Source: Paremcibacter congregatus (GTDB lineage: Bacteria; Pseudomonadota; Alphaproteobacteria; Sphingomonadales; Emcibacteraceae). Taken from it: a stretch of 64,000 nucleotides of DNA. Each line of letters starts with the position of its first letter. The stretch's first letter is position 1. Position numbers and translations under genes: made by a program. The notes below the pieces were generated by a model. That model did no database searches, was not told where the DNA came from, and saw only the letters and a list, made by a program, of their open reading frames with translations. This document shows, piece after piece, positions 1-64,000 of this stretch. The stretch covers positions 310,001 through 374,000 of the forward strand of contig NZ_CP041025.1 in assembly GCF_006385135.1 (NCBI RefSeq). The letters run 5' to 3'.

Positions 1-45
1 TCATTGGCAAAAATTATATCATGATCTCAAGGTGTTTATACCCCC

Positions 46-810
46 ATGGCGACCAAACATACCGCACGGCTTTATATTGACCAGGACCTGAAGGTCGGGG
101 CGGAACTTCTTCTTGATGGCAACCCCGGGCATTATCTGGTTAATGTCATGCGCCGCAAGATGGGCGATCCGGTGACCCTGTTCAACGGCCGCGACGGCGA
201 CTGGATGGCGGAAATCGTTAAAACCGGCAAGGGCCGGGCGATGGTTGTTGTGCGTCAAAATATCGCGGCCCAGGTCGCGGAACCTGACCTGTGGTATCTG
301 TTTGCCCCGATCAAGAAGGCCCGACTTGATTATATGGTGGAAAAGGCGACGGAGCTTGGGGTGTCCCTGATCCGGCCCGTGTTGACCGACCGCACTAATC
401 TCGACCGTCTGAAGGAAGACAAAATCCGTCTCAGCGCCATCGAAGCAGCCGAACAATGCGAGCGCATGACCGTGCCACAGGTTGCGCCGCTGATCAAACT
501 GACCGACCTGCTGGCGGACTGGCCTGAGGATCGCCTGATCATGTTCTGTGATGAGGACGGCGCGGGCGACCAGAATTGCTACCCCGTGGGCCGGGCGGTG
601 GAAGAGGTCAACGCCTGGCAGGGGCGGCCGGACAAATGGGCGATCCTGATTGGCCCCGAAGGCGGGTTCAGCGATGCAGAGCGCGCCCTGATCCGGGCCT
701 TGCCCCAGGTGGTGCCGGTTACCCTCGGTCCCCGAATCCTGCGCGCCGATACCGCCGCCATCGCCGCCATTGCCCTCTGGCAATCCTTTGCCGGCGACTG
801 GCAGACGTAA
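46..810 (+). CDS. rsmE: 16S rRNA (uracil-1498-N3)-methyltransferase RsmE
   Basis: This 254-residue protein should methylate N3 of U1498 in 16S rRNA of the 30S subunit, using SAM. The SPOUT-class C-terminal half shows the family signatures GPEGGF (about residue 205) and LGPRILRADTA (about residue 228), which form the knotted SAM-binding site. The N-terminal PUA-like region has the usual RxxxGD-type segment (RRKMGDPV). Length matches the family. The ATG at 46 follows an AAGGTG-like ribosome binding site. The downstream metalloprotease starts about 118 bases later and appears to be a separate gene. The assignment is secure. Confidence 0.95.
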   Translation: MATKHTARLYIDQDLKVGAELLLDGNPGHYLVNVMRRKMGDPVTLFNGRDGDWMAEIVKTGKGRAMVVVRQNIAAQVAEPDLWYLFAPIKKARLDYMVEKATELGVSLIRPVLTDRTNLDRLKEDKIRLSAIEAAEQCERMTVPQVAPLIKLTDLLADWPEDRLIMFCDEDGAGDQNCYPVGRAVEEVNAWQGRPDKWAILIGPEGGFSDAERALIRALPQVVPVTLGPRILRADTAAIAAIALWQSFAGDWQT

Positions 811-928
811 TATTCCCGCAATGTATCTACAATATAATTGACTCATTCTTCGAAGATGGCCATCATCTGCGGTGAACTAAAACTATTTCTGAGGGGTGTT
901 AGGGGTAATAAAACTAGGAAATAGACGA

Positions 929-3598
929 ATGACAATAAAAACAAGTTCAGCGTCCGTACTCGCGGGGATTTTAGCGTTAAGTGTATCCAGCTTCGCCCTT
1001 CCGGCGATGGCGGATCAGGATCAGACGGGTGCTTTTGTGGTTCAGGACGGGGAAACCGCGCCTGAAGAGAATATCATGGACAGCGCAAAGCCGGGCGATA
1101 CAGCATCAGACGACACGGCTGACAAAAAAGATAAAGACAAGGCGCTTGCCGATTTTGTTGAGGATAAGGAAAAGATCGAAGGTCTGTTCACCTTTTACCG
1201 TGATAAGGAAAAAGGCGAATTATTTATGGAAATCAGCGAAGACCAGCTGAACCAGGAATTCATCTATTTCATTTATGTTCATAATGGCGTGACCGGAGTG
1301 CCGGGTCTGGCGTTCCGTGGCGCGACCGGAAATAACCAGGTTTTCTCTCTCGCCAAACATTATAACCGCATTGATTTTATTGAGGAAAACACCAACTTCT
1401 ATTACAATCCGGAAAACCCGATCAGCCGCTCTGCTGACGCCAATGTGTCTTCCGCCGTTTTGGCGACGGCCGAGATCAAAGCCACCAGCGCGGATAAGAA
1501 GCGCTTTCTTATTCCGGTGGATAAAATGTTTCTGAGCGAAGCCCTGACCCAGCTGACCCCGGACAAACGTCCCGGCGACAAGGATGCCGGCAAATATGGC
1601 CCGGGCAAGCTGAGCAGCAGCAAGTCGAAAATCACCGATATCAACAATTATCCGGAAAATTCCGATGTGATTGTTGATTACGTCTTTGATGATTCGAAGG
1701 CCATGCCGGACCGCGATAATATCGGCGGCCTGCCCCGCAATGGCAAGCTGACCCTGCAGCACAGCTTCATCCAGATGCCGAAAAATGATTTCAAACCCCG
1801 CCTTGACGATCCGCGGGTCGGCTATTTCTTCCAGCGCGCCACCGATATGATCAGCCATAGCGCCACCCCCTACCGGGATGTGATTGATCGCTGGAGCCTG
1901 GTGAAGAAAAATCCCGAAGCCGCGCTGTCAGAGCCGGTGGAGCCGATCGTATACTGGATCGAGAACACAACACCGGTGGAATATCGCGACACCATCCGCG
2001 ATGCGCTGCTGACCTGGAACGAGGCATTCGAGAAGGCCGGTTTCAAGGACGCCATTCAGGTGAAGATCCAGCCCGATGACGCCGATTGGGATGCGGGGGA
2101 TATCCGCTATAATGTCCTGCGCTGGACAGCGTCGCCGCGGCCGCGCTTCGGCGGGTATGGGCCGCATTTCGTTAACCCGCGCACCGGTCAGGTGCTCGGC
2201 GCCGATATCATGCTGGAACAGGTCTTTGTCACCAACCGGGTGCATTACAGTGGCTTGTTTGAGACGACGGCGCTCGGACTGGGCGACGACAGCTATACCG
2301 CCTTTGCGCCAGAGCAGGAGTTTATGACCTGCAGCATGGGCCATCAGGTGCAGATGGCGGCCCAATTCGGGCGTTCTGTTCTGACCAGCAAAGGCGCTAC
2401 TGAGGTGGAGAAAAACGAGCTTGTCAAACAAGGGCTCTACTATCTGACCCTGCATGAGGTGGGGCATACCCTGGGCCTCAATCACAATATGAAGGCGACC
2501 CAGCTTCATGCATACAAGGACATTCATGATACAGACCTGACCAGCAAGGTTGGTCTGGCAGGATCGGTGATGGATTATCCGGCGATCAATATTGCCGGCA
2601 AAGGAAAACCCCAGGGGCAGTTCTATACCATGAAGCCGGGTCCCTATGATCTTTGGGCGATCGAATTCGGTTATTCACCGGATCTGGAAGACCCGGCCAA
2701 GCGGCGGGCCCTGCTGGAACGCTCTGGCGAGCCGGCGCTGGCGTTTGGCAATGATGCCGATGACATGCGGGCCCCGGGGAAAGCGATTGATCCGCGGGTG
2801 ATGATCGGGGATATGTCCGGGGATGCGATTGCCTTCGCCGCCCATGAAATAGCCCTGTCGGAAGACACACTGTCGACCTTGCTGGAAAAATACGATGAAA
2901 CGGGACAGTCCTGGCATGAATTGCGCGATGCTTTCTTTATCCTGAGCGGGGCCAAGGGGCGCGCCGGGGGCGTGATTTCCCGCTATATTGGCGGGGTCTA
3001 TGTGGATCGGGCTTTTGTGGGCCAGGACACCGTCGCCAAGGCGCCTTATGTGCCGGTGTCAAAAGCCGATCAGAAGCGGGCAATGGGGCTGTTGCGGGCT
3101 GAAATTTTCGCCCCTGACGCCTTTGCTTACCCGGCAGAGCTGATCAGTCACCTGCAGCCGCAACGTCGCGGCTTTGATTTCCGCAGCAAGGGCGAAGATC
3201 CGAAAATGCATGGGCGTATTCTGAAAATTCAGGAAGGCATTCTATCGCATCTCACCCATAAGGATGTTTTGCAGAGAATCACCGACAGCGGGTTATATGG
3301 CAACGACTATTCCGTTGCCGAGATGATGGGTGAATTGACCGATGCAATTTTTGAGGCTGACCTGAAAGGTGATGTGAACAGCTATCGTCAGAATCTGCAG
3401 GTGTCCTACATCAAGCGTTTGGTCGGAATAGTGAAAAACAAAGCGATTTCACATCAGGCCCATGCGGCGGCGTTTGCCAACCTCAATCGGGTCAGTGACT
3501 GGATGGCGAAATCCCGGCGGGGCGGTTCGGATACCCGCGCCCATCGCGATTTCCTGAAATACACCATTGATCAGGCGCTTTATCCCGCGAAAAGCTAG
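929..3598 (+). CDS. Secreted zinc-dependent metalloprotease (DUF5117/DUF5118-type)
   Basis: This is a large exported gluzincin/metzincin-like protease of about 889 residues. I prefer the ATG at 929, preceded by AGGAA at 915-919, over an in-frame GTG at 896. From this Met the protein begins with a clean Sec signal peptide (hydrophobic stretch, then LPAMA before Asp-Gln). The catalytic zinc motif is HEVGHTLGLNH (first His codon at 2453), an extended HExxHxxGxxH metzincin-type motif, and a SVMDYP segment about 45 residues later could be the Met-turn. A DUF5118/5117-like region precedes the catalytic domain. The family is widespread in Bacteroidetes and Proteobacteria, but substrates are poorly known. 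An acidic, Lys-rich low-complexity stretch (residues ~45-85) follows the signal peptide. An intrinsic terminator follows directly. Confidence 0.85.
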   Translation: MTIKTSSASVLAGILALSVSSFALPAMADQDQTGAFVVQDGETAPEENIMDSAKPGDTASDDTADKKDKDKALADFVEDKEKIEGLFTFYRDKEKGELFMEISEDQLNQEFIYFIYVHNGVTGVPGLAFRGATGNNQVFSLAKHYNRIDFIEENTNFYYNPENPISRSADANVSSAVLATAEIKATSADKKRFLIPVDKMFLSEALTQLTPDKRPGDKDAGKYGPGKLSSSKSKITDINNYPENSDVIVDYVFDDSKAMPDRDNIGGLPRNGKLTLQHSFIQMPKNDFKPRLDDPRVGYFFQRATDMISHSATPYRDVIDRWSLVKKNPEAALSEPVEPIVYWIENTTPVEYRDTIRDALLTWNEAFEKAGFKDAIQVKIQPDDADWDAGDIRYNVLRWTASPRPRFGGYGPHFVNPRTGQVLGADIMLEQVFVTNRVHYSGLFETTALGLGDDSYTAFAPEQEFMTCSMGHQVQMAAQFGRSVLTSKGATEVEKNELVKQGLYYLTLHEVGHTLGLNHNMKATQLHAYKDIHDTDLTSKVGLAGSVMDYPAINIAGKGKPQGQFYTMKPGPYDLWAIEFGYSPDLEDPAKRRALLERSGEPALAFGNDADDMRAPGKAIDPRVMIGDMSGDAIAFAAHEIALSEDTLSTLLEKYDETGQSWHELRDAFFILSGAKGRAGGVISRYIGGVYVDRAFVGQDTVAKAPYVPVSKADQKRAMGLLRAEIFAPDAFAYPAELISHLQPQRRGFDFRSKGEDPKMHGRILKIQEGILSHLTHKDVLQRITDSGLYGNDYSVAEMMGELTDAIFEADLKGDVNSYRQNLQVSYIKRLVGIVKNKAISHQAHAAAFANLNRVSDWMAKSRRGGSDTRAHRDFLKYTIDQALYPAKS

Positions 3599-3624
3599 GC
3601 GCCGTTGACCGTTAAATCCAACAA

Positions 3625-3655
3625 ACCCCCGATCAGTGATGGTCGGGGGTTTTTT
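3625..3655 (+). terminator. Intrinsic terminator after the metalloprotease gene
   Basis: An ACCCCCGA / TCGGGGGT stem is followed by a run of T residues, 27 bases downstream of the metalloprotease stop codon. Confidence 0.85.
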
Positions 3656-3683
3656 ACTGCGGGTTTGACGGGGGACATTGTGC

Positions 3684-3733
3684 AAAAAAAAGACCCCGCA
3701 CGACCTGTGACATGTCACAGGTTATACGGGGCA
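3684..3733 (-). terminator. Intrinsic terminator of the small twin-motif gene
   Basis: Read on the minus strand, a CCCCG...CGGGG outer stem encloses a perfect ACCTGTGACATGTCACAGGT palindrome and is followed by eight T residues. It sits 29 bases after the stop codon of the small gene at 3762-3998, which argues that the small gene is a real, separately terminated transcript. Confidence 0.85.
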
Positions 3734-3761
3734 ATACTCAACTACTGTAGGGAACGGGGTG

Positions 3762-3998
3762 TCAAGCAACCTTGATGTTCAGGTCGTTGTCGTTGCTTGG
3801 GGTCGGGACAAAACCTTTGTCTTGCATAAGGTCCATGAAGTCGTAATCGGCGGTTGTCTGCTCAACTTGCGAAGACAGTTTGCCCAGCAGGCCGTTGAAA
3901 ACGGAAACCAGCTCGAGGGAAGTTACATCTGTCTGAGGAGCAAAACCTTTGTCCTTCAACAGATCCATGAAATTGTATGTTGTTACAAAATTAGTCAT
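3762..3998 (-). CDS. Small protein with a duplicated F-M-D-L / D-K-G-F motif, function unknown
   Basis: I do not recognise this 78-residue protein. It contains two near-identical segments, YNFMDLLKDKGFAP (residues 8-21) and YDFMDLMQDKGFVP (51-64), separated by about 30 residues of predicted amphipathic helix (VTSLELVSVFNGLLGKLSSQV). There is no signal peptide or membrane segment. An AAAGG-type ribosome binding site lies about 9 bases before the ATG, and a very strong terminator follows the gene. The upstream 234 bases contain two hairpins. The duplicated motif and isolated transcription unit suggest a short interaction or adaptor protein, or possibly a peptide precursor with two copies of a core; this is inference only. 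No processing or modification enzyme is adjacent. Confidence 0.7.
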   Translation of the reverse strand: MTNFVTTYNFMDLLKDKGFAPQTDVTSLELVSVFNGLLGKLSSQVEQTTADYDFMDLMQDKGFVPTPSNDNDLNIKVA

Positions 3999-4232
3999 TG
4001 ATCTAAACCTTTATAAAGAAACCTGTTGAAATTTAATTTCTAAAAACCATGAGTATTCTAAGTTACATTTTATCGACTTGTGATTGTCACCCTGCCGATG
4101 CCGTGTATGTAGGCTCACTCCAGAGGAATGAGTAGAGCCAGTTTTCGCATCCCAGCCATGCACATAACGCATGGCTGACGGGAAAGGTGTTATCTTGTTA
4201 CATGTTAGCAAGAGGCGAGAAAAGAGAGAGGC
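3999..4232 (-). promoter_or_regulatory. Intergenic region between ligA and the small gene, with two hairpins
   Basis: This 234-base gap holds a perfect 9-bp inverted repeat (4153-4161 with 4169-4177) and a second stem (4112-4120 with 4130-4139, one bulge). Neither is followed by a T tract on either strand, so they are not classical terminators. The part nearest the small gene (4000-4080) is AT-rich and probably contains its promoter, although I see no convincing -35/-10 pair. Confidence 0.4.
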
Positions 4233-6332
<2,100 letters not shown>

Positions 6333-6344
6333 TCAGGCACGGGG

Positions 6345-8015
6345 TTAATTCTGCATCAGGCTTGCGGCGGCGGCGCGGGCTTCCCGGGTCACTGTGGCCC
6401 CGGCCAGCATCCGGGCGATTTCTTCCTGACGGTCTGTGGGGTCGAGCGCGGTGACATTGGTATAGACATCGCCGCCCTTGATTTTCTCGGTCTTTTCGAT
6501 CAGCCAGTGATTGGCGCCCCGGGCCGCCACTTGCGGTGAATGGGTGATCACCAGAACCTGGGCTTCTCCCGACAGGCGTTTCAGGCGTTCGCCGACCGCA
6601 TCGGCAACGGCGCCGCCGACACCGCGGTCAATTTCATCAAACACCAGGGTCGGGACGGTGCTTTGCCGGGCGAGCACCACTTTCAGGGCGAGAATAAAGC
6701 GGGACAATTCGCCACCGGACGCCACCTTGATCAGGCCGCCAAAGGGTGCGCCGGGATTGGTGGAAATCTGGAATTCGACCCGTTCGCCGCCATCACTGTG
6801 CCAGTCTTCCGGTGCCAGCGGTTCAAGATGGGTCTGAAAGCGGGCTTTTTCCATTTTCAGGGGCGGCATTTCTGCATTGACCAGTCCGTCGAGTTCACCG
6901 GCGGCGGTGGCGCGGGCGGCGGAAAGCTTGTGGACGGCTTGTTCAAATGTCTGGCGGGCCGTGACCACCTCGGCTTTCAGGCGGTGCACTTCCTCATCGC
7001 CAAATTCCAGTGCCCGCAGCTTTTCTTCAAAATCGACCAGTACACGCGGCAGGTCGTCGACCTGACAGTGATGCTTGCGGGCGGCGGCCCGGAGCGCGAA
7101 CAGGCGTTCCTCGGTATTTTCCAGTTCCCGGGGATCAAATTCAAGATTACGTAATGTCTCTTCCAGCTGGGCGATGGCGTCAGAGGTTTCGTTGGCCGCC
7201 CGGTCGAGCGACATGACCACCGGATCAAGCAATCCCTTGTCCTGACCGGACATGCGGCTCAGACGGCGGATGATCGAGCGCAGGGCCGCATCGACGCCGT
7301 TGTTATCCAGCAGATTTTTCAGCACATCGGTGAGGCCGCCGGACATTTGTTCGCCCTGCATCATGCGACTGCGTTCATCGGCTAGGGTGGTCTCTTCGCC
7401 TTCCACCGGGCGCAGGCTGGCCAGTTCTTCGAGATTGTGGCGGATGTAATCTTCATCGGCCTTGACCTGATCAAGCTTGGCCTGTTCAGCAGCGAGCTGT
7501 TTTTGCAGAGAAGTCAGATGGTTGTGGGCCATGCGGACGGCGGCGGTTAGCGGGCCATACTGGCCGTAATTATCCAGAATGTTACGATGCCCGGCGGCAT
7601 TGAGCAGGCCGCGTTCGTCATGCTGCCCGTGGATTTCCACCAGCATATCGCCGACATCGCGCAGCAGGCTGACGCTGACCGGCTGGTCATTGATGAAAGC
7701 GCGGCTGCGGCCATCCTGGGTCAGGGTGCGGCGCAGGATCACCTGACCGCCCTCATGGGGGATATCCTGATCGCGGAGAAAGCCCCAGATATGATGGGTC
7801 GGGTCAAGGGAGAAGTCGGCGATCACGCTGGCTTTTTCGGTGCCGTGACGTACGAGTTCACGGCCGCTGCGTGACCCCATGGCCAGGCCGAGACTGTCCA
7901 TGAGAATGGATTTCCCGGCGCCGGTTTCGCCGCTCAAGACACAAAGGCCGCCTTCAAAGTCAATGTGAAGACGGTCGATGAGGACGATATTGCTAATGGT
8001 CAGGCTCGTGAGCAT
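6345..8015 (-). CDS. recN: DNA repair protein RecN
   Basis: This SMC-like ATPase acts at double-strand breaks and promotes recombination. It has about 556 residues. The Walker A motif SGETGAGKS is near the N-terminus. A central coiled-coil region (about residues 155-370) and C-terminal ABC signature (KVASGGELSRF), Walker B (TLVFDEIDRGVGG) and ITHSPQVAA segments are visible. The ATG at 8015 has a GAGGAG ribosome binding site eight bases upstream and is preferred over the GTG three codons earlier. I saw no LexA box (GTTC-N7-GTTC) in the short upstream gap. Confidence 0.96.
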   Translation of the reverse strand: MLTSLTISNIVLIDRLHIDFEGGLCVLSGETGAGKSILMDSLGLAMGSRSGRELVRHGTEKASVIADFSLDPTHHIWGFLRDQDIPHEGGQVILRRTLTQDGRSRAFINDQPVSVSLLRDVGDMLVEIHGQHDERGLLNAAGHRNILDNYGQYGPLTAAVRMAHNHLTSLQKQLAAEQAKLDQVKADEDYIRHNLEELASLRPVEGEETTLADERSRMMQGEQMSGGLTDVLKNLLDNNGVDAALRSIIRRLSRMSGQDKGLLDPVVMSLDRAANETSDAIAQLEETLRNLEFDPRELENTEERLFALRAAARKHHCQVDDLPRVLVDFEEKLRALEFGDEEVHRLKAEVVTARQTFEQAVHKLSAARATAAGELDGLVNAEMPPLKMEKARFQTHLEPLAPEDWHSDGGERVEFQISTNPGAPFGGLIKVASGGELSRFILALKVVLARQSTVPTLVFDEIDRGVGGAVADAVGERLKRLSGEAQVLVITHSPQVAARGANHWLIEKTEKIKGGDVYTNVTALDPTDRQEEIARMLAGATVTREARAAAASLMQN

Positions 8016-8067
8016 CCGAGACACTCCTCGGGGAAATCCACCCCGCTTGTTATGGTTTTTTTACCGT

Positions 8068-8865
8068 TTATTCCGGCTTTTGAACGTTATACTTCTGCAT
8101 CAGGGCATAGCTGTATTCATACCATTCGCTTTTGGGGTAGTTGGCCCCCAACACGGCCGCCGTTTTATAGGCTTCCGGCAGAATGCCCGCGGCCATGTAG
8201 GATTCGGTCAGGCGATGCAGGGCTTCCGGCACGTGGCTGGTGGTCTGGTATTTTTGCACAACATTCGAGAAACGGGAAATGGCGGCGAAATAATCGTCAT
8301 TTTTCTGATAAAAGCGGCCGATTTCCATTTCCTTGCCGGCCAGATGGTCGCGGGTCAGTTCAATTTTCAGCCTGGCGTCGGTGGCATATTTACTGAAAGG
8401 AAAGCGGCGGACCACTTCACTCAGGGACGCCATGGCCAGTTCAGTTTCCTTTTGATCGCGCCGCACGTCAGCAATCTGTTTGTAATGACAGATCCCGATC
8501 AGGTAATAGGCATAGGCCGCGTCTTTGTTGCCGGGATGCAGGGAGACAAACCGTTCCGCCGCCAGAATGGCTTCGTCAAGCTTGTTGGCCTTGAAATAGG
8601 AATAGGCGGACATCAATTGAGATCGACGGGCCCAGGAAGAATAAGGGTGTTGACGCTCGACCTCGTCAAAGGCGACGGCGGCGTATTTATACTGGCCTTT
8701 ATTGAGATATCCCAAGGCGAGCTCATAAATCTCAGTGACGGAACGTTCCTGATATTTCAGGCGATCGGTTCCGGAGCAGGCCGCAAGCAACCCCACCACC
8801 ATGACAGAAACCATAAGCGGTTTAATTGTGGTCACCACTTTATTGAACTTATTCTTCAAAATCAT
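8068..8865 (-). CDS. bamD: Outer membrane assembly lipoprotein BamD
   Basis: BamD is the essential lipoprotein of the BAM complex that inserts beta-barrel proteins into the outer membrane. The 265-residue protein has a lipoprotein signal with lipobox LLAAC (Cys at residue 30), followed by TPR-like helical repeats (ALGYLNKGQYKYAAVAFDEV; AMASLSEVVRRFPFSKYA). Length and the DxxRxx repeat pattern fit YfiO/ComL. It lies upstream of recN with a 52-base gap. The C-terminus YALMQKYNVQKPE has no extension. Confidence 0.93.
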   Translation of the reverse strand: MILKNKFNKVVTTIKPLMVSVMVVGLLAACSGTDRLKYQERSVTEIYELALGYLNKGQYKYAAVAFDEVERQHPYSSWARRSQLMSAYSYFKANKLDEAILAAERFVSLHPGNKDAAYAYYLIGICHYKQIADVRRDQKETELAMASLSEVVRRFPFSKYATDARLKIELTRDHLAGKEMEIGRFYQKNDDYFAAISRFSNVVQKYQTTSHVPEALHRLTESYMAAGILPEAYKTAAVLGANYPKSEWYEYSYALMQKYNVQKPE

Positions 8866-9054
8866 ACTTATCCCATATCCTCGGGTTTACGTCATGACGT
8901 CACGCCGTCGCGTCTGACTTCCGAAATCTCGCCTGAATTCACGCCCCTTTTGCCCGACTATAGCACAGCAAAGCCAGAAAGCGCCAACCCATTTGTTACC
9001 TGTTGATTATCTCTTTATCAGATATGCGGGAAATAGGGAAATATTAAGGCAAAA

Positions 9055-9095
9055 AAAGACGGCTGACCCACGACGGATAAGCGGACAGCCTGATC
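9055..9095 (-). terminator. Probable terminator of the chemotaxis transducer unit
   Basis: On the minus strand a GGCTG...CAGCC stem with a moderately long loop is followed by GTC and seven T residues, shortly after the stop codon of the transducer gene. Confidence 0.55.
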
Positions 9096-9107
9096 TGGGC
9101 GTTCTTT

Positions 9108-10355
9108 TCAGGTGATGATTGTTTTCACAAACTCCTTGACGGCCTTGTCCATGTCGGAAATTTGCCGGGTGATCTCTGACGTGGTTGTGCCGACCTCTGT
9201 TGCCATCCTGGAGGTATTTCCGGAGGCTTCACTGATCTTGCCAATATTATCGGACACCAGAACCGTGCCGCTGGCGGCCTGTTGTATGTTGCGGGAGATT
9301 TCCCGGGTGGCGGCGTTTTGTTCATCGACGGTTTGCGAGATAGAAACGGAAAATTCATCAACCTGGCCAACCTTTTCCTGAATGTCGCGGATAACATCGA
9401 TGGTGGTTTTAACGGCGCTCTGGATGTTTTCCACCTGGCTGACAATATCATCGGTCGCGCGGGATGTTTCGCTGGCGAGGTTTTTTACTTCGGAGGCGAC
9501 AACGGCAAAACCTTTGCCGGCTTCTCCGGCGCGGGCCGCCTCTATGGTGGCATTTAGGGCGAGAAGGTTGGTTTGACCGGCAATGGTGCGGATCAGCTCA
9601 ACGACATTGTCGATTTCGTTGGCGGATTGTTCAAGGCTGGCGACGGCCTGTCCGGCGCTTTCGGCACCGACGACGGTGTCCTTGATCGCCCTGGATGAGG
9701 CTTCGACCTGATGCAGGATTTCATTGATGGACCCGGAGAGTTCCTCGGTTGCCGATGCGACGGCGCCGACATTGTCGGTGGCCTGTTGGGTGGCGCTGGC
9801 GACTTCTTCTGTTTGCAGGTAAGTATCCTTCGCCATGGACAACATTGTTGACGAAGACGTCCCCAGAAGATTGGCTGATTCAGATAAAGACTCGACGACA
9901 GTGGAAATATGAGACTCGAAACTATTGGCCAGATCGAAGGTACGGTCATGGTTTTCTTCTTCGATGTCCTGCATGTTCTTTCGGGCGGCATCAATGATCA
10001 CTGCTCCGCGCCGGAAACTGCCGCTAAAACCGTTTTGCAGAAAACGCCGGTAATATTTCTTGTCGCACGCTTTTTCCATTGTGGTGGAAGATTCGCGAAT
10101 ATAGGCGTCAGTACGGTCAAGAAAGTCATTCAGTATTGTGTAGGTTTCAGCAATCAGGGGATCTGATGATTCGACATCCAAAATGCGGGGTTCCATATCA
10201 CCGTTGCAGGATTTCCGGAAGATGGCGTGGATTTTTTCCAACGCCTCCTTATAGCTGTTGGGTGCTTCTGAAAGTTTTTCATCTGTTGTCGCGGCGCGCA
10301 GGTGATCTGACCGGGGGGCTGGCGGCTGCCGAGTAAGAAATGAAAGAATGCTCAT
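9108..10355 (-). CDS. Soluble methyl-accepting chemotaxis protein
   Basis: This 415-residue cytoplasmic transducer should signal to CheA/CheW. There is no membrane segment. The N-terminal ~130 residues form a helical region ([36 protein letters not shown]) of the kind seen in PAS-linked soluble transducers. It is followed by a full MCP signalling domain with the hairpin-tip sequence [23 protein letters not shown] and methylation-type Gln/Glu helices. The adjacent upstream gene, 13 bases away, encodes a single Aer-type PAS protein, so the two together look like an aerotaxis receptor divided into sensor and transducer. Its ribosome binding site is AAGGAC. The specific signal is inferred. Confidence 0.9.
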
Positions 10356-10368
10356 AGTTTAAGTGTCC

Positions 10369-10974
10369 TTAGCCGTTTTGTGTCTGGGATATGGTGTGTG
10401 TCGCGGGGCGATAGTCGTCGAGAAAACTGTCGATGGTTTCCCGGGACAGAAACGATGCAAATTCAAATATGAACTGATCGTAAGTGGTGCCCTGTTCTTT
10501 CAGCATTCCTCTGAGGATGTCATATGCGGCCTGCATGCCTTCTTTTTTATTGGCGTAGGATTCCTCGATATCTTTGAGGAAGCGATAAAGGCTTTCAATA
10601 ACGCCACGTTCGTTTTGCGGGGGCACCCGCCGGTTGGAATGATATCCGACTTTTTTCCCGGTGGAATCATAGGACGGCGTCACATGGGCAAATACCCAGT
10701 AATAGTCGCCATTCTTACAACGGTTTTTGACATACGCGAAAACTTCCTCATCCGCGTCCAGCTTTTGCCAGAGCAATTTGAAAATACAGCGGGGCATATC
10801 GGCATGGCGGATGATGCTATGGGGTTCGCCCACCAGTTCCTGTTCGCTAAATTGGCTAATGCGGCGAAATGTTTCATTCACATACAGTATCCGGCCTTTT
10901 AGGTCTGTTTTGCTTACAATGACATCATGTTCTTCCAAGAAGATATCCTCTCCCGCGGTTATTTCGTTCAGCAT
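10369..10974 (-). CDS. Aer-type PAS domain protein, probable sensor partner of the adjacent transducer
   Basis: This is a PAS protein of about 201 residues. The ATG at 10974 has an excellent GAGGAAAACT ribosome binding site, so I prefer it to an in-frame start 13 codons earlier. The PAS fold runs from about residue 15 to 125: VSKTDLKGRILYVN, FRRISQFSEQELVGEPHSIIRHADMP, then GDYYWVFAHVTPSYD. The HSIIRHPDMP-like loop is typical of FAD-binding PAS domains of Aer receptors. A helical tail follows (SLYRFLKDIEESYANKKEG), probably for interaction. There is no MCP domain in this protein; that lies in the next gene. A CtrA-like box lies about 170 bases upstream. Confidence 0.85.
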   Translation of the reverse strand: MLNEITAGEDIFLEEHDVIVSKTDLKGRILYVNETFRRISQFSEQELVGEPHSIIRHADMPRCIFKLLWQKLDADEEVFAYVKNRCKNGDYYWVFAHVTPSYDSTGKKVGYHSNRRVPPQNERGVIESLYRFLKDIEESYANKKEGMQAAYDILRGMLKEQGTTYDQFIFEFASFLSRETIDSFLDDYRPATHTISQTQNG

Positions 10975-11146
10975 AGTTTTCCTCAGTTTTGAAATGCGTA
11001 TAAGGCAAATCACTTTCAGTGATGTTATATCAGTAATTATTAATTTAGAATTACATGTATAACTAATATTATGGAATGAGTTACAATGAAAATTATCTGT
11101 AAATAACCATTCAATTCACATTTAAGAGGGTGTTAGAGGCAAATGG

Positions 11147-11162
11147 TTAACAAAAGGTTACT
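11147..11162 (-). promoter_or_regulatory. CtrA-like box upstream of the PAS/transducer pair
   Basis: On the minus strand the sequence reads GTAA-CCTTTTG-TTAAC, one mismatch from the CtrA consensus TTAA-N7-TTAAC, in the orientation of the PAS and chemotaxis genes. The distance to the start codon is about 170 bases. CtrA commonly controls motility and chemotaxis genes in alphaproteobacteria. Confidence 0.4.
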
Positions 11163-11221
11163 GATTTTTCGGTAAAAAAACCCACTATAAAGCTTGACTT
11201 TATGGGGAGATGCTTACATAT

Positions 11222-11234
11222 GTTATATTATTAC
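11222..11234 (+). promoter_or_regulatory. Probable Zur operator upstream of the ZnuA-like gene
   Basis: GTTATATTATTAC matches the proteobacterial Zur consensus GTTATANTATAAC at all but one position and is nearly palindromic. It lies upstream of the zinc-binding-protein gene in the same intergenic region, which supports zinc-responsive repression. Confidence 0.65.
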
Positions 11235-11442
11235 GAAAACGAACAGGACCCGGGTTTTTGACGATATTATTTACGGCCTCAAGCGCGCATTTTCGCTTAT
11301 TTGAGGGGGCAGCTTTACGCACGCCTTGCATCGTTATCTCTTCAATGGCATCTTGCATCATATGAATATGACAGAATTACACATTTTCCGGCACCGGGAA
11401 ACCAGTCGCCGGGGATCTTCATATAGAAGGCTTTTCAAGGGT

Positions 11443-12390
11443 ATGTGCCGCTATATGCTGGTGGTGCTGATGCTGGCGATTCCGGTCCTTCCGGCCGCGG
11501 CTAAGGACCTGAAGGTCATTGCCACCATTAAGCCGTTGTATTCGCTGGTGGCCAGTGTCATGGGCGACAAGGGCAATCTGGATTTGATGGTCAAGGGGGG
11601 GCTGGACCCCCATATTTACCGGCTTAAACCATCCAATATTCGCCAGATACACAATTCTGATGTGGTATTTTATATTGATCCGGACATGGAAACATTCCTG
11701 AAGCGTATTTTCAAGCGCAATTACGGGAGTTTCATGGCTGTCCCAATGGCGCAGCAAAAAGAAATCAATCTGATGCCCTACAGAACCAGTAAAGTCTGGT
11801 ACAAGGATGTTGTTGACGATGACGAGACGCATAGTGAAGGTGAGAATGACCTTCATGTCTGGCTTGACCCGGCCAATGCCCGGCGCATGGTTCAGGTGAT
11901 TGAGGAGGTGTTGTCGTACCATGATCCTTATAACCGCCTGACCTATATCGAAAACGCCCAGAAGACCATTGCGCGTCTCTATGCCATGGAAGAGGAAATC
12001 CGGGAAAAACTGCGGCCGCTGCGGGAAAAGCCGATGATTGTCTATCATGATGCTTTCCAGTATTTCGAGCGGGCTTTCGGTCTGAAAAGTGTCGGGGCCA
12101 TTCTGCTGCGCTCAGATCAGAACCCGAGCGCCAAGCATCTTAAAGTATTGAAGAAAATTGCCCGCGAAAGAAATGTGACTTGTGTCTTGGGTACGCCCGG
12201 CGCGCATCCGCGCATTGCGACGGTTGTCATGAGCGGCACCAAGGCCGGATTCGGCGTGGTTGATCCGCTCGGTGTCTATCTGGACACCGAACCGGACCTG
12301 TATTTCAAGATGATGCGGGAAATGACCCAAAGCATCCTCGACTGTCAGAACAAGTCGGATATCTTTGAAGATATGAACAAACTTGATTAG
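11443..12390 (+). CDS. ZnuA-like zinc ABC transporter substrate-binding protein (orphan)
   Basis: This is a periplasmic cluster A-I metal-binding protein. Candidate zinc ligands are His in GGLDPHIY, His in NDLHVWLD and His in VYHDAFQYF, plus an acidic residue in the C-terminal lobe (GVVDPLG). The variable loop before NDLHVW is short, acidic and has one His, unlike long His-rich ZnuA loops. I choose the ATG at 11443, which gives a signal peptide CRYMLVVLMLAIPVLPAAA and a normal length of about 315 residues. In-frame starts at 11326 (TTG), 11362 and 11368 would add an atypical N-terminus. No permease or ATPase gene is next to it. A Zur-type box upstream supports the zinc assignment. Confidence 0.85.
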   Translation: MCRYMLVVLMLAIPVLPAAAKDLKVIATIKPLYSLVASVMGDKGNLDLMVKGGLDPHIYRLKPSNIRQIHNSDVVFYIDPDMETFLKRIFKRNYGSFMAVPMAQQKEINLMPYRTSKVWYKDVVDDDETHSEGENDLHVWLDPANARRMVQVIEEVLSYHDPYNRLTYIENAQKTIARLYAMEEEIREKLRPLREKPMIVYHDAFQYFERAFGLKSVGAILLRSDQNPSAKHLKVLKKIARERNVTCVLGTPGAHPRIATVVMSGTKAGFGVVDPLGVYLDTEPDLYFKMMREMTQSILDCQNKSDIFEDMNKLD

Positions 12391-12422
12391 TCGATGCGCT
12401 GCCTTCTAAAACAGGTGATCTC

Positions 12423-13832
12423 TTAAAACGCGTAATCCTTGAAGATTTTTGTGATGTCACCACCCCAGCCGCCCTGATCCACCGGGCTGTTGTATTTCTC
12501 CAGCATTTCTTCCGCCACGGTCTGGCCGCGATCAAGAATGGTCAGCAGGGGATTCAGGAAAATACGCTCGTCTTCACCGGTGCTGTTGATCTGCGCCCGA
12601 CGCTTGAGGCCGTCAGAGGACAGGGCCACCATCTGTTGCGCCAGATCGAGGACAGTTCCTCCCCGGAAGGGCGTGTGCAGAGCTTGAGCCGGCACGTTAT
12701 CACGTAAATAGGCGTGTTCCTCGGCTGTCCAGTTCTTGACCATGTCCCAAGCCGCATCCAGACTAACCTGATCATACAGCAGTCCGGTCCACAAGGCGGG
12801 CAGGGCACAAATGCGATTGCCGGTGCCGCCGTCGGCGCCGCGCATTTCGAGGAATTTCTTCAGGCGAACTTCCGGGAACAGGGTGCTCATATGGTCTTCC
12901 CAGTCCTGTATCGTCGGCTTGTGCCCGGGATAGCCAGGTAACTCGCCGCGCAGGAAGTCACGGAAGGACTGACCGGCGACATCAATATATTTACCGTCAC
13001 GATAGACGAAATACATCGGTACATTAAGGACATGATCTACATAGGCTTCAAATCCCATGCCGTCTTCGAAAATGAACGGCATGATGCCGCAACGGTCCGG
13101 GTCCGTATCGGTCCAGATATGGCTGCGGTAGCTGAGAAAGCCGTTGGGCTTGCCCTCGGTGAAGGGAGAGGCGGCGAACAGCGCCGTCGCCAGAGGCTGC
13201 AGCGCCAGGGACACCCGGAATTTCTTGACCATATCTGCTTCGCTGGCATAGTCGAGATTAACCTGTATGGTCGAGGTGCGCAGCATCATGTCGAGCCCGA
13301 GATTGCCTTTCTTTGGCATATAGTTGCGCATGATGACATAGCGGCCCTTGGGCATGATCGGCACATCATTGCGGGCCGTGTTGGGGTTGAATCCCACGCC
13401 GAGGAAGCCGATGCCGAGTTTTTCGCTCACGGCCTTGGTCAGTTTCAGGTGGCTGGAGACCTCAGAACAGGTTTCATGCAGGGTCTTGCGCATGGCGCCG
13501 GACAATTCCAGTTGCCCGCCGGGCTCCAGGGTCACCGACTGGCCGTCCTTGGTCAGGCCAATGATGGTTTCGCCTTCCAGCATCGGGGCCCAGCCAAATT
13601 CCTGCATGGCTTCGAGTATGGCCCGGATGCCGCGGGTGCCTTCGTAGGGCACCGGTTTCAGGTTCTTCATGCAAAAGCCGAATTTTTCATGTTCGGTGCC
13701 GATGGTCCAGTCGCTCTTGGGTTTGTTGCCGGCGGCGATATAATCAATCAGCTGTTGTTTGTTTTCGATGAGGGCATCTTTGGCGAGAGAAGACGCCAGA
13801 GAAGGCGAGTGTGGTGTATGTGATGTGGGCAT
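12423..13832 (-). CDS. gshA: Glutamate-cysteine ligase (alphaproteobacterial/plant type)
   Basis: This enzyme catalyses the first step of glutathione synthesis, ATP-dependent formation of gamma-glutamylcysteine. Family signatures are IGTEHEKFGF near residue 50, LEPGGQLELSGA, and the MRGADGGTGNRICALPALWTG region near the C-terminus, as in the GCS2/plant-like class rather than the E. coli type. The ATG at 13832 gives about 469 residues; an ATG at 13850 and a GTG at 13877 are alternatives. It converges with the ZnuA-like gene. There is no gshB nearby. Confidence 0.93.
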   Translation of the reverse strand: MPTSHTPHSPSLASSLAKDALIENKQQLIDYIAAGNKPKSDWTIGTEHEKFGFCMKNLKPVPYEGTRGIRAILEAMQEFGWAPMLEGETIIGLTKDGQSVTLEPGGQLELSGAMRKTLHETCSEVSSHLKLTKAVSEKLGIGFLGVGFNPNTARNDVPIMPKGRYVIMRNYMPKKGNLGLDMMLRTSTIQVNLDYASEADMVKKFRVSLALQPLATALFAASPFTEGKPNGFLSYRSHIWTDTDPDRCGIMPFIFEDGMGFEAYVDHVLNVPMYFVYRDGKYIDVAGQSFRDFLRGELPGYPGHKPTIQDWEDHMSTLFPEVRLKKFLEMRGADGGTGNRICALPALWTGLLYDQVSLDAAWDMVKNWTAEEHAYLRDNVPAQALHTPFRGGTVLDLAQQMVALSSDGLKRRAQINSTGEDERIFLNPLLTILDRGQTVAEEMLEKYNSPVDQGGWGGDITKIFKDYAF

Positions 13833-13957
13833 AAGCAATCTCAACTGCATCTTGGGGTTAGGCGACGGCTGTCGCACCTGTAAACAACATAGCTATTTGC
13901 ACGAGCAAGAAAAGAAACGCCCCTTCACTTCTTCGTGAAAAAAGAATATGTGGGGCT

Positions 13958-14746
13958 TCACGGGTATAATGTCAATATGCCATTCGATACTTTGTAGCCG
14001 GAAAGCTGATTTAAAAAACTCATGCCCAGCAGAGAATATTCCAATCCTTCCTTCACGATGGATCCCCGGATGTTCCGTCGTTGGATCGGTCCGAGTTCAA
14101 TCTCCTTGAGAACCACGCCGGCGCCATAGGTAATGCCGTTGGCTGTGCTATAGGGCCGGTCGAATTTAATCCGGTCCACCGGCAGACCGATCCGGTTGGC
14201 GTCCTTGCGGGTCAGGGCGACATCGCTTGCCCCGGTGTCGACCATAAAGAGAACTTCGGCGCCATTGACCCGGGCGCGGACAAAATAATGGCCACTGCGG
14301 TCAGCGCGAAAACTGATGCTGCCTTCTTCCTGTATGCCGCGGGTCACGTCGAGTTCCCCGCCCAGACGACCGGCGCCGGTCCAGACGCTGTAGCCCAGAG
14401 CCAGGATTCCGCCAATGATCACCCAGCCGGCAAGGTGGCGCAGCGCTTGTCCCGGTGACGAGGCGACATGGGCCCACAGACCCGCGCCGACGAAAGCGAG
14501 CAACAAGCCGTCATACAGCAGCCCGCCCATTTGTATATTCCGGGCGCTTTCATCCGGTAACAGCCACGCCACACCAATCAACAACAGTAAAAAGGCAATC
14601 ACGCCGAGAAGAAACAGGGTGAAACGCGATTTGCGATGCACCCCGTGCGGGGGGCGTTTCGGGTGTCGGGGGCCATCGGGACCCGGGTCTTCAGGCCGTC
14701 GTCCCCAAGGGGAAGGCGGCGGAGGTGAGTTGGGATGATCTGTCAT
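13958..14746 (-). CDS. Membrane-anchored retropepsin-like aspartic protease (TIGR02281 type)
   Basis: This 262-residue protein starts with a Pro-rich cytoplasmic tail (SPPPPSPWGRRPEDPG). Three hydrophobic segments follow (FLLGVIAFLLLLIGVAWLL; LLYDGLLLAFVGAGLWA; WVIIGGILALGYSV). The C-terminal ~120 residues are a clan AA retropepsin domain, with the active-site motif VDTGASDVALT and the second conserved segment LLGMSFLNQLSGYKV. One active-site motif means it would work as a dimer, as known for retropepsins. The bacterial family is widespread in alphaproteobacteria but its substrates are not established. The gene is transcribed alone, divergent from the pentapeptide-repeat gene. Confidence 0.85.
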   Translation of the reverse strand: MTDHPNSPPPPSPWGRRPEDPGPDGPRHPKRPPHGVHRKSRFTLFLLGVIAFLLLLIGVAWLLPDESARNIQMGGLLYDGLLLAFVGAGLWAHVASSPGQALRHLAGWVIIGGILALGYSVWTGAGRLGGELDVTRGIQEEGSISFRADRSGHYFVRARVNGAEVLFMVDTGASDVALTRKDANRIGLPVDRIKFDRPYSTANGITYGAGVVLKEIELGPIQRRNIRGSIVKEGLEYSLLGMSFLNQLSGYKVSNGILTLYP

Positions 14747-14851
14747 ACCTTATACTATAAGGGCAAATATGGCGGAGGGAAGGACCCGGTATCAATTAAA
14801 TGGAATTTTGTTGGCAAAAAACCTGAAATATGATGATATGAACCCCTGTTG

Positions 14852-15784
14852 ATGCAAATAACCAAAAGAATTGAAACATTTATGCTGTCCTGTCGTTTCT
14901 GGTCGTTTCTGGCCCGGTCTTTCTTGATAAGCCTGATCAGCCTGGTGATCTTTACAGGAGGAATCCGGGCGGAGACATGCCCCAACCCGCCGGGCTGGCT
15001 GCCGCAGGACCTGCCACAACGTCTGGCCGCGCATCAGGCCTGGGCGACCGAAGTCCTGCCTCCGGACCCACAGGACCCGCGGCGGCTCAATCTCTGTCAT
15101 GCGGATTTATCGGGACTTGATCTTTCCGGCGTGGTTCTGTCACATGCCAATCTCGGCACGACCCGGATTGTGGGCGCGAATTTCAGGGATGCCCGACTGG
15201 ACGGGACTGTTTTTGACGGCGCCTTTATCAAAGACAGTGACTTTTCGGCAAGCCATCTGTCACGGGCCAGTTTCCTGCGGGTGGAAATCGTTGGCAGCCG
15301 GTTTGTCGGGAGCGATCTGCGCCACAGCCAGTTTCCAAATGTGAAATGGACCGACAGCGACTTTTCCCTTGCCGACTTCACCGGGAGCTGGTTTCGCCGT
15401 CCGGTCCTGCGTCAGGTTAAATTTCGCGGCGCGCATCTGCCGGGGATTGATTTCCGGACAGCGGAGATGGAAAATATCGACTTCTCTGGCGCCGATCTCA
15501 GCCACAGCATATTTCGCAGCCTGACCTTAAAACAGATCGACTTTTCCTTTGCCGATTTGAGCCGCGCGGCCTTGACCCGCACCACGCTGGAAGAGGTGAT
15601 TTTTACCGACGCATTGTTGTTCCTGACGGATCTACGCCGGCTTAATATCGGGTCGGAAAGCCGTGACCGGGTGGCGGAGTTCTGTCATAATCTTGCCACG
15701 GCCCGTGACTGGCCCTATGCCTACCGCGATAAGAAATTCCTGTGCGGCGCCAAGCATCTGCCGGGCAGTTTCCCCCTGAAATAA
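14852..15784 (+). CDS. Secreted pentapeptide-repeat protein
   Basis: This protein of about 310 residues has an N-terminal hydrophobic export signal (SFLISLISLVIFTGGIRA). It is followed by many tandem A(D/N)LXX-type pentapeptides (ADLSGLDLSGVVLSHANLG; ANFRDARLDGTVFDGAFI; ADLSHSIFRSLTL), predicted to fold as a right-handed quadrilateral beta-helix. A C-terminal Cys-containing tail follows. Export distinguishes it from the cytosolic gyrase-protecting Qnr/MfpA group. Function is not predictable from sequence. TTG at 14849 and ATG at 14882 are alternative starts; none has a strong ribosome binding site. Confidence 0.8.
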   Translation: MQITKRIETFMLSCRFWSFLARSFLISLISLVIFTGGIRAETCPNPPGWLPQDLPQRLAAHQAWATEVLPPDPQDPRRLNLCHADLSGLDLSGVVLSHANLGTTRIVGANFRDARLDGTVFDGAFIKDSDFSASHLSRASFLRVEIVGSRFVGSDLRHSQFPNVKWTDSDFSLADFTGSWFRRPVLRQVKFRGAHLPGIDFRTAEMENIDFSGADLSHSIFRSLTLKQIDFSFADLSRAALTRTTLEEVIFTDALLFLTDLRRLNIGSESRDRVAEFCHNLATARDWPYAYRDKKFLCGAKHLPGSFPLK

Positions 15785-15800
15785 AAGGCTGGAACAGAAA

Positions 15801-16721
15801 TTATTTCCGCCGAAGCAGCAGACTGTGCCATTCGCCGCGGGGATAACGTTTGATCAGTATCATCCCTTGTTCGGCATAGGCGGCGCAGACAGCGTCTTCC
15901 TGGGTTGCGAGCAGGCCGGAAAGCACGAGACTGCCGGTCGGGCTCAGGTTGGCGACCACATCAGCGGCCATATCCTGCAAGGGTTTGGCCAGAATATTGG
16001 CGACAATCACATCATAGGGACCGGCGCGTCCGAGATCGGTCTGATCGAATCCGTCACTGGTCAGGGCGGCGAGCCCCGGCGTTCCGGCGTCGAGCGCGAC
16101 CACCGGCACCTGATTGGCGGCCGCATTCATCAGGGTGGTTTCGGTGGCGATGGGATCAATGTCGCTGGCGGTGATGGTGATTGGCCAGACTTTGGCCATC
16201 GCCAAGGCCAACAGGCCGGAACCACAGCCGAGATCAAGCGCGGTGCGGGGGGCGTTCTCCCCGGTAAGCGTTTCGCTCAGTTCGCCGATGGCCAGCAGGC
16301 AGCCGTGGGTGGTTTCATGTTGCCCGGTGCCGAAGGCCTGGCCTGCTTCGACCAGAAGACTGATGCGGTCGGCGGGCACCTTATCGGCGTCGTGACTGCC
16401 GTAGACAAAGAATTTCCCGGCGTCAACCGGGGTCAGCAGTTTCTGGGATTCGGATACCCAGTCCTTGTCTTCTGTGGCGCTCAGCGTAATGTCGCAGGCG
16501 GCCAGATCCAGTGTCGGGATCATATCCTGCAGGCGGCTTTTCAGAAGCGTCACATCGGGCTTTATCGTGAAATAGCCTTCCACCAGACGAATATGATCGC
16601 CTTCGATGATTTCAAAGTCGGACAGGGTGGGAAAATCATCAATATTAAGCCCATAGAGGATGTCTTCCACCATCGGGATAAGATCGAGAGCGACCTTTAG
16701 TTCGATTTTCCAACTTGTCAT
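15801..16721 (-). CDS. prmA: Ribosomal protein L11 methyltransferase PrmA
   Basis: PrmA trimethylates ribosomal protein L11. The 306-residue protein has an N-terminal substrate-recognition domain and a class I SAM fold with motif I LDLGCGSGLLALAM, a GQHETTHGCL segment, and the diagnostic VANILAKPL motif. Length is normal. It converges with the pentapeptide-repeat gene, with 16 bases between stop codons. No unusual feature is seen. Confidence 0.95.
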   Translation of the reverse strand: MTSWKIELKVALDLIPMVEDILYGLNIDDFPTLSDFEIIEGDHIRLVEGYFTIKPDVTLLKSRLQDMIPTLDLAACDITLSATEDKDWVSESQKLLTPVDAGKFFVYGSHDADKVPADRISLLVEAGQAFGTGQHETTHGCLLAIGELSETLTGENAPRTALDLGCGSGLLALAMAKVWPITITASDIDPIATETTLMNAAANQVPVVALDAGTPGLAALTSDGFDQTDLGRAGPYDVIVANILAKPLQDMAADVVANLSPTGSLVLSGLLATQEDAVCAAYAEQGMILIKRYPRGEWHSLLLRRK

Positions 16722-16891
16722 AATGTCATGTCTCTTGCGTTTTTTTACAGGGCTGTTTCGTGAGTCTTTCGCCTTATACAGGAAAAGCTATTTCAGGGCG
16801 AAAAAATAGTGCGAACGCGGGAAAGTAAGGCTTCTTGGGGGCTAAATGCGACTAACGCGGGAGATTCTGAGATGAGAAGAGGTGCAGGCTA

Positions 16892-16921
16892 TTGTGTTGC
16901 TTTGAACAACTTCTGTATAGT
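16892..16921 (+). promoter_or_regulatory. Candidate promoter of the DUF2807 cluster
   Basis: TTGTGT (16892-16897), an 18-base spacer and TATAGT (16916-16921) precede the first DUF2807 gene by 26 bases. A strong AAAGGAG ribosome binding site follows before the ATG at 16948. Confidence 0.4.
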
Positions 16922-16947
16922 GGGAAGGCAACAAAGGAGTAATATAA

Positions 16948-17616
16948 ATGAAAAAAACAGCCTCATTGATTGCGATCGCCACTGGATTTAGCTTAATGGG
17001 TGTGGCCATTGCAACAGCAGAAAAAATATCCGACGTCACGGAGAGCAGATCACACGGGGATTTTGAAAGAATTGTCATTGATGATGCCGGTGTCGGCCTG
17101 GACGTGAAAATCGGCGACAGCTATGCCGTAACCCTGAACGGGTCTGAAGAATGGGCCAAAAAAATCACCACCCAGGTAAAAAACAATGCCCTGATCATCG
17201 GATATGAAGGCAAAAAGAAGAAGAAAAACTTCAAATTTGATTCCGACTATCGCATCACCATTACCATGCCTAAGTTTACGGGCCTTGATGTCAATGGCGC
17301 GGTGGATGCGCACATCTCTGATGTTGACAGTGATGATCTCGGGTTTGAGGTCAATGGCGCCGCCAATATCGAAATTGATGGCCGGTGCGGTACATTGACA
17401 GTGGAGCTTGACGGGGCCGGTAATTTTTCAGGCGAAGACCTGAAATGTGAGGCGGTCACTGTGGAAATCAATGGCGCGGGTAATGCCGAGGTATATGGCT
17501 CGAAGAGCGCGACCCTGGACATTAACGGTATCGGCAATATTGATTTGTACGGTAATCCGGCGACGGTGAAAAAAGACAAAAGTCTGTTCAGCAACATCAC
17601 CATTCATAACAAATAA
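16948..17616 (+). CDS. DUF2807 (GIN domain) exported protein, paralogue 1
   Basis: This 222-residue protein has a Sec signal peptide (KKTASLIAIATGFSLMGVAIATA) and a single DUF2807/GIN domain. The domain shows repeated short Asn-Gly-Ala/Gly turns (VNGAVDAHI, VNGAANIEI, LDGAGNFSG, INGAGNAEV), ending in LYGNPATVKKD. The family folds as a beta-solenoid and is often labelled putative autotransporter adhesin; its role is unproven. It differs from the next two paralogues in using mostly Ala after Asn-Gly, where they use Ser-Gly. It is the first of three tandem paralogues, 34 bases before the second. Confidence 0.85.
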   Translation: MKKTASLIAIATGFSLMGVAIATAEKISDVTESRSHGDFERIVIDDAGVGLDVKIGDSYAVTLNGSEEWAKKITTQVKNNALIIGYEGKKKKKNFKFDSDYRITITMPKFTGLDVNGAVDAHISDVDSDDLGFEVNGAANIEIDGRCGTLTVELDGAGNFSGEDLKCEAVTVEINGAGNAEVYGSKSATLDINGIGNIDLYGNPATVKKDKSLFSNITIHNK

Positions 17617-17650
17617 ATATAAAACAAGATTTAGCAAACAGGAATTTACG

Positions 17651-18403
17651 ATGACTATTTTACCTAAAATCAGCATGATTGCGCTTGCCAGCATGGTCTT
17701 GTCCCCTGTGGCGTTTGCCGCGGAAAAAGATATGAAACTGGACACCTTCTCGAAAATAAAGATTTACGCCCCTGTCGATCTGGATGTTTCCGTTGGCAAA
17801 AACCAGAAGTTCTCCCTCACGGGGGATGCCGATGATCTGGAAAAGATCATTGTTCTGGTCAAGGGAGATACCCTGTATATCAAGAAGAAAAAACATAGTG
17901 GGCGCATTGGCGAGATGAAAGCGACGGTGAACCTGAAAGAGCTGACGACATTCGTTGTCAATGGCTCGTCCGATGCAAAAATTCGTGATGTGGACAGCAC
18001 ATCTTTCGAATTGCAGATCAATGGGTCCGGGGATGTTACCTTTAATGGAAAAAGCGATGCGCTGGACATTCAGATCAATGGATCCGGCGATGTCTCCACG
18101 TCCCGCTTTGATGCAGAATCAGTTTCGGCTGAAATCAACGGTTCCGGCGATATCAAACTTGTAGGGGATTGCAAGACCCTGCAAATGTCCATCAGCGGAT
18201 CCGGGGATTTCTCCGCCCGGGATCTGACCTGTGCCACGGTCCACAGCCGGATCAGCGGTTCTGGCGATGCGATGCTGTATGCCAGTGAATCAATTCAGGT
18301 CAGCACCAGCGGCAGTTCCGATGTCGACGTGTATGGCAACCCGAAATCCATCAAGAACCGCTCCAGTGGCAGCTCTGACTTTATCGTTCATGATGAGAAA
18401 TGA
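17651..18403 (+). CDS. DUF2807 (GIN domain) exported protein, paralogue 2
   Basis: This 250-residue protein has a signal peptide (ILPKISMIALASMVLSPVAFA) and a DUF2807 domain with a regular ladder of NGSGD/SGSGD turns (INGSGDVTF, INGSGDVST, INGSGDIKL, ISGSGDFSA, ISGSGDAML). It ends with VYGNPKSIKNRSSGSSDF. The Gly-Ser-Gly-Asp ladder indicates stacked beta-strands with polar turns. It sits between two paralogues and is probably co-transcribed with the first. Its N-terminal half carries a basic segment (KKKKHSGRIG), as in paralogue 1 (KKKKKNFKF). Molecular function is unknown. Confidence 0.85.
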   Translation: MTILPKISMIALASMVLSPVAFAAEKDMKLDTFSKIKIYAPVDLDVSVGKNQKFSLTGDADDLEKIIVLVKGDTLYIKKKKHSGRIGEMKATVNLKELTTFVVNGSSDAKIRDVDSTSFELQINGSGDVTFNGKSDALDIQINGSGDVSTSRFDAESVSAEINGSGDIKLVGDCKTLQMSISGSGDFSARDLTCATVHSRISGSGDAMLYASESIQVSTSGSSDVDVYGNPKSIKNRSSGSSDFIVHDEK

Positions 18404-18470
18404 CATCTGTATAGCGCTATGGTAAGAGTAAGCGAAGCAGAGTCGGCAATTGCCGGCGGGAGATGTTGTA

Positions 18471-19244
18471 ATGAGTTATTTAAAGCTTTTCGGGATAGCG
18501 GCTTTTGCCATCGGCGCCATTTTATACCTGGCTTCGGCTGACGACCATGAAGTGGTCGTCGGCGAGCAGGATTATGATCTCGAGGAATTTTACAAGATAA
18601 GCATCAATACCTCGGTTAATGTTCGTGTGAAAGTCGCCAAGGATTATGGTATTGTCGCCTCTGGCGACGAACAGGATCTGAAATTCCTCAAGGTCTATGT
18701 CAAAGGCCAGACCCTGGTGATAGAGAATAAGCGGGACAGCTATTCCTCTTGGCGGGGGGAAGTGCCCTCGATCGATATTTTTACCCCCAAGCTGAAACAA
18801 CTTACCCTGAACGGATCATCCGATGCCGATGTGCGGGACCTGAGAGGGGGAATTTTCAAGGCGGTCATCAATGGCAGCGGCACCATCAATTTTGAAGGTA
18901 AGGTCGAAGAGCTTAAAATAGAGATCAACGGGTCTGGTGATGTTGCCGGAGATATTGCCGGTGTGGATACCAGCGAAGTTGTGATTAACGGCAGCGGCGA
19001 TGTTGACCTGTCCGGCAAATGCAACAGCCTGATGATTGAAGTCAACGGTGTCGGTGACTTTTCCGGACGCAAATACCTTTGCAACCAAGTGGGTGTTGAT
19101 CTGGGCGGCGCCGGTGATATTGAGGTCTTCGCCCGGAACGCCATCAAGGTTTATGTTGTCGGGTCGGGTGAAGTGCATGTGTATGGCAACCCGGCCAAAG
19201 TAAAAGACAAATCCCGACGTAAGGATCATGTGATCCTGCATTAG
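18471..19244 (+). CDS. DUF2807 (GIN domain) exported protein, paralogue 3
   Basis: The ATG at 18471 follows a GGGAG ribosome binding site and gives about 257 residues. A short uncleaved or weak signal anchor (YLKLFGIAAFAIGAILYLASA) replaces the classical signal peptide of the first two. The GIN domain repeats NGSSD, NGSGT, NGSGD, NGSGD and NGVGD turns and ends VYGNPAKVKDKSRR. The gap from paralogue 2 is 67 bases. The helicase gene converges just beyond. If the N-terminus stays in the membrane, this copy could be the anchored member of a set of three; that is inference. Confidence 0.83.
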   Translation: MSYLKLFGIAAFAIGAILYLASADDHEVVVGEQDYDLEEFYKISINTSVNVRVKVAKDYGIVASGDEQDLKFLKVYVKGQTLVIENKRDSYSSWRGEVPSIDIFTPKLKQLTLNGSSDADVRDLRGGIFKAVINGSGTINFEGKVEELKIEINGSGDVAGDIAGVDTSEVVINGSGDVDLSGKCNSLMIEVNGVGDFSGRKYLCNQVGVDLGGAGDIEVFARNAIKVYVVGSGEVHVYGNPAKVKDKSRRKDHVILH

Positions 19245-19247
19245 CTC

Positions 19248-21572
19248 TTATGCGGGTTTGACGAAGCTGTCCATAACCTTGCGGCTGCTGCTCATTTCAA
19301 AATCAACTTCCAGCTTGTTGCCATCAAGCAGGATCACGATGCCATAACCGAATTTATCATGAAACACCCGGTCGCCGACTTTAAAGGCGGAAGGGGCGGC
19401 TGTTTTGGAGGCGGGCCTGGCCCCGGCGCGGGGGCTTTTGGACCGGCTGCGGTCGAGTTGATAGGACCCTGACTGTCCGGGGTCATAGCCTTGTGACCAT
19501 TTTTGCGTGGCCCCGCCCCCGGAGAAACTTTCCGAGAAACCTCCTGGCGTCGCCTGACCATACATGCCTTGGGACTGCTGGATCTCCACATGATCCGCCG
19601 GCAGTTCACTGATAAAGCGTGACGGCAGGGGGCTGGTGTAATTGCCATAAAGATAGCGTGAGGCTACATGGAAAATATGGGCTTCCTTGCGGGCGCGGGT
19701 CAGGCCGACATAGGCGAGACGGCGTTCTTCCTCCAGCCCCTTGGGGCCCTGTTCTTCCAGGGATTTCTTGCTGGGGAACAGCTCTTCCTCCCAGCCGGGC
19801 AGGAAGACGGTGTCAAATTCCAGTCCCTTGGCGCCGTGCAGGGTCATGATGTTGATCTTGTCCTGCTGATCATTGTGGGCATTCTCCATCACCAGCGCGA
19901 TATGCTCAAGGAATTCGGCCAGATCCGTGAAAGGCTCCATGGCGCGGATCAGCTCGCCGAGATTTTCCAGCTTGCCCTGGGCGTCGGGGGATTTGTCGAG
20001 CCGCCACATTTCTGAATAGCCGCTTTCCTCCATCACCGTTTCGGCGAGCGCGATATGATCATTGTCTTTGGCCTGATCGCGCCAGCGGTCGATATCGTCG
20101 AGCAGCCGGGTGAGGCTGTTTTTGGCCTTGCCGCGTAATTCGTCGGTGTCGATGATGCGACGGCCCGCCTCGGCCAGGGTGCAATTCTGGCTGCGGGAAA
20201 TGGCGTGCAGCTTGTTGACGGTGGCGTCACCAATGCCGCGTTTGGGCACATTGATGATCCGTTCCAGCGCCAGGCTGTCGTTGGGGTTGGCGATATGACG
20301 CAGATAAGCGAGCACATCGCGGATTTCGGCGCGTTCATAAAAGCGAAAGCCGCCGACAATGCGATGCGGCACACCCAGGGTGAGGAAGCGTTCCTCAAAT
20401 TCCCGGGTCTGGAACCCGGCCCGCACCAGGATGGCCATTTCGCTGAGAGGCTGTTTCTGGCGTTGCCGGTCTTCGACCATCTCGCCGATCACCCGGGCTT
20501 CCTCACGACCGTCCCAGACCGGATTGACGGTGATTTTATCACCGCCTTCGGTTTCGGTCCACAGGGTCTTGCCGAGCCGGCTCTGATTGGCTTCGATCAG
20601 ACCGCCGGACGCGCCGAGGATATGAACGGTCGAGCGGTAATTCTGCTCAAGCCGCACCACCTGCGCCCCGTCGAAATCTTTCTCAAAACGCAGGATATTG
20701 CCGACCTCTGCGCCGCGCCAGCCGTAAATCGACTGGTCGTCATCGCCGACGCAACAGATATTCTGATGGCCCTGAGCGAGCAGACGCAGCAACAGATATT
20801 GCGCCACATTGGTATCCTGATATTCGTCGACCAGAATATAGCGGAAGCGCCGCTGATAGTCGGCCCGCACATCAGGGTTATTCTGCAGCAGGGTCAGACA
20901 CAGCAGGATCAGGTCACCGAAATCGGCGGCGTTGAGGGTGCGCAGCCGGTTTTGATATTCGGCATAAAGCAATTTGCCTTGGCCGTCGGCATAATCCTGG
21001 CCTTCCTGATCAGGCACCTGGGACGGCATCAGGCCGCGGTTTTTCCAGCCGTCGATCAGGCTGGCGAGCAGTTTCGGGTTCCAGCGTTTTTCATCAATGT
21101 CATGACTGCGCACGATCTGTTTGATCAGCCGCAGCTGGTCGTCGCTGTCAAGAATGGTGTAATTGCTTTCCAGCCCGACAAGGTGACCATGCTGGCGCAG
21201 GATTTTGACCCCGATGGCATGGAAGGTGCCGAGCCAATACATGCTTTCGACCGCACTGCCGATGATGCGTCCGACCCGGTCTTTCATCTCGGCGGCGGCC
21301 TTGTTGGTAAAGGTCACCGCAAGGATCTGCCCCGGGAAACATTTGTTCATGGCCAGGATATGGGCGAGACGGGTGGTCAGCACCCGGGTCTTGCCCGTTC
21401 CGGCGCCGGCAAGCACCAGCAACGGCCCGTCGATGGTTTCAACGGCTTCGCGTTGCGGCGGGTTGAGCCCCTCCATATAGGGCGGGGTCAGGGGCGCTGC
21501 GGTTTCTGCGGGCGCGGCGTCGAAGGGAATATCTTCGGCCGCGAAATTATCAAGATCAAATGGGTCAGACAT
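19248..21572 (-). CDS. uvrD: UvrD/PcrA-type DNA helicase
   Basis: This superfamily 1A 3'-5' helicase of about 774 residues acts in mismatch and excision repair. It shows Walker A GAGTGKT, Walker B VDEYQDTN, GDDDQSIYGWRGA, LEQNYRST and TLHGAKGLEF in order. A C-terminal basic linker is followed by a Tudor-like module (FKVGDRVFHDKFGYG) typical of PcrA/UvrD. The ATG at 21572, with an AGAG-type site upstream, matches the SDPFDLDNF start better than the upstream ATG at 21596. It is transcribed alone and converges with the DUF2807 cluster. Confidence 0.93.
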   Translation of the reverse strand: MSDPFDLDNFAAEDIPFDAAPAETAAPLTPPYMEGLNPPQREAVETIDGPLLVLAGAGTGKTRVLTTRLAHILAMNKCFPGQILAVTFTNKAAAEMKDRVGRIIGSAVESMYWLGTFHAIGVKILRQHGHLVGLESNYTILDSDDQLRLIKQIVRSHDIDEKRWNPKLLASLIDGWKNRGLMPSQVPDQEGQDYADGQGKLLYAEYQNRLRTLNAADFGDLILLCLTLLQNNPDVRADYQRRFRYILVDEYQDTNVAQYLLLRLLAQGHQNICCVGDDDQSIYGWRGAEVGNILRFEKDFDGAQVVRLEQNYRSTVHILGASGGLIEANQSRLGKTLWTETEGGDKITVNPVWDGREEARVIGEMVEDRQRQKQPLSEMAILVRAGFQTREFEERFLTLGVPHRIVGGFRFYERAEIRDVLAYLRHIANPNDSLALERIINVPKRGIGDATVNKLHAISRSQNCTLAEAGRRIIDTDELRGKAKNSLTRLLDDIDRWRDQAKDNDHIALAETVMEESGYSEMWRLDKSPDAQGKLENLGELIRAMEPFTDLAEFLEHIALVMENAHNDQQDKINIMTLHGAKGLEFDTVFLPGWEEELFPSKKSLEEQGPKGLEEERRLAYVGLTRARKEAHIFHVASRYLYGNYTSPLPSRFISELPADHVEIQQSQGMYGQATPGGFSESFSGGGATQKWSQGYDPGQSGSYQLDRSRSKSPRAGARPASKTAAPSAFKVGDRVFHDKFGYGIVILLDGNKLEVDFEMSSSRKVMDSFVKPA

Positions 21573-21619
21573 GCTCTCTGTATACTGCAAAATCATCTGA
21601 AAGACATATGTTTTTTTGG

Positions 21620-23449
21620 CTATTCTTTTTCGGAAAGCAGGGCCTGATTATAGGCCTTCAAAACCTGTTTGTGATAGAGAATGCCGACGATCTCCGCCTG
21701 TTCGTCATCGGTGACCACAGGCAAGGCTTCCTCGCCGCTCTGATCAAACTTCTGAAAGGCGTCTTCCAGATTGTCGCTCGGGGTCAGGGTGGCGGTGACG
21801 GGGCGACAGATATCGGCGGCTGTCAGGGGAGCATCCGGGCTCTCTTCTTTATTCTCTTCTGTGTTTTCTGGGCATTTACGCAATTCGGCCAGAGTGACAG
21901 ATCCTTTTAGATTACAACCTTCATCAATGATATATATGTGATCATGGTCCTTGGTCAGCAGCACATGTTGCACATCCTTGATGCTGGCCATATCGCTGGC
22001 GATGGCATAGTCATTTTGCATCAGGGAATGGACATGTGTCGAACGCATCACGTGACGGGCGCGCCCGCCTTCCAGATCAAGGCCGATCCGTTTGAGCTGC
22101 ATATGAAACACCGATGTGGCGCGCAGATAATGCTGCGTGACCAGATTGGAAATCACCACTGACACCATCAGGGCGATGGTGATCTGATAATCCCCGGTCA
22201 GTTCAAAGATAATCAGGATGGTGGAAATCGGTGCGCCAAGAACAGCGGAGGACACAGCCCCCATGCCGACAATGGCGTAAAGACCGTAACTGAATTCGAC
22301 CCCGCCAAATTGCGCCGCCGCGGCGGCGGCGACAAAGCCGAAAGCGCCACCAACCATGGCGCCGAGAAACAGGGAAGGTGAAAATATGCCGGTGCCGTAA
22401 CGAAAAGCCAGGGCGATGGCCGAGGCCGCGACTTTCAACACAATCAGCAGCAGCAGGGTCTGAATGGAAAAAATTTCTTTGAGCGCCCCGTCAGTGGTGC
22501 CGTAGCCATGTCCGAGGATGTAGGGACTGATCAGGGCCAGCAGGCCGATGGCAAGCCCGCCAAAAGGGGGCAGGGCCCATTCGGGCAGAGATAATTTCCG
22601 GGCAAATTCTTCGGTAAAGAACAGGCTTTTGATGAAAATAATTGCGGCAAGGGCGCTGATCAGGCCGAGCAGGATAAAGGCGGGAAATTCCCAAAAGGTG
22701 GTGATGTAATAATCGGGAATAATAAAGCCGGGGAAATTGCCGATGTGTATGCGGGCCACGATCGCGGCAGAAACGGAGGCGATAACGATGGGGGCGAAGG
22801 TGCTCAGGGCATAATGCCCGAGAATCACTTCCAGCGCGAAAAACACGCCGGCGATCGGCGCGTTGAAAGAAGCCGATACCGCCGCCGCCACGCCGCAGCC
22901 AAGGAGGGTGCGGGACATGGTGGGGGACAGGTGAAGCCGCTGGGCAACCCAGGAAGAGACCGTCGCCCCGAGATGGACCACCGGCCCTTCGCGGCCGGCG
23001 GCAGAGCCTGATCCGAGGGCGATGGCGGAAGCCAGGGCGCTGAACAGGCCCTTGCGGGTCGGGATGACGGTATGATGCACGGCATTGGCCGCCATGACAT
23101 CCGCGATACTGCCGGGTTGCGCGCTTTTCATCAGGTAGCGGTAAATGAAGCTGACCACCAGGCCGCCGGTCACCGTCGACAGGATGATTTTCCAGGCCGG
23201 CAGATTATCCACATGGGACAGGATATTTTCATTGTGATTCCCGAGAAGGACTTCCTGGGAAAGATAGATCAGGGTGCGAAATCCGATCGCGGCATAGGCG
23301 ACACCGATACCGGTCAACAGGGCGAGAATGCTGCCGATCAGTTTGTCGCGCTGACGCAGGTTCCGGGCTACATTTCGGGGTTTGAACAGATCAATCATTT
23401 GGGACAGCAGCAGCATCAGCCGGGATAGAGCGGGAGTGATTTTTGTCAT
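21620..23449 (-). CDS. CLC-family chloride channel/antiporter with C-terminal CBS region
   Basis: This protein of about 609 residues has roughly ten to twelve membrane segments. The CLC signatures are present: GSGSAAGREGP carries the gating glutamate of the GREGP motif, and GIFSPSLFLGAMVGG and GMGAVSSAVLGAP also match. The gating Glu suggests an H+/Cl- exchanger, but channel behaviour cannot be excluded. A cytoplasmic CBS-like pair follows from about residue 455 (VHSLMQNDYAIASDM; ADICRPVTATLTPSD), interrupted by a Glu-rich linker. The ATG at 23449 is preferred over an in-frame start 11 codons earlier that would overlap the thioesterase gene. Confidence 0.9.
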   Translation of the reverse strand: MTKITPALSRLMLLLSQMIDLFKPRNVARNLRQRDKLIGSILALLTGIGVAYAAIGFRTLIYLSQEVLLGNHNENILSHVDNLPAWKIILSTVTGGLVVSFIYRYLMKSAQPGSIADVMAANAVHHTVIPTRKGLFSALASAIALGSGSAAGREGPVVHLGATVSSWVAQRLHLSPTMSRTLLGCGVAAAVSASFNAPIAGVFFALEVILGHYALSTFAPIVIASVSAAIVARIHIGNFPGFIIPDYYITTFWEFPAFILLGLISALAAIIFIKSLFFTEEFARKLSLPEWALPPFGGLAIGLLALISPYILGHGYGTTDGALKEIFSIQTLLLLIVLKVAASAIALAFRYGTGIFSPSLFLGAMVGGAFGFVAAAAAAQFGGVEFSYGLYAIVGMGAVSSAVLGAPISTILIIFELTGDYQITIALMVSVVISNLVTQHYLRATSVFHMQLKRIGLDLEGGRARHVMRSTHVHSLMQNDYAIASDMASIKDVQHVLLTKDHDHIYIIDEGCNLKGSVTLAELRKCPENTEENKEESPDAPLTAADICRPVTATLTPSDNLEDAFQKFDQSGEEALPVVTDDEQAEIVGILYHKQVLKAYNQALLSEKE

Positions 23450-23478
23450 GACGTGAACTTTACTCCCAATCCCTGTGG

Positions 23479-24006
23479 TCAAGAATTCTTTGTGACCGGT
23501 TTAGATGAGGCTTTTTTTGCTGGCCGGCGAATGGCGATTGACCGGCCTATTTCCCGGGGAACGCCATAGGTTTTATGATGATCCAGTTTTTGGTGCAACA
23601 GGTCTATTTTGTCTTGGGAAAACCGGGTTGGCAAACGATTTTCCATATTCACATGCAGGGAAATCTGTTCCATGGTGGCGGAACGGGCCCCGGTGTCTCT
23701 ATGAATGAGACACATAAAATAATGCATGAATTTACTGTCGAAATCCAGAAGTTGGAAATGAACATGAACCGGATCGCCCTGTTTCAATTCATGTTGATAG
23801 GTTACATGATTTTCCAGGGCAAACATTGATTTGCCGTGGGTGCGGACGTAATTGAGCCCGAGTTCCAGTTCTTCAAGAAAATTTGTCAGTGCCTGATCAA
23901 ACAGCAACACATAATAGGCCATATTCATATGGCCATTAAAATCAATCCATTCTTCCTTGATGGTGGTTTCCAGCAGAACGGGACCATATTTTGTGTCTTC
24001 AGGCAT
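23479..24006 (-). CDS. Hotdog-fold acyl-CoA thioesterase-like protein
   Basis: This 175-residue single hotdog domain is of the 4-hydroxybenzoyl-CoA thioesterase/FadM type. The signature region WIDFNGHMNMAYYVLLFDQA carries the GHMN(M)xxY motif. The usual catalytic Asp of the DxxGHxN class is replaced by Asn (DFNGH), as in several thioesterases annotated next to carnitine-metabolism genes. A Lys-rich C-terminal tail (RRPAKKASSKPVTKN) extends beyond the fold. It lies just upstream of the CLC gene on the same strand, probably as one unit. The substrate is unknown. Confidence 0.75.
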   Translation of the reverse strand: MPEDTKYGPVLLETTIKEEWIDFNGHMNMAYYVLLFDQALTNFLEELELGLNYVRTHGKSMFALENHVTYQHELKQGDPVHVHFQLLDFDSKFMHYFMCLIHRDTGARSATMEQISLHVNMENRLPTRFSQDKIDLLHQKLDHHKTYGVPREIGRSIAIRRPAKKASSKPVTKNS

Positions 24007-24336
24007 ACATCAGCTCCTTGCCTTCCTTCACAGATGAAAGAATGGCACCTCTTGGAAGGCCACCTTATCTCCGATACTTATCATATTGTCATCAAAATAG
24101 TTAAATATTTTAGGGAAATGTATGAAATCTGTTAACGCCTTTCGGCGATAATGGCGGTTCACTACGGGGGGTGAACCCCCGTTATATCGGGTCGGATCAG
24201 TGCAGGAAATTATAATTTTTGCCAGAATGAAGACATATTATTGCCACGGTTCTTGTGTCATGTATACTCCCGATATGACATAACGTAATTGTTAAAAGAA
24301 TAAGCCGAAAGTAACTCGGGGAATGCGGAGAGAAAC
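24007..24336. other. Intergenic region between the divergent thioesterase and AsmA-like genes
   Basis: This 330-base gap is AT-rich and probably carries both promoters. It contains an ACGGGGG...CCCCCGT stem around 24166-24182 without a T tract. A weak promoter candidate, TTGTGT then TATGAC, lies near 24254-24280 on the plus strand. I see no gene in it. Confidence 0.4.
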
Positions 24337-27300
24337 TTGAAAAAACTTGGCTTTGGCCTTGGACTGTTGATTGTTGTACTGGTGGGGGGCATCCTTATTG
24401 TGCCCAGTTTCCTGAACTGGAATGAATATAAAGTCCAAATTGAACAAACCGCATCCGATTATACAGGCCGTCAGGTCAAGATCAAAGGCGACATGTCCCT
24501 GTCGCTTTTGCCGACGTCGGCCCTGTCGGCAAAAGATGTTTCTGTGACCAATATCGCCGGGGGGCGGGCCGATTATATGTTGTCCCTGAAATCCCTGGAT
24601 GTGAAGGTCAGTTTCCCGTCCGTGATTTCTTCCCTGTTTGGCGGCAAGGTCAAGGTTGAAAAGTTTATTCTGGTCGATCCGGTTATTGCGCTTGAAATAC
24701 TTGAAGATGGCCGTGGGAACTGGACATTCGGATCCGAGCAGGCCGATACCGGTGCAGCGACGTCATCGAAAAGTTCCGGCGCGGATATCAGTCTCGATAA
24801 ATTCCAGATCGTCAATGGTCAGATCAGCTTTGAAGATCTGGGCAGTGGGCGCATGGAATTACTGCGGAAGATCAACGCCAATCTGAAACTCAAAAGCATC
24901 ACCGGACCGTTCGAAATTATAGGCAGCGCCCGCTACAAAGGACTGGATACCAAGGTTGATCTCAGTCTGGGGAAAAACCGGCCGGGCAAAAAAGTACCTT
25001 TGTCCCTGAAACTGGGTTTGCTGGATGACAGGGTCGCGGCCACCGTTATGGGCAGTGTGATTCTCAGCGGGGTTGATTCCGTTTTTTCCGGGCAGATCGC
25101 GGTGAAGGCCAAGGATGCGGCGGACGTCGTGACGGCGCTGGATCGGGTCCAGGGGAAAAAGGGGCGTACGATCAATGCCATCGGGCAGGACTTCGCGCTG
25201 GATGTACAGCTGCACGGGGTACAGGACCGGATTCGGCTGACGGATCTGAGCTTGCAGATGGGGCAAAGCCGGGGGCAGGGGCAGGCCGAGCTTTCTCTGG
25301 GCGAGGCGGTGAAGTTTACAGGCGATCTGGCCATCAACAAGCTTGATCTGGATGCACTGCTGCCGGCGCTGGAAAAAAATGGCGCTGTGGCGGTGGCTCC
25401 TGCCGACAAGATGGGGAAGTCCCCCGAGGACCCCCTGCCGGCAGACAGTCTGAAACGTCTGTCAGGCAAACTGGATGTGAAACTCGGGGCGCTGAAGTAC
25501 AACAACAAGGTTGCCAGTCAGATTGTGCTGGCCGCGACCGCCGGGGACGGTCAGATCACGCTGTCATCCTTGAGCGCCCGCATGCCGGGCGGGTCCAGTC
25601 TGGCTTTTAGCGGTGCGGTGAGATCGGTAGAGGGCGCGCAGGCCCTGATGCCGGAGCTGACCGGAAAATTGACGCTTAACGCCAGCAACCTGCGGGGACT
25701 TCTGGATTGGCTAAAGATGGATATGAACGAAATTCCGTCCGGCCAGTTGGCGCAATTCTCCTATACAAGCAACATTAAGCTGAACCAGGATCTGCTGCAA
25801 CTGTACGGCATGACAGGCAAGCTTGATACTTTGCGTTTCACTGGCGGGCTATCCAGTGCCCTGGGCGCGCGGCCCTCATACGGGGTACGCCTGACGGTCG
25901 ATAACCTCAATCTGGATTCCTATCTGCCACAATCAGAAGACAAGGCGACAGAAACGCCGGATTACAAGAAAAGCCTTGCCGTTCTGGATGAATTCGACAT
26001 GACTTATGATGTGACGGCCCGCGATCTGACGGTGCGTAACATGAAAGTCAAGTCCGCGAAGCTGGATGGCACCTTGCTTGGGGGTAAGCTCGATGCGAAA
26101 ACCATTACCCTGCAGGATGCGGCGGGCATTAATCTGACCATGTCGGGAACAGGACATGATTTCAGCACAAAACCCGGCATGTCTCTTGAGTTCACAGCCG
26201 AGGCTCCGTCGCTGGTGCCGCTCGAACGGGCGTTGAAATGGGAAAATGGTATTGATCTGGGCCAGATTGGCGAAACAAAAGTCACCGGTTCCCTGGCGGC
26301 GACATTCGCCAAAGCCGATGTGAACATTAAGTCCACATTCGGGGTGAACAAGTTGGATGTCAAGGGAACCCTGCGCAGTGCGACGTTAAAGCAATTCCCC
26401 AATATTGGCAGTACCGACCTTGTCGTGGACGGCCGGTCCAGCAGTCTGGCGGCGGTGATTGACCAGTTTGATCTGGGGCTGACCAAACCCCGGGCCCAGG
26501 ATGACAAACCGATCCGCGTGGCGGGGCGAGTGAAAACCAGCGCCGGTATGGTTGATATGGATGGTATGGTTGCCGTGGCCGGTGGGCAGATGGTGGGCAA
26601 AGGCCGTCGCAAGATGCAGGGCCAGATGGCGACCCTTGATCTTGACCTGGATGTTAAAAGCAAGGAAATGCGGGAATTTATCCGCGGCCTTGGGGTGGAT
26701 TTCCGTCCGTCCGCCCAAAAACTTGGGGCGCTGGGCCTGAAGGTGAAGGTGACGGGATCGGGAGAGAAATATACGCTGAGTAACATTGTGGGTGATTTGG
26801 GCCCGGTGAAGCTTAGCGGGACCGGGCATGTGAATATGGCCCCTGCGAAGCCTGTCTTTGATTTTAATATTAAAGCCGGAGACATCCCTTTACAGGATTT
26901 CTTGCCGCCAAACGCGCCGCAAAAAGACAAACGCGCCTATGGGAACTGGTCCACGGAGCCAATGGATTTGAGCATCCTGTCGGCCTATGAAGGCCGGGCG
27001 CAGATATCTGCGGCCAACCTGCAGTATAATAAATATAATTTCGAGAATCCGACGTTTGAGACGTCTCTCAAGGACGGGGTGCTGAGGATTTCCAATTTCA
27101 GCGGTCGCCTGTTTGGCGGCGAGGCGGTGTTGACCGCCGACCTGGACAGCAAAGGCGTGCCGAACATGACGATCAACATGACGGTAAAGCAGGCGTCTTT
27201 GGTCAAGGCGACGCAGGCCGCCGCCGGGATTGCGCCGGTGACCGGATTCTTTGATATGACCGGGCAATATACGGCCAAGGGCAAAAGCCAGCAGGCCTTG

Positions 27301-27978
27301 ATGTCATCGCTCAGCGGTGGCGGCAAGGTGGTGGCCAGTCCCGGTATGATTTCCGGCATTGATGTGCCTGCGCTCAGCCGGCGTCTTGACAAGATGGATG
27401 ATAAAAAAGCCTTTTTGTCCTTGCTTGGCACCGCGCTTTCCGGGGGCAAAACCTCGTATAAAGGGGGCGTGACCGAGATCGTGGCCAAGAATGGCAAACT
27501 GAATTTCAGCCCGCTGGATATCGAGCTTGACGGGGCGAAGTCGAAGGTAAACATGGATGTGGACCTGTCGCAGTGGGTGATCCGTTCCGGGGGCAAGCTT
27601 TCTCTCACCGATCACCCTATGGCGCCGCCGATTGAAGTCGATATCGTCGGTGATGTCAGCAATCCAAAGGTGGCGTTCAAAACCGATCGACTGGAACGCT
27701 ATGTGGGCGCGAAGATCGCTTCCAACATGTTGCAGAAACTGGTTGGTGGCGAAGGTGGCCTTGAAGGTATTTTCGGCCAAGATCCCAAAAAAGACAGTAA
27801 AACGGACGCCCCGGCTTCACCGCAGGGGACGCCCGACAGTGCCACTCCCCCCCAAGGGGCGTCGAAAGACCCGGCGGTGAAGGAAAATCCGCCGCAGGAT
27901 TTTGGCAAACGGTTATTGGAAAAACTGTTTGAAAAGAACAAGAAGACGGAAGAAAACAAGCCGGACGGGGATAACTGA
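24337..27978 (+). CDS. Giant AsmA-family protein
   Basis: This 1213-residue envelope protein has an N-terminal membrane anchor (LGFGLGLLIVVLVGGILIVPSFLNW) followed by the AsmA signature region (WNEYKVQIEQTASDYTGRQVKI). A very long stretch of beta-rich repeats is predicted, with a C-terminal AsmA_2-like segment (SGGGKVVASPGMISGID). It ends in a Pro/Lys-rich tail. AsmA-like and related chorein-like proteins are proposed to act in lipid transport between the two membranes. It starts with TTG at 24337, five bases after a CGGAGAG site; no ATG gives a better N-terminus. It is a single-gene unit convergent with the RHH gene. Confidence 0.85.
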   Translation: MKKLGFGLGLLIVVLVGGILIVPSFLNWNEYKVQIEQTASDYTGRQVKIKGDMSLSLLPTSALSAKDVSVTNIAGGRADYMLSLKSLDVKVSFPSVISSLFGGKVKVEKFILVDPVIALEILEDGRGNWTFGSEQADTGAATSSKSSGADISLDKFQIVNGQISFEDLGSGRMELLRKINANLKLKSITGPFEIIGSARYKGLDTKVDLSLGKNRPGKKVPLSLKLGLLDDRVAATVMGSVILSGVDSVFSGQIAVKAKDAADVVTALDRVQGKKGRTINAIGQDFALDVQLHGVQDRIRLTDLSLQMGQSRGQGQAELSLGEAVKFTGDLAINKLDLDALLPALEKNGAVAVAPADKMGKSPEDPLPADSLKRLSGKLDVKLGALKYNNKVASQIVLAATAGDGQITLSSLSARMPGGSSLAFSGAVRSVEGAQALMPELTGKLTLNASNLRGLLDWLKMDMNEIPSGQLAQFSYTSNIKLNQDLLQLYGMTGKLDTLRFTGGLSSALGARPSYGVRLTVDNLNLDSYLPQSEDKATETPDYKKSLAVLDEFDMTYDVTARDLTVRNMKVKSAKLDGTLLGGKLDAKTITLQDAAGINLTMSGTGHDFSTKPGMSLEFTAEAPSLVPLERALKWENGIDLGQIGETKVTGSLAATFAKADVNIKSTFGVNKLDVKGTLRSATLKQFPNIGSTDLVVDGRSSSLAAVIDQFDLGLTKPRAQDDKPIRVAGRVKTSAGMVDMDGMVAVAGGQMVGKGRRKMQGQMATLDLDLDVKSKEMREFIRGLGVDFRPSAQKLGALGLKVKVTGSGEKYTLSNIVGDLGPVKLSGTGHVNMAPAKPVFDFNIKAGDIPLQDFLPPNAPQKDKRAYGNWSTEPMDLSILSAYEGRAQISAANLQYNKYNFENPTFETSLKDGVLRISNFSGRLFGGEAVLTADLDSKGVPNMTINMTVKQASLVKATQAAAGIAPVTGFFDMTGQYTAKGKSQQALMSSLSGGGKVVASPGMISGIDVPALSRRLDKMDDKKAFLSLLGTALSGGKTSYKGGVTEIVAKNGKLNFSPLDIELDGAKSKVNMDVDLSQWVIRSGGKLSLTDHPMAPPIEVDIVGDVSNPKVAFKTDRLERYVGAKIASNMLQKLVGGEGGLEGIFGQDPKKDSKTDAPASPQGTPDSATPPQGASKDPAVKENPPQDFGKRLLEKLFEKNKKTEENKPDGDN

Positions 27979-27992
27979 TCTCCGACGGCGGC

Positions 27993-28208
27993 CTATAGGC
28001 TGTTTCTCAATACAAAGACCCGGATGGCGCTGCTGAGATTACCGTCGCGCCGACTGTCGATCTCGGCAACGATCTGGCTGAGGCTCATGTCCCGTTGTCC
28101 GGCGATGTCTTTAAGCCGCCGCCAGAAAATATTTTCCAGTGTCACACTGGTCTGATGACCGGCGATGACGATCGAATGTTTTTTCAATAGAGTATCATCA
28201 CCGGTCAT
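27993..28208 (-). CDS. Ribbon-helix-helix domain protein
   Basis: This 71-residue protein matches the alphaproteobacterial ribbon-helix-helix family (PF13467-like): HSIVIAGHQTSVTLENIFWRRLKDIAGQRDMSLSQ followed by SSAIRVFVLRN. These short proteins usually lie close to sspB and a fumarase gene, as here. DNA binding is predicted from the fold; the target is unknown. It starts eight bases after the fumarase stop codon and is probably co-transcribed with fumarase. Confidence 0.85.
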   Translation of the reverse strand: MTGDDTLLKKHSIVIAGHQTSVTLENIFWRRLKDIAGQRDMSLSQIVAEIDSRRDGNLSSAIRVFVLRNSL

Positions 28209-28216
28209 GGGGAACC

Positions 28217-29827
28217 TTACAGGTTTTTAAAGAAATCATTGCCTTTGTCATCAACGACGATAAAGGCCGGGAAGTTTTTTACATCAATCTTCCACACGGC
28301 TTCCATGCCGAAATCCTCAAAATCAAGCACGTCGACCTTGGTGATGTTATTCAGGGCGAGGATAGCAGCCGGACCACCGATGGAGCCGAGGTAGAAACCG
28401 CCGTGGGTGGCGCAGCTGTCGGTGACCTGTTTGCTGCGGTTGCCCTTGGCGAGCATGATCATGCTGCCGCCGTTGGCCTGAAACGTTTCCACATAGGAAT
28501 CCATACGGCCGGCGGTCGTCGGGCCGAAAGAGCCGGAGGCGAAACCTTCCGGGGTCTTGGCGGGGCCGGCGTAATAGACGATATGGTCCTTCATATAATC
28601 GGGCATGGGTTCGCCGGCCTCGATTTTCTTAAGGATCGCCGCATGGGCGAGATCACGGGCGACAATGATGGTGCCGGTCAGGGACAGGCGGGTCTTGATG
28701 GGATACTGGCTCAATTGCGCGCGGACCTTGTCCATGGGCTGATTGAGATCGACCTTGACCACGGCCTCGGCAAGGGCGTCTTCCGTGATTTCCGGCAGAT
28801 ATTTCGCCGGGTCCCGTTCCAGTTCCTCGAGGAAAATACCCTCCGGCGTGATCTTGGCCTTGGCCTGCCGGTCGGCGGAGCAGGAAACCCCGATGCCGAT
28901 CGGCACGGACGCGCCATGACGGGGCAGCCGCACCACCCGCACATCATGGCAGAAATACTTGCCGCCGAACTGGGCGCCGATGCCGAAATTCTGTGTCAAC
29001 TTGTGGATTTTTTCTTCCAGGTCCGGCACCCGGATGGCGTGACCATAGTCATTCCCTGTCGTTGGCAGACTGTCGAGATAGCGGGCGCTGGCCATCTTGA
29101 CGGTTTTCAGGTTCATTTCGGCGCTGAGGCCGCCAATCACCACCGCCAGATGATAGGGCGGGCAGGCGGAGGTGCCAAGAGTCTTGAGACTGTCATCAAG
29201 AAAATCGAGCAGCTTGTCTTCGCGCATCACCGCCGGGGTCTGTTGGAACAAAAAGGTTTTGTTGGCCGACCCGCCGCCCTTGGCCATAAACAGGAAATGA
29301 TATTCATTGCCTTCGGTGGCGTAGATGTCAATCTGGGCCGGGGCGTTGGTCTTGGTGTTGACTTCCTCGAACATGCTGAGTGGAGCGAGCTGGGAATAGC
29401 GTAAATTCGTGCCGGTATAGGTATCGACCATCCCCTGGCTCAACGGCGCGCCGTCGTCGCCTTCGGTCCAGACATACTGGCCTTTCTTGCCGACGACGAT
29501 GGCGGTGCCGGTATCCTGACAGCTGGGCAGGGTCATGCCCGCGGCGATGTTGGCGTTCTTCAGCAATTCGGTGGCGACGAATTTGTCATTGTCGGAGGCT
29601 TCGTCATCTTTAAGGATATCGGCCAGTTGTTGCAGATGACCGGGGCGCAGAAGATGGGCGATATCGCGCATGGCTTCGCGGGCGAGCAGGCGCAAACCTT
29701 CCGGCGCGACTTCGAGAATGGTTTTTCCGTCAATTTCCCGGGTTGAGACATAATCAGAGGTGAGCTTGCGGTATTTGGTTTTCTCGTCTTTTAAAGGAAA
29801 CATGTCTGTATACGTGATTTCGGTCAT
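28217..29827 (-). CDS. fumA: Fumarate hydratase class I (iron-sulfur)
   Basis: This TCA-cycle enzyme interconverts fumarate and malate using a [4Fe-4S] cluster. The protein has about 536 residues from the ATG at 29827, which has an AGGTGG ribosome binding site; the upstream in-frame extension is not credible. The N-terminal half carries [10 protein letters not shown] with a cluster-ligand Cys, and further conserved Cys lie in [16 protein letters not shown] and [10 protein letters not shown]. The C-terminal half has [14 protein letters not shown] and [18 protein letters not shown]. The ribbon-helix-helix gene follows. The specific symbol (fumA versus fumB) is by family only. Confidence 0.92.
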
Positions 29828-29971
29828 ACTAATCCACCTGTATGGGGCGCTCCACCCCTGTTGATTTAAGCCGGTACGGATCCCTGGTTGGGCGCGCGGG
29901 CTGAAAAGGCCGCTTTTTGACCGGGGAGATGCTATTTTGTAGGTTTTAAAGTCTTTACCGGCAAAGACCAA

Positions 29972-30413
29972 GAAAAATCACAGCACCGGCAGGGTTTTCA
30001 TTTTTATACCGGTGTAATATTAAATATTACAAGAACTTAACAGACCTCTCTAATAGAGTGATCAGTACCGTGGATTCGCGCGAGCCGCATTGGAAAGTCA
30101 GGGTTGCACTTTTTATATGTCATCTCATGAATTTTTTCTATACAAACTAGTATAAATGTACTAAGTCTTAGATACGGGGTCGGACAAAAAACATGTAATG
30201 TATAGCGTAACAGTAGTACAATATATAACAAGCACCCCAAGGCAGTTAGGCAGGTTGATCCGAAAATGGACGGCCGGGATGCTACTTGCAAGCGAGTATG
30301 AGTACGAGTATGATTTTATTTAAAGTATGTGTATTTTTTAAAGTATACTAACAGGGTTTGCCATGGCGAACCCTGTTTTTTTATGTGTATAGCCTTATGT
30401 CTCTGGGGGGAGA
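29972..30413 (+). other. AT-rich gene-free region with an orphan plus-strand terminator; possible small RNA
   Basis: Both neighbours (fumarase and sspB) are on the minus strand, yet this gap ends in a textbook plus-strand terminator at 30350-30382. A possible -10 (TATAAA near 30150) could start a transcript of about 220 bases. A minus-strand reading of 84 residues (30037-30291) has no family features and is probably spurious. A short GAGTATGA/GAGTACGA direct repeat lies at 30293-30312. Confidence 0.4.
30350..30382 (+). terminator. Orphan intrinsic terminator
   Basis: AACAGGGTT pairs perfectly with AACCCTGTT around a short loop and is followed by seven T residues on the plus strand. No plus-strand coding gene precedes it; on the minus strand there is no T tract, so it does not look like the sspB terminator. 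Confidence 0.75.
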
Positions 30414-30881
30414 TTACTTCTTGCGGAATAAATCCAGCGCCACAACATTGTCACCTTCATCGTCGGCGGACTTGGCCGGAGTTCCCGGGGTCTCTTCAAC
30501 GATAGGGGGAAGGGCTTCTTCGTCTTCGTCGGCATGAAAATGCAGGCCAAAATCGACACTCGGGTCGAAAAATCCTTGCAGGGCCGGGAAAGCAATCGAC
30601 AGATGTTCAAGTTTACCGTTGAAGCTCAATGAAATTTCAAAATGACTGTCATCCACCAGAAGGTCGGAATATTGATTCTGAATGACGATGGTCATTTCTT
30701 CCGGATAGCGTTCTTTGAGGTAGGGAGGGATGCTAACGTTTGGGTGGTTTGTGCTAAAGGTAATATAAAAATGATGCTCGCCGGGCAGACCCTCTGCGAT
30801 GGTGCGTTTCAAAACATCTCTGACCACCGAAAGAAGGGCCATTTGAACCATGGCGTCATATTGAATAGCAGTGTCTGTCAT
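30414..30881 (-). CDS. sspB: ClpXP adaptor SspB, alphaproteobacterial type
   Basis: SspB tethers ssrA-tagged proteins to ClpXP. The 155-residue protein has the SspB-alpha core (MVQMALLSVVRDVLKRTI; GEHHFYITFSTNHPNVSIP; FEISLSFNGKLEHLSIAF). An acidic flexible linker follows, then a C-terminal ClpX-binding tail (VVALDLFRKK). The tmRNA gene that supplies its tag lies only about 3 kb away. It is a single gene with no terminator recognised on its own strand. Confidence 0.93.
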   Translation of the reverse strand: MTDTAIQYDAMVQMALLSVVRDVLKRTIAEGLPGEHHFYITFSTNHPNVSIPPYLKERYPEEMTIVIQNQYSDLLVDDSHFEISLSFNGKLEHLSIAFPALQGFFDPSVDFGLHFHADEDEEALPPIVEETPGTPAKSADDEGDNVVALDLFRKK

Positions 30882-31049
30882 TTTTCCGTATCTTACTATT
30901 GGGTACTACAAATTACGGCAGATATCGAATCTGTCTGGGCGAAAGTATAACGGGTATAGGCAGGAGGAGCCAGTGTAATTTCTGCCCCCTCCTATTATGG
31001 GTGGAGGATGCGGCGCGCAAAACCGCATCTCCCTTGATTCACAGGCGGA

Positions 31050-33212
31050 TTAGAAATCTGTCTTCAGGCGAAGATAAAATGACCGTCCCGGTTCATTGAC
31101 CCGCACCGTTGTTGCATCATTGAGACTTTCCCGGTTCAGGTGATTGGCGTAGGTCTGGTCAAACAGGTTCGATACGCCGATTTTTATATGGGTTGTGTCC
31201 TTTATTTCCAGGGAAGCAAAAAGATCAAACAAGGCATAGCCATCGGTCTCGCCCGCATCCCGGCCACTGCCCTGCATTGGATTGTCATCGACCCGGCGCT
31301 GGGCCAGCGCTCCCTGCAGCCGACCGCCGACGGACCAGATGTCACGGGCATAGGTGAGCGTCAGATCATAACTGAACGGCGGGATCTGATAGAGCGGGAT
31401 ATCCAGGTCACGGTTCTGTCCCTGGGTATAGGAAACATTACCGAAGACGGTCAGATGATCGCCGAGACTGGCGCTGCCTTCAATCTCAAATCCCCACAGG
31501 CGGGCGTCGATGTTGCGGTAAACGAGGGCGTTGTTGTCGAGCAGGATATCCGCCTGACCGTGGGCCCGGTCGCGGAAAATATAATCATCGACGGCGTCAT
31601 AATAAGCTGACAGCAGAATATTCCAGCCGGCTTCACGGAAACCAATCCCCATATCTATCTGGGTGTGCTTTTCCGGATCAAGGTCCGGGTTGCCGACCCA
31701 GCTCATGTTTATCATCATGCCCGACGGCATTGTTACGGTACCCAGCAGGCTCGCCATATAGCGTTCGACAGTATTGGCGCTGCGGGTGGAACGGCTGACG
31801 CCCATATAGAGGGCCGCTTCCGCGGTCAGGTCATATTCCAGACGCAGCAGGCCGCCAAAATTATGTTCTGTCTGATTTTCCGCTTTGATGCCGTAATAAT
31901 TATAATACAGCATATCGGGTGACATCGGCATCATGCCCACCATCACCAGATCGTTTTTTTGATCCGTGCGATCGGCGGAGGCGCGCACATGGTCATAACG
32001 CAGGCCGGCTTTCAATTGCAGATCAGATGAAATCGGCTGCACCCCTTCGGCAAACAGGCCGATGTTGCGTATCGTTGCATCGGGGATCAGAACGCTCTGG
32101 ACTTTGTCAAGGTTGCTGCGGTCCATATCGTTGCCCACCCGGTCGCCGTCATGATCGACATTTTTAACGTCGACCCCCAGGGTAAGGTTACGGTCGTCCC
32201 ATGAAAAATCGGCGGAGAGTTTGCCACCGGTGGTATAGGCGTCCAGTTCGCTGAGACGGAACATCATCATGCGGTCACGCAGGGAGAAATTGTCCATCTG
32301 ATGCAGGGCGTGACTGCGATAGAGATCAAGCTTAACGGTTTTGAGCGCGCCACCGTCGTCAACATCATGGCGCAGCTTGCCGCGCAGGATGGTACCACGG
32401 CCTTCCGGTGAATCCATGCCGGCGCCGGGGAACAGCGTGTCGCGGGTTTCTTCGTGACTGATGCCGAGACTGACCAGGGTGGTCGTACTTTGGTAGCCGG
32501 CTTCCAGACTGCCGCCATAGATTTCAAAGGCGGTGCGGACATCCCGACCTTCGCCGTCCTGATAATTTTCCGCATTTTTATAATGGCCGTTTACCCGCAG
32601 GTACATTTTACCGTGCCGGGCGGAAAGATGGCCGGCGGCGCTCCAGATATCGCCATTGCTTTCAAAGGCGCCGTCAATACGGCCCTTGATATTTTGCCCC
32701 GGGTCAAAGTCGGGGGCGTTATGTTCGACGATTACCGTGCCGCCGCTGCCGCCGGGGCCATATTGTACCGATTGATAACCGCGATGGACAATCACCACAT
32801 CGGCGGTGTCGATATCGGCGAAGGCGGCGGGGGTGTCCATGCGGTTGGGGCCGGCTCCTTCAAGATAGGCACCGTTATTGACAATATTGAGCTGGCTGCG
32901 GCTCTGGCCGCGGATCACCGGTTCCAGCGCGTGTCCGGACATGCGGCCGCTGGTGACGCCGGGAATTTGCCGCAGATAATCACCGGCATCTGCCGAAGGC
33001 TGACCATCGGTATCTTTGGGAACAGACGTTGACAGCGCAGGTTTCTGCATCAACGTGCCGGTCACGACAATTTCTTCCAAGGCTTGTTTTTGCTTTTTAT
33101 GGGGGGTGATGATAACGGTCTGGGCCTGGGCGGTCAGAGAGAAAATGGTGCAGACAGCAAGACTGCTGACGCCGAGAGACAGGCGCCCTTTCAAAGAAGG
33201 ATGGTGTATCAT
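31050..33212 (-). CDS. TonB-dependent receptor of the OprC/NosA copper-receptor family
   Basis: This 720-residue outer-membrane receptor has a signal peptide ending LTAQAQ. A plug domain follows (GDYLRQIPGV; PVIRGQSRSQLNIVNNGAYLEGAG cut here; VQYGPGGSGGTV), then a 22-strand-type barrel with the conserved GNPDLDPEKHTQIDMG segment and a C-terminal Phe. The plug and barrel motifs match TonB-dependent copper receptors (OprC/NosA) best. The partner DUF2946 gene upstream is typical of that group. A Zur-like sequence overlaps the start codon, so zinc import is an alternative. Met-rich stretches (MMMFRLSE, MVGMMPMSPDMLYY, MPSGMMINM) could bind copper. Confidence 0.85.
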   Translation of the reverse strand: MIHHPSLKGRLSLGVSSLAVCTIFSLTAQAQTVIITPHKKQKQALEEIVVTGTLMQKPALSTSVPKDTDGQPSADAGDYLRQIPGVTSGRMSGHALEPVIRGQSRSQLNIVNNGAYLEGAGPNRMDTPAAFADIDTADVVIVHRGYQSVQYGPGGSGGTVIVEHNAPDFDPGQNIKGRIDGAFESNGDIWSAAGHLSARHGKMYLRVNGHYKNAENYQDGEGRDVRTAFEIYGGSLEAGYQSTTTLVSLGISHEETRDTLFPGAGMDSPEGRGTILRGKLRHDVDDGGALKTVKLDLYRSHALHQMDNFSLRDRMMMFRLSELDAYTTGGKLSADFSWDDRNLTLGVDVKNVDHDGDRVGNDMDRSNLDKVQSVLIPDATIRNIGLFAEGVQPISSDLQLKAGLRYDHVRASADRTDQKNDLVMVGMMPMSPDMLYYNYYGIKAENQTEHNFGGLLRLEYDLTAEAALYMGVSRSTRSANTVERYMASLLGTVTMPSGMMINMSWVGNPDLDPEKHTQIDMGIGFREAGWNILLSAYYDAVDDYIFRDRAHGQADILLDNNALVYRNIDARLWGFEIEGSASLGDHLTVFGNVSYTQGQNRDLDIPLYQIPPFSYDLTLTYARDIWSVGGRLQGALAQRRVDDNPMQGSGRDAGETDGYALFDLFASLEIKDTTHIKIGVSNLFDQTYANHLNRESLNDATTVRVNEPGRSFYLRLKTDF

Positions 33213-33220
33213 AGTATAAC
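33208..33220 (-). promoter_or_regulatory. Zur-like sequence overlapping the receptor start codon
   Basis: On the minus strand GTTATACTATGAT matches the Zur consensus GTTATANTATAAC at ten of twelve defined positions and includes the ATG of the TonB receptor. The position over the start codon is unusual, so this is tentative. Confidence 0.3.
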
Positions 33221-33297
33221 CTAAGACTTTATTTTACATATGTTTACAGGTGGGCCCTGATCGGCCACCCATTATATCAGTCGTGTGAAAACAAGGT

Positions 33298-33744
33298 TCA
33301 GGCGTAAGGTGGGGCGCGGGGCGGACAGGCCCGGTTGCGCGAAGAAGTCGGAGGAAGGGCTGCGCCAGTGTCAAAGCTGAAGCGGTAGGAAGCGAGTATG
33401 ACCACAGGAGAGAGGCCGTTCTCGGTGGAGATCGCTTGCAGGGCGCCCTTGTGACAGGGCAGACAATGAACACAATTTCCCGAGACATCATCGTTGCTAT
33501 CGACGGGCTCGCCGTTTTCATCAAGAGTAATGCGTCTCAACCCTTGCGGTGTACAAATGACGACGCTTAGGGTTGAGGCAAAAAGATCATCTTCCGCCGC
33601 CGCCATTTGGGCCGCACTCTGGGCGGACAGGGCTGTGGCGGCAAAGATGTTGAGCAGCATGACCGACAGCATGAACTGTCCGACGCCCCGGCCCAGACGG
33701 GCGAGGATCAGAGAGAGAACGGCGGGTGTTCTTAAACCATACAT
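33298..33744 (-). CDS. DUF2946-type exported protein, partner of the TonB receptor
   Basis: This 148-residue protein has an N-terminal hydrophobic segment (GQFMLSVMLLNIFAATALSAQ). A central CVHCLPCHKGAL motif supplies three Cys and one His suited to metal binding. The C-terminus, RACPPRAPPYA, is the Arg-Ala-Pro-Pro end characteristic of DUF2946 proteins. DUF2946 genes are regularly found next to OprC/NosA copper receptors, as here: the receptor starts 85 bases downstream. It probably handles copper in the periplasm or inner membrane. Exact function is unknown. Confidence 0.75.
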   Translation of the reverse strand: MYGLRTPAVLSLILARLGRGVGQFMLSVMLLNIFAATALSAQSAAQMAAAEDDLFASTLSVVICTPQGLRRITLDENGEPVDSNDDVSGNCVHCLPCHKGALQAISTENGLSPVVILASYRFSFDTGAALPPTSSRNRACPPRAPPYA

Positions 33745-33849
33745 GGCGGCGGCTACTCACGTGACAAATCGATGATGAAAAGCATCTTAGCCTATAGCAG
33801 AGCCGCTTCTTTTGATCTAGGACAAAAAAGGCCAACAAATTAAATAATA

Positions 33850-34143
33850 TAGTGGGGAGGAGATAAGGTGAAGGGCTTCTGTTGCTAGGTGCCCTTCGAA
33901 CCCCGCGTAGCTAACCTATTAGGCGGCTACAGCAAATGCTTCGTTATCGTTTGCATTTACAAGTTGTGACCCTTCACAGAGGTATCATTCTGGGCAAAAG
34001 TTATATCTTTATTACGCACGTCGATCCTATTTCGCCCCCGCATTTCCAACTCTTGAGAGAGAGTGGTGGAGGCGCCGGGTACCGCCCCCGGGTCCGCAAC
34101 GTCTATTCCATACATCAGTTTATTGCCATAGTTGGTTACCCAA
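33850..34143 (-). ncRNA. ssrA: Two-piece (circularly permuted) transfer-messenger RNA
   Basis: On the minus strand the gene reads acceptor piece, intervening sequence, coding piece. The acceptor stem strand CGCCTCC plus discriminator A and CCA lies at 34074-34064. The intervening sequence is 34063-34040. The coding piece starts GGGGGCG at 34039-34033, which pairs with the acceptor strand, and continues AAATAGGATCGACG. The tag frame at 33954-33922 encodes ANDNEAFAVAA, followed by TAA and TAG. A hairpin GAAGGGC...GCCCTTC near 33857-33896 closes the 3' side. This permuted layout is known for alphaproteobacterial ssrA. End coordinates are approximate. The product rescues stalled ribosomes and tags proteins for ClpXP, assisted by SspB. 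Confidence 0.93.
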
Positions 34144-34150
34144 CAGGTTA

Positions 34151-34179
34151 TATATAGAGTGTCAGTTGGCAAACTTCAA
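34151..34179 (-). promoter_or_regulatory. Promoter of ssrA
   Basis: TTGAAG (34179-34174), a 17-base spacer and TATATA (34156-34151) precede the tmRNA acceptor piece, placing transcription start near 34143. Confidence 0.7.
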
Positions 34180-34327
34180 TCTCTGATCACAGGATTTTTG
34201 ATCAGAAGGGCACACGTTTAAATTACTTGGTTGGGCAGAGTACTTCTTTATTTGAATTTATGGTCCTTTTGCTCGCGGGTTGCTATGGTGATGGTCTTTA
34301 AATACAACTATAATAGAGGAGGCTATC

Positions 34328-34837
34328 ATGAAAGTAGGTGTTATCGCCGTATTTTGTTTTTTTCTGTCAACCGTTTTCGGATTTTCCGCCCCGGGGGAGA
34401 CGGACCCGGTGGCCCGGGCGGAAGTGTCCAAATTGGCGTTTCTGACCGGAAAGTGGGCCGGTAAAGGCTGGATCATGGGGCGGGACCGCCAGAAGGCCGA
34501 ATTCGACCAGACCGAAGACATTAATTTCAAGCTGGATAATTCCATCCTGCTGATTGAGGGACGGGGCATGACCGGGGGGAAAGTCACCCATAATGCGATG
34601 GCCGTCGTGTCTTGGGCAAAGGATAAGGGGCATTTCGAATTTCGCTCTTATCTGGCCGATGGACGCCGAAGCGATTTTAAAGCGGAACTGGTGGACGGGA
34701 AATTCCTCTGGTATCCGAATGAGAAATCCCGCTATACAATTTCTCTCAATGCAAAGGGTCAGTGGCATGAAACAGGGGAATATTTGCGTGAGGGAAATTG
34801 GCATCAGTTCTTTGAAATGACGCTGGATAAATTATAG
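34328..34837 (+). CDS. Small exported lipocalin-like protein, function unknown
   Basis: This 169-residue protein has a Sec signal peptide (KVGVIAVFCFFLSTVFGFSA) and a predominantly beta-strand body. It starts with LAFLTGKWAGKGWIMG and continues with ILLIEGRG and GHFEFRSYLADG. The opening F-L-x-G-x-W segment resembles DUF1579/heme-binding-like lipocalin-type barrels, so a small periplasmic ligand-binding barrel is likely. The ribosome binding site is AGGAGG, five bases before the ATG. It lies between ssrA (divergent) and thyA and appears to be a single-gene unit. No specific ligand can be named. Confidence 0.75.
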   Translation: MKVGVIAVFCFFLSTVFGFSAPGETDPVARAEVSKLAFLTGKWAGKGWIMGRDRQKAEFDQTEDINFKLDNSILLIEGRGMTGGKVTHNAMAVVSWAKDKGHFEFRSYLADGRRSDFKAELVDGKFLWYPNEKSRYTISLNAKGQWHETGEYLREGNWHQFFEMTLDKL

Positions 34838-34918
34838 GAAATTTTTCATAGTCATTGGCGCATAAATCTGTACATTCAGGAAGGAATGACAGTTAACAGA
34901 TTTGAGTGAAAAGGCGCT

Positions 34919-35713
34919 ATGAAACAATATCTGGATTTGATGCGATATGTGCGGGATACGGGCGTGGACAAGGGCGACCGGACGGGGACCGGCACGCGCA
35001 GTGTGTTTGGCCATCAGATGCGCTTTGATCTGAATGCCGGCTTCCCCATGGTCACCACCAAGAAACTGCATCTGAAGTCGATCATTCATGAACTGCTGTG
35101 GTTTCTTACCGGCGACACCAACATTAAATATCTCCAGGACAATGGCGTCAAGATCTGGGACGAATGGGCCGATGAAAACGGCGACCTCGGCCCGGTGTAC
35201 GGTCATCAATGGCGCAGCTGGCCGACCCCGGACGGCGGCACGGTCGACCAGATCAGCCAACTGGTGCAGATGATCAAAACCAACCCCGACAGCCGTCGCC
35301 TGCTGGTCAGCGCCTGGAATGTCGCCGATGTTGATCATATGGCCCTGCCGCCCTGCCATTGCTTGTTTCAGTTTTATGTCGCCGACGGCAAACTTAGTTG
35401 CCAGCTGTATCAACGCAGCGCCGATATTTTCCTCGGCGTGCCGTTTAATATCGCCTCCTACGCCCTGCTCACCCAGATGATGGCCCAGGTCTGTGATCTT
35501 GAGGTCGGCGAGTTTATCCATAGCTTCGGCGATGCCCATCTCTATAGCAATCATCTGGAACAAGTAGAGCTGCAGCTCAGTCGCGATCCGCTACCGCTGC
35601 CGATGATGAAGATCAATCCGGCGGTCAAGGATATTTTCGGCTTCACCTATGACGATTTCGAACTGGTGGGCTATCAGTCCCATTCCCATATTGCCGGAAA
35701 GGTGGCGGTCTGA
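34919..35713 (+). CDS. thyA: Thymidylate synthase ThyA
   Basis: ThyA makes dTMP from dUMP with methylenetetrahydrofolate. The 264-residue protein has the DRTGTGT loop near residue 22, the catalytic Cys in [13 protein letters not shown], and [20 protein letters not shown]. The C-terminus ends with the usual hydrophobic KVAV. It overlaps folA by one base (TGATG), so dTMP synthesis and dihydrofolate recycling are translationally coupled. Confidence 0.97.
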
Positions 35714-36219
35714 TGGTCAAACTCAGCATGATTGTCGCGGTGGCGGAAAATGGCGTGATCGGCAAGGATAACGACCTGCCGTGGAAGATTTCCTCGGACA
35801 TGAAATATTTTAAAGAAACCACCATGGGCAAGCCGGTGATCATGGGGCGCAAGACGTTCCAGTCGATCGGCAGACCCTTGCCCGGTCGCACGAATATCGT
35901 TATCACCCGCGATACGGGATTCGCGCCCGAAGGTGTGATCCCGGCGTTCACGCTGGAGATGGCGCTGGAGGTCGGCAAGAGTCTCGCCGAGGCCAAGGGG
36001 CTCGATGAGGTGATGGTGATTGGCGGTGCGGAGATTTACAAGCTGTGTCTGCCCGATGCGGACCGGCTCTATCTCACCCGGGTGCATGGCGACGTTGAGG
36101 GCGATGCGACCTTCCCGGAACTTGACCCCGAAGACTGGCTCGAAAGCAACAGCACCCGCCATAAAGCCGGCGAGAAAGACAGTCACGACTATAGCCTGAT
36201 CGTGCTGGATCGGGTTTAG
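35713..36219 (+). CDS. folA: Dihydrofolate reductase
   Basis: This enzyme reduces dihydrofolate, the product of ThyA, to tetrahydrofolate with NADPH. The 168-residue protein shows IVAVAENGVIGKDNDLPWKIS (cut: the Pro-Trp and Ile-Gly-x-Asn elements), MGRKTFQSIGRPLPGR and VIGGAEIY. The active-site acid is Asp in the DNDLPW loop. Length is standard. It is directly coupled to thyA. Confidence 0.96.
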   Translation: MVKLSMIVAVAENGVIGKDNDLPWKISSDMKYFKETTMGKPVIMGRKTFQSIGRPLPGRTNIVITRDTGFAPEGVIPAFTLEMALEVGKSLAEAKGLDEVMVIGGAEIYKLCLPDADRLYLTRVHGDVEGDATFPELDPEDWLESNSTRHKAGEKDSHDYSLIVLDRV

Positions 36220-36245
36220 AGGGCCGCAGATCTCTTCTCTGTGTC

Positions 36246-36266
36246 ATCCTGAACTGAGCTCAGGAT
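36246..36266. repeat. Palindromic intergenic repeat
   Basis: ATCCTGA and TCAGGAT form an inverted repeat in a TCATCCTGAACT-like context, of a kind often dispersed in alphaproteobacterial intergenic regions. It lies between convergent folA and the CoA-binding gene. Confidence 0.5.
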
Positions 36267-36297
36267 CCATGTTGATATGGGGTGACGGCTAAGGCTG

Positions 36298-36720
36298 TTA
36301 TGTCTTCTTTAGCCCCAGTCTCGGAATTTCAATCGCCGGACAATGATCCATCACAACCTGCAGGCCGGCGGCACGGGCGGCGTTTGCGGCGGCCTCGTTA
36401 ATTACCCCGAGCTGCATCCAGACGGTCTTGACGGGTTTTTTGATCGCTTCTTCGACAATCGGGCCGACGCTGTCGGGATTACGGAAAATATCGACCATAT
36501 CAATTTCCACCGGAATATCGCTTAAGGTTTGATAGACCTCGCGCCCCAAAAGCTCTGTTCCCGCCAGGCCCGGATTGACCGGGTAAACGTCATAGCCTTG
36601 CGCCATAAGGAATTTCATCACCCGATGGGCGGGACGTTCCGGCTTGCTGCTGGCGCCGATCAGGGCAATGGTGCGGGTGGTTTCGAGAATGGTTTTGATG
36701 TCTTTATCGGGTGTGGTCAT
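36298..36720 (-). CDS. CoA-binding domain protein (YccU family)
   Basis: This protein of about 140 residues is a stand-alone Rossmann-type CoA-binding domain: TIALIGASSKPERPAHRVMKFL at the N-terminus, then YPVNPGLAGTELLGREVY and VWMQLGVINEAAANAARAAGL. The conserved MDHCPAIE near the C-terminus is present. The ATG at 36720 has a TAGGA site upstream and is preferred to a TTG five codons earlier. Role unknown in bacteria. A perfect CtrA-type box lies 112 bases upstream on this strand, shared with the divergent histidine kinase. Confidence 0.85.
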   Translation of the reverse strand: MTTPDKDIKTILETTRTIALIGASSKPERPAHRVMKFLMAQGYDVYPVNPGLAGTELLGREVYQTLSDIPVEIDMVDIFRNPDSVGPIVEEAIKKPVKTVWMQLGVINEAAANAARAAGLQVVMDHCPAIEIPRLGLKKT

Positions 36721-36831
36721 GAAAAATCCTAACAATTGAAGAAGTGATCATGCTTTTACATGGGCCCGGTGCGCGGCCTGTTCAAGGTGTGGATGCAGAA
36801 TGCCGAGAGGTGGTCAGCAGAAGATGTGTTT

Positions 36832-36847
36832 GTTAACCATTTGTTAA
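36832..36847 (-). promoter_or_regulatory. CtrA box between the CoA-binding gene and the histidine kinase
   Basis: The minus strand reads TTAA-CAAATGG-TTAAC, a perfect match to the CtrA consensus TTAA-N7-TTAAC. It could serve either divergent gene. Confidence 0.55.
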
Positions 36848-36996
36848 TTCAGGATATATTCGAATTTGTAATAGTTTGGTCATGTAAATTCCCTCGATTG
36901 TGTGGTTTCTGACTCTAAAAAATATCACACAATTTATAAGACTGTGAGGGAGGCTCCCGTGAGTCTGGTTGATCATGAGCCTGGAGAGTAAAGTCA

Positions 36997-38190
36997 GTGA
37001 GTGAAGAATATGTCGAACATATTGTGGTCAATGTACCGGAGGTCCAGCCGCAAACGCCTTGTCATGATGTGATGAAATATTTTGAGGCGGATGAGGAATT
37101 GCTGGTGGTGGCGGTGCTGGAAGACCGGGTGCCGGTTGGTCTGGTTTATCGGGTTGATTTCATTCAGACCCTGGCGGCGCGGTTTGGTTACAGCCTGTAT
37201 GAAAAACGTCCGGTGCGCGACCTGATGACAGAGGTGCCACTGATTATCGACGCCGACAACAGTCTGGATTTTGTTATCAACCTGCTGGTCACCAAGGATA
37301 CTCATGATTTGTTGCGGGGATTTGTGATCTGTCGTGGTGACGAATATCTTGGCATTGGGACGGCGTTGTCTTTGTTGCAGGCCCAGAATGAACGGGCGGC
37401 GGGCCGGGCCGAGGAATTGTTGCGGGCGAAAAATGCCGCAGAAGAAGCCAACCGCAGCAAGTCTGAATTCCTCGCCAATATGAACCATGAACTGCGCACG
37501 CCGCTCAATGCGATTATCGGGTTTTCTGAAATCATGCAGCAGGGACTTTATGGCCAGATCGCCCAACATCAATATAAAGAATATATTGATATCGTGAACA
37601 AGAGCGGGCTGCACCTTCTGGGCACCATCAACAGCATTCTCGAAATGTCAAAGATTGAGGCCGGGATGCTGGAAATCAGTGAAAATGATTTTGGGCTTTA
37701 TGATGTTTTTGAGGATGCCGGGCATATGGTGCGCATGCTGGCCAGGAAGAAAAATATCGAGATCATCTGTGGTTGTGAAGAAGTTCTGACCGATTTTTAC
37801 GGCGATGAAGGCGTTTTGCGGCAGGTGATGCTCAATCTTCTGTCTAACGCCATCAAATTTTCCCCGCCTGATACGGTTATCAGTTTAAGCGCCCGCCGCC
37901 AGCCAACGGGGGATGTCTGTGTGGCCGTAACGGATCAGGGAATCGGCATCGCCGAAGACGATATTGAGAAAATTCTGACCCCATTTTATCAGGTGGATAG
38001 TTCCTATGCCCGGACCGAAGAAGGCACGGGGCTGGGTCTGAGCATCGTGCAGAAATATCTAGAACTGCATCAGGCGAGCCTGACCATCACCAGCGCCGTC
38101 GGGCAAGGGACCACGGTTTCCTTTACTTTGCCGGCCGCCCGTTTCAGGGATGTTCCCGTTCTCGGGCGGCAAAGAAGCAGCTGCGCCTGA
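36997..38190 (+). CDS. Soluble histidine kinase with N-terminal CBS-like region
   Basis: This 397-residue kinase has no membrane segment. Residues 1-130 form a CBS-domain-like pair (DVMKYFEADEELLVVAVLED; PVRDLMTEVPLIIDADNSLDFVI). A coiled linker leads into HisKA with the phospho-acceptor His in NMNHELRTPLNAIIGFSE. The HATPase domain shows the N box (MLNLLSNAIKF), G1 (VTDQGIGI) and G2 (GTGLGLSIV). It starts with GTG at 36997 behind a GGAGAG ribosome binding site. No response regulator is adjacent, so it is an orphan kinase. The CBS region suggests control by an adenine nucleotide or a second messenger, which is inference. A CtrA box lies upstream. Confidence 0.88.
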   Translation: MSEEYVEHIVVNVPEVQPQTPCHDVMKYFEADEELLVVAVLEDRVPVGLVYRVDFIQTLAARFGYSLYEKRPVRDLMTEVPLIIDADNSLDFVINLLVTKDTHDLLRGFVICRGDEYLGIGTALSLLQAQNERAAGRAEELLRAKNAAEEANRSKSEFLANMNHELRTPLNAIIGFSEIMQQGLYGQIAQHQYKEYIDIVNKSGLHLLGTINSILEMSKIEAGMLEISENDFGLYDVFEDAGHMVRMLARKKNIEIICGCEEVLTDFYGDEGVLRQVMLNLLSNAIKFSPPDTVISLSARRQPTGDVCVAVTDQGIGIAEDDIEKILTPFYQVDSSYARTEEGTGLGLSIVQKYLELHQASLTITSAVGQGTTVSFTLPAARFRDVPVLGRQRSSCA

Positions 38191-38200
38191 AGGCGCGCGG

Positions 38201-39298
38201 TCAGAGCTTGTCCGCCACCTGGCGTGCGATGGCGATATAGGCCGCGGTATGCGGGCTGTCCGGCTGATGGGTAACGATGGGTGTGCCCTGATCAGACGTG
38301 CTGCGGATGTCCATATGCAGGGGGATCGCCCCGAGAAAATCCATGCCAAGTTCTTGCGCTGTGTCGCGGGCGCCGCCGTGCCCAAAGATATCGGCCCGCT
38401 CGCCGCAACTCGGGCATAGGAAATAGCTCATATTCTCCACCAGGCCGAAGACCGGGACATTGGTTTTCTGGAACATGTCTAGGCCCTTGCGGGCGTCAAT
38501 CAGGGCGATGTCCTGAGGGGTGGAAACCACAACTGCGCCATTGACCGCCACATTCTGGGCCAGCGTCAGTTGCACATCCCCGGTGCCCGGCGGCAGATCA
38601 AGCACCAGCACATCCAGTTCCCCGTCCACATCCCACTTGGTGTCGGCGATCATTTGCTTGACGGCGCCCATCACCATCGGGCCGCGCCAGATTGTCGCGG
38701 TATTCTGTTTCATCAGATAGCCGAGCGACATACTGACCAGCCCGTGTTTTATGATCGGTATGATGTTTTTATTTTCATCCTGGGTCGGTTTTTCGGTGAC
38801 GCCGAGCAGGGTCGGGATGCTGGGGCCGTAGATATCCACGTCGAGAATGCCGACTTTCAGGCCGAGGCTTTGCAAGCCCAGTGCAAGATTGACCGAGGTT
38901 GTCGACTTGCCGACCCCGCCCTTGCCGCTGGCGACGGCTATGATATGTTTGACGCCAGGGATCGGTTGTGGACCGGTGAGGGAGTCCGCCGGGCCATGTT
39001 GCGGCATTCTGGGGGATGTGGCGGGTTTCGCCATTGCCTCACCGGGCGCACGTTCGGCGGTCAGGACCGAGACGACTTTCTCGACCCCTGCCAGCGCCAT
39101 CAGTTTGGCGTCGCAGGTCTGGCGGATCTGTTCCATGGCATCGGCATCTTGTGGGTCGATATTGAGCGCGAAACCGATCTCCGTTTCCTTGATAACCAAT
39201 CCCTGAATCATGCCAAGGCTGACAATGTCCTGTCCTTTAGAGGGAATTTGGATGGTTTTTAAGCAATTTAGGACATCATCCCGCTTGATCTCTGACAT
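38201..39298 (-). CDS. mrp: Iron-sulfur cluster carrier Mrp/ApbC
   Basis: This P-loop ATPase carries or assembles Fe-S clusters. Its length is about 365 residues from the ATG at 39298, behind an AGGAAAAT site. An N-terminal DUF59/MIP18 domain (residues 1-90) is followed by a deviant Walker A SGKGGVGKST, a Walker B-like VLVLDLPPGTGDVQLTL and the cluster-binding CPSC pair (YFLCPSCGERADIFG). It converges with the histidine kinase gene. Confidence 0.94.
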   Translation of the reverse strand: MSEIKRDDVLNCLKTIQIPSKGQDIVSLGMIQGLVIKETEIGFALNIDPQDADAMEQIRQTCDAKLMALAGVEKVVSVLTAERAPGEAMAKPATSPRMPQHGPADSLTGPQPIPGVKHIIAVASGKGGVGKSTTSVNLALGLQSLGLKVGILDVDIYGPSIPTLLGVTEKPTQDENKNIIPIIKHGLVSMSLGYLMKQNTATIWRGPMVMGAVKQMIADTKWDVDGELDVLVLDLPPGTGDVQLTLAQNVAVNGAVVVSTPQDIALIDARKGLDMFQKTNVPVFGLVENMSYFLCPSCGERADIFGHGGARDTAQELGMDFLGAIPLHMDIRSTSDQGTPIVTHQPDSPHTAAYIAIARQVADKL

Positions 39299-39448
39299 TA
39301 TTTTCCTATCTATACATTTAATACTGGCGGACAAGACTATTGTTCCAAAGCCTTACTTGGAATATAAGACCTGTAACGCATTTTTATAGGGGAGCCATGA
39401 ATTTTCCTATAATTTGTTTGATATTTTTTTCATAGAGGAGCTTCGTTT

Positions 39449-40498
39449 ATGCCTTGGCAAAACAATAATGGTGGTAAAGACCGCGGACCTTGGGGCAGTG
39501 GACCCGGTGGTGGTGGCCAGCAGCCGCCGGACATTGACGAACTTATCCGCAAGGGTCAGGATAAATTCCGCAAGGCCTTCGGTGGCGGCGGCGGGGGCCG
39601 TGGCGGATCACAGGGCGGCGGCAAGAGCATGTTTTTTCTGATCGGCCTGTTGGTTGTCGTCGGCTATCTTTATGCCGGTTTTTACAAGGTGCAACCCGAT
39701 GAAGCCGGTGTGGTTCTGCGTTTTGGCAAATGGATTAAAACTGAAGATACCGGTCTGCATTTCCATTTCCCGCCTATTGACCGGGTGTATACGCCAAAAA
39801 TTACTGCTGTGAATAAAATCGATGTCGGGTCTGGAAAACAGGAACGTCAGATGCTGACCGGCGACGAGAATATCGTCGATGTGGAATATTCCATCTTCTG
39901 GCGTATCAGCGATCCGGCTCGGTTCCTGTTTAACCTCGAACAACAGGAACAGAGCATCAAGTCGGTTTCCGAAAGCGCCATGCGCGAGGTGGTCGCCAAG
40001 ACGAAAGTACAGCAGATCATGACGTCTGAACGCGACGGCATTGAAATCGAAGTGCGCGGCATTATGCAGCGGGTGCTGAATTCCTACGAAGCCGGGATAG
40101 AAATTACCCAGGTCAAGCTGGATACAGTTTCCCCGCCAGTGGAAGTCAGGGAAGCCTTCAACGATGTGCAGAAGGCCGAGGCCGATCGTGATAAAACCAT
40201 CAATGAAGCCAAGAAATATCAGAATGAGATTGTGCCAACCGCCCGCGGGGAAGCCGAGCAGATGAACCAGCAGGCCGAAGCCTATAAGGCCCGTGCGGTG
40301 ACCAAGGCCCAGGGGGAAAGCGCACGTTTCCTGGCGGTCTATGAACAGTATAAAATGGCAAAAGACGTCACCCGACGTCGGATGTATCTGGAAACCATGG
40401 AAGATATTCTGGGCCGCACCGACAAAGTCATCCTGGAAAACGATGGAACGGGCGTGCTGCCTTACCTGCCGTTGCCCAATGTGAAGAAACAGAATTAG
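39449..40498 (+). CDS. hflK: FtsH protease modulator HflK
   Basis: HflK and HflC form a large membrane complex that surrounds and modulates the FtsH protease. The 349-residue protein has a Gly-rich cytoplasmic N-terminus (GGGQQPPD; GGGGGRGGS), one membrane segment (SMFFLIGLLVVVGYLYAGF), then a prohibitin/SPFH domain and a long Glu/Ala/Lys-rich helical region (RGEAEQMNQQAEAYKARA). It precedes hflC by seven bases in one operon. Confidence 0.95.
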   Translation: MPWQNNNGGKDRGPWGSGPGGGGQQPPDIDELIRKGQDKFRKAFGGGGGGRGGSQGGGKSMFFLIGLLVVVGYLYAGFYKVQPDEAGVVLRFGKWIKTEDTGLHFHFPPIDRVYTPKITAVNKIDVGSGKQERQMLTGDENIVDVEYSIFWRISDPARFLFNLEQQEQSIKSVSESAMREVVAKTKVQQIMTSERDGIEIEVRGIMQRVLNSYEAGIEITQVKLDTVSPPVEVREAFNDVQKAEADRDKTINEAKKYQNEIVPTARGEAEQMNQQAEAYKARAVTKAQGESARFLAVYEQYKMAKDVTRRRMYLETMEDILGRTDKVILENDGTGVLPYLPLPNVKKQN

Positions 40499-40505
40499 GA
40501 GCCGG

Positions 40506-41384
40506 ATGATGAATAATATGAAAACCTTAATTGCATTGATTGTCGTCGGCATTAGTGTTGTGGTCCTCGGGGCATCCGTCTTTACGGTCAAGGAAACAGA
40601 ACAGGCATTGATTCTGGAATTCGGGAAGTGGAAAAGAACGGTGACCATGCCGGGATTGCACTTCAAGACCCCGTTTGTGCAGGATGTGGTGTATTTTGAT
40701 AAACGGATCCTGTTGCTTGATACGCCGGAACTGATTGTCATCACAGAAGATCAGAAGCGGATCATCGTGGATGCCTTCACGGAATTCCGGGTGGATGATC
40801 CGTTGAAAGTATATCAGGCTGTGCGCAATGTGCCGGGGGCGGAATCCCGCCTGTCAACGATCCTGAATTCCAACCTGCGTAAGGTGTTCGGTCAGCAGGC
40901 GTTTAAGACCGCCCTGTCCGGGGAACGTAAAGACCTGCGGAAAAGTATTTCGGATTCCGTTAAATCAGAAGCCGAAGAACTGGGGATCAAAGTGGTTGAT
41001 GTCCGTATCAAACGCACCGATCTGCCGGCGGAAAACAGCAAGTCGATCTTTAACAGCATGATTGCCGAGCGAAACCAGGTGGCCCGTGAAATTCGCGCCC
41101 GTGGTGAAGAAATGGCCATTCGCATCAAATCTAAGGCGGACCGCGACAAGGTGGTGATCCTGGCGGAAGCCGAACGGGAAGCCCAGAAATTGCGCGGGGA
41201 CGGGGATGCGGAAGCCGCCCGGATTTTCGCTAATGCTTATAATCAGGACCCGGAATTCTATGGTTTTTACCGGTCGATGATTGCGTACCGGCAGGCCTTC
41301 GCCAAGGAAAACACGACTATGGTGCTGTCCCCGACAAGCGATTTCTTTAAATATTTCGGTGACCTGAAAGGGCTCAAGAAATAG
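40506..41384 (+). CDS. hflC: FtsH protease modulator HflC
   Basis: This 292-residue partner of HflK has an N-terminal membrane anchor (LIALIVVGISVVVLGASVF) and an SPFH domain (FTVKETEQALILEFGKW; DIRIKRTDLP-like VDVRIKRTDLPAENSKSIF). The helical C-terminus has the RARGEEMAIRIKSKADRDKVVI segment (cut: RARGEE...AEAEREAQ) and ends VLSPTSDFFKYFGDLKG. It is four bases upstream of the DUF2065 gene. Confidence 0.95.
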   Translation: MMNNMKTLIALIVVGISVVVLGASVFTVKETEQALILEFGKWKRTVTMPGLHFKTPFVQDVVYFDKRILLLDTPELIVITEDQKRIIVDAFTEFRVDDPLKVYQAVRNVPGAESRLSTILNSNLRKVFGQQAFKTALSGERKDLRKSISDSVKSEAEELGIKVVDVRIKRTDLPAENSKSIFNSMIAERNQVAREIRARGEEMAIRIKSKADRDKVVILAEAEREAQKLRGDGDAEAARIFANAYNQDPEFYGFYRSMIAYRQAFAKENTTMVLSPTSDFFKYFGDLKGLKK

Positions 41385-41387
41385 ACG

Positions 41388-41573
41388 ATGCAGGATATTA
41401 TTCTTGCATTGGGCGCGGTCTTTCTGGTGGAGGGTATTCTTTATACCCTCTTCCCGGAGGCCATGCGCCGCATGATGAAGCAGGTGATACAGATGCCGGA
41501 AAACGCCATACGGTATAGTGGACTTGCCGCCGCGGTTATCGGGTTTTTGGTCATTTATGCGGTGAAGCAATAG
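41388..41573 (+). CDS. DUF2065 small membrane protein
   Basis: This 61-residue protein is almost all membrane: DIILALGAVFLVEGILYTLFP, then a short MRRMMKQVIQMPE loop and a second segment (YSGLAAAVIGFLVIYAV). This is the DUF2065 pattern. The gene regularly lies between hflC and degP in proteobacteria, implying a link to FtsH/HflKC membrane-protein quality control; its specific role is unknown. Confidence 0.9.
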   Translation: MQDIILALGAVFLVEGILYTLFPEAMRRMMKQVIQMPENAIRYSGLAAAVIGFLVIYAVKQ

Positions 41574-41711
41574 AAAAACACGACCAAAAGAACGGGGACT
41601 TCTCATTTCGGTCACAAAATATGCTAATGATGGACGCAATAAAAAAAGTCCCAGGGAAGAAGTAAGCAAATTAATGTTGAACTGGACAATGGAAAGATAT
41701 CAGGAATTGGT

Positions 41712-43163
41712 ATGCGTAATATGAAGAAAATTTTTACTGGTGCGATGATCGTGATCTCATGTGTCATGATTGCGCCTCTTTCCGGTTTCGCCTCGGGCGC
41801 ACCGGACAGTTTCGCCGATCTGGCGGAAAAACTTTTACCTGCTGTGGTGAATGTCAATACCACCGAGGTGGTCAAGAGAGAGCAGCGGACAATACCGCAA
41901 ATCCCGGGTCTGGACGAATTGTTTCGCCGATATGACCGGGGACGGGATAAGGACAGTGAGGAAGAAGAACGTCCGACCACGCGTCAGTCTCTTGGTTCCG
42001 GTTTCGTGATTGACCCGTCCGGGATCATCGTCACCAACAATCATGTGATTGACAAGGCGGACGAGATCATGATCAAGATGCATGATGGTCGCGAATTTGA
42101 AGCGAAGCTGATCGGCAAGGATGACAAACTTGACCTTGCGGTTCTGAAAGTGGAAAGCGATAAGCCGCTACCCTATGTCAAATTTGGCGATGACAGCAAA
42201 TCCCGCATCGGGGATTGGGTGCTGGCGATCGGCAATCCTTATTCCCTTGGTGGTACGATTACCGCTGGGATTATTTCCGCCCGCAACCGGGATATCAATT
42301 CCGGCCCCTATGATAAATATATTCAGACGGATGCATCGATCAACCGCGGCAACAGCGGCGGCCCGATGTTTAATTTGGACGGGGAAGTGATCGGCATCAA
42401 TACCGCGATCTTCTCGCCATCCGGCGGTAATATCGGCATTGGTTTCGCCATTCCGTCGAACCAGGCCCAGCATGTGATTGAGCAGATTCAGAAATTCGGT
42501 CACGCCAGACGCGGCCGCATCGGCATCGTCTTTCAGCCGTTGACTGATGAGTTCGCTGAAAGTCTCGGGATGGAAAAAGGCCAGGGCGCCCTGGTGACAT
42601 CCGTTGTGGAAGGTGGTCCTGCCGATAAAGCCGGCATCGAATCAGATGACATCATTATCGAGTATGAAGGCAAGGCGATAAAAACCCGCAATGATCTGCC
42701 CATCTGGGTGGCCAATACGCCGATCGGCAAAAAGGTCAAACTGGTGGTCTTGCGCAAAGGCAAACGTAAGAACCTGACCCTGGTGATTGATGAACTGGTG
42801 GATGAGGAAACCCCGGACGATGCGCCTATGCAGCCGGATGATCAAGAGCAGGATGTGAAGAGCGAAGAAGTGCTCGGCATGACGCTTGAAAATCTGACGG
42901 AAAAATCGCGCAAGGCCCTGCGGCTTGAAGACGATGTCGAAGGGGTTCTGGTGGCCAGCGTCAAGCGCAACAGCCCGGCCGGTGAAAAAGGCCTGCGCCG
43001 GGGGGATGTGATCCTGTCGGTGACCCAGGAAGACGTCAAGACGATCGATCAGGTGACAAAACGGGTTGCAGAACTGCGCAAGAAAGGCCGCAAGAGCGTA
43101 TTACTCAAGATTATCCGTCGCGGTAACACGGCGTTTGTCGCGGTGCAGTTTGATCCTGAGTGA
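41712..43163 (+). CDS. degP: Periplasmic serine protease DegP/HtrA (Do family)
   Basis: This 483-residue envelope protease/chaperone has a signal peptide (KIFTGAMIVISCVMIAPLSGFA). The trypsin-like domain has the triad His111 (TNNHVID), Asp141 (DKLDLAVL) and Ser215 (RGNSGGPMFN). Two PDZ domains follow (about 270-360 and 385-480), with an acidic linker between them (DDAPMQPDDQEQD). An acidic/Arg-rich LA-loop (RYDRGRDKDSEEEE) resembles the regulatory loop of DegP. The position after hflKC-DUF2065 is conserved in alphaproteobacteria. A terminator follows at 43193. Confidence 0.93.
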   Translation: MRNMKKIFTGAMIVISCVMIAPLSGFASGAPDSFADLAEKLLPAVVNVNTTEVVKREQRTIPQIPGLDELFRRYDRGRDKDSEEEERPTTRQSLGSGFVIDPSGIIVTNNHVIDKADEIMIKMHDGREFEAKLIGKDDKLDLAVLKVESDKPLPYVKFGDDSKSRIGDWVLAIGNPYSLGGTITAGIISARNRDINSGPYDKYIQTDASINRGNSGGPMFNLDGEVIGINTAIFSPSGGNIGIGFAIPSNQAQHVIEQIQKFGHARRGRIGIVFQPLTDEFAESLGMEKGQGALVTSVVEGGPADKAGIESDDIIIEYEGKAIKTRNDLPIWVANTPIGKKVKLVVLRKGKRKNLTLVIDELVDEETPDDAPMQPDDQEQDVKSEEVLGMTLENLTEKSRKALRLEDDVEGVLVASVKRNSPAGEKGLRRGDVILSVTQEDVKTIDQVTKRVAELRKKGRKSVLLKIIRRGNTAFVAVQFDPE

Positions 43164-43192
43164 TCCTGTGAGATCTTGATAAATTCTATAGA

Positions 43193-43220
43193 GGCCGGGT
43201 CTTGTGATCCGGTCTTTTTT
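43193..43220 (+). terminator. Probable terminator of degP
   Basis: GGCCGG pairs with CCGGTC around a 10-base loop, followed by six T residues, about 30 bases after the degP stop. Confidence 0.65.
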
Positions 43221-43223
43221 ATG

Positions 43224-43376
43224 GCGCCCGCGCGATGTGGCAGAAGGGTAAAAAGTCCGAATGCGCTCTTGATTAGGTGGGCGAAAGTCCCTAAAATCAC
43301 GCCACAGTGTTCGCTATGGGAAAAGCGGATGGCCAGAGGGCCGCGGCGAAGCGGGGGCTGCCGAGAAGTAAATCAT
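43224..43376 (+). other. GC-rich structured intergenic element, possible ncRNA or dispersed repeat
   Basis: This stretch contrasts with the AT-rich DNA after it. GTGGC (43237-43241) can pair with GCCAC (43301-43305), enclosing smaller stems. A second domain contains GCGG/CCGC around GGCCAGAGGGCC (from 43325). It does not match cobalamin, TPP, SAM or RNase P consensus elements that I know. On the minus strand an open frame without a good start crosses it. It lies between degP and the peroxiredoxin promoter. Confidence 0.35.
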
Positions 43377-43425
43377 TAGATTTTAAATTGTAGTACGTTA
43401 TTTCATAAAATAGAATAATTCTAAT

Positions 43426-43454
43426 TTGATATTGCTGGCGATATCCTGTATAAG
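43426..43454 (+). promoter_or_regulatory. Promoter of the peroxiredoxin gene
   Basis: TTGATA (43426-43431), a 17-base spacer and TATAAG (43449-43454) lie 52 bases before the ATG. Confidence 0.6.
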
Positions 43455-43506
43455 TTTCCGCATTAGGAACGATTCTCGAAGATCATTTAACTCAAAGGAC
43501 CAAACA

Positions 43507-44028
43507 ATGACTACAGTACCTAACGTTACCTTTAGAACCCGTGTGCGGAATGACGCCCTGGAAGGCCCTAACCCTTTTGAATGGAAAGACGTCACCACTG
43601 ATGACCTGTTCAAAGGCAAGAAAGTTGTGGTCTTCTCTCTGCCGGGGGCATACACCCCGACCTGTTCCACATCTCACCTGCCCCGCTATGAAGAATTGTA
43701 TGACGAATTCAAGGCGCTTGGGGTTGATTCCGTGATCTGTGTGTCCGTCAATGATGCGTTCGTCATGTATAACTGGGGTGTTGCCCAGGGCGCGAAAAAC
43801 GTCTTCCTGCTGCCAGACGGCAGTGGTGAATTTACCCGTAAAATGGGCATGTTGGTAAATAAAGACAATCTCGGTTTTGGCTATCGCTCCTGGCGTTATT
43901 CCATGGTCGTTGATAACGGCGAAGTCGAAAAAATGTTCATCGAGCCAGGTTTCGAAGACAACTGCCCGACTGATCCGTTCGAAGTGTCCGACGCCGACAC
44001 CATGCTGGCTTATCTTAAAGGCCAATGA
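43507..44028 (+). CDS. Peroxiredoxin (Prx5/AhpE-type, thiol peroxidase)
   Basis: This 173-residue antioxidant enzyme reduces peroxides. The active-site segment [15 protein letters not shown] carries peroxidatic Cys53 with the PxxxTxxC signature. A second Cys ([10 protein letters not shown]) near the C-terminus could be resolving. The sequence is of the Prx5-like glutathione/glutaredoxin-dependent group found in alphaproteobacteria. The ATG at 43507 has an AAAGGA site; the upstream in-frame extension overlaps the promoter and is rejected. It has its own promoter and terminator. Confidence 0.92.
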
Positions 44029-44053
44029 TCGTCTGATCAGACAGTTTAAATAA

Positions 44054-44085
44054 AAGCCCCGGCAGAAATGTCGGGGCTTTTTTTG
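44054..44085 (+). terminator. Terminator of the peroxiredoxin gene
   Basis: AAGCCCCGGC...GTCGGGGCTT stem followed by seven T residues. Confidence 0.9.
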
Positions 44086-44125
44086 TTGTCTTGGTTTCGG
44101 GGGATTGCCTTGAGCGCGGTGAGGC

Positions 44126-45013
44126 CTAGGAAGTGATGAAATCCTCATCGGCATAGCCCTGCAGATAGAGCAGAGCGGTCAGGTCGGCGTGACGCAGGGT
44201 GATGTCGGCGGCTTCCGCGGCGGCCGGATGGGGATGATAGGCGATGCCGACACCGGCTTCCCGGATCATGGGAATGTCATTGGCGCCGTCGCCCACCGCC
44301 ATAACCTGAGCCGGGGACAGATTCCCGAGCTGACGGAATTCCTTCAGGCTGTTGAGTTTGGTTGAACTGTCGACCACCGGGTCCATCACCTGTCCTGTAA
44401 GTTTACCATCCTTGATCTCAAGCACATTGGCGCGGTTGGTTTGAAAGCCGGTGACGGCGGCAACCTTGCCGGTGAAGAAGGTGAAGCCACCCGACACCAG
44501 GACCGTATTGGCGCCTTTGGCATTCATGGTTTTGATCAGGACTTCCGCACCCGGCATCAACCGGACCCGTTCCTGATATACTGTTTCCAGCACAGAGGCT
44601 TCCATGCCTTTGAGCAGGCCGACCCGTTCGCGTAGCGCACTTTCGAAATCCAGATCGCCGCGCATGGCGGCTTCGGTGATGGCGGCGACCTTGGGTTTGA
44701 GGCCGGCGTAATCCGCCAGTTCGTCAATGCATTCACACTGAATGATCGTGCTGTCCATATCGGCGACCAGCAACTTCTTGGTCCGGTCTTCGGCGGCCTG
44801 GAAAGCAAAATCAAAGTCTTCTGTCAGGAGGTCTTCCTGTAAATCCTGACGGGCGGTGTCGAGATCGCTGTCAAAGTGAATATCGACGGCAACGCCTTCG
44901 GAAAGCCAGCGCAGGCCACTGACACCGACCAGGCCGGTGGCATAGCCCGACACCACGTCTTCAGTCAGGCTGGGGGTGGCAGGATTGGCGATCAAGGTCA
45001 GAATGTTGCTCAT
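44126..45013 (-). CDS. serB: Phosphoserine phosphatase SerB
   Basis: SerB performs the last step of serine synthesis. The 295-residue protein has an N-terminal ACT-like region, then the HAD nucleophile motif DMDSTIIQCECIDELAD, motif II VLVSGGFTFFTG and motif IV VGDGANDIPMI. Length is normal. It is divergent from miaA, with 86 bases between the starts. Confidence 0.95.
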   Translation of the reverse strand: MSNILTLIANPATPSLTEDVVSGYATGLVGVSGLRWLSEGVAVDIHFDSDLDTARQDLQEDLLTEDFDFAFQAAEDRTKKLLVADMDSTIIQCECIDELADYAGLKPKVAAITEAAMRGDLDFESALRERVGLLKGMEASVLETVYQERVRLMPGAEVLIKTMNAKGANTVLVSGGFTFFTGKVAAVTGFQTNRANVLEIKDGKLTGQVMDPVVDSSTKLNSLKEFRQLGNLSPAQVMAVGDGANDIPMIREAGVGIAYHPHPAAAEAADITLRHADLTALLYLQGYADEDFITS

Positions 45014-45099
45014 ATGTCATTACCCGGTTGGTCATCTACGCATCAATGCTATATATAGGGATATAACGTCCCTACTGAATGAATGCTATGGAATAATCA

Positions 45100-45984
45100 A
45101 TGCAGAAAATAATTCTTTTGGCCGGCCCCACCGCCAGCGGCAAGACCGCGACGGCGCTTGACTGGGCCCGGGCCGAAGGCGGCGAAATTATAAATGCCGA
45201 CAGCATGCAGATTTACCGTGAACTTGATGTCTTGAGCGCCCGCCCGACGGCGGCGGAAATGGCCGTCTGCCCACATCATCTTTACGGGACATTGCGGGGG
45301 GATGATCCCTGTTCGGCGGAACGCTGGCGTGATCTGGCGCTGCCGGTCATTGAGGATATCTGGGCCCGCGGCCGGGTACCAATCGTGGTCGGCGGGACGG
45401 GGCTCTATTTCAAAAGTCTGGTCAACGGCCTGTCGGAAGTGCCGGAAATTGATCCTGTGGTGCGCGCGGAAATTCGGGCGACCGTATCGTCAGAGACGGC
45501 GCCGGAAGCCCATGCCCGGCTTGAAGGCCTTGACCCTGAAATGGCGCAACGGCTCGCCCCCGGAGACAGTCAGCGCATCGCCCGGGCGCTGGAAGTGATT
45601 CTGTCCACCGGAAAATCCCTGTCATATTGGCAGAATATTCCGCCGGTTGGCGGGCTTGACGAACGGGACGATGTCCAGATTCTTAAAAATGTTACCGTGA
45701 TGGAACGGGCCCGACTGTATGACCGTTGTGACCGGCGTTTCCGTCAGATGGTGGAGACGGGGGCTGCGATCGAAGAAGTACAGGCCCTTCTGGCACTGAA
45801 TTATGCCTCGACTTTGCCGGTGATGAAGTCCCTGGGCGTGCCGCATCTGGCGCAATATCTGGCCGGTGACCTGGAACTGGAAGAGGCGATTGTCCTCGCC
45901 CAGACCGCGACCCGTCAGTTTGCCAAACGCCAAATGACCTGGTTCCGTAATCAGTGTGGCGACTGGACTCCAGTGGATTTGTAA
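45100..45984 (+). CDS. miaA: tRNA dimethylallyltransferase MiaA
   Basis: MiaA prenylates A37 of tRNAs reading U-starting codons. The 294-residue protein has the P-loop AGPTASGKTATAL, the DSMQIYRELDVLSARP segment (cut: DSMQIYREL), the VVGGTGLYFKSLVNGLS motif and the C-terminal FAKRQMTWFRNQ signature. Its ribosome binding site is weak. It lies between serB and the ilv operon, a common alphaproteobacterial order. Confidence 0.95.
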   Translation: MQKIILLAGPTASGKTATALDWARAEGGEIINADSMQIYRELDVLSARPTAAEMAVCPHHLYGTLRGDDPCSAERWRDLALPVIEDIWARGRVPIVVGGTGLYFKSLVNGLSEVPEIDPVVRAEIRATVSSETAPEAHARLEGLDPEMAQRLAPGDSQRIARALEVILSTGKSLSYWQNIPPVGGLDERDDVQILKNVTVMERARLYDRCDRRFRQMVETGAAIEEVQALLALNYASTLPVMKSLGVPHLAQYLAGDLELEEAIVLAQTATRQFAKRQMTWFRNQCGDWTPVDL

Positions 45985-46035
45985 TATTAATTCGTATATT
46001 AATATTATTTTGTATTTTTATTTCCCAAATATAGC

Positions 46036-46064
46036 TTGACTGTGCAATAATAGATTACTATTGT
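46036..46064 (+). promoter_or_regulatory. Promoter of the ilvBNC operon
   Basis: TTGACT (46036-46041), a 17-base spacer and TATTGT (46059-46064) precede a leader of about 195 bases before ilvB. Confidence 0.6.
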
Positions 46065-46125
46065 GCGCCGCAAGGTTATGTGATTCAGACCTCTGTTTCT
46101 TTTGCTTTTAGGCCGAGAAACGGAT

Positions 46126-46206
46126 ATGTTTTGCATTCTTGCGGTGGGGCCGAAGTTTCTTTTGTCAAAGGGGCTATCTGCACGATTATATTGCCACTGG
46201 CATTAA
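46126..46206 (+). CDS. Possible leader peptide of the ilv operon
   Basis: An ATG-initiated 26-codon frame in the ilvB leader encodes a peptide with five Leu, one Ile and one Val (MFCILAVGPKFLLSKGL then SARLYCHWH). It stops at the base of a hairpin at 46208-46233. The content of branched-chain codons is only modest, so attenuation control is a hypothesis. Confidence 0.3.
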   Translation: MFCILAVGPKFLLSKGLSARLYCHWH

Positions 46207-46207
46207 C

Positions 46208-46242
46208 GCCTCCATTACTCTGGTGAGGGAGGCTGAATTTTT
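46208..46242 (+). terminator. Possible attenuator hairpin upstream of ilvB
   Basis: GCCTCC (46208-46213) pairs with GGAGGC (46228-46233), followed by TGAATTTTT. It directly follows the putative leader peptide and precedes the ilvB ribosome binding site. Confidence 0.4.
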
Positions 46243-46267
46243 AAAGGATTAATAAGGAAGGTTCGTC

Positions 46268-48022
46268 ATGTCGGACACAGAGTTTAGCGGCGCAGAAATC
46301 ATCGTAAATTCCCTGGTGGATTTAGGTGTCGAAGTGATTTTCGGCTACCCTGGCGGTGCCGTGCTTCCGCTTTATGATGCGCTTTTCAAGCAGGACAAGA
46401 TCCGCCATATTCTGGTGCGGCATGAACAGGCCGCGGTCCATGCCGCCGAAGGCTATGCACGTTCCACCGGCAAGCCCGGCGTGGTTCTGGTGACGTCCGG
46501 TCCCGGGGCGACCAATGCGGTGACCGGTCTGACCGACGCCATGCTGGATTCGATTCCGGTGGTCTGTCTGACGGGCCAGGTGCCGGCGCATCTGATCGGC
46601 AGCGACGCCTTCCAGGAAGCCGATACCGTTGGCATCACCCGCCATTGCACCAAGCATAACTATCTGGTCCGCGAAGTGGATCAGCTGTCCCGGGTGGTTC
46701 ACGAGGCTTTCTATGTCGCCACCAGTGGACGGCCCGGCCCGGTGGTGATTGACATCCCGAAAGATGTTCAGATCTTTAAAACAAGCCAAGTTCATACAGG
46801 TAGGATTGAGCACCGCAGTTACAAACCGGAAGTCAAAGGTGACATTGACGGCATTACAGAGGCCATGAGGCTTCTGGCCGGAGCGGAACGACCGATTTTT
46901 TATACCGGCGGCGGCGTGATCAATTCCGGCCCGGCGGCGGCGCAATTGCTGCGCGAACTGGTGCAGCTCACCGGTGCGCCGATCACCAGCACCCTGATGG
47001 GCCTGGGCGCCTATCCGGCGTCGGACAAACAGTTCCTTGGCATGTTGGGCATGCACGGCACTTATGAGGCCAATTACGCCATGCATGACTGTGATGTCAT
47101 GATCTGTATCGGGGCGCGGTTTGATGACCGGGTTACCGGCCGTCTTGATGCTTTCTCACCAAAATCGAAAAAGGTGCATGTGGATATTGACCGTTCCTCG
47201 ATCAACAAGACCGTGCGGGTGGATGTGCCGATCGTTGGTGATGTGGCGCATGTATTGGAAGATATGCTGAAAGTCTGGAAAGCCATGGTGCTGCAAACCG
47301 ACAGCCCGTCTCTTGACGGCTGGTGGGATCAGATTGCCACATGGCGGGAACGGGATTGCCTGCGTTATCCCAAGACCGATGAGGTGATCATGCCGCAATA
47401 TGCGCTGGAACGCCTGCAGGCCCTGACCCAGGATAAAGACACCTATTTCACAACGGAAGTGGGCCAGCATCAGATGTGGGCGGCGCAATATCTCAAGTTT
47501 GAGGACCCGAACCGCTGGATGACATCCGGTGGGCTGGGTACCATGGGCTACGGCTTCCCGGCGGCGATCGGGGTGCAACTGGCTCATCCGGAATCCCTGG
47601 TCATTGACGTGGCGGGCGAAGCCTCGATCCAGATGAATATTCAGGAAATCGGCACGGCGGTTCAATATAAGCTACCGGTGAAGGTTTTCATCCTCAACAA
47701 TGAATATATGGGCATGGTGCGCCAGTGGCAGGAGCTTAATCACGGCGGGCGTTATTCGGAATCCTATTCCGACAGCCTGCCGAACTTCAAGAAACTGGCC
47801 GAGGCATATGGCGCGCACGGCATCATTGTCGATAAACCGTCCGAACTGGATGCGGCGATCAAGGAAATGATTGAAATACCGGGACCGGTATTTGTCGATT
47901 GCCGGGTGGCGAAATTGGCCAATTGTTTCCCGATGGTGCCGAGCGGGGCGGCCCATAACGAAATGATTTTGCCGGAAGAAGAAGATTTTAAAGCCTACGA
48001 AGGGGGCGCGGCGCTGGTGTAA
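46268..48022 (+). CDS. ilvB: Acetolactate synthase large subunit
   Basis: This thiamine-diphosphate and FAD enzyme makes acetolactate or acetohydroxybutyrate, the first common step of valine, leucine and isoleucine synthesis. The 584-residue protein has an N-terminal [17 protein letters not shown] with catalytic Glu in [15 protein letters not shown]. The central FAD-binding domain carries [12 protein letters not shown]. The C-terminal ThDP motif region is [13 protein letters not shown]...[17 protein letters not shown] replaces the more usual GDGS/GDAS, a conservative change of the metal ligand position. It is first in ilvBNC. Confidence 0.96.
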
Positions 48023-48044
48023 GCCAGCCCGCAGGAGAGAAATT

Positions 48045-48569
48045 ATGCATCATACGCACAAAGAAATTGAACTTGCCGCCCGTCATACGCTGTCGATTAT
48101 TGTCGATAACGAAGCCGGGGTTCTGGCGCGGGTGATCGGCCTGTTTTCTGGTCGGGGCTACAATATTGAAAATCTCACGGTGGCGCCGGTTGATCTGGAA
48201 GGTACCGAATCCCGCATTACCGTGGTGACCATTGGCACACCGCATGTGATTGAGCAGATCAAGGCGCAACTGGAGCGGCTGGTGCCGGTGCATAGAGTGG
48301 CGGACCTGACCGAGAACGGTCCCCATGTAGAGCGGGAACTGGCCCTGGTTAAGGTTCATTGCGCCAGCGAACATCAGCCGGCGGCAATGCGCATTGCCAA
48401 GGCGTTCCGCGCCAAGATTGTGGACAGTACGCTCGACAGTTACATTTTCGAGCTTACCGGCAAGACCGAGAAGACAAAGGCCTTCATCGAATTGATGATG
48501 GATGTGGGCCTGGTAGAGGTGGTGCGCACCGGGGTTGCGGCCCTGACCCGCGGCACCGACGCCCTCTGA
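48045..48569 (+). CDS. ilvN: Acetolactate synthase small (regulatory) subunit
   Basis: This 174-residue regulatory subunit confers branched-chain amino acid feedback inhibition. The N-terminal ACT domain (HTLSIIVDNEAGVLARVIGLFSGRGYNIENL, shortened) is followed by the C-terminal ALS_ss domain with KVHCASEHQPAAMRIAKAFR-type substitution of the usual KV segment. It starts 22 bases after ilvB, behind a GGAGAG site, and lies before ilvC in the same operon. It is sometimes called ilvH. Confidence 0.95.
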   Translation: MHHTHKEIELAARHTLSIIVDNEAGVLARVIGLFSGRGYNIENLTVAPVDLEGTESRITVVTIGTPHVIEQIKAQLERLVPVHRVADLTENGPHVERELALVKVHCASEHQPAAMRIAKAFRAKIVDSTLDSYIFELTGKTEKTKAFIELMMDVGLVEVVRTGVAALTRGTDAL

Positions 48570-48623
48570 AAAATTTCGACAGACAAACAGACAGTTCAGG
48601 CCAGCATGGCCGTATTTATTTAG

Positions 48624-49652
<1,029 letters not shown>

Positions 49653-49674
49653 GCTTTTCACGCTCAGAATTCAA

Positions 49675-49707
49675 AAGCCTCTGTGGTGAAAGCCACAGGG
49701 GCTTTTT
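49675..49707 (+). terminator. Terminator of the ilvBNC operon
   Basis: AAGCCTCTGTGG...CCACAGGGGCTT stem, then five T residues. Confidence 0.85.
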
Positions 49708-49765
49708 GATTTTTGCAGGAGTTATTCTGCGGAGGCAGGAAAGCCCGTTCCCCAGAAAACTCTAG

Positions 49766-49785
49766 ACTCCTGCCTGGGCAGGAGT
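49766..49785. repeat. Palindromic repeat, left copy
   Basis: ACTCCTGCC-TG-GGCAGGAGT, a perfect 9-bp inverted repeat of a type dispersed in many proteobacterial genomes. A related copy lies at 50384-50403, so the pair brackets the AT-rich gene between them. Confidence 0.65.
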
Positions 49786-49828
49786 GACAATAAGTTTTGG
49801 TAACCGTATGAGAATAAAAAGGGATAAA

Positions 49829-50344
49829 ATGTCTGATCAAATGAATATAGAAAATACAGGTTTTTTTAGTTATGTCCCCACACGTTTGGCATTGGGCGGT
49901 TTTGTATCATTAGTTGCTGGCTATTTTGTCTATTTTGCTTGGTGGTTGGGTTTGCCGCCTACTAAAGATAGCGGGGTGTGGGGAAGCTTTGGCGATTTCC
50001 TTGGGGGAGTATTGAATCCGTTAATAGCGATTGCAGTTTTATATTATGTTGTAAGAACTTTTGAATTTCAAAAGGAAGAATTAAAACTTACCAGACAGGA
50101 ACTAAAAGATACAAGGCTGGAACATGAAAAGCAAACGCGTGAACTGATGAAGCAATCCTTAGAGCGGGAAAAAGTAACTAAAATTCAAAGAAATGAGGTC
50201 TTAATTAAATGGCTAGAGAAAGAAATAGGGGAGAAGAATCAATCAAAGTTAGAACCAAGAAGTGATACCACAGAAATACAAGGTCATATAGATTACATCA
50301 ACAATAGAATCAACGAATTGAAAGCAGAAATATCCTCTTTGTAA
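49829..50344 (+). CDS. Membrane-anchored coiled-coil protein, function unknown
   Basis: This protein of about 171 residues has two membrane segments (LGGFVSLVAGYFVYFAWWLG and FLGGVLNPLIAIAVLYYVV) with a conserved WGSFGDFLGGVLNPL motif between them. A long charged coiled coil follows (FQKEELKLTRQELKDTRLEHEKQ; HIDYINNRINELKAEI). This layout resembles a broad family sometimes annotated as putative phage abortive-infection proteins, but nothing here proves defence. The coding region is clearly richer in A and T than its neighbours, and palindromic repeats lie on both sides, suggesting acquisition. The ATG at 49829 has an AAAAAGGG site. Alternative starts are 49784 and 49808. Confidence 0.7.
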   Translation: MSDQMNIENTGFFSYVPTRLALGGFVSLVAGYFVYFAWWLGLPPTKDSGVWGSFGDFLGGVLNPLIAIAVLYYVVRTFEFQKEELKLTRQELKDTRLEHEKQTRELMKQSLEREKVTKIQRNEVLIKWLEKEIGEKNQSKLEPRSDTTEIQGHIDYINNRINELKAEISSL

Positions 50345-50383
50345 CTTAAGAGAGGAACATTGTACATATCGAGTACAAAATAG

Positions 50384-50403
50384 CCTCCTGCCTACGCAGG
50401 AGG
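50384..50403. repeat. Palindromic repeat, right copy
   Basis: CCTCCTGC...GCAGGAGG inverted repeat, related to the copy at 49766-49785. It lies 40 bases after the AT-rich gene. Confidence 0.6.
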
Positions 50404-50504
50404 GGCGATGGAATTATAGGGCGGGAAAAATGCGCAACCGAGGTTATGTTTATTTCATGGTCGCTTACACAGTGAATAAGATAGGCTCTTTTTTTATCTC
50501 GCCG

Positions 50505-51542
50505 TTATCTGCCGTCATTCAGGTCAAGGGCGTCATCGAAATCTTCGAGCCGTTCCTCGACGGCTTCCGAATCTTCGAAAATGGCGATATGGAACATGGC
50601 GTCCCCCTGATTGAGCAGCGGCAGCATGGTCATGCCAATAATGATGCCGGTGCGATGGCTTTTGACCTTGGCCATATAGCTGCCGTATGGGTCTGAAATC
50701 ACGCCAAGAGTTTGGCCTTCTTTCACCATAGCCCCCAACTTGACCCGTACCCTGAGGCTGCCGCTATGGGGCGCGCGCACCCAGTAGCTTGTCCGCGCAA
50801 TAAAGACGTTCTCGGGCCGTTTGCGGCGCTTGCGTTCTTTTGGGGCGATCATGCCGATGGATTCCATGACGGACAGGATTCCCATCAGCGCGGTCTGGAT
50901 GACTTTTTCCTCATAGCGCAGGGCTTCCCCGCCTTCGAAAAGTAGCATGGGAATGCCTTTTTCCAACGCGGCCTGGCGCAGGGAGCCGTCCCGGGTGTTG
51001 GAATCGATAATGACCGGCACCCCGAAAGCCTTGGCGAGGGTTTCGGTTTCCGGATCAGTGAGGTCGGCCCGGATCTGCGGCAGATTGGTGCGGTGGATTG
51101 CGCCGGTGTGAAGATCGATGCCATGGGTCGATTTCTCAATGATTTCCCGCATCAGGATATGGGCGATCTGTCCGCCGAGAGAGCCGGTTTCCGACCCGGG
51201 GAAACAACGGTTCAGATCGCGCCGGTCCGGCAGATAGCGGCTGTTGCTGTTGAAGCCATAGGCGTTGACGATCGGCATGGCGATCAGTGTGCCCTTGATC
51301 TTGCTGTTGATGCGTTTGTTGGCGAGCAGCCGTTTGATGGTTTCGACGCCATTGATTTCATCCCCGTGGATGGCGGCGGACAGGAATAAAACCGGTCCGC
51401 TTTCCCGTCCCCGGATTACCATGACCGGCATGGACATTTCCGTATCATCAAACAGGCGGGCGATGGGGATCTCGATCTTCATCCGTTTGCCGGGGGGAAT
51501 GCGTTTGCCGGCGATTTCCAGAATGCCGCGAGGGTCCTCCAT
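50505..51542 (-). CDS. M14-type succinylglutamate desuccinylase/aspartoacylase family hydrolase
   Basis: This 345-residue zinc hydrolase is of the AstE/AspA subgroup of M14 carboxypeptidases. Zinc ligands are in AAIHGDEINGVE (His, Glu) and GIDLHTGAI (His). A catalytic Glu is likely in LLFEGGEAL. A beta-barrel C-terminal domain follows (IARTSYWVRAPHSGSLRV), and the protein ends in a strongly acidic tail (EDSEAVEERLEDFDDALD). It is five bases downstream of rimK and must be co-expressed with it, which makes removal of glutamates or another amide product of RimK a plausible role. That role is inference. Free N-acyl amino acids are the alternative substrates. Confidence 0.85.
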   Translation of the reverse strand: MEDPRGILEIAGKRIPPGKRMKIEIPIARLFDDTEMSMPVMVIRGRESGPVLFLSAAIHGDEINGVETIKRLLANKRINSKIKGTLIAMPIVNAYGFNSNSRYLPDRRDLNRCFPGSETGSLGGQIAHILMREIIEKSTHGIDLHTGAIHRTNLPQIRADLTDPETETLAKAFGVPVIIDSNTRDGSLRQAALEKGIPMLLFEGGEALRYEEKVIQTALMGILSVMESIGMIAPKERKRRKRPENVFIARTSYWVRAPHSGSLRVRVKLGAMVKEGQTLGVISDPYGSYMAKVKSHRTGIIIGMTMLPLLNQGDAMFHIAIFEDSEAVEERLEDFDDALDLNDGR

Positions 51543-51547
51543 GGGGG

Positions 51548-52462
51548 CTATCCTTTGCCCTTCATTTTATTGGGCCCTTTTTGCGAATCCTTTTCGATAT
51601 AGGAAATGATTTTATCGGCGACGTCGATGGTGGTGTAGGTCTCTATGCCTTTCAAACCGGGCGAGGAATTAACTTCCAGCACCAGAGGCCCGTGGGCGGA
51701 ACGGATGATATCAACGCCCGCCACATCAAGCCCGATGGTTTTGGCGGCCCGCACCGCCAGCGCGCGTTCGGCGGGTTTCAGTTTGACCAGAGTGGCCGAG
51801 CCGCCCATATGCAGGTTAGAGCGGAATTCGCCTTCCTGGGCCTGACGCTTCATGGCGGCGACCACTTTGTCCCCGACAACGAAACAGCGAATGTCGGCCC
51901 CGCCGGCTTCCTTGATAAATTCCTGGACAAGGAAATTGGCGTCGAGACCGCGGAAGGCGTTGATCAGGCTCTCGGCGGCTTTCTTGGTTTCGGCCAGAAC
52001 CACGCCGTTGCCGTGGGTGCTTTCCATGATTTTTACCACAATCGGTGCGCCGCCGACGAATTCGATCAGGTCTTCTGTGGCGTTGGCCGCATGGGCATAC
52101 CCGGTGATCGGCATGCCGACGCCTTTGCGGGCCAGAAGCTGATGGGCGCGCAGCTTGTCTCGGGATCGGGAAATGGCGATGGATTCATTGACGGAATAAA
52201 CCCCGCCCACTTCGAACTGACGCAAGACGGCTGTGCCATAGGCGGTGACAGAGGCGCCGATTCGGGGAATCACGGCATCAAAATCAAGCAGTTCACGCGT
52301 GTCCCGCGGCTTGTAATAAACGGTTGGTTTGTTGGCGGTGATATTCATATAGCATTTCAGAATATCAACCACTTTAACCTCATGTCCTCGCGCCTTAGCC
52401 GCCTCGACGAGTCTGCTTGTGGAATAAAGCTTGGGATTGCGCGACAGAATACCTATTTTCAT
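51548..52462 (-). CDS. rimK: RimK-type ATP-grasp glutamate ligase
   Basis: RimK adds glutamates to the C-terminus of ribosomal protein S6 in E. coli. This 304-residue protein is closely similar along its whole length: [18 protein letters not shown] at the start, [24 protein letters not shown] in the pre-ATP-grasp domain, then [48 protein letters not shown] and the metal-binding [13 protein letters not shown]. All key ATP-grasp positions (Lys, Glu, Asn) are retained. It forms an operon with the M14 hydrolase. The divergent RimB-RimK fusion shares the intergenic region. Confidence 0.93.
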
Positions 52463-52664
52463 AATTGATCCATTTGTACTAAAGAAGGCCCGCCACCATA
52501 TTCAAGAATTATATCGAGAAGTCAAATCATCTATGTATCTTCTCTTCGATGTGGGTCTGTGACGGGTGAAATCAGGGCGGGCGGCTTTTTTGCTTTTAGC
52601 GATATATTTTTTAACCTGATGCATTATATTACGAAATCGGCGTTCACAGATGAGGAATGATGTA

Positions 52665-54011
52665 ATGGAAGACTTTGTCGTTGGATGGGAAGAGTGGTTG
52701 GCCTTGCCGAGCTTGGGCCTGCCTGCACTCAAGGCGAAAATAGATACCGGGGCCAAAACCTCGGCCCTGCATGCCTTTTCCATTCAGCCCTTTGGCAGTG
52801 ACGCCAAGCCCCGGGTGCGTTTTACCATTCATCCGATTCCCGACCGCCCGGATGTGGAGATCATCTGTTCCGCCCGAGTGATCGACCGCCGCGAAGTAAC
52901 CTCGTCCAACGGCACCAATGAGCTGCGCTATGTAATTTTGGTGCCGGTGCAGATGGGAGACAAGACCTGGAACATCGAGGTCACCCTGACCAATCGCGAG
53001 AATATGGCCTACCGGATGCTGCTCGGGCGGCGGGCGATGGAAGGCATCGGCGTGCGGCCGGGCCAATCTTTCCTGCAGCCGCAGTTAAGTTATGACCTTT
53101 ATAATAAATTGAAGCGAAAACCTGCGGCGCGGCGGTCTTTCCGCCTGGCGATCCTGACTTCAGCACCGGACAGTTATTCCACCCGCCGCCTGGTCGAAGC
53201 CGCCGAAGCCCGCGATCATGTGGTGGAACTGATTGATACGCGACGCTGCTATTTCGAGATCAGCAGTCATAGCCCGCAAGTTTATTATCAGGGGGCGCCC
53301 CTGCCATTTTATGATGCGGTGATTCCGCGCATCGGCGCGTCTCTAACGGTATACGGGCGGGCGGTGGTGCGTCAGTTTCAGGCCATGGGGACCTATTGTC
53401 TCAATTCCGCCGAGGGCATCGGCGCGGCGCGGGACAAACTCGCCGAACATCAGATCCTGTCGCGTAACCGGGTGGCGATGCCGACAACGGCCTATGCCAA
53501 TTCCCCGGAGGACACCGACAATATGATCAAGCTGGTCGGTGGTGAACCGGTAACCCTGAAATCGGTCCACGGCCTGCAGGGCGGTGGCATGACCATAGAC
53601 GAGCCAGCGGCGGCTTTTAATCCGGATCATGCGCCCGCGCCGGAGGCCAATCTGGTGGCGCGGGAGATTATCAGGGAAAACAGCAGCCCTGACCTGCGCT
53701 GTCTGGTGGTGGGTCGGCGTATTGTCGGGGCAATGCTCTTTGACGAGACGCCTTCTGTAGGGCGGCGCAAGACAAAGCGGAAGATTACCACGACCCCGGA
53801 AAGGCAGGTGGCGGTCAAGGCGGTCAAGGCGCTGGGCCTAACGGTGGCGGCGGTGGATATGATCCGCACGGCAGAGGGCCCCAAGGTGCTGGATGTCTTC
53901 TGCACCCCTGGTCTGGAAAAGATCGAGAAATCAAGCGGCAAAAATGTCGCCGAAAAGATCATAGAACATATCGAACGCAATGTGCGGCCGTTGTTCAAGT
54001 CTGTGAAGTAA
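52665..54011 (+). CDS. RimB-like retropepsin domain fused to a degenerate RimK-like ATP-grasp domain
   Basis: This protein has about 448 residues from the ATG at 52665, behind a GAGGA site; an ATG at 52650 is an alternative. Residues 1-145 match the PF05618 family (often called ATP-dependent zinc protease, RimB in Pseudomonas): VGWEEWLALPSLGLPALKAK, IDTGAKTSALHA with Asp27, and RMLLGRRAM. Residues ~159-448 align with RimK throughout ([43 protein letters not shown]). However, the metal-binding EVNSSPG is DVFCTPG here, and the [12 protein letters not shown] loop is replaced by GRRKTKRK. The ligase half is therefore probably inactive or altered. It is divergent from rimK. Confidence 0.88.
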   Translation: MEDFVVGWEEWLALPSLGLPALKAKIDTGAKTSALHAFSIQPFGSDAKPRVRFTIHPIPDRPDVEIICSARVIDRREVTSSNGTNELRYVILVPVQMGDKTWNIEVTLTNRENMAYRMLLGRRAMEGIGVRPGQSFLQPQLSYDLYNKLKRKPAARRSFRLAILTSAPDSYSTRRLVEAAEARDHVVELIDTRRCYFEISSHSPQVYYQGAPLPFYDAVIPRIGASLTVYGRAVVRQFQAMGTYCLNSAEGIGAARDKLAEHQILSRNRVAMPTTAYANSPEDTDNMIKLVGGEPVTLKSVHGLQGGGMTIDEPAAAFNPDHAPAPEANLVAREIIRENSSPDLRCLVVGRRIVGAMLFDETPSVGRRKTKRKITTTPERQVAVKAVKALGLTVAAVDMIRTAEGPKVLDVFCTPGLEKIEKSSGKNVAEKIIEHIERNVRPLFKSVK

Positions 54012-54023
54012 GGCGCAAGCGCC

Positions 54024-55829
54024 TTACTTGTCATCCCCCATTTTTAGGGCGGCGATGAAGGCGGAGTGGGGGATTTCCACATTGCCGTACATGCGCATTT
54101 TCTTCTTACCCTTTTTCTGCTTATCAAGCAGTTTGCGTTTCCGGGAGATATCGCCGCCGTAACATTTGGCGGTCACGTCTTTACGCATGGCGCTGATGGT
54201 CTCGCGGGCGATGACCTTGCCGCCAATGGCCGCCTGGATCGGGATCTTGAACAATTGGCGCGGGATCAGATCCTTCAGCCGTTCACACAGGGCCCGACCG
54301 CGATATTCGGCCTGGGAGCGATGGACCATCATGCCGAGGGCGTCTACCGGTTCCGCATTGACCAATATGCCAAGCTTGACCAGATCGCCTTCCCGATAGC
54401 CTTCCATCTGATAGTCGAAACTGGCGTAGCCGCGGGAAATGGATTTCAGTTTATCGTAGAAATCATAGACCACCTCATTGAGTGGTAGTTTATAGATCAG
54501 CATGGCCCGGTTGCCGGCATAGGTGAGTTCTACCTGCTCGCCGCGCTTTTCCTCGCAGAGTTTGAGGACGGAGCCCAGATGCTCGTCGGGCACCAGAATG
54601 GTGGCGCGAATCCACGGCTCTTCAATATGGCTGATCAATGTCGGGTCAGGCATGTCGGCGGGATTATGCAGCTCGACAAGGTCACCCTTGTTCATATGCA
54701 GCTTGTAAATCACGCTGGGAGAGGTGGTGATAATGTCGAGGTCAAATTCCCGGGTCAGGCGTTCCTGAACGATCTCCAGATGCAACATGCCGAGGAAGCC
54801 GCAGCGGAAACCATAGCCCAGCGCCGCAGAGGTTTCGGTCTCAAAGGTAAAGCTTGCGTCATTGAGGCGCAGTTTATGCATGCTTTCACGCAATGTTTCA
54901 AAATCGGCCGCATCGGCGGGGAACAGGCCGCAGAAGACCACGCTTTGCACTGGCTTAAAGCCGGGCAGGGGGGCGGCGGTTTCTTTTTTGAACTCGGTGA
55001 TGGTGTCACCGACATTGGTTTGCGAGACTTCCTTGATCGAGGCGGTGAAAAAGCCGATTTCGCCGGGACCCAGTTCGTCCACGAGAACCTCTTTCGGGGT
55101 AAAGACGCCAACCCGGTCAAGCGTATGTTCGGTACCGGCGGCCATCATCTTGATTTTCATGCCTTTCCGGACTTTTCCGTCAATCACCCGGATCAGAACC
55201 ATAACCCCGAGGTAAGTGTCATACCAGCTGTCGACCAACAGCGCCTTGAGTGGTGCGTTGACGTCGCCGACGGGCGCAGGCAGTTTTTCCACCAGGCTGT
55301 TGAGCAACTCATCAATGCCTTCGCCGGTTTTGGCGGACGCCTTGATCGCGTCGCTGGCGTCGATGCCGATCACATCTTCGATCTGGGCGCGCACCTGTTC
55401 CGGTTCAGCCGCCGGCAGGTCGATCTTGTTGAGCACCGGCACGATTTCGTGATTATTGTCAATCGCCTGATAGACGTTAGCCAGGGTCTGGGCTTCCACA
55501 CCCTGACTGGCGTCAACCACAAGCAGGGAGCCTTCGCAGGCGTAGAGGCAGCGGCTGACTTCATAGGCGAAATCGACATGGCCCGGCGTGTCCATTAGAT
55601 TGAGGGTATAAATCTCGCCATTGCGGGCCTTGTATTTCAGACGTACGGTCTGGGCCTTGATGGTGATGCCCCGTTCGCGCTCGATATCCATGCTATCGAG
55701 CACCTGGTTTTTCATTTCCCGATCGGTCAGGCCTTCGCAATGCTGGATCATCCGGTCAGCGAGGGTGGATTTTCCATGGTCGATATGGGCGATGATGGAG
55801 AAATTTCTGATTTTATCTTGTTCTGTCAT
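54024..55829 (-). CDS. lepA: Elongation factor 4 (LepA)
   Basis: This ribosome-associated translational GTPase is 601 residues long. G1 is [10 protein letters not shown]3 is DTPGHVDF and G4 is NKIDLPAAE. The LepA-specific C-terminal domain ([22 protein letters not shown], shortened) is complete and ends ALKMGDDK. It converges with the RimB-RimK fusion, with 12 bases between the stop codons. No anomaly is seen. Confidence 0.97.
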
Positions 55830-55948
55830 GACAGGGCTTTTATCACTCCTTGGCCCGCAAAGACAAGGGAAAAGCGCCGTCGGCGAAGCCGGGCGATAAC
55901 TTGTTTGGGCAAAGATATTTTTTTACGGCTTTCCGGGGAGAAGAGAGA

Positions 55949-56890
55949 TCAGAAAGAAGTGGGTTTATAAGCCAGATAGCGGTAAACCTGAAGTCTTCCG
56001 GACTGCAGGGCCCGGGCGCGCATATCCCAGACTTCGGCCTCTTTCAGGATGATATTCAGGCTGTCCCTGTTGGCTTCCTTGTCTTCGGCCAATTCCAGAA
56101 CCAGTTCATTGGTCTGGGCCCAGGCCTGTTCGATCATTTTGATATAGGTGGTGGAGACATCTTCCTGAACACGGACCTGAAAACCGACTTCTTCCAGAAG
56201 GTTGCGCAGGCTGCTCGAATCACACAGGACGATATCATCGGGTTCGTTAATCTGCCACTGAACCATTTCGGGATGGTTGATGGACTTTTGATCCTTGGCG
56301 ACATAGTCGGTTAACAGGAACAGGCTGCTTTTTTTCAACTGTTTATGAACGGCTTTCAGCAGGTCCTTTTTATGGGTCACCTTGTACAGGGTGTCTTTGG
56401 AAAAGGCCCGGTCAAATTTTCGCTCGAAAATCGGACTGTCGTCGAGGTTCATCTGACTGATGATGGCTTTGCGCGCCAGGCCTTCGTCGACGGATATTTT
56501 CTGGGCGATTTCAGCCACGACGGGGTCGCTTTCATAGCCATTGATCCATACCCCGTAATCCTGAACAAGTTTGCGCGCCAGTCCGCCGAGCCCTGCGCCG
56601 ACGACGAGGGCACTCATCTGTGGTGACAGCGACAGTTGCTTTGACAGTTCATTAATGTAATCGGGGCCACCGGGATCGGATAATCCCTTGCCCCATATTT
56701 TCTGGATGAGATCAAGCCGGGCTTCCGTAGGCGAATGTTGTTCCGGTGCGGGTAGGGCTTGGATGACAGACCGCCGTCTTTTGCGGGGGCGCCGCATACG
56801 GGCATATTCCAACGGATCATAGCCTTCCCACCAGGCGAGAATACGCCAGAGGAAGGGGATATGTTCGGGATAGGTCTGTATATCGGTCAT
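55949..56890 (-). CDS. SAM-dependent methyltransferase-like protein, paralogue A
   Basis: This is the most divergent of three paralogues (313 residues). N-terminal LAWWEGYD (about residue 19) and the WGKGLSDPGG segment (66-75) precede a class I SAM-binding motif, SALVVGAGLGGLARKLVQ, and NGYES, whose acid would bind the ribose. RAFSKDTLYKV (about 160) follows. The WGxG(x)xxPGG plus GAGLGG and S-K-D-x-L-Y pattern resembles phosphoethanolamine/sarcosine-type N-methyltransferases. The N-terminus is Arg-rich (RMRRPRKRRR). It is separately transcribed, with overlapping CtrA-like boxes about 70-95 bases upstream. The substrate is unknown. Confidence 0.7.
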   Translation of the reverse strand: MTDIQTYPEHIPFLWRILAWWEGYDPLEYARMRRPRKRRRSVIQALPAPEQHSPTEARLDLIQKIWGKGLSDPGGPDYINELSKQLSLSPQMSALVVGAGLGGLARKLVQDYGVWINGYESDPVVAEIAQKISVDEGLARKAIISQMNLDDSPIFERKFDRAFSKDTLYKVTHKKDLLKAVHKQLKKSSLFLLTDYVAKDQKSINHPEMVQWQINEPDDIVLCDSSSLRNLLEEVGFQVRVQEDVSTTYIKMIEQAWAQTNELVLELAEDKEANRDSLNIILKEAEVWDMRARALQSGRLQVYRYLAYKPTSF

Positions 56891-56960
56891 AAAGAAATGA
56901 ATTTTTTTACTAAGTTGAACTACATATTGCGTTAGACCATACCTGTATGGGGGGGAAGAT

Positions 56961-56986
56961 TTAAAAGAAGGTTAAAAAAACATTAA
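56961..56986 (-). promoter_or_regulatory. Overlapping CtrA-like boxes upstream of methyltransferase paralogue A
   Basis: TTAA occurs at 56961, 56972 and 56983 with exact 11-base spacing, giving two overlapping TTAA-N7-TTAA boxes. On the minus strand the upstream one reads TTAA-TGTTTTT-TTAAC, a perfect CtrA consensus, oriented toward the gene that starts at 56890. Confidence 0.6.
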
Positions 56987-57149
56987 ACTTTTAAGAGTTC
57001 GCGTCGGGCGGGCCAGCAGCAGCCTTGTGGTTTGCGGCTTCTTGCGGAGTGAATCTCTTCTAAAAGGCGAGAAAAAAACGCGCAGGATTTCGGGCGAGAG
57101 GAGACCACGGGGAATGGCGTCTCTGACAATTGTGTGCAGGAAGGCAGCG

Positions 57150-58127
57150 TTATTTGATGGCGGCGGCTTTATGGGCCAGATACCGACATACTTTCAATTC
57201 GCCGGACCGCATGATCTTTGTCCGGCGGTTCCACAGCTCGGCTTCCTGCAGGACGGCATTCATATTGCTGCGGGCTTCTTCTTCTTCTTCCGTCGCGAGA
57301 GCCTCAACAGCGCCGGTTGCGTTTTCCCAAGCTTCATTGACCATCTCAAGATAATGTTCGGTCGTGTCTTCATTGACACGAATGGTGAACCCGACTTCTT
57401 CGAGGAGTTTGACCTGCATTTCCGAGGTGACGGGGAAAGGGTCAAGGGGCTCATGACGCAGCCAGTCGAGGACATCGGGGTTTGTCATGCTTTCCGGGCT
57501 TTTAATGACATAATCGCTGATCAGGAACAGGCTGTCGTCTTTAAGTTGTTTGTACACACTCTGGATCAGGGGTTTTTTATTTTCGACGGTGAACAGGGCT
57601 TCTTTACAGAAGGCCCGCTCAAAATTCCGGTCGAAGCTGGGTTTATCGTTGAGATCGCACTGCAGGATGGGGGCTTTTTTCTCCAGCCCGGCGCCAACGG
57701 ACATTTTCATCCCTTCTTTTGCCAGAATGTCATTGGATTCATAGCCGGTGATCCAGACACCGAATTCCTGGGCCAGGACCCGGGCGGGTCCGCCGAGGCC
57801 GGCGCCGAGGACAAGGGCGCTCATTTTCGGGGTCAGGGCCAGTAATTTGGACATGGCGATGACATTTTCGGCGCCGCCGGGGCCACAAAATCCCTGTCCC
57901 CAAACCAGCTGGGCGATTTTTACCCGGGCCTCGTCCCAGAGAATGCGTTGGCTGTCGTCTCGTCGTGTTGTTTCAGGAGCGCTCTTGCCGGTGTTGGTTT
58001 CGGGGCTTTGGGGGGCAGTGTTATTGAGACGGTTTGCGATATCTTCAACGTCATAGCCTTCCCACCAGGCCCTGAGCCTGAGTTTGAAAGGTACCGCTTT
58101 TTTAAGGGATTTATCTTTTTGGGTCAT
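57150..58127 (-). CDS. SAM-dependent methyltransferase-like protein, paralogue B
   Basis: This 325-residue protein is the middle member of the trio. It shows PFKLRLRAWWEGYDVEDI (13-30), LVWGQGFCGPGGAENVI (74-90), the SAM motif SALVLGAGLGGPARVLAQ (103-120) and ITGYES. RAFCKEALFTV takes the place of the S-R-D-A-I-L-H motif of phosphoethanolamine methyltransferases. The C-terminal third is helical and acidic (ATEEEEEARSN) and ends VCRYLAHKAAAIK. The start is 17 bases after the stop of paralogue C, so both are in one operon. Its close similarity to C indicates a recent duplication. Confidence 0.72.
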   Translation of the reverse strand: MTQKDKSLKKAVPFKLRLRAWWEGYDVEDIANRLNNTAPQSPETNTGKSAPETTRRDDSQRILWDEARVKIAQLVWGQGFCGPGGAENVIAMSKLLALTPKMSALVLGAGLGGPARVLAQEFGVWITGYESNDILAKEGMKMSVGAGLEKKAPILQCDLNDKPSFDRNFERAFCKEALFTVENKKPLIQSVYKQLKDDSLFLISDYVIKSPESMTNPDVLDWLRHEPLDPFPVTSEMQVKLLEEVGFTIRVNEDTTEHYLEMVNEAWENATGAVEALATEEEEEARSNMNAVLQEAELWNRRTKIMRSGELKVCRYLAHKAAAIK

Positions 58128-58144
58128 GGCGTGTCACTATAACA

Positions 58145-59137
58145 TTATAGGGGTTGGGCCGCTTTATGGGCCAGGAAGCGGTGTACCCCAATAAGTCCGC
58201 TCTTGATTAATTTGGCCCGCAGCGCCCAGAATTCGGCTTCTACCATCAGGGTTTTAACCGCGGCAAGTCCTTCAGGACCTTTTCCTGTCAGATGTTCTGC
58301 CACGGTTTTGGCTTTGGCCCAGCTTTGTTCAATCAGTTCAACATACTCTTTGGAGACATCCTCATTAACGCGAATGGTAAAGCCAGCTTTTTCCAAGGCA
58401 GTGGTGATGGTTTTACTAGGCACGGGGTAAGGTTGAAATGCTTCCTGCTTGAGCCACTTTTGCACATCCGGGTTTTCCAGAGAAGAGATATCGGACAGAA
58501 CATAGTCGGTGAGCAGAAACAGCGCATTATCCTTCAGCGTATTGTATGTTTCCTTAATGATTTTGTCTTTATCGGGAAAACAATAGAGTGCTTCCTTGGA
58601 AAAAGCCCGTTCATATTTACGATCGAAGGGAGACGCCTTGGCGGGATCGAACGGATGAACGACCACTTTTTTTTCCAGCCCGGCTTTTTTGGACAGTTCA
58701 TTTGCCTGTTCGCTCAGTTCCGGGGATTGTTCATAGCCGGTGATCCAGACGCCGAATTCCTCTGTCAGAACCCGGGCGGGTCCACCGAGACCGGCGCCGA
58801 GGACAATTGCGCTCATTTTTGAATCCATGGACAGGAGCTTGCACATGTCTATGACATGCTTACGACCACCGGGGCCGCAATATCCATCGCCCCAGATCAA
58901 CTGGGTCATTTCAACTCTGATTTTGTCCCAGGGCAGGGCGCTTGTTTTATCTGTGTCGGGACCGGTTTGGTTCTGAGCTTTATCCTTGTCGATGGCGGCG
59001 AGAATGTCGGCGTCAGACATGGCTGCCCCGGCTTGCGCCATAAGGCGCAACTTTATATCCTCAAGGTCGTAGCCATGCCACCAGGCCCGCAACCTCAGTT
59101 TCAAGGGAACTTTAATCTCTTCCACAAGATCCGCCAT
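58145..59137 (-). CDS. SAM-dependent methyltransferase-like protein, paralogue C
   Basis: This 330-residue protein is closely similar to paralogue B: PLKLRLRAWWHGYDLEDIKL, LIWGDGYCGPGGRKHVI, SAIVLGAGLGGPARVLTE, ITGYEQ, RAFSKEALYCF, and C-terminal GVHRFLAHKAAQPL. As in the others, the Asp of the canonical motif I (VLDxGxGxG) is absent, replaced by a hydrophobic run before GAGLGG; the acidic residue in GYE is kept. It is the first gene of a two-gene operon with B. A CtrA-like box lies 60 bases upstream of its start. The substrate is unknown; small amines or phospholipid head groups are guesses by family resemblance. Confidence 0.72.
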   Translation of the reverse strand: MADLVEEIKVPLKLRLRAWWHGYDLEDIKLRLMAQAGAAMSDADILAAIDKDKAQNQTGPDTDKTSALPWDKIRVEMTQLIWGDGYCGPGGRKHVIDMCKLLSMDSKMSAIVLGAGLGGPARVLTEEFGVWITGYEQSPELSEQANELSKKAGLEKKVVVHPFDPAKASPFDRKYERAFSKEALYCFPDKDKIIKETYNTLKDNALFLLTDYVLSDISSLENPDVQKWLKQEAFQPYPVPSKTITTALEKAGFTIRVNEDVSKEYVELIEQSWAKAKTVAEHLTGKGPEGLAAVKTLMVEAEFWALRAKLIKSGLIGVHRFLAHKAAQPL

Positions 59138-59197
59138 ACAATATAACCCAAGTCTATACTAATACCTATACTATGGTTAACTGTAAGGGATGAGCGT

Positions 59198-59212
59198 TTA
59201 AAATAGGGTTAA
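59198..59212 (-). promoter_or_regulatory. CtrA-like box upstream of methyltransferase paralogue C
   Basis: TTAA (59198-59201), seven bases, TTAA (59209-59212). On the minus strand it reads TTAA-CCCTATT-TTAAA, one base from consensus, about 60 bases before the start codon. Confidence 0.5.
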
Positions 59213-59276
59213 TAAAGCGAATCACCCCGCCGAAGGGAAATTCCAGCGGGGTGACATGAGACTTTAAGAGGGGCCC

Positions 59277-61667
59277 TTAACGCAGGGCGCCGCCCGTATT
59301 TTTCGCCACATTGGCGATGACTTTGGCGGAAAACTGAGCAATATCTTCATCGGTCAGGGTCCGGTCCATGGGCTGCAGGCGCACGTTCAGCGCCACAGAT
59401 TTCTGGTTTTCTTCAATACCGGGGCCTTCATAGATATCAAACAGCCTTACCTCGTCGATCAGTTTTTTGTCGGCGGCGCGGATGGCCTTGATAATATCGG
59501 CGGCGGCGACATCCCGGTTGACGACAAAGGCGAAGTCACGTTCGACCGCCTGAAAATCAGACGCCTTGAGCGGTCCGCGGCTGTTGCCGCCTTTCGATTT
59601 CGGGAAGGGAATATTTTCCAGCATGACTTCAAAGGCGACCAGAGGTCCCTTGACATCAAGGGCTTTGAGGATCGCCGGGTGGACTTCCCCGAAATAGGCC
59701 AGGATGTTCTTCGGGCCCAGACGAATGACGCCGCTGCGGCCGGGATGATACCAGGCGGGGGCGCCAGTGACGACCTGGGCATTGTCAATCTTGGCGCCAC
59801 AGGCGCGCAGGACGGCTTCCGCATCGGCCTTGGCGTCGAAGGCGTCAACATCTTCCGGTGTCTGGTCCCAATGTTTCTGGGCATCCTGACCGCGCCGCAC
59901 CCCGGCGAGGATCAGGGTCTGGCCCTCGGGGCTGTCGCTGGAGAATTGGTTGCCGCATTCGAACAGGGCGACATTGCGGAACCCGCGGTCCATGTTACGG
60001 CCGGCGGCGGTAATCAGGTTGGGCAGCAGGTTGGGGCGCATGGCGTCGAGGTCGGCGCTGATCGGATTGTCGAGCACCAGTTCCGGCTTGAGGTCGGCAA
60101 ACAGAGCCGCGTGGGCCGAAGGCAGGAACGACCAGGTGATGGCTTCTTTCAACCCACGGCCTGCAGCCGTACGTTTGGCATAACGCACGCGCTTTTGCAG
60201 CGGATTGAGGCCGGTGTTGATCGCCCGGCTGGACACCGGCAGGGGCTCTGACTGAATTTTGTCGTAGCCATGAATGCGTAAAACTTCTTCCACCAGATCG
60301 GCTTCGCCGTCGATGTCGCAGCGCCAGCTCGGGGTGACAACGGCAAGTCTGTCGCCGTCTTTGGTTACCTTAAAGCCCAGGTCGCTGAGAATGGTGATGA
60401 TCTCGCCTTCGCTGACGTCGACCCCGCCGAGATGGCCGACGCGGGACGGGCGAAGATGGACGGTCTTGGAAATCGTCGGGATGGTGCCGGTGACCACAGC
60501 CTCGCTGGCCTCCCCGCCACACAGATCAAGGATCAGACGGGTGGCGATTTCAATGCCGGGCATCATGGTGTCCGGATCAACGCCACGTTCGAAACGATAA
60601 CGGGCGTCGCTGTCGATGCCGAGGGTGCGTCCGGCGGTGGCGATGCTGATCGGATCAAACCAGGCGGCTTCCACGAAGACGTTGGTGGTGCCTTCAGAGC
60701 AGCCGGTGCTGGTGCCGCCCATGACGCCGCCGAGGCCAATGACGCCACTGTCATCCGCAATGACACAGATGCCGTCGGGCAGCTCATAGGTATTGTCATC
60801 CAGCGCCACGACGCTTTCGCCGGCTTTCGACCGGCGGACGACAATATCGCCCTGCAGCTTGTCGGCGTCAAAGACGTGCAAGGGGCGCGCCATGTCATAG
60901 GTCATCAGGTTGGTGATATCCACCAGGATGGAAATCGGCTTCATGCCGAGGGCGCGCAGTTTTTTCTGCAGCCATTCGGGGCTCGGGCCGTTCTTGACGT
61001 CGCGGATGAAGCGGCCTTCGAACACCGGGCAGATTTCCGGCGCGTCCAGGACGACCTTTTGCGGGTTGGCGAACTGGCCTTCGATCGCTGTTGTGTTCTG
61101 GGCTTTCAAGGTTCCAAGACCGGCGGCGGCGAGATCGCGGGCGATACCAAACACGCCGAGGGCTTCCTGATGGTTGGGGGTGATGGCGATTTCGATCACC
61201 GGATCATCCACGTCCATATAGTCGGCATATTTGACGCCAACCGGTGCGTCGGCGGGCAGGTCAATGATGCCGTCGTGGTCTTCACCGAGCCCCAGTTCCC
61301 GTTCCGAACACATCATGCCGTTGCTGTCCACGCCGCGGATCTTGGTGGGGCGCAGCTTCAGGCCGTTGGTGGGAATGGTGGCGCCGGAGGGTGCAAAGGC
61401 GCCTTTCAGGCCGGCGCGGGCATTGGGGGCGCCGCAGACCACCTGTAATGTTTCGCTGCCGGTATGAACCTTCAGGACCTGCAATTTATCGGCGTCGGGA
61501 TGTGGGGCGGCTTCCAGCACTTCGGCAATGACGAAGGGGGCCAGATCATCGGCGGGATTGTGAATTTCCTCGACTTCCAAACCGATGGCGGTCAGCTTTT
61601 CGGAAATCTGATCGATTGTCGCCGTGGTGTCGAGATGCTCTTTGAGCCATGAGAGGGTGAATTTCAT
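59277..61667 (-). CDS. pheT: Phenylalanyl-tRNA synthetase beta subunit
   Basis: PheT forms the alpha2-beta2 enzyme charging tRNA-Phe. It has about 796 residues from the ATG at 61667, which has a GGGGAG site and gives the normal N-terminus MKFTLSWLKEHLD. The tRNA-binding domain (LQVLKVHTGSETLQVVCGAPNARAG, shortened), B3/B4 editing domain, B5 domain and the C-terminal anticodon-binding ferredoxin fold (DFAFVVNRDVAAADI) are all present. It follows pheS with one base between stop and start. Confidence 0.97.
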   Translation of the reverse strand: MKFTLSWLKEHLDTTATIDQISEKLTAIGLEVEEIHNPADDLAPFVIAEVLEAAPHPDADKLQVLKVHTGSETLQVVCGAPNARAGLKGAFAPSGATIPTNGLKLRPTKIRGVDSNGMMCSERELGLGEDHDGIIDLPADAPVGVKYADYMDVDDPVIEIAITPNHQEALGVFGIARDLAAAGLGTLKAQNTTAIEGQFANPQKVVLDAPEICPVFEGRFIRDVKNGPSPEWLQKKLRALGMKPISILVDITNLMTYDMARPLHVFDADKLQGDIVVRRSKAGESVVALDDNTYELPDGICVIADDSGVIGLGGVMGGTSTGCSEGTTNVFVEAAWFDPISIATAGRTLGIDSDARYRFERGVDPDTMMPGIEIATRLILDLCGGEASEAVVTGTIPTISKTVHLRPSRVGHLGGVDVSEGEIITILSDLGFKVTKDGDRLAVVTPSWRCDIDGEADLVEEVLRIHGYDKIQSEPLPVSSRAINTGLNPLQKRVRYAKRTAAGRGLKEAITWSFLPSAHAALFADLKPELVLDNPISADLDAMRPNLLPNLITAAGRNMDRGFRNVALFECGNQFSSDSPEGQTLILAGVRRGQDAQKHWDQTPEDVDAFDAKADAEAVLRACGAKIDNAQVVTGAPAWYHPGRSGVIRLGPKNILAYFGEVHPAILKALDVKGPLVAFEVMLENIPFPKSKGGNSRGPLKASDFQAVERDFAFVVNRDVAAADIIKAIRAADKKLIDEVRLFDIYEGPGIEENQKSVALNVRLQPMDRTLTDEDIAQFSAKVIANVAKNTGGALR

Positions 61668-61668
61668 T

Positions 61669-62757
61669 TTATTTGCTCCCCGTGGTCTTGTTCTGTGTGC
61701 TGAGGGATGGAATGTCGAGGGCGGCAAAACCATAATGTTTCAGCCAGCGCAGATCGGCGGCGAAGAAGTCGCGCAGATCCGGGATACCCCATTTCAGCAT
61801 GGCGATGCGGTCGAGGCCCATGCCAAAGGCAAAGCCCTGATATTCATTGGGGTCGAGATTGACATTTTCCAGGACCCGGGCATTGACCATGCCGCAGCCC
61901 ATGATTTCCAGCCAGTCGTCGCCTTCGCCGATCAGGATTTCACCATCCTTGAAGGCGCAGCCGATATCCACTTCGGCGGAGGGCTCCGTGAAGGGGAAGT
62001 AGCTCGGGCGGAAGCGAATTTTGACATCGTCCAGCTCAAAGAACTTGCGGCAGAATTCCTCAATACACCATTTCAGGTGGCCCATATGGATATTCTTGTC
62101 GATCACCAGGGCTTCGACCTGATGGAACATCGGCGTGTGGGTCGCATCGCTGTCGCAACGATAGGTGCGGCCCGGCGCAATGATGCGGTAGGGCGGCGGT
62201 CCGGCCATCATGGTGCGGATCTGCACCGGTGAGGTATGGGTGCGCAGAACCTTGCGTTTGCCATCTTCGTCTTCCGGCAGATAGAAGGTATCGTGCATCT
62301 GGCGCGCCGGATGTTCTTCGGGAATGTTCAAGGCGGTGAAGTTATAGAAATCTTCTTCGATCTCGGGGCCTTCGGCGACGCTAAAGCCAATTTCGGTGAA
62401 GATTTCAGTTACCTCATCCATCACCTGGGTGATCGGGTGAATGCTGCCTTCCGGGGCAGGTCTTGAGGGCAGGGTGATGTCGATGCGTTCGGACTGCAGC
62501 CGGGCATTGAGAGCGTCAAGTTCGAGGGCGGCCTTGCGGTCGGCGATGGCGTCGACCAGCACGGTTTTCAGCTTGTTGAATTTGGGGCCGAATTCTTTTT
62601 TCTCGTCCGGGCTCATTTTCCCCAGTTCGCGCATCATCAGACTGACGCGGCCCTTTTTGCCTATCTCGGCGACCCGTAGGTCTTCCAGTTTGGCGAGGTC
62701 TTCACAAGCGGTAATGGCCGCGACGATCTCGCTCTCTAATTTCTGAAGGTCTTCCAT
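61669..62757 (-). CDS. pheS: Phenylalanyl-tRNA synthetase alpha subunit
   Basis: This 362-residue catalytic subunit has an N-terminal coiled coil and class II motifs: [23 protein letters not shown] (shortened), motif 2 [17 protein letters not shown], and motif 3 [16 protein letters not shown]. Ala in FAFGMGLD occupies the usual Phe-pocket region. It is the first gene of pheST and lies after the terminator of rpmI-rplT, so the two operons are separate. Confidence 0.97.
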
Positions 62758-62796
62758 ATCTTCACCCAGCGTATTTTTTAAATATCGTTTAAATAC

Positions 62797-62830
62797 ATAA
62801 AAGGAGCCTACTGCAAACAGCAGGCTCCTC
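62797..62830 (-). terminator. Terminator of the rpmI-rplT operon
   Basis: On the minus strand AGGAGCCTGCTG pairs with CAGTAGGCTCCT around a TTTG loop, then TTTTA follows. It lies 38 bases after rplT and before pheS. Confidence 0.75.
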
Positions 62831-62867
62831 TTGACTATAAATTATCGTTCCGGTGTGATCAGCGCTT

Positions 62868-63227
62868 TTAAGCGTTAAGGGCGGCCTGGGCCTGATCAGC
62901 AATCGCTTTAAAAGCTTCCGGTTCGCGAACGGCCAGATCAGCCAGAACTTTACGGTCAAGTTCGATGCCTGCGAGTTTCAGGCCGTTCATAAATCGTGAA
63001 TAAGTCATGTCGTGCAGACGGGCTGCCGCGTTGATCCGCTGGATCCACAGGGCCCGGAACGTGCGCTTGCGGACTTTCCGGTCACGGTATGCATATTGAC
63101 CGGCTTTTTCTACGGCCTGCATTGCAATGCGGATAGTACTCTTCCGGCGACCGCGGTAGCCTTTAGCGAGTTTCAAAACTTTTTTGTGACGTGCGTGAGA
63201 TGTCACGCCTCTTTTTACATGTGCCAT
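62868..63227 (-). CDS. rplT: 50S ribosomal protein L20
   Basis: This 119-residue r-protein has the signature [20 protein letters not shown] and [24 protein letters not shown] (shortened). In E. coli L20 also represses its own operon by binding the leader. It follows rpmI by 13 bases. Length is exactly typical. Confidence 0.98.
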
Positions 63228-63240
63228 TTTATCTTCCTAA

Positions 63241-63438
63241 TCAACCGTAGGGCATAAATTTCTTGACGATACGTGCATCCTGATCGGTCAGGACGGTTGT
63301 GCCGCGTTGGTTACGGATTTGCTTGTTGGTCCGTTTGATCATGCCGTGCTGTTTACCAGCCTGAGCAGCCATGATCTTACCGGAAGCGGTGACTTTGAAG
63401 CGCTTTTTGGCACTGCTTTTTGTTTTCATCTTGGGCAT
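63241..63438 (-). CDS. rpmI: 50S ribosomal protein L35
   Basis: This 65-residue r-protein has the pattern [20 protein letters not shown]...[18 protein letters not shown] (shortened). infC, which often precedes rpmI, is not present immediately upstream; a DUF418 gene lies there instead. Confidence 0.97.
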
Positions 63439-63559
63439 TTAGCTTATCCTTTTACTTAATATTTTACGCCATTGTTGCCAATGACAAGCTTTCCGGATGA
63501 TGAGGCATGCCCTTACATTCAGCCATATCATCCCGTGAAGCTGCGTTGTATAGCCTTCT

Positions 63560-64000
63560 TTATGGGGGAATGCAAGGGGATTCATTGGCCGGGGACGGGC
63601 TTTTTTTCAGGGGTTTTATTTCCCGGAAAGTCAGACACCGCCAGAGCCATTCCATGGGGCCATATTGGTGGTATTGCAGCCAAAGAGAGCTCATGACAAG
63701 TTGACCCGCCCAAATTACCACGATGACCCCGAACAGGTCGGCGCGGCCCAGGCTGTTGAACAACCCAAACCCGAATCCATAGAACAGGAAAATACAGATC
63801 AGCGTTTGCATCAGGTAATTGCTGAGCGCCATGCGGCCAACTGCTGCCAGGGCGTGCTTTAATCTGGGCAGGATCGGTGTGCTGGTGATCAGAATAATCA
63901 GGCTCATATGCCCCAGGGCCAAGGCGACACGGCTTACGTCAAAGGTAACCAACTGCAGCTGTTGGCTTATGAGGTCAAACTGGTGGTGTTGAAGATGCGC
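63560..64000 (-). CDS. DUF418 family membrane protein (5' end beyond the window)
   Basis: This is the C-terminal part of a DUF418 protein. It remains open to the window edge, so the true start lies beyond 64000. Visible features are hydrophobic segments (LGHMSLIILITSTPI; NYLMQTLICIFLFYGFGFGLF; LFGVIVVIWAGQLVMSSLWL) and the DUF418 C-terminal signature WLQYHQYGPMEWLWRCLTF. These proteins are multi-span and of unknown, possibly transport or acyl-transfer-related, function. The gene is upstream of rpmI on the same strand, but a gap of 120 bases suggests independent transcription. Confidence 0.85.
   Translation of the reverse strand, partial: AHLQHHQFDLISQQLQLVTFDVSRVALALGHMSLIILITSTPILPRLKHALAAVGRMALSNYLMQTLICIFLFYGFGFGLFNSLGRADLFGVIVVIWAGQLVMSSLWLQYHQYGPMEWLWRCLTFREIKPLKKSPSPANESPCIPP

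Follow-up and report, generated by a model that had tools for sequence, protein, structure and literature searches.

Gene content of the rimK locus

Three open reading frames were found at 50505..54011 of the window (the whole 64,000-nt stretch of Paremcibacter congregatus contig NZ_CP041025.1 that was analyzed). As the original prediction had it, RimK lies beside an AstE/AspA-type hydrolase, and a RimB-RimK fusion is divergent from them. The features are as follows.

50505..51542, minus strand: AstE/AspA-type zinc hydrolase (P0003), 345 aa; from the ORF and PF24827
51548..52462, minus strand: RimK, separate alpha-L-glutamate ligase (P0002); from NF007764 and the intact active site
52463..52649, no strand: divergent intergenic region of 187 bp separating rimK-hydrolase from rimBK; from the flanking ORFs
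52650..54011, plus strand: RimBK hybrid (P0001), 453 aa, ATP-grasp half degenerate; from the ORF, Pfam and residue alignment
52677..53081, plus strand: RimB domain (PF05618, retropepsin-like), residues 10-144; PF05618 E 1.1e-31
52743..52751, plus strand: DTG active-site motif (D32) of the RimB domain; from alignment of fused sequences
53142..53420, plus strand: RimK pre-ATP-grasp domain, residues 165-257, diverging at a near-normal rate; from Pfam and identity to the congener
53427..53972, plus strand: degenerate RimK ATP-grasp domain, residues 260-441; from Pfam and residue alignment
53739..53756, plus strand: FDETPS in place of the FRSNLH catalytic loop of relatives; from alignment
53892..53900, plus strand: DVF in place of EVN (E260/N262) of relatives; from alignment

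By ORF coordinates, the hydrolase gene starts 5 bp downstream of the rimK end, and the two genes are probably co-transcribed. A simple scan found no sigma-70-like promoter in 52463..52649; it returned one sigma-70-like site, which lies within the hydrolase gene (2.6 in shuffled sequences), and 10 terminator-like sites, mostly within genes (4.6 in shuffled sequences). A separate scan of genome contigs gave three distant loci.

RimK is a tetramer in its solved homologues. The separate RimK matches the Pfam RimK family (E 1.9e-65) and exceeds the cut-off of the S6--L-glutamate ligase model NF007764 (434 versus 331 bits), with all listed catalytic residues present, and its designation as an intact writer is thereby upheld at the level of family membership and active site.

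The adjoining gene product belongs to the AstE/AspA-type zinc hydrolases, as indicated by PF24827 (AstE_AspA_cat, E 5.7e-36, 124.3 bits against a cut-off of 25) and by the motifs HGDE (H59, E62), DLNR (D109, N111) and DLHTG (H145) plus E203, the residues of which are invariant in 36 aligned sequences; we take H59, E62 and H145 to be the HxxE...H zinc ligands and E203 the catalytic glutamate. Its scores fall below the cut-offs of the NCBIfam equivalogs DoeB (77.5 versus 402.7), AstE (20.5 versus 305.65) and AspA (27.5 versus 180). Structurally, its AF2 model (pLDDT 90.9) comes closest to 3cdx (Z 35.4) and to DoeB, an N-acetyl-diaminobutyrate deacetylase (6twm, Z 34.6), and because of these folds an N-acyl amino acid is a possible substrate. 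The model also matches CphZ (Z 28.8, rmsd 2.9, 301 aligned, 16-17% identity) and CCP5 (Z 17.8, 212 aligned). The "M14" label previously given to the protein is a loose one: the gene matches the AstE/AspA family, and the fold predicted for it resembles M14 carboxypeptidases.

A RimBK hybrid with a degenerate ligase half

In the divergent gene, PF05618 lies N-terminal to the RimK domain in a single frame, identifying a RimBK hybrid, and Pfam agrees with the predicted fusion of a RimB-like domain to a RimK-like ATP-grasp domain (Rimk_N E 1.7e-37, RimK ATP-grasp E 3.9e-26). This type of fusion has a precedent in the RimBK already described (PMC11957791). D32 and G34 of the RimB domain are invariant in the 31 fused sequences aligned out of 35 available, and the domain here keeps the DTG motif, with the DT/SG active-site aspartate, and the invariant residues; judged by the motif, D32 would be equivalent to D31 of SBW25 RimB (PMC11957791). 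The domain matches PF05618 above its cut-off, while its 121 bits against NCBIfam Asp_endo_RimB (NF052261) lie below the 200-bit cut-off for the equivalog.

RimB is a retropepsin-like endopeptidase that removes polyglutamate by cleaving stretches of some five Glu or more, needs five to six contiguous Glu for cleavage and is highly specific for poly-alpha-Glu in assays; both RimB of SBW25 and the RimBK of D. psychrophila have been shown to cleave poly-alpha-glutamate (PMC11957791). Because RimB is published as a polyglutamate-removing protease, the fusion would carry an eraser domain, putatively cleaving poly-alpha-glutamate. The roles first proposed consequently change: the fusion, taken for a regulator, is better read as a protease joined to a dead ligase, and the hydrolase, taken for the eraser, is rather a candidate enzyme for a further degradative step.

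The substitution of EVN by DVF and the loss of the FRSNLH loop were correctly predicted, as judged by alignment with RimK sequences from 33 intact fusions and 30 unfused proteins. The fused ATP-grasp domain lacks six catalytic residues (E260, N262, R203, R211, N213 and H215, numbered after P. aeruginosa RimK) that are present in 33/33 intact fused and 30/30 unfused RimK and absent in 4/4 degenerate fusions; the loop was lost through a 7-residue gap plus substitutions. K100, K141, E178, R189 and D248 are retained, and R8 of the substrate site is replaced by S; 7 of the 33 intact fusions likewise lack R8. With 240 bits, this half falls below the NF007764 cut-off of 331 for S6--L-glutamate ligases, and by its residue losses it is presumably catalytically inactive.

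Besides this genome, three genomes of a second genus have, as a separate case, such a degenerate half, the fused ATP-grasp domain being intact in the 33 other fused homologues compared; these 37 are not all fusions, since those for which one open frame gave two matches (apparently G097 among them) lie outside the set. A separate intact RimK is present in 4/4 cases with a degenerate fusion versus 2/33 with an intact one, a comparison in which the ligase losses represent only two evolutionary events; the intact fusion is kept despite a separate RimK in G312 and G301. In a congener, an intact fusion sits in an ilv-rimBK-lepA order like the one here, and the rimK-hydrolase pair is missing; this pair may have been gained here or lost in the congener. 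Descent from an intact RimBK is the best explanation of the fusion here. The rimK-hydrolase pair shares 90% protein identity with that of G312; a recent transfer between the two was considered, and "recent" was dropped because synonymous sites are saturated (pS 0.82).

Association of the hydrolase with RimK across genomes

Close homologues of the hydrolase (E<=1e-30) were found in 94 of 398 genomes of the phylum, and RimK was present in all 94 carriers (157/398 genomes overall) and PF05618 in 92 of them. In at least 60 of the 94 carriers the hydrolase gene lies within 2 kb of rimK, and in 60 of the 62 close pairs listed it is downstream on the same strand, 5-284 bp apart; for 34 carriers the matches listed include no rimK that close. 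Similarly, among 289 genomes of the class, RimK occurs in 30/31 strong hydrolase carriers (200 bits or more) versus 7/60 with weaker homologues only, one class genome (G152) having a 33%-identical homologue and no RimK. The tie of the hydrolase to RimK is strongly supported by these counts. No description of this link was found in the literature searched, although an earlier mention is possible.

Proposed polyglutamate turnover and competing explanations

The best explanation of the cluster, to which we assign a probability of about 0.5, is a module for synthesis and turnover of poly-alpha-L-glutamate. The separate RimK would ligate Glu onto free glutamate, a protein C-terminus or both; chains of about five or more Glu would be cut by the RimB part of the fusion; and the hydrolase would clear the remaining short oligo- or di-glutamates, occupying the slot that an M14-type cyanophycin dipeptide hydrolase holds after cyanophycinase. 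With a separate RimK present, the fused ATP-grasp half would have given up catalysis, the RimB half meanwhile evolving under normal constraint, and the remnant ligase domain would probably fold and dock onto or co-assemble with RimK, keeping the protease near the writer. The maker and the cutter of the poly-alpha-glutamate of RimK are known, and no account of the fate of the short glutamate pieces was found in the literature searched; the hydrolase, which in close form never occurs without RimK in the 398 phylum genomes, is a concrete and assayable candidate.

Several known systems resemble parts of this proposal. In tubulin polyglutamylation, glutamates are added by TTLL ligases, which are kin to RimK, and removed by CCP carboxypeptidases; an ATP-dependent glutamate ligase is likewise set against an M14-fold metallocarboxypeptidase, as the match to CCP5 illustrates, while the chain type and target differ here. 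Cyanophycinase is not known to be related to RimB. The cyanophycin system also combines ATP-dependent polymer synthesis, endo-cleavage and then a dipeptidase, which is annotated as M14 or as succinylglutamate desuccinylase/aspartoacylase (PMC10206079). CphZ, a hydrolase of beta-Asp-Arg that occurs with cyanophycin genes, has a fold like that of the hydrolase here, but the polymer is another, the sequence identity is low as given above, and the neighbours here are rimK and rimBK. D. psychrophila RimBK, by which no glutamylation of SBW25 RpsF was seen, has RimB N-terminal to RimK and a retained protease domain as here (PMC11957791). An intact RimK adjoins the fusion here, whose ATP-grasp lacks its catalytic residues. 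The P. fluorescens rimABK operon (PMC4741518, PMC7343187) shares RimK and a RimB-type protease, while in the cluster here rimA is absent, RimB is fused and an AstE/AspA-type hydrolase is added. P. aeruginosa rloABC likewise pairs a retropepsin-like protease with an ATP-grasp protein, but the protease is secreted, an inactive transglutaminase is included and the operon as described is without an AstE/AspA-type hydrolase (PMC12239564).

A bolder proposal, which we advance tentatively and at less than even odds, makes the hydrolase the third and so far undescribed enzyme in a poly-alpha-glutamate cycle that is widespread among bacteria: RimK makes, RimB cuts and the hydrolase finishes, which would be a counterpart in prokaryotes to the glutamylase/deglutamylase pair of tubulin. 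Under the same proposal, the RimBK ligase half of two lineages has become a pseudoenzyme, which assembles together with active RimK and ties the protease to this writer. The ligase half could instead be a functionless, decaying leftover, with the RimB half serving as the rimB of the rimK-hydrolase operon, a reading that is plausible though short of probable. It fits the rapid change of the ligase half here, which has a terminal branch of 0.62 with excess distance (the RimB half shows no excess) and a central ATP-grasp part 50% identical to the congener versus 85% in an intact pair, and also the low model confidence (pLDDT <50) at residues 308-323 and 367-374, in ATP-binding parts. It fits poorly with about 290 ligase-half codons that stay open in four genomes of two lineages, with a pre-ATP-grasp part here at near-normal 70% identity to the congener versus 77% in an intact pair, and with the prediction, even so, of a RimK fold (Z 34.0 to 7qyr). 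The other genus has dN/dS values of 0.20-0.27 for the ligase halves, 0.09-0.13 for the RimB halves and 0.04-0.06 for the separate RimK, so the ligase half there is still under evolutionary constraint, which argues against a mere leftover; for the half here, with synonymous sites saturated or nearly so, dN/dS is no firm test of constraint, and passive decay could therefore account for it. The earlier term "decoy RimK" stands as far as catalytic degeneracy and this constraint in the other lineage go, but nothing shows decoy action. Both ligase losses occurred in RimBK where a separate RimK exists, and they offer a natural experiment on protease versus ligase role.

The remaining alternatives concern the target. 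That a small molecule, rather than protein tails or poly-Glu, gains and loses Glu or an acyl group through the ligase and the hydrolase appears unlikely: the hydrolase has a deacetylase of the DoeB type among its closest relatives of solved structure, MptN and CofF, which are related to RimK, have coenzymes as substrates (by their NCBIfam family names) and the S6 tails do not fit S6 as the target, but PF05618 accompanies the hydrolase in nearly all carriers and RimB is specific for poly-alpha-Glu in published assays (PMC11957791). The original model, in which the M14 hydrolase erases a mark on ribosomal S6 and RimK is regulated by the fusion as a decoy, is very improbable, and in its regulator-plus-M14-eraser form it is ruled out because RimB itself is the published protease and eraser (PMC11957791). 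It does accord with the intact RimK of the cluster, with an S6 here that ends in Glu and with the binding of RimB to RimK, which changes RimK activity in Pseudomonas (PMC11957791, PMC10092738); RimB stimulates poly-Glu synthesis by RimK (PMC11957791), and in P. aeruginosa it lowers, not raises, the RimK ATPase (PMC10092738). Yet S6 as the target is not borne out by the tails in relatives: S6 ends in Glu in 4/18 genomes with Rim genes versus 5/12 without, with no association across these 30 genomes, our own included (Fisher p 0.42). Further, S6 of the three other degenerate-fusion genomes ends in RKD, RRD and RRD, and a penultimate Lys blocked RpsF glutamylation in vitro (PMC4741518). As these tails suggest, RimK in this group need not act on S6.

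Gene anatomy and published fusion type

Three intact genes were confirmed at the positions where the original prediction had placed them:

50505-51542, minus strand, AstE/AspA-type zinc hydrolase gene, intact, 5 bp after rimK
51548-52462, minus strand, rimK, intact
52650-54011, plus strand, RimBK fusion, 453 residues, divergent, 187 bp from the rimK-hydrolase pair

By Pfam, the fusion carries a PF05618 (RimB) domain at its N-terminal part (residues 10-144), followed at residues 165-441 by the RimK pre-ATP-grasp and ATP-grasp domains. PF05618 matches once in the P. congregatus genome and PF08443 four times: two matches belong to the rimK and fusion of the cluster, the third is a weaker ATP-grasp protein (69 bits), and the fourth is marginal, in a protein that we take to be carboxylase-like. 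A 186-aa ORF (49784-50344, plus strand) between ilvC and the hydrolase gene has no Pfam match, and no counterpart was found in the ilvC-rimBK stretch of the congener G321 (locus L079). Downstream of lepA lie two related adjacent methyltransferase genes (55949-56890 and 57150-58127, minus strand) with CMAS-like Pfam matches, whose order is kept at L079.

The fusion type is already published: PMC11957791 names the RimBK hybrid, demonstrates protease activity for that of D. psychrophila, observed no glutamylation of RpsF by RimBK, and, on our reading of its section 13, gives 0.9% as the share of rimBK accessions carrying an additional rimK. Since this protease activity is published, the domain originally read as a regulator is by homology an eraser; the scheme of writer, eraser and decoy regulator was partly supported. 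The new parts are that the ligase half is degenerate twice and that the hydrolase is tied to RimK.

Degeneration and history of the fused ligase half

Residues were numbered as in P. aeruginosa RimK and transferred via alignment, and K100, K141, E178, R203, N213, D248 and E260 were taken as further ATP-grasp positions. The poly-Glu contacts (S7, R8, S14, R64, S68, R189, N262) and R211, H215 and R216 were taken from PMC10092738. The comparison comprised 30 unfused RimKs and 37 fused sequences (33 called intact, 4 degenerate), excluding split rimB-rimK neighbours and G097, a genome whose fusion was reported as two matches. R64, K100, K141, R189, R203, R211, N213, H215, D248, E260 and N262 were kept in 33/33 intact fusions and 30/30 unfused RimKs. 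The P. congregatus fusion retains R64, K100, K141, E178, R189 and D248, and has lost R203, R211, N213, H215, E260 (now D) and N262 (now F), confirming the sequence changes originally noted; R8 is also absent, which is not diagnostic because 7/33 intact fusions lack it. By these residues, its ligase half is degenerate. Besides it, degeneration was seen in just three of the 37 fused sequences, those of G305, G311 and G316, from another genus, which show the same six losses plus R64 and K100, with the loop alignment uncertain there.

The AlphaFold2 model of the fusion has a mean pLDDT of 81.9; confidence is high for the RimB and pre-ATP-grasp regions and drops to <50 at residues 308-323 and 367-374. 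Its fold continues to match that of P. aeruginosa RimK (7qyr; Z 34.0, rmsd 2.3, 284 aligned). In G311/G316/G305, dN/dS was 0.20-0.27 for the ligase halves, 0.09-0.13 for the RimB halves and 0.04-0.06 for the separate RimKs (from two pairs, the remaining one of three being saturated), some dS values >2 making the comparison rough; on this rough reading, constraint on these ligase halves is relaxed, with dN/dS below 1. For the P. congregatus gene against G321, dS was 2.7 and dN/dS 0.13, no firm estimate with synonymous sites at or near saturation, and against G355 and G306 synonymous saturation made dN/dS unmeasurable.

In G321 the fusion is intact, and ilvB-ilvH-ilvC-rimBK-lepA and the two methyltransferase genes are ordered as in P. 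congregatus; the rimK-hydrolase pair was not found between its ilvC and rimBK, a difference reflecting either a gain in P. congregatus or a loss in G321. A search of 16 congeneric genomes, many of them incomplete, gave no match to the fusion in 14. Identity between P. congregatus and G321 was 89% for LepA, 93% for IlvC, 77% for RimB and 55% for the ligase half, with 70%, 50% and 51% in its pre-ATP-grasp, central ATP-grasp and C-terminal parts, versus 77%, 85% and 69% in the intact pair G321-G355. In the ligase-half tree P. congregatus is the neighbour of G321 and has a terminal branch of 0.62; the distance between the two is 0.80, versus 0.40 for G355-G321, while the RimB distances were 0.35 versus 0.37. 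The RimB tree set the G305, G311 and G316 fusions apart from the P. congregatus fusion, indicating two losses. An intact stand-alone RimK with the hydrolase gene after it was found in 4/4 degenerate-fusion genomes and, among the matches listed, in at least 2/33 intact-fusion genomes (G312, G301). Separate RimK differed between the two kinds of genome (Fisher p = 2e-4, among the matches listed); because just two independent losses underlie this, a link between ligase loss and a separate RimK is only suggestive.

The hydrolase as a RimK partner

In the phylum set of 398 genomes, a close hydrolase (E<=1e-30) occurred in 94, RimK in 157 and PF05618 in 138; the hydrolase carriers had RimK in 94/94 and PF05618 in 92/94, and 63 genomes had RimK without a close hydrolase (naive hypergeometric p = 4e-49 for co-occurrence, ignoring shared ancestry). 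The hydrolase gene lay <=2 kb from rimK or rimBK in at least 60/94; among 62 nearby pairs listed, 60 had it on the same strand, 5-284 bp downstream, and 2 had it on the opposite strand. In the class set (n=289), with RimK presence judged using the fusion as query, RimK was found in 30/31 strong carriers (200 bits or more), 7/60 genomes with only weaker homologues and 14/198 with none, and the hydrolase was adjacent to RimK in 23/31 strong carriers. Co-occurrence and gene order mark the hydrolase as a RimK partner. Its gene also adjoins intact rimBK, in a divergent arrangement in G298 and on the upstream side in G232 and G130 (L084, L091, L092), and the tie therefore concerns the Rim system beyond separate rimK. 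The only exception among the 31 was G152 (G152:C4:1432-2403), with a 33%-identical homologue and no RimK match.

The hydrolase matches PF24827, is far under the NCBIfam cut-offs of DoeB, AstE and AspA, and has H59, E62, D109, N111, H145, R158 and E203 invariant in 36 aligned sequences. Its model (pLDDT 90.9) is nearest to 3cdx (Z 35.4) and DoeB 6twm (Z 34.6), with carboxypeptidases including CCP5 at Z near 18. Further family members rank after these two, including CphZ, the cyanophycin dipeptide hydrolase (Z 28.8, rmsd 2.8-2.9, 300-301 aligned, only 16-17% identity); according to PMC10206079, cyanophycin-cluster enzymes annotated as M14 or succinylglutamate desuccinylase/aspartoacylase are beta-Asp-Arg dipeptidases. 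By analogy, our best guess is an exo- or dipeptidase that would act on short glutamate pieces RimB cannot cut; a DoeB-like deacylation is possible on the model.

S6 and other candidate targets

Among 30 genomes, P. congregatus included, S6 ended in Glu in 4/18 with RimK or RimBK versus 5/12 without a match (p = 0.42; two of the 12 <90% complete), and S6 ended in RKD, RRD and RRD in G305, G311 and G316. In PMC4741518, RpsF with a penultimate Lys was not glutamylated in vitro. On these tail counts, endings and the penultimate-Lys result, S6 is not supported as a common target in the group; the target is no less likely to be free poly-Glu or other proteins. In P. congregatus, where S6 ends in AATE, it is a possible RimK target. 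The S6 of G312 (L133) and G330 (L132) end in four encoded glutamates (EEEE), as if pre-glutamylated. At the P. congregatus S6 locus (L002), a neighbouring product, apparently ribosomal L9, ends in a strongly acidic C-terminal tail that contains short Glu runs, and is possibly a RimB substrate or mimic.
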